Shown here: piece by piece, positions 1 through 9,792 of the stretch
How the letters are laid out: each line of letters opens with the position of its first letter
Numbering within the stretch: position 1 is the first letter of the stretch
Origin: Anaerolineaceae bacterium
GTDB taxonomy: Bacteria; Chloroflexota; Anaerolineae; Anaerolineales; Anaerolineaceae
Direction: 5' to 3'
Assembly: GCA_028714615.1 (NCBI GenBank)
Contig: JAQTMA010000152.1
Location: 1 to 9,792 of the forward strand
DNA length: 9,792 nt
Made by a program: the position numbers and the translations under genes
The notes under the pieces: generated by a model
Told to the model about the DNA's origin: nothing
Database searches by the model: none
What the model saw: only the letters and a program-made list of their open reading frames with translations

Positions 1-776
1 TCGCTGAGCTTCTCCGGGAGGGGAACATCGCCGCGCAGGCTGGCTAATTGCCTGTAGAGGAGTGCTGCTCCCCGGTGTTGCGCCAGGCTCTCGGCCAAGC
101 GTGCGGCCCGCCCGGCTGCCAGCCCCCATTGCTGCGGATCGGCCGGGATGCCCTCGAGGTGGTCAAACTGTGAAAGCACGGCTGAGGCAGATTTCGCCCC
201 CCAACCTGGAATACCAGGGTAGCCGTCCGCAGAATCACCCACCAACGCCAGCCAGTCCGGGATGGAGTGCGGGCGTACCCCGAACTTCTCCAGCACACCA
301 ACCTCATCGAGCACAATGTCGCGCCGGCGATCCCAGCAGACGATCCGGTTGCCGGAAACAAGCTGCGTCAAATCCTTGTCTGGCGAGCAGATGACGATCT
401 GTTCGACGGTCTTCTCTTCCTTGAAACGCAGGGCAGCGGTGGCCAAAGCATCGTCGGCCTCGAACTCCAGCATGGACCAAACGACGAGCCCCAGCGCCGA
501 AACAGCCTCTTCGGCCAACGGGAATTGGGCGATGAGGTCAGGATCGACGCCTGCACCGGTTTTGTAGCCAGAGAAAAGGACGTTGCGGAAGGACTCGATG
601 ACGTGGTCGAAGGCAACCCCGACGTGGGTCGCTTCCGGCTGCGCCAAGAGCATAAGCAGGCTCCTCAACAGGCCGAGGGTCGCCCCGACCTCCCGACCAT
701 CCAAAGCCTTCCGCGGAGGAGCGCCGAAGTGGTTGCGGAAAAGCTCGTACGTGCCATCAACCAGGTAGGTTTTCAT
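1..776 (-). CDS. 5'-3' exonuclease / flap endonuclease (PIN-like plus H3TH), 3' end missing
   Basis: Reading the minus strand from the ATG at 776-774 gives 258 open codons with no stop before the window edge. The protein begins MKTYLVDGTYELFRNHFG, the usual first acidic motif (D7) of the FEN/PolI 5'-nuclease family. It continues with FDH..ESFRN..FSGYKTG (57-74), the metal-binding EFEADD (104-109), CSPDKDLTQLV (130-140) and the helix-hairpin-helix GDSADGYPGIPGWGAK (180-195). These are the metal-ligand and DNA-binding motifs in the family order. Such enzymes remove 5' flaps and RNA primers in replication and repair. The ending RQLASLRGDVPLPEKL resembles stand-alone bacterial exonucleases of about 300 residues more than the N-terminus of DNA polymerase I, but the truncation leaves this open. 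An AGGAAGGA ribosome site (792-785) lies 8 nt before the ATG. It is divergent from the MNT/HEPN pair. Confidence 0.88.
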   Translation of the reverse strand, partial: MKTYLVDGTYELFRNHFGAPPRKALDGREVGATLGLLRSLLMLLAQPEATHVGVAFDHVIESFRNVLFSGYKTGAGVDPDLIAQFPLAEEAVSALGLVVWSMLEFEADDALATAALRFKEEKTVEQIVICSPDKDLTQLVSGNRIVCWDRRRDIVLDEVGVLEKFGVRPHSIPDWLALVGDSADGYPGIPGWGAKSASAVLSQFDHLEGIPADPQQWGLAAGRAARLAESLAQHRGAALLYRQLASLRGDVPLPEKLS

Positions 777-835
777 TAAGATTGTCCTTCCTCGAGCCAA
801 CAAACCTAGCTACTCACTAATTCGTTTTTGGAACA

Positions 836-863
836 CTTACACGAAGGCATCTCATTGTATAAT
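836..863 (+). promoter_or_regulatory. Probable sigma-70-type promoter of the MNT/HEPN cassette
   Basis: A perfect TATAAT lies at 858-863, preceded after a 16-nt spacer by CTTACA (836-841, four of six bases of the -35 consensus). Transcription would start near 870, leaving a leader of about 23 nt that contains GGAG (884-887), 5 nt before the ATG at 893. The remainder of the 777-892 gap holds the ribosome site of the divergent exonuclease gene. No convincing minus-strand promoter box was found there. The -10 region is very AT-rich compared with its surroundings. Confidence 0.55.
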
Positions 864-892
864 ATTATTGGCGACTTTCTCCCGGAGAAACC

Positions 893-1261
893 ATGGCCTC
901 TCAAATTGCACCATCTCAGATGGAGCGGTACCGTCAAACAGCTCGCGAACGCGAGGAGATTCTGCGAGTCCAACTCGAGGTACGCAAGCAGCGCGCCTGG
1001 ATCGTCGCCCGGCAAGCAGCGCATATTCTCAAAGAGGAATTTGGCGCAAGCCGGGTGGTTGTGTTTGGCTCACTACTTCACGCAGGGCGTTTTCATCACA
1101 GCTCAGATGTTGACCTGGCAGTCTGGGGAATTCAACATTATTTTCGCGCGGTTTCCTGGCTTCTTGATATCGATCCCGAGATTAAGGTTGATCTTGTCCC
1201 GGTTGAAGATGCCCGCCCAGGAATTGTAGAAACCATTCAACAAGAGGGGGTAGATTTGTGA
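893..1261 (+). CDS. MNT-domain nucleotidyltransferase (antitoxin-type partner of the HEPN protein)
   Basis: This 122-residue protein has a charged helical N-terminus (about 10-50) followed by the nucleotidyltransferase core: VVVFGSLLHAGRFHHSSDVDLAVWG at about 55-79, with G59-S60 and the metal-binding pair D72 and D74, and a third acidic residue D100 in VDLVPV. That is the complete triad of a minimal pol-beta-type nucleotidyltransferase. The spacing between GS and DxD is 11 residues, one more than in classical MntA, but the SDVDLAVWGI ending is typical of an MNT subtype I recognise from cyanobacteria. In characterised MntA/HepT pairs the MNT protein transfers AMP to a tyrosine of the HEPN RNase and neutralises it; the same role is inferred here. 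The start has GGAG 5 nt upstream. The stop overlaps the next start by 4 nt, implying translational coupling. Confidence 0.85.
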   Translation: MASQIAPSQMERYRQTAREREEILRVQLEVRKQRAWIVARQAAHILKEEFGASRVVVFGSLLHAGRFHHSSDVDLAVWGIQHYFRAVSWLLDIDPEIKVDLVPVEDARPGIVETIQQEGVDL

Positions 1262-1767
1262 GCGAACCGATCGCTTTAGCAGGACGGATTCGCGCCTATC
1301 TTGAAGACCTCGAAATGGTCGTTGACCGTTCGGTGTTGTTAAGCACCAAGGCATTACAATCCGGAGACGATGGCTACTGGGATGGAGTCGCTTTGAACTT
1401 GCATAGCTTTTATGGCGCAACAGAAAGAATCTTTGAGGACATCGCCCGTACGATCGATGGGAGTGTACCCTCTGGCCCCGATTGGCATCTCGGACTACTG
1501 GTTCAGATGTCGACAGAACTAATGGGACGACGCCCTGCGGTTATTTCACTCAAATTACGTGAAGGATTGGATGAATATCGAGGATTCAGACATGTAGTTC
1601 GGAATGTATACGCCTTCAATTTTCGGCCTTCCCGGCTGAAAGAGCTTGTCGACACCTTGCCTGGTTGCTTCGATTATTTACAGAACGATTTACGCATCTT
1701 CGCCCAATTCCTTGAGTCACTGGCGCCTTCATCGTCAATACAATCAGGGCAACTACCCCACGATTGA
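1258..1767 (+). CDS. HEPN / HepT-like protein (putative RNase toxin)
   Basis: A GTG start at 1258 overlaps the MNT stop (GTGA), giving 169 residues. The sequence is all-helical in character, with LNLHSFYGATERIFEDIA at about 47-63 and the conserved block EYRGFRHVVRNVYAFNF at 107-122. This matches the HepT-like family that partners MNT proteins in cyanobacteria and Chloroflexota. The canonical HEPN RNase motif is R-x4-6-H followed by a tyrosine. Here the basic and aromatic residues are R111, H112, R115 and Y118, and the expected histidine position after R115-N is occupied by F120. Activity may therefore depend on the shifted FRH residues or may be altered. The gene is convergent with, and overlaps by 15 nt, the 3' end of the sensor kinase gene, and no terminator hairpin is visible between them. 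Function as a toxin is inferred from family and pairing. Confidence 0.78.
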   Translation: MSEPIALAGRIRAYLEDLEMVVDRSVLLSTKALQSGDDGYWDGVALNLHSFYGATERIFEDIARTIDGSVPSGPDWHLGLLVQMSTELMGRRPAVISLKLREGLDEYRGFRHVVRNVYAFNFRPSRLKELVDTLPGCFDYLQNDLRIFAQFLESLAPSSSIQSGQLPHD

Positions 1768-3498
1768 ATTCCGCCGCACCGTGATCGTTGTCCCCTGTCC
1801 CGGTTTCGACTGGATGCTCAAATGCGCCCCGATCAGTTCGGCGCGTTCGTAGAGCCCCAGCAATCCATAATGGCCCTGCCGGGCATACCCATCCGGGGTG
1901 AGGGGCAGCACAAATCCATTCCCGTCATCCCGCACGGTCATTTGGAGCCGGTCCTGGCCAAATTCGACCACCAGCCAGGCCTGGCTGGCCCGCGCATGGC
2001 GCACGATGTTGCTCAACGCTTCTTGCGCCATCCGGTAGAGCGCCATTTCGACGTCCGGCGCCAGGCGGCATTCCGTCCCGCTGGTGGTCATCTGCACGGT
2101 GAGCCCATGGTTTTGCTGGACCTCGCTGGCTAGCATGTTCAAAGAGGCAACCAGTCCCAGGTCCTCCAGGTAGATCGGCCGCAGTCCGCGCACCATGCGG
2201 CGTAAATTGACCATCGTCTGCTGCACCAGTTTCTCGACGCCCTCCAGCGAGGTTTGCTCTTGCAGTTTGCCGGTCTTGAGATTGGCCAATTGGATTCTCT
2301 GGTTGATCGCAATCAACGCTTGCAGGGTGTCATCGTGAAGCTCGCGCGCCAGGCTGCGGCGCTCATTTTCAACCCCGGCCGTGATCGCGCCGATGTAACT
2401 GTGCAAGCTATCCTGGGCCTCTTGTAACCGTTCCGCCATCTCTGCGAGCCGAGACTGGAGGTTTTGGATTTCGGGTACACCTCCGACCGGCTTCCGGATC
2501 GACCCAAAATCTCCCTGAGCCAGCTCGCCGGCGCGCGATTCCAACGCTTTCAACGGCTGCACGATCTGGTGCAAGCCGAACCACAAGGCGATGATCATTA
2601 GCAAAACGACCGGGACAAGAACCAGGGGGGCCAACTGGGTCGTCTGGAGCAACGGGCCGGCAATGCTTTCCCAGGGCTCCTCCAACACCAGTCCCCAACC
2701 CACCCGCTGGATGGGGCTGAACGCGACGACATGCTCGCCCTGGCTGGTCGGGTAATAATTGATGCCACTCTCTCCCCGCAATGCGCTCTCGGATCCGGGG
2801 TGCGCCGCTGGATTTTCTTGAGGAACCAGACTCCCGATTTGGTAGATGACCTGGTCCTGGGGGGTGATGACCCAGGCAGCGATCTGGCTGGCGCCGATCA
2901 TGTCTTTCAGGGTGAGCTGGACGATCACGTCCGGGGAAAAGGCGCCAACCATGAGATCTCCTTGGGGAGTGGGGGCTGCGATGAAGGAGATGAAGGCGTG
3001 ACGCTTATCGTCAGGAAACACTGGGGAAAATTGAGCGCCGGTTTTGCTCTTTTGAAGAAAACTCACCCAACTTGCCAGGGTGGCGGCGGATTCTCGATCC
3101 ACCCACCCGGAAACATTCTGGTTCGAGGCGAGCAAGCTGCCGTCTGAAGCAAATAGCGCCACCCCCCGGTCAAAACTGGAGACGGCCACCTGATTGGAAT
3201 GAACAACATCCGTGAAAGTCTCCCCCGATCGTGAGGCTTCGGCCAGCATCTCGATACTGGCTTCCTGGTGAAAGAAGGATTGGTCCAGGCTGCTGGCGGC
3301 GGCTCGCACAGTGTGCAAATCGCGGTCGCCCACCAGCGAGCGCATGGCCTGGTTGTGTAATCCAACGCTCCCAAACGTCACCGCCAATAGTAAAATCGTG
3401 AGGGGCAGGACAACCAACACAAACAGTTGCAGCGTCACCCCTTGCCATAGCCGGCGAGAAAATCGCGGTTGGGATGGATCGGCCGGCGGCTGGGTCAT
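1753..3498 (-). CDS. Membrane sensor histidine kinase, Cache-HAMP-HisKA_3-HATPase (NarX/LiaS/DesK class)
   Basis: This 581-residue kinase has a first transmembrane helix at about 21-43. A large extracytoplasmic region of about 45-285 looks like a Cache domain (RGVALFASDGSLLASNQN at 111-128 and AAWVITPQDQVIYQIGS at 207-223). A second helix lies at about 289-309 and a HAMP segment at about 310-365. The HisKA_3 dimerisation domain carries the phospho-acceptor H388 in ARELHDDT, and the ATPase domain has N-box residue N497 (EALSNIVRHA), DDGNGF (524-529) and GHYGLLGLYERA (542-553). All catalytic elements are present. The ligand is unknown. ATG and the regulator's stop overlap as ATGA (3498-3495), so kinase and regulator form one operon with the regulator first. 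Its position divergent from the cytochrome genes suggests it senses a redox-related or extracellular cue and controls that operon; this is inference. Confidence 0.93.
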   Translation of the reverse strand: MTQPPADPSQPRFSRRLWQGVTLQLFVLVVLPLTILLLAVTFGSVGLHNQAMRSLVGDRDLHTVRAAASSLDQSFFHQEASIEMLAEASRSGETFTDVVHSNQVAVSSFDRGVALFASDGSLLASNQNVSGWVDRESAATLASWVSFLQKSKTGAQFSPVFPDDKRHAFISFIAAPTPQGDLMVGAFSPDVIVQLTLKDMIGASQIAAWVITPQDQVIYQIGSLVPQENPAAHPGSESALRGESGINYYPTSQGEHVVAFSPIQRVGWGLVLEEPWESIAGPLLQTTQLAPLVLVPVVLLMIIALWFGLHQIVQPLKALESRAGELAQGDFGSIRKPVGGVPEIQNLQSRLAEMAERLQEAQDSLHSYIGAITAGVENERRSLARELHDDTLQALIAINQRIQLANLKTGKLQEQTSLEGVEKLVQQTMVNLRRMVRGLRPIYLEDLGLVASLNMLASEVQQNHGLTVQMTTSGTECRLAPDVEMALYRMAQEALSNIVRHARASQAWLVVEFGQDRLQMTVRDDGNGFVLPLTPDGYARQGHYGLLGLYERAELIGAHLSIQSKPGQGTTITVRRNSIVG

Positions 3499-4178
3499 TT
3501 CGGATCGAGGTGCGCCAGGCTGGGGGAAATCAAGCCAATCGAGACCGCCCGCATGACGGCTTCCGTCCGGCTCGCAGCCTGTAATTTCTCGAAGATACGC
3601 GCCAGGTGGTTTTGCACCGTTCGCTCGCTGATCCCGAGTTGCACACCGATGGCTTTATTAGTGAATCCTTTCCCAGCCAGCGTCAGCGCTTCGAGTTCCC
3701 GGTGAGTCAACGGCTCCAGGGAAGTATCCGCCGGGCCACCGGCGATCCGCGCCATCAACTTGTGGGTGAGTGAAGCGTCAAGGACGGATTTCCCCAGGTG
3801 AACGTCCCGGACGGCCTGGATGATGTCGCGGGGGTCGGCGGTTTTTAACACATAGCCGTTAGCGCCAGCCTGCAGGACGGCTTTGATATAGGGGTCGTCG
3901 TCGTACGCGGTCAGAACCAGGAGGCCGACGGAAAGATGCTGACTGCGCGCCCACCGGGTCACGTCGATCCCGCTCTTTTTGGGCATCTGGATATCCAGGA
4001 CAGCCACATCCGGTAGGTTTTGCTCGATGAGTCGGATCGCTTCTTCGCCGTCGCCCGCCTCGGCGGTGACGACAATCCCTCCGGACTGCTCCAGGAACTG
4101 GCGAATGCCGGCCCGCACCACCGCGTGATCATCGGCGAGAAGCACCCGGATCGGGTTGTGGTCATTGTTTTCATTCAT
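3495..4178 (-). CDS. NarL/FixJ-family response regulator (REC plus LuxR-type HTH)
   Basis: From the ATG at 4178 the protein has 227 residues. The receiver domain (about 9-128) has acidic pocket D16-D17, phospho-acceptor D62 in VLDIQMP, T90 in LVLTAYD and K112 in GYVLK. The C-terminal LuxR-type helix-turn-helix includes LTHRELEALTLAGKGFTNKAIG followed by GISERTVQNHLARIFEKL, with the typical recognition helix. It would bind DNA as a dimer after phosphorylation by the adjacent kinase. An alternative in-frame ATG at 4220 would add 14 residues (MFIDERLNNQYNTG), but it lies upstream of a TATAAT box, adds nothing conserved and lacks a ribosome site, so I prefer 4178. No Shine-Dalgarno precedes 4178 either. 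The promoter spacing places the predicted +1 on the A of this ATG, consistent with a leaderless message. Confidence 0.93.
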   Translation of the reverse strand: MNENNDHNPIRVLLADDHAVVRAGIRQFLEQSGGIVVTAEAGDGEEAIRLIEQNLPDVAVLDIQMPKKSGIDVTRWARSQHLSVGLLVLTAYDDDPYIKAVLQAGANGYVLKTADPRDIIQAVRDVHLGKSVLDASLTHKLMARIAGGPADTSLEPLTHRELEALTLAGKGFTNKAIGVQLGISERTVQNHLARIFEKLQAASRTEAVMRAVSIGLISPSLAHLDPK

Positions 4179-4184
4179 GCCTGT

Positions 4185-4213
4185 ATTATACTGATTGTTG
4201 AGCCGTTCATCGA
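4185..4213 (-). promoter_or_regulatory. Probable promoter of the two-component operon, leaderless layout
   Basis: On the minus strand a perfect TATAAT occupies 4190-4185. With a 17-nt spacer, the -35 position falls on TCGATG (4213-4208), which matches only three of six consensus bases. Counting from the -10 box, +1 would be 4178, the A of the regulator's preferred start codon. The weak -35 overlaps a 14-bp palindrome, consistent with activator dependence or autoregulation. Confidence 0.5.
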
Positions 4214-4218
4214 TGAAC
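4205..4218. promoter_or_regulatory. 14-bp perfect palindrome, candidate operator
   Basis: GTTCATCGATGAAC is identical to its reverse complement over all 14 bases. It lies in the divergent control region, over the -35 position of the two-component promoter and about 95 bp upstream of the -10 of the cytochrome operon. A dimeric LuxR-type regulator is encoded immediately beside it, so it is a reasonable candidate binding site. No second copy was noticed in the window, and the binding protein is inferred only from position. Confidence 0.4.
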
Positions 4219-4272
4219 ATGCCGCAAATTGATTAATCGCGGATGGCGCGCTTATCATTTTTGCAAGGCCGA

Positions 4273-4307
4273 TTATCTGATAAAAGCGGTACAATACGGG
4301 CTATAAT
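4273..4307 (+). promoter_or_regulatory. Probable promoter of the cytochrome operon with an adjoining inverted repeat
   Basis: TATAAT at 4302-4307 predicts a start near 4314 and a leader of about 26 nt before the ATG at 4340. No good -35 is present at 16-18 nt; CTGATA (4277-4282) matches four of six bases but at a 19-nt spacing. An inverted repeat TTATC-T-GATAA (4273-4283) covers exactly this zone, as expected of a promoter that needs an activator. A second possible -10, TACAAT (4290-4295), is nearby. GATTAATC (4231-4238), another short palindrome, also lies in this gap. Confidence 0.45.
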
Positions 4308-4339
4308 CTTACTGACTTCTGGCGGCAACCTGTCTCGCG

Positions 4340-5644
4340 ATGGGAGAAATCTCGTTTGATGACACGCCGCTCACGAAAAGTCCGTTCCCCGTTTTCACTC
4401 AATTAAGCCCGGTTTCCTTCGGAATGAGACGACGACTTCCTTATTTCACGCCTGCATCTATCGCCTTCACCCTGCTCCTCTTTTTCGGTATAGGGTTCGC
4501 CGTCTGGAAAGCCGGTGGTCTTGTCATTAACCCGGGAGCCGTCAGTGCGAAATCTCAAGCGGGCGTCGTTCTCGAAGGCTTTGCTTCCCACGTGGATTTC
4601 GAAAAACAATGCGTCCTCTGCCACCAGCCTCTCACGAGTCCCCAGGCAGACTTGTGTTTGGGCTGCCATCAAAGCGTAAAGCGGCAAGTCAACGCCCGCG
4701 CCGGTTTCCATGGAAGCCTACCCACTGGCCGGCAGTGCGCCGCCTGTCACCGCGAGCATCAAGGCCGCCAATTCGACCCCACCGGGTTCGCCCTGGCCGG
4801 CTTCAACCACACCCAAACCCGCTTTCCGTTGACCGGTAAACACCTGCAGACGGCCTGTGCAGAATGCCATTCTGCCAGCCAGTACCGGAAATCTTCCATT
4901 GAATGCGTCGCCTGCCACAGCGACCCGAAAGAGCACACCGGGGTGTTCGAAGCGGCTTGCGCCGCCTGCCACAGCACGGATGCCTGGAAACCCGCTTCGG
5001 TGCACGGTGCGGTCTTCGACCATGCCAAGACGGCTTTCCAGCTCACCCGCCACACGCTCGATTACGCCCACCAGCCAATCTCATGCGCGGGCTGCCACCG
5101 CACCGGGGTGATTTCTGTCGACCAGCAGGCGACCTGTACGAGCTGCCATACCCAACAAGACCGAGCCTTTATGGAAAAGCACCAGAGCCATTACGGCGCC
5201 GACTGTTTGAGTTGCCACGATGGCGTCGACCGCATGGTACCCTTTGAACACGCCAGCTTCTTCCCCCTGGATGGGGCTCACGAGAAAGCAGCTTGCGGTA
5301 GCTGCCACGCCGACCAGAAATTCACGGGGACACCCACCGAATGCACCAGGTGCCACGCCGACGCCAAGATGCATGCGGGCGTTTTTGGCAATCAGTGCCA
5401 GGCCTGCCACACCACCGCCGCCTGGACGCCCGCTCATCTTTGGCTGCACACCTTTCCGCTCAACCACGGCGGGCAAGGGGAACAAACCTGCCAGACCTGC
5501 CACACCAAAACCTATGCGGACTACACCTGCATCAGTTGCCACGATCACCAACCCGATGAGCTCGCAGCCAGCCACGCTCCCCTGGGCATCCCGGCTGCGG
5601 ATTATCCGAAGTGTGACGTCTGTCACCCAGAAGGGAAGAAGTAA
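4340..5644 (+). CDS. Multihaem cytochrome c with 15 CxxCH motifs, N-terminal membrane anchor
   Basis: This 434-residue protein has 15 CxxCH c-haem sites, with first cysteines at 91, 106, 133, 173, 189, 207, 249, 266, 289, 319, 335, 353, 384, 397 and 425. Many further histidines (for example in FNH, FDH, GKH) could be distal ligands, suggesting low-potential bis-His haems. A hydrophobic segment at about 38-57 after MRRR is either a signal anchor or a signal peptide, with a weak possible cleavage after AVSA at 67-70. The haem part therefore lies outside the cytoplasmic membrane. The start is uncertain: ATG 4340 has no clear ribosome site, and ATG 4424 (MRRRLPYF) would give 406 residues and a more usual signal. 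Segments such as FFPLDGAHEKAACGSCH resemble cytochrome c3/c7-type modules. It is the first gene of a five-gene operon, 6 nt before the next cytochrome. A role in electron relay is well supported; the partner is unknown. Confidence 0.93.
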   Translation: MGEISFDDTPLTKSPFPVFTQLSPVSFGMRRRLPYFTPASIAFTLLLFFGIGFAVWKAGGLVINPGAVSAKSQAGVVLEGFASHVDFEKQCVLCHQPLTSPQADLCLGCHQSVKRQVNARAGFHGSLPTGRQCAACHREHQGRQFDPTGFALAGFNHTQTRFPLTGKHLQTACAECHSASQYRKSSIECVACHSDPKEHTGVFEAACAACHSTDAWKPASVHGAVFDHAKTAFQLTRHTLDYAHQPISCAGCHRTGVISVDQQATCTSCHTQQDRAFMEKHQSHYGADCLSCHDGVDRMVPFEHASFFPLDGAHEKAACGSCHADQKFTGTPTECTRCHADAKMHAGVFGNQCQACHTTAAWTPAHLWLHTFPLNHGGQGEQTCQTCHTKTYADYTCISCHDHQPDELAASHAPLGIPAADYPKCDVCHPEGKK

Positions 5645-5650
5645 CCACCA

Positions 5651-7309
5651 GTGGAAGCCTCCAAGCCTGGCTTCGTGCGGCGAGTGGTCTGGGGTCTTTG
5701 TACCCTGGCAATGCTCCTCTCCTTTGTGGGATTGGGTGCTTTTGTCGTATTAGCAGCGGTAGGTCCCTTCCACAGCGGAGCAGGGACAGCCTATACCGTC
5801 CAGCGCTGGGCCGAAGTGGGCATGGTGGAATTGGACCGCAGTCCAGGTGGAAAAGCCCACCACCTGTTGGATATCGCCGCTCGCCGGAACCGCGATTTGA
5901 TTGTGCAGCTCGGCTCGCCAACCGAGCAGACGGCTTTTGAGGAACTGGAGCAGAGCGTGGGCCAGGCCGTCCAAGCCGTCACCCAGGCGCCCCCCGATGA
6001 GGCGCTCACCTTGCGGACCCAATTGCTGACCGTGATGGAAGACGTCCTCATTACCCTGCCGAAGGTGCAATCGATGCCAGCACATGACCCGACCGGCTGG
6101 GAGAAGTTCCAGCTTTGGCACGCGGCTGTTCTGCAGCGCGCATTGAATGCCAACTTGCCCCTCGCCAGTCTGACGCAAAGCCAACCCCCTGGCTTGGCGC
6201 CTAGCTTGCCGGCTTCCCCGTGGAAGATTGGCCAGCCCACGCCCACGATACAACCGACCGAGAAAGCCATCGCTGCGCATTTCGTATACTTTCCGGCGGA
6301 CAGTCCAGGCGCCAGGCACGAATTTTACCCGCTCAGCGGGAAGCATCTCGGGCTGGATTGCCAGACCTGCCATACGACTGGCGCTTTTTCCGGCACGCCG
6401 GCGCGCTGCAGCGATTGCCATGCGTCGGTGACCCCTGTCCAACATTATCCTGGGAGCTGCGATACCTGTCACGTGAGCGTTGCCTGGAAGGAAATCCACT
6501 TCGATCACAAAGCCAATCCGACGACCGACTGTTTAACCTGTCACACCCGCAATGCTCCACCCAACCATTTCCAGGGGCAGTGCTCCTTATGCCATACGAT
6601 TTCCGCCTGGCTGCCAGCCACCTTCAACCATACGGCGGTGAAAGCGACCAACTGCGTCGCTTGCCACACGGACAAGCGCCCGGTCGACCATTACTCGGGC
6701 CAATGCTCATTGTGTCACTCCACCCAAAAGTGGAAGCCGGCGCAGTTCGATCATAAAAGCGCCTCAGCCGATGACTGCGCCAGTTGCCATCAGAAGAACA
6801 CGCCGGACAATCATTTCAGCGGTGCTTGTTCGGCCTGCCACGCCACAGATGCCTGGAAACCCGCCCACTTTGACCACGCTGCTGCGGGCGCCACGGATTG
6901 CCAGACCTGCCACACCGTGCAGCGGCCGGCTGGCCATTACAGCGGCCAATGTTCAGCTTGCCATACCCCGAACGCCTGGAATCCGGCCACTTTCAATCAT
7001 GCCGCCGCCAGCGCCACGGACTGCGGTACTTGCCATGCAAGCAATACGCCTGCCAACCATTTCACCTGGCAGTGTTCGGAGTGCCATACCCTCAACGGGT
7101 GGGTACCTGCCGCCTTCAACCATACCTTCCCGATGGATCACAACGGCGCCGGCGGCCAATGCGCCAACTGTCACAAGGCGAACACAAAGGATTGGGCCTG
7201 TACAACCTGCCACGCCCAAAACCAGATCGACTCGAGCCATCAAAGTATCCCGGGCTACGTCAGCAACTGCATGGGATGCCACGCGAATGGCAAGAAACCC
7301 GGCGATTAA
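5651..7309 (+). CDS. Multihaem cytochrome c with 16 CxxCH motifs and tandem two-haem units
   Basis: A GTG start at 5651, with a purine-rich GAAGGGAAGAAG stretch about 9 nt upstream, gives 552 residues. A membrane helix spans about 11-38 after VRR. A haem-free, mainly helical region follows (about 45-220), containing HHLLDIAARRNRDL and EELEQSVGQAVQAV, and it ends in a Pro-rich linker. Its helical pattern faintly recalls DUF5667-like regions, but I do not claim the family. The C-terminal 320 residues hold 16 CxxCH sites with first cysteines at 237, 253, 270, 294, 311, 335, 352, 376, 393, 417, 434, 458, 475, 504, 517 and 540. Each repeat also carries an HF/HY and an F[DN]H histidine, enough for bis-His ligation of both haems. 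It should lie outside the membrane as an elongated electron wire. It shares its C-terminal module with the preceding cytochrome. Confidence 0.93.
   Translation: MEASKPGFVRRVVWGLCTLAMLLSFVGLGAFVVLAAVGPFHSGAGTAYTVQRWAEVGMVELDRSPGGKAHHLLDIAARRNRDLIVQLGSPTEQTAFEELEQSVGQAVQAVTQAPPDEALTLRTQLLTVMEDVLITLPKVQSMPAHDPTGWEKFQLWHAAVLQRALNANLPLASLTQSQPPGLAPSLPASPWKIGQPTPTIQPTEKAIAAHFVYFPADSPGARHEFYPLSGKHLGLDCQTCHTTGAFSGTPARCSDCHASVTPVQHYPGSCDTCHVSVAWKEIHFDHKANPTTDCLTCHTRNAPPNHFQGQCSLCHTISAWLPATFNHTAVKATNCVACHTDKRPVDHYSGQCSLCHSTQKWKPAQFDHKSASADDCASCHQKNTPDNHFSGACSACHATDAWKPAHFDHAAAGATDCQTCHTVQRPAGHYSGQCSACHTPNAWNPATFNHAAASATDCGTCHASNTPANHFTWQCSECHTLNGWVPAAFNHTFPMDHNGAGGQCANCHKANTKDWACTTCHAQNQIDSSHQSIPGYVSNCMGCHANGKKPGD
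6407..7144 (+). repeat. Six in-phase 123-bp coding repeats (41-residue two-haem units)
   Basis: Starting at C253 of the 16-haem cytochrome, six successive units have the form CxxCH-x12-CxxCH-x19, with no insertion or deletion. Odd haem cysteines fall at 253, 294, 335, 376, 417 and 458, and even ones at 270, 311, 352, 393, 434 and 475, exactly 41 apart. Conserved positions in each unit are an H[FY] before the second haem, a Trp (W279, W320, W361, W402, W443, W484) and FDH or FNH. The last unit flows into the C-terminal three-haem cap. The DNA copies have diverged by many substitutions, so the duplications are not recent. Confidence 0.9.
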
Positions 7310-7324
7310 CATCAAGGAAACCCG

Positions 7325-7603
7325 ATGAACATACGAAACATATTCAAACCGGAAGCGACCCGTCACCGGGTCATGACTGACAGCTACATCATGACCAATC
7401 AAGCCCTCTGTGTACAATGTGGAATCTGTTCGTTCAACTGCCCACTCAATATTGACATCCGCCACCATGCCTGGTTAGGGAAGCCGGTGAAAGACAGCCG
7501 GTGCTTAACCTGCGGAGAGTGTATTGCGCGTTGTCCGCGGGGGAGCCTACGGTTTGAGCAAACGCGACTCAACGCAGACAGTTTCGATTCGCAGGCTGAT
7601 TGA
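7325..7603 (+). CDS. Small 2x[4Fe-4S] ferredoxin-like protein
   Basis: This 92-residue protein has two cluster motifs, CVQCGICSFNCP (C29, C32, C35, C39) and CLTCGECIARCP (C60, C63, C66, C70), each with the CxxCxxCxxxCP pattern. The 20-residue insert between them (about 40-59, LNIDIRHHAWLGKPV) is longer than in clostridial ferredoxins and recalls the HdrC/GlpC-type iron-sulfur subunits. There is no signal peptide, so it is cytoplasmic. A good ribosome site, AAGGAAA, lies at 7314-7320. It sits 15 nt after the cytochrome stop and 1 nt before the flavoprotein start, so it is very likely an electron carrier or subunit between the flavoprotein and the membrane b protein. Confidence 0.9.
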   Translation: MNIRNIFKPEATRHRVMTDSYIMTNQALCVQCGICSFNCPLNIDIRHHAWLGKPVKDSRCLTCGECIARCPRGSLRFEQTRLNADSFDSQAD

Positions 7604-7604
7604 G

Positions 7605-8930
7605 ATGCGCCGGTATGTCATCATCGGCACCAGCGTGGCGGGGATCGCCGCTGCCCAGGTCATTCACCAGCAAGATGGCAACAGTCCGGTGATCCTCATT
7701 GGCGACGATCCGGGCGGCTACTATTCACGGCCTGGCATGGCTTACTACTTGACCGGAGAGATGAACGAAAATTTCTTATTCCCGCTGAGCGACGACCAAT
7801 TCCAGGAACTGAAGGCGGAGAGGATCGCGGACCACGTCACTCGCATCCATACGGCTGAATACCGGGTGGAATGCCGTTCGGGCCGCAGTTTTCAATTCGA
7901 CCGGCTGCTCATCGCGACCGGATCAAAAGCCATCCGCCTTCCGGTCCCGGGGATCGATCTGGAAGGGGTGGTAAAGCTGGACGACCTGGAAGATGCCAGG
8001 CAGATTCGCAAGCTGGCGCGCAAAGGCCGGACTGCAGTGGTCGTCGGCGGCGGAATTATTGCGTTGGAATTGGTCGAGGGGCTCTTAGCCCAGGGAGTGC
8101 GGGTACACCTGTTCCTGCTCGGTGACCGCTTTTGGAATACCGTTTTGGAAGAAACAGAAGCACAAATCGTAGAGGAGCGTTTGAGGAAGGAAGGCGTCGA
8201 GATCCACACCCACACTGAGATGATGGAAGTAGTCGGGCGCCGGGGGAAGGTGTCCGAGGTGCTGACCAAAGATGGCCGGCGGTTCAAGGCTGATATCCTG
8301 GCCGTTGCAGTCGGGGTCAGGCCGGCCAAAGAACTGGCGGTGGAATGCGGGATCAAAACCGATCGGGGCATCTTCATCAATCCGTGGATGGAGACCAGCC
8401 AGGCAGATATCTATGCGGCGGGAGACGTGGCGCAGGTGTTCGACCAGGCCAGCGGGAAATGGGTGGTGGAGAGCTTGTGGGTGACTGCCAATTCCCAGGG
8501 GCGCGCGGCCGGGCTGAATATGGCTGGCTTACCGACCCCCTACACACGTGCGCCGGCCATCAACGTCACCCGCATGGCCGGGATGACCACCGCCCTGATC
8601 GGCGCAATCGGGCTGGGGGGTGGGGACGACCTGATCAGCATCACCCACGGTGATAGCGAATCCTGGCGCGACAGCCCAGAGGCGATCGTGAGCCGCATCG
8701 ATTACGACCTCAACCACGTCCGCATCATCATCGGAGAGAAAACGATGATCGGTGCGGTGGTGATGGGCGACCAGGGACTGACCCCCATCCTACGCGATTT
8801 GATCCTGAACCAGGTGGATATTTCCCCGATCCGTTCGGAACTGATGGCAGTGAATGCACCCGTTGGAGACCTGGTTAACCGTTTATTGAAACACTCAAGG
8901 AATGATGGGAACGATGCGCAGCGGGCGTGA
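7605..8930 (+). CDS. FAD/NAD(P)H-dependent oxidoreductase (rubredoxin/nitrite reductase-like flavoprotein)
   Basis: From the ATG at 7605 (sequence TGAGATG, one base after the ferredoxin stop) the protein has 441 residues. An upstream in-frame ATG at 7524 would overlap the ferredoxin gene by 80 nt and precede the Rossmann fold by a non-conserved tail, so it was rejected. The FAD site is YVIIGTSVAGIAAAQ (4-18), LLIATGS lies at 101-107, the NAD(P) site is VVVGGGIIALELVEG (145-159), and the second FAD motif is DIYAAGDVAQ (268-277). The C-terminal part (about 370-410, IIIGEKTMIGAVVMGDQG) resembles the NADH-rubredoxin reductase/NirB-type domain. There is no redox-active CxxC, so it is not a disulfide reductase. 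It probably exchanges electrons between NAD(P)H and the adjacent ferredoxin. It is cytoplasmic. The next gene overlaps its 3' end. Confidence 0.92.
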   Translation: MRRYVIIGTSVAGIAAAQVIHQQDGNSPVILIGDDPGGYYSRPGMAYYLTGEMNENFLFPLSDDQFQELKAERIADHVTRIHTAEYRVECRSGRSFQFDRLLIATGSKAIRLPVPGIDLEGVVKLDDLEDARQIRKLARKGRTAVVVGGGIIALELVEGLLAQGVRVHLFLLGDRFWNTVLEETEAQIVEERLRKEGVEIHTHTEMMEVVGRRGKVSEVLTKDGRRFKADILAVAVGVRPAKELAVECGIKTDRGIFINPWMETSQADIYAAGDVAQVFDQASGKWVVESLWVTANSQGRAAGLNMAGLPTPYTRAPAINVTRMAGMTTALIGAIGLGGGDDLISITHGDSESWRDSPEAIVSRIDYDLNHVRIIIGEKTMIGAVVMGDQGLTPILRDLILNQVDISPIRSELMAVNAPVGDLVNRLLKHSRNDGNDAQRA

Positions 8931-9729
8931 GCTATGGCTATCTCTGGTAGCCATCCTGTTCGTCACCCTGCTCTACGCGTTTGTGACGACAATCCAGGGC
9001 GGATTCCCGAGCGCCAATTCCTTCTTCGGCGAAGCGCTGGGTGTGCTGGGATTTGTGCTCATGCTTCTGACAGAGACGCTGTATTCCCTGCGCAAACGCA
9101 GTCGTAATGCGCGTTGGGGAAGGATCGCTTCCTGGTTCGAGCTGCACATCTTCACCGGACTGGTGGGCCCATATATGGTGCTGCTGCACTCCTCGTGGAA
9201 GTTCAACGGCCTGGCCGGGGTGGTGACGTTACTGATGGTGATCGTGGTTATCAGCGGGTTCGGGGGGCGCTTCATTTATACGGCCGTCCCGCGCAGCGCG
9301 GATGGGGTTGTGCTGGATGCGGAGCAGATCGAAAACCAAATCACCGGCATCGAGGAACAATTGCAGTCCTGGCTGGCAAGCCACCCGGGGACAGTGGGAG
9401 AGATTCCACGCCGGATTGGCGCAACCTCCGCAAACGGCGGGTCGGGAGCAACCCGGGTCTTGGGGCAGCCTTTCTGGTTTGGCCGCGAAAAATTGGCCTG
9501 GTGGCGGGCTATCCGGCACATTGGCGCTCGGGAGCGAGCGCAACTGCGCCAGTTGGAGCGGCTGGTGGAACAAAGGGACCGGCTGCGGCGCCAACTAGGT
9601 TCTTTGGCTGCCATGCGCAGGCTGCTGAGCTACTGGTACATCTTCCATATCCCCATCGGACTGGGGCTCTTCATCCTGGCCTTCCTGCACGCAGGCACCG
9701 CTATTTACTTTACCATCCTGGCGAAGTAA
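8902..9729 (+). CDS. Membrane protein with cytochrome b-like bis-haem histidine pattern
   Basis: I do not recognise a named family. The 275-residue product has hydrophobic helices at about 11-29, 44-60, 80-98, 104-121 and 244-270. A hydrophilic, charged stretch at about 130-240 contains a probable coiled coil (RERAQLRQLERLVEQRDRLR at 210-229). Two helices each carry a histidine pair: H82 and H96 in ELHIFTGLVGPYMVLLHSSW, and H249 and H263 in FHIPIGLGLFILAFLHAGT. Both pairs are 14 residues apart, the layout by which cytochrome b helices hold two stacked haems across a membrane. The product would thus link the cytoplasmic flavoprotein and ferredoxin to the external cytochromes c. The start is uncertain: ATG codons at 8902, 8905 and 8914 are all possible (AAGGA at 8897-8901, GGGAA before 8914). 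All overlap the flavoprotein gene. Confidence 0.75.
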   Translation: MMGTMRSGRELWLSLVAILFVTLLYAFVTTIQGGFPSANSFFGEALGVLGFVLMLLTETLYSLRKRSRNARWGRIASWFELHIFTGLVGPYMVLLHSSWKFNGLAGVVTLLMVIVVISGFGGRFIYTAVPRSADGVVLDAEQIENQITGIEEQLQSWLASHPGTVGEIPRRIGATSANGGSGATRVLGQPFWFGREKLAWWRAIRHIGARERAQLRQLERLVEQRDRLRRQLGSLAAMRRLLSYWYIFHIPIGLGLFILAFLHAGTAIYFTILAK

Positions 9730-9792
9730 GTTGGGCAGGGCTGCTGGCCAGGCTAAGCTGGAACGCCCAATCGCTCGCGCGATCCCAGGATG
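9730..9792. other. Downstream edge, no assignable gene
   Basis: This 63-nt tail after the membrane protein gene has a 6-bp inverted repeat (TTGGGC at 9731-9736 and GCCCAA at 9765-9770) but no T-run, so I do not call a terminator. The final three bases are ATG, and another gene of the operon may begin at or beyond the edge. Nothing supports a specific call. Confidence 0.3.

Follow-up and report, generated by a model that had tools for sequence, protein, structure and literature searches.

Five consecutive genes of an Anaerolineaceae bacterium, located in the 9,792-nucleotide stretch of contig JAQTMA010000152.1 that was analysed here (the window), form a conserved unit encoding two multihaem c-type cytochromes, a ferredoxin-like subunit, a flavoprotein and a membrane protein with paired histidines. 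We consider it reasonably probable that this cluster is a quinone-independent transmembrane electron exporter, leading from NAD(P)H to multihaem chains outside. This reading is based on the linkage of the genes in other genomes and the fusion of some of them in another phylum, on four invariant histidines in the membrane protein and eight retained cysteines in the ferredoxin, on the NADH-linked kin of the flavoprotein, and on the anchored cytochromes and the c-haem assembly genes of the hosts.

In the proposed mechanism, cytoplasmic NAD(P)H would load the FAD of the flavoprotein with two electrons, NADPH being the likelier donor in the family, and these would be handed on one at a time to the dedicated ferredoxin with its two [4Fe-4S] clusters. 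The membrane protein (hereafter the b protein) would relay them across the membrane through two haems b, one near the inner face (H82-H249) and one near the outer face (H96-H263), and the two membrane-anchored cytochromes, with 31 haem motifs, would receive them outside and spread, store or conduct them. The acceptor beyond the cell membrane might be a mineral, a humic substance, another cell or another redox protein.

Gene products of the cluster

All five plus-strand ORFs (4340-9729) were confirmed where they had first been placed, and the ORF check bore out the small gaps and the single overlap of the original prediction (gaps of 6, 15 and 1 nt, then a 29-nt overlap). Motif counts and Pfam matches likewise agreed with its assignment of the first four products as 15- and 16-CxxCH cytochromes, a ferredoxin and an FAD/NAD(P)H oxidoreductase.

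The first gene (4340-5644, plus strand) encodes a c-type cytochrome of 434 residues with 15 CxxCH motifs, although translation might instead begin at Met29 (about 4424). Near the N-terminus a single hydrophobic helix spans about residues 45-63; 20 further histidines are candidate distal ligands, and the protein matches Pfam Cytochrome_C7 (7.6e-17) and also Cytochrom_c3_2. The second cytochrome (5651-7309, plus strand, GTG start, 552 residues, 16 CxxCH) begins with a helix at residues 19-37, followed by a haem-free stretch of about 200 residues and then by tandem 41-residue units of two haems each, with a repeating CxxCH spacing of 17/24. The motif numbers are far above chance (0.17 and 0.14, respectively, would be expected from composition), and cytochrome c7/c3 families of Pfam are matched by both proteins. 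As for more specific assignments, a weak NCBIfam match to octahaem tetrathionate reductase spans 34 residues, and the scores for the HmcA equivalog (NF045713; 31.2 bits for the 15-haem and 17.7 bits for the 16-haem protein) are below the cut-off of 400. Both window cytochromes contain only CxxCH and no CxxCK.

Among 100 cytochromes with at least nine CxxCH motifs encoded in 80 related loci, 65 match the 15-haem protein at more than 150 bits, while 22 relatives of the 16-haem protein carry 10 to 42 CxxCH motifs, at least three of these relatives being cut by a contig end. A hydrophobic segment lies ahead of the first haem in 93 of the 100 cytochromes and behind it in one, as expected of anchored, outward-facing proteins; they may lie at the cell surface or be extracytoplasmic only, and we infer that the acceptor is extracellular. 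Genes for c-haem assembly (PF01578) were found in 24/24 genomes bearing the module and in 18/20 genomes without it.

The ferredoxin-like subunit (7325-7603, plus strand, 92 residues) is predicted to be cytoplasmic. It belongs to the Fer4 families and has two C..C..C...C sites for two [4Fe-4S] clusters, and all eight cysteines are kept in 68/68 aligned sequences, the window's included. The original prediction had seen in this protein a link to the ferredoxin pool; we have adjusted this point and prefer to see in it a subunit dedicated to the system.

The fourth gene (7605-8930, plus strand, ATG start) encodes an FAD/NAD(P) pyridine-nucleotide oxidoreductase of 441 residues (Pfam Pyr_redox_2, 4.6e-55), or of 468 residues if translation starts at a TTG at 7524. 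Its kin comprise PadH, 8c0z_E and the NirB N-domain flavoproteins. PadH (NF045765) is the best NCBIfam match, at 196.5 bits and thus under the equivalog cut-off of 475, and the FAD subunit 8c0z_E is the best solved relative. These two are also the nearest flavoproteins with a known context, by family name and by entry title respectively, and they belong to NADH-linked iron-sulfur enzymes. The NAD-selecting glutamate is absent from the window's flavoprotein. In 69 of 70 aligned flavoproteins the nucleotide pocket contains an arginine, which hints at an NADP(H)-type pocket in the relatives and hence at NADPH; in the window's flavoprotein this place is taken by a leucine (Leu172).

The last gene (8902-9729, plus strand, 275 residues) encodes a membrane protein, putatively of the di-haem b type, whose family has no name. 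Its start is likelier at 8914, judging from a database copy (P0001, 271 residues) and from the starts of relatives, in which case the overlap with the flavoprotein gene is 17 nt. An AlphaFold2 model (mean pLDDT 86.2) suggests five membrane helices, the fourth and fifth of them joined by a large loop; a plain hydropathy scan passed four segments and missed the helix with H82/H96. The paired histidines, H82/H96 and H249/H263, are invariant in 57 aligned sequences, and the two HX13H pairs that they form are kept wherever covered (120/120 sequences for the first pair, a count that includes two sequences repeating another entry, and 116/116 for the second). The earlier description of a four-helix-plus protein with paired histidines was confirmed.

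A search at E<=0.001 returned 4499 homologues of the b protein; among the metagenomic proteins listed, those with a name are mostly called hypothetical. No Pfam family was matched at E<=0.01 (DUF3701 gave 0.015), and no NCBIfam family. The prokaryotic cytochrome b561/Ni-hydrogenase cytochrome b family (PF01292) did not match the window's b protein at E<=10, and four scanned relatives scored under its cut-off of 30.1 bits (L134, 27.4; P0007, 25.2; P0029, 27.6; L092, 20.5). Ferric_reduct/NOX (PF01794) had no match in the window and sub-threshold matches in two Planctomycetota relatives; DUF4405 also stayed below threshold in two relatives from that phylum, and some of the fusion relatives listed have it as a precomputed match. 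Comparison by hhalign gave no confident relation of the b family to the PF01292, PF01794 or bc-type sets (33% at best against seven PF01794 proteins; shuffled-column controls for the PF01292 and PF01794 sets scored lower). Structure search and profile comparison tied the b protein firmly to no known cytochrome b.

Conservation and fusion of the core

Linkage was counted in the 80 related loci, which are mostly from Chloroflexota and whose b proteins are 36-65% identical to that of the window. A ferredoxin and a flavoprotein lie beside the membrane protein in 67 of them, and a cytochrome with at least seven haem motifs is also present in 42 of the 44 loci with enough flanking DNA. The order of the window, c-c-ferredoxin-flavoprotein-b, is contained in 14/80 loci; with F for ferredoxin and N for flavoprotein, the gene orders comprise F-N-b-c (33), c-c-F-N-b (8), c-b-F-N (2) and others, the genes staying together throughout these rearrangements. 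Two loci, L024 and L061, have the b gene with neither ferredoxin nor flavoprotein, although flanking DNA is available. An all-against-all comparison of 623 flanking ORFs revealed no additional family in more than 12 of the 80 loci, the one reaching that number being ABC-type ATPases. In the window, a histidine kinase/response regulator pair adjoins the cluster (1753-4220). This two-component system was considered as a part of the unit and rejected, a similar pair being at most 8 kb away in only 3/80 loci, and in 1/26 among those with 8 kb on both sides.

In Planctomycetota, where 20 loci were picked by hand, the core is a single fused polypeptide in 14 loci and a ferredoxin-flavoprotein fusion beside a separate b protein in the other six. 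The fully fused ORFs (735-838 residues) contain 4Fe-4S, flavoprotein and b domains, with one canonical 4Fe-4S motif only by the pattern used. Multihaem genes are present at all 20 loci: each of the 14 full-fusion loci has a c gene with at least seven motifs on the same strand, which adjoins or overlaps the fused frame in 13 and lies about 1 kb off in L101, and c genes with at least seven motifs are also carried by 6/6 loci of the other type. The joining of ferredoxin, flavoprotein and b protein in one chain strongly suggests that electrons cross the membrane along a single path through them. Together with the conservation of the unit, it partly supports the original view of the five genes as one electron conduit, in which the ferredoxin-pool link has been adjusted.

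These data leave a negligible probability for an accidental grouping of redox genes that do not work together. The gene families are each common by themselves, but we found no support for such an explanation, and the linkage, the rearranged orders that stay together and the fusion in another phylum all speak against it; the original prediction depended on the genes being kept together elsewhere, and they are.

Acceptors and direction of electron flow

A related core is also found without a multihaem gene nearby, in 13/13 distant Chloroflexota loci inspected, including that of Ktedonosporobacter rubrisoli (27 genomes had such weak matches), and the core therefore need not serve extracellular transfer. 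These loci would suit a system supplying reductant for extracytoplasmic maintenance, such as the reduction of thiols or haem, the uptake of Fe(III) or oxidative defence, in which the multihaem proteins would be a store or distributor and there would be no respiratory wire. The oxidases of most hosts are in line with this, as is the fact that the usual donor for such jobs is NADPH, not NADH. However, the c genes near the core, with up to 61 haem motifs in one locus and a median of 21 over the 68 loci that have them, would be a large investment for maintenance, and no common partner for such a role was conspicuous in the flanking DNA. We regard this explanation as rather unlikely.

In line with the claim that no terminal reductase is encoded, none was recognised in the window's cluster, read up to position 9792, or among the nine ORFs scanned immediately behind b in eight relatives of the same gene order. 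Pfam assigns seven of these ORFs (sensor/HD protein, ABC transporter, amidohydrolase, response regulator, S-adenosylmethionine synthetase, acetyltransferase and, in L042, a NapC/NirT-type cytochrome), and two match no Pfam family. The claim has to be qualified for L042, where the cytochrome behind b has five motifs; the NapC/NirT family is usually quinol-linked, and quinone input is therefore possible there. In addition, COX1 was detected in 23/24 module-bearing genomes, so that the hosts usually own another electron sink. Both observations would fit an ordinary respiratory branch, in which electrons from NAD(P)H or quinol pass through the b protein and the multihaem cytochromes to an oxidase or a soluble-acceptor reductase encoded elsewhere. 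Yet COX1 is common without the module too (15/20 genomes), the ORFs immediately behind b in the same-order relatives include no recognised oxidase or reductase, the CxxCK motif of NrfA-type nitrite reductases is absent from every ORF with at least three CxxCH in the 80 loci, and proteins with 15-42 haems are not known to act as oxidase donors. A branch of this kind appears very unlikely.

As to direction, the cluster encodes no pump, and the inside-negative membrane potential drives electrons outwards, so that outward flow is favoured. Inward flow would run against this potential, down to about -320 mV, with no encoded pump to pay for it, and none of the cluster's products in the window was recognised as an enzyme oxidising an outside donor. 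It is thus distinctly unlikely that the same carriers work in reverse, reducing NADP+ for biosynthesis with electrons from extracellular donors or partner cells, even if all of them are reversible in principle and the NADP(H)-type pocket of the relatives would suit such a supply. Anodic and cathodic currents are known from one Chloroflexota isolate, where they are not tied to the present module (PMC5808234).

Several observations were counted against the exporter that we propose: the multihaem-free cores, the NapC/NirT-type protein of L042, the COX1 of the hosts, the lack of a firm tie between the b protein and any known cytochrome b, the single 4Fe-4S motif of the fused proteins, the leucine in the window's flavoprotein, and the incomplete loci L024 and L061. 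A further one is Ardenticatena maritima, a Chloroflexota isolate with electrode activity, for which at most seven haem motifs in any protein are reported (PMC5808234).

Comparison with known systems and significance

As originally predicted, the combination fits no named complex that we could find. No work naming this gene set, and no biochemistry of the system, was found in the open-access literature, most subscription journals and bioRxiv preprints being outside its coverage. NOX/FRE transmembrane reductases resemble the proposed exporter in leading electrons from NAD(P)H through FAD and two stacked haems b to an outside acceptor. In NOX, HX13H pairs on two helices hold these haems, and the b protein has the same two pairs in two helices as putative haem ligands. 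The cluster differs in its flavoprotein, which is of the pyridine-nucleotide-disulfide type and separate or N-terminally fused, in its additional 4Fe-4S subunit, in the multihaem c proteins as putative acceptor, and in having no Ferric_reduct match in the window. The phenylglyoxylate dehydrogenase PadEFGHI and the aldehyde oxidoreductase AorABC have NADH modules in which a homologous FAD/NAD subunit is combined with iron-sulfur subunits, whereas the window has no substrate dehydrogenase subunit, a membrane b protein as partner, and no NAD-selecting glutamate. Multihaem c and b domains are fused in one chain in CbcL, of the CbcL/MtrH/MtoC type, but are separate genes in the window; CymA/NapC/NrfH are anchored by a single helix and have 4 to 5 haems, as opposed to 15 and 16 CxxCH; and Mtr/porin-cytochrome complexes include an outer-membrane porin gene, while no porin family was found among ten window proteins scanned.

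CymA, CbcL/MtrH/MtoC and ImcH are described in a review as quinol:cytochrome c gates of extracellular electron transfer, the bacterial inner-membrane gates to multihaem chains being given there as quinol oxidases of three families (PMC6295460). Like the cluster, they are inner-membrane entries to a multihaem c chain, but they are multihaem c-type quinol oxidases (PMC6295460), whereas in the cluster a linked NAD(P)H flavoprotein and a ferredoxin would feed the b protein. No quinone step would therefore be needed, and the exporter is probably quinone independent. In the case of Mco of ANME archaea, too, a gene for a membrane cytochrome b adjoins one for a multihaem c protein; Mco is a VhtC relative with 7-11 haems, thought to draw electrons from methanophenazine, and differs in that its description mentions no flavoprotein or ferredoxin (PMC9012536). 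DUF4405 cytochromes of flavinylation gene clusters are likewise small membrane proteins with four conserved haem-b histidines, thought to move electrons outward, but have six membrane helices and extracytosolic flavoproteins, compared with five modelled helices and multihaem c proteins in the cluster (PMC11334425).

Anaerolineales have been described as rich in large multihaem cytochromes differing in haem number, with no porin complex found (PMC7399161). The window cytochromes resemble these in phylum, size, varying haem number and lack of a porin complex; that account (PMC7399161) gives neither a cytoplasmic route nor a membrane link, for which the present cluster is a candidate. More tentatively, the cluster may belong to an unnamed, widespread family of NADPH-driven, quinone-independent exporters, whose iron-sulfur/flavoprotein/di-haem b core is separate in Chloroflexota and partly or fully fused in Planctomycetota. 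The b protein would have been kept while the flavoprotein was swapped (PadH/NirB-like versus YpdA-like), the multihaem wires would change length by two-haem, 41-residue steps, and the unit could be the missing inner-membrane gate of monoderm Anaerolineae.

If the proposed exporter is real, a conserved unit leading from NAD(P)H through haem b to multihaem proteins would provide a cytoplasmic route for Anaerolineales, and electron export could be coupled to the NADPH pool without quinone. The b protein, with its numerous homologues, would then be a marker of such potential in metagenomic proteins.

A conserved gene cluster around b

All five plus-strand genes of the original prediction (4340-9729) were found as described. 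The first two encode cytochromes c with 15 and 16 CxxCH motifs (0.17 and 0.14 expected from composition). They are followed by genes for a small protein carrying two complete [4Fe-4S] sites and for an FAD/NAD(P) oxidoreductase. The last gene encodes a membrane protein, b, for which neither NCBIfam nor, at E ≤ 0.01, Pfam gave a family. The genes are separated by 6, 15 and 1 nt, and the last pair overlaps by 29 nt; the database copy of the b protein (P0001) and its relatives suggest a translation start at 8914, with which the overlap shrinks to 17 nt. Promoter and terminator scans of the window returned 4 (1.7 expected) and 3 (4.8 expected) hits, respectively, which do not enter into the interpretation.

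A histidine kinase (HisKA_3, sub-threshold HAMP) and a NarL-type response regulator (1753-4220, minus strand, 4-nt overlap) diverge from the cluster, separated from it by 119 nt; a similar pair lies close to only 3 of 80 related loci. The plus-strand ORFs at 893-1767, a nucleotidyltransferase (Polbeta/NTP_transf_2, weak MntA match) and a HepT-like_2 protein with a 4-nt overlap, are arranged like a HepT/MntA-type toxin-antitoxin pair. The minus-strand ORF at 3-803, truncated at the window edge, contains 5'-3' exonuclease domains of the DNA polymerase I N-terminal type.

The search for b homologues returned 4499 at E ≤ 0.001 out of 7308 candidates, and among the best 120 the four with a source-named organism belong to Anaerolineales. 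Scanning the GTDB genome collection located a b relative at 165 places, the best 80 of which were analysed; these are mostly from Chloroflexota, with four from Planctomycetota (L043, L062, L072 and L075) and one Actinomycetota MAG (L045). In 67 of the 80 loci, b has a ferredoxin and a flavoprotein gene within 4 kb on its own strand. Seven have the flavoprotein without ferredoxin: in six, the locus starts at most about 1.3 kb from b, and the seventh (L056) has room for a ferredoxin gene but none was detected. Neither gene was found in six loci, with b at the locus edge in four and genuine absence in two (L024 and L061). In 68/80 loci a cytochrome with 7 or more CxxCH lies near b; several of the remaining 12 stop at or shortly past b, and three (L016, L017 and L024) extend more than 5 kb after b, still without such a gene. 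Forty-four loci have flanks longer than 4 kb ahead of b and 2 kb behind it; all four gene kinds are present in 42 of them, which bears out the expected linkage of the five-gene homologues elsewhere. The linkage is old, since the b proteins share 36-65% identity with that of the window.

With c for multihaem cytochrome, F for ferredoxin and N for flavoprotein, the gene orders include F-N-b-c (33 loci), c-c-F-N-b (8) and c-c-F-N-b-c (5), and rearrangements such as c-b-F-N (2) and b-F-N (1); the order of the window, c-c-F-N-b, is contained in 14 of the 80. All-against-all comparison of the 623 other flanking ORFs revealed no family in more than 12/80 loci. Locus L069 has the module twice in tandem on a single contig, as two Fd-FAD-b-c sets separated by a 41-motif ORF.

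The cluster had also been predicted to encode no terminal reductase. In eight loci the gene order is exactly that of the window, and a Pfam scan of their next ORFs past b recognised no reductase directly after it. The neighbour is a sensor/HD protein in L001, an ABC transporter in L012, an amidohydrolase in L027, S-adenosylmethionine synthetase in L036 and an acetyltransferase in L048; L035 has a response regulator and an ORF without Pfam family, and L039 another ORF without Pfam family. In the eighth, L042, a five-motif NapC/NirT-type cytochrome (7247-7972; 29.3 bits, cut-off 24.1) overlaps the end of b, and no reductase beyond it was recognised in the ORF list, judged by eye. Proteins of this type are usually linked to quinol, so L042 may have a quinone input alongside the core (iron-sulfur protein, flavoprotein and b). 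The CxxCK motif, the mark of NrfA-type nitrite reductase, is absent from every ORF with at least 3 CxxCH in the 80 loci.

Reviewed inner-membrane gates to multihaem chains are the quinol oxidases CymA, CbcL/MtrH/MtoC and ImcH (PMC6295460). In the ANME Mco system a cytochrome b is paired with a protein of 7-11 haems, but the link is to methanophenazine (PMC9012536), and DUF4405 proteins, which are four-His haem-b cytochromes, come from flavinylation clusters (PMC11334425). The set of parts found here is unmatched in the sections of these descriptions consulted, in agreement with the prediction that the cluster is not a recognised named complex. For Anaerolineales, the consulted sections of PMC7399161 report large multihaem cytochromes, with no porin complex found, and give no inner gate. 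No description of the gene set was found in the open-access literature searched, where absence is no proof of absence.

Predicted cofactor sites of the encoded proteins

Four histidines of b, H82, H96, H249 and H263, forming two HX13H pairs, are invariant across 57 aligned sequences. A wider set of 120 sequences combines 80 from the first loci, 14 fused proteins, 6 further Planctomycetota, 13 distant Chloroflexota and 7 others. All 120 have the first pair, and the second occurs in 116/116 of those reaching it; L134 duplicates L060, and the L074 and L076 proteins are identical or nearly so, leaving about 118 distinct sequences. An AlphaFold2 model from 57 sequences (mean pLDDT 86.2, pTM 0.74) predicts helices at 6-32, 41-66, 75-96 and 104-128 and a long final one at 209-273, with three putative helices in the large loop before the last. 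Four segments pass a hydropathy scan; the helix bearing H82 and H96 does not. Loop 62-77 and the large loop each carry a charge of +6, which fits a cytoplasmic location, and we therefore infer that H82/H249 lie near the inner side and H96/H263 near the outer side. In a shorter form (about 184 aa) most of the large loop is missing and the four histidines are retained. The sequence search of solved structures gave no relevant relative of b, Foldseek nothing significant, the VIA match to Dcytb was undistinguished, and profile comparison with the PF01292 and PF01794 sets gave no confident relation. The architecture looks like that of a two-haem cytochrome b with putative haem binding, placed in no named family.

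The best solved relative of the flavoprotein is 8c0z_E, titled potential subunit of aldehyde oxidoreductase, and its best NCBIfam match, under the cut-off, is PadH; both come from enzymes whose FAD subunit exchanges electrons with iron-sulfur subunits. A Glu in the nucleotide site, the mark of NAD binding, is present in 8c0z_E and 6pfz_D; in the 70 aligned flavoproteins this position is occupied by Leu (57), Met (6), Ile (5) or Gln (2). Immediately after it, 69/70 carry Arg, a sign of NADPH preference. The sole exception is the window's own Leu172 (8118-8120), which could be a real change of nucleotide preference or a sequence error. Arg occupies the like place in 13/13 distant Chloroflexota and, in Planctomycetota, in 13/14 fused proteins (no pattern match in L106) and 6/6 ferredoxin-flavoprotein fusions. 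The ferredoxin keeps 8/8 Cys in 68/68 sequences.

Additional histidines, 20 in the 15-haem and 18 in the 16-haem protein, suffice for bis-His haems. Of 100 cytochromes, 93 have a hydrophobic segment ahead of the first haem and 1 has one after it. The 16-haem protein is built of 41-residue two-haem units with CxxCH spacings of 17 and 24. Its 22 relatives above 150 bits, at least three of which (L006, L019 and L067) are truncated by a contig end, have 10 to 42 CxxCH, with long runs of 40-42 residue period in several. The 42-haem relative (L030:5166-8375, 1069 aa) has 33 motif pairs spaced 40-42 residues. It was already proposed that Chloroflexota multihaem cytochromes may gain or lose motifs in pairs or multiples (PMC7399161). 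In the 16-haem family, the N-terminal part that lacks haems resembles DUF5667 below threshold (L001:6749-8380, E 8.7e-4).

Fused forms and forms without nearby multihaem genes

Searching 292 genomes of Planctomycetota, the phylum of L043, with the b alignment matched 84 at E ≤ 1e-5, and some matches sit within open frames of 740-880 aa. Two of these ORFs were examined over their whole length. In one, from L098, whose database twin is named Phycisphaera sp., Pfam placed a [4Fe-4S] domain first and a flavoprotein domain second, followed by a DUF4405/Ferric_reduct match below threshold. Its flavoprotein (best NCBIfam YpdA, 141.2 bits, under the 339.9 cut-off) is of another subfamily than that of the window, so that b retains the same kinds of partner while the flavoprotein varies. 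Among 20 hand-picked Planctomycetota regions, 14 (L101-L114) encode triple fusions of 4Fe-4S, flavoprotein and b (735-838 aa), in which a pattern search found one canonical 4Fe-4S motif, not two; the remaining six have a separate b beside a ferredoxin-flavoprotein fusion. Genes for cytochromes c with at least 7 CxxCH are present at 14/14 triple-fusion loci, on the same strand in all, adjoining or overlapping the fused frame in 13 and about 1 kb off in L101, and at 6/6 of the others. Fused proteins are abundant: of 8000 candidates scored, 7810 match at E ≤ 1e-20, with a query coverage of 91-100% for the 120 listed matches, while others may be partial; names among those listed include NAD(P)-binding protein, thioredoxin reductase/ferredoxin and Ferredoxin--NADP reductase. 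The fusion is the best evidence for what would be a single electron path, NAD(P)H - FAD - Fe-S - haem b.

In an even draw of 400 genomes of Chloroflexota, the phylum of L001, b was matched in 52 at E ≤ 1e-10 (24 better than 1e-60, one at 1.8e-41 and 27 weak). In the 13 weak-match genomes inspected (L121-L133, including Ktedonosporobacter rubrisoli), a flavoprotein gene precedes b in all, and the retrieved 9-13 kb contain no multihaem gene. Ferredoxin is encoded between flavoprotein and b in 5/6 loci examined (L121, L122, L126, L130 and L131), and is not among the listed ORFs of L123.

Electron path and possible role

The carriers, their linkage or fusion and the conserved ligand residues are established at the level of sequence, and the cluster constitutes a genuine redox unit that is widely conserved and for which no existing name was found. 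It likely works as a transmembrane NAD(P)H-to-multihaem conduit. Electrons would pass in the cytoplasm from NAD(P)H through FAD to the iron-sulfur centres, then to the inner and the outer haem b, and from there outward to multihaem c. The outward direction would follow from bioenergetics, as there is no pump and an inside-negative membrane potential favours outward electron flow.

For the core form without multihaem genes, maintenance is the natural reading, and such a role is possible also for the multihaem-bearing form, for which a specialised extracellular use is likely. COX1 was found in 23/24 strong-match genomes (15/20 without the module) and PF01578, of c-haem assembly, in 24/24 (18/20 without it); the COX1 count implies that the hosts usually have more than one electron sink. 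Extracellular respiration by the unit is plausible.
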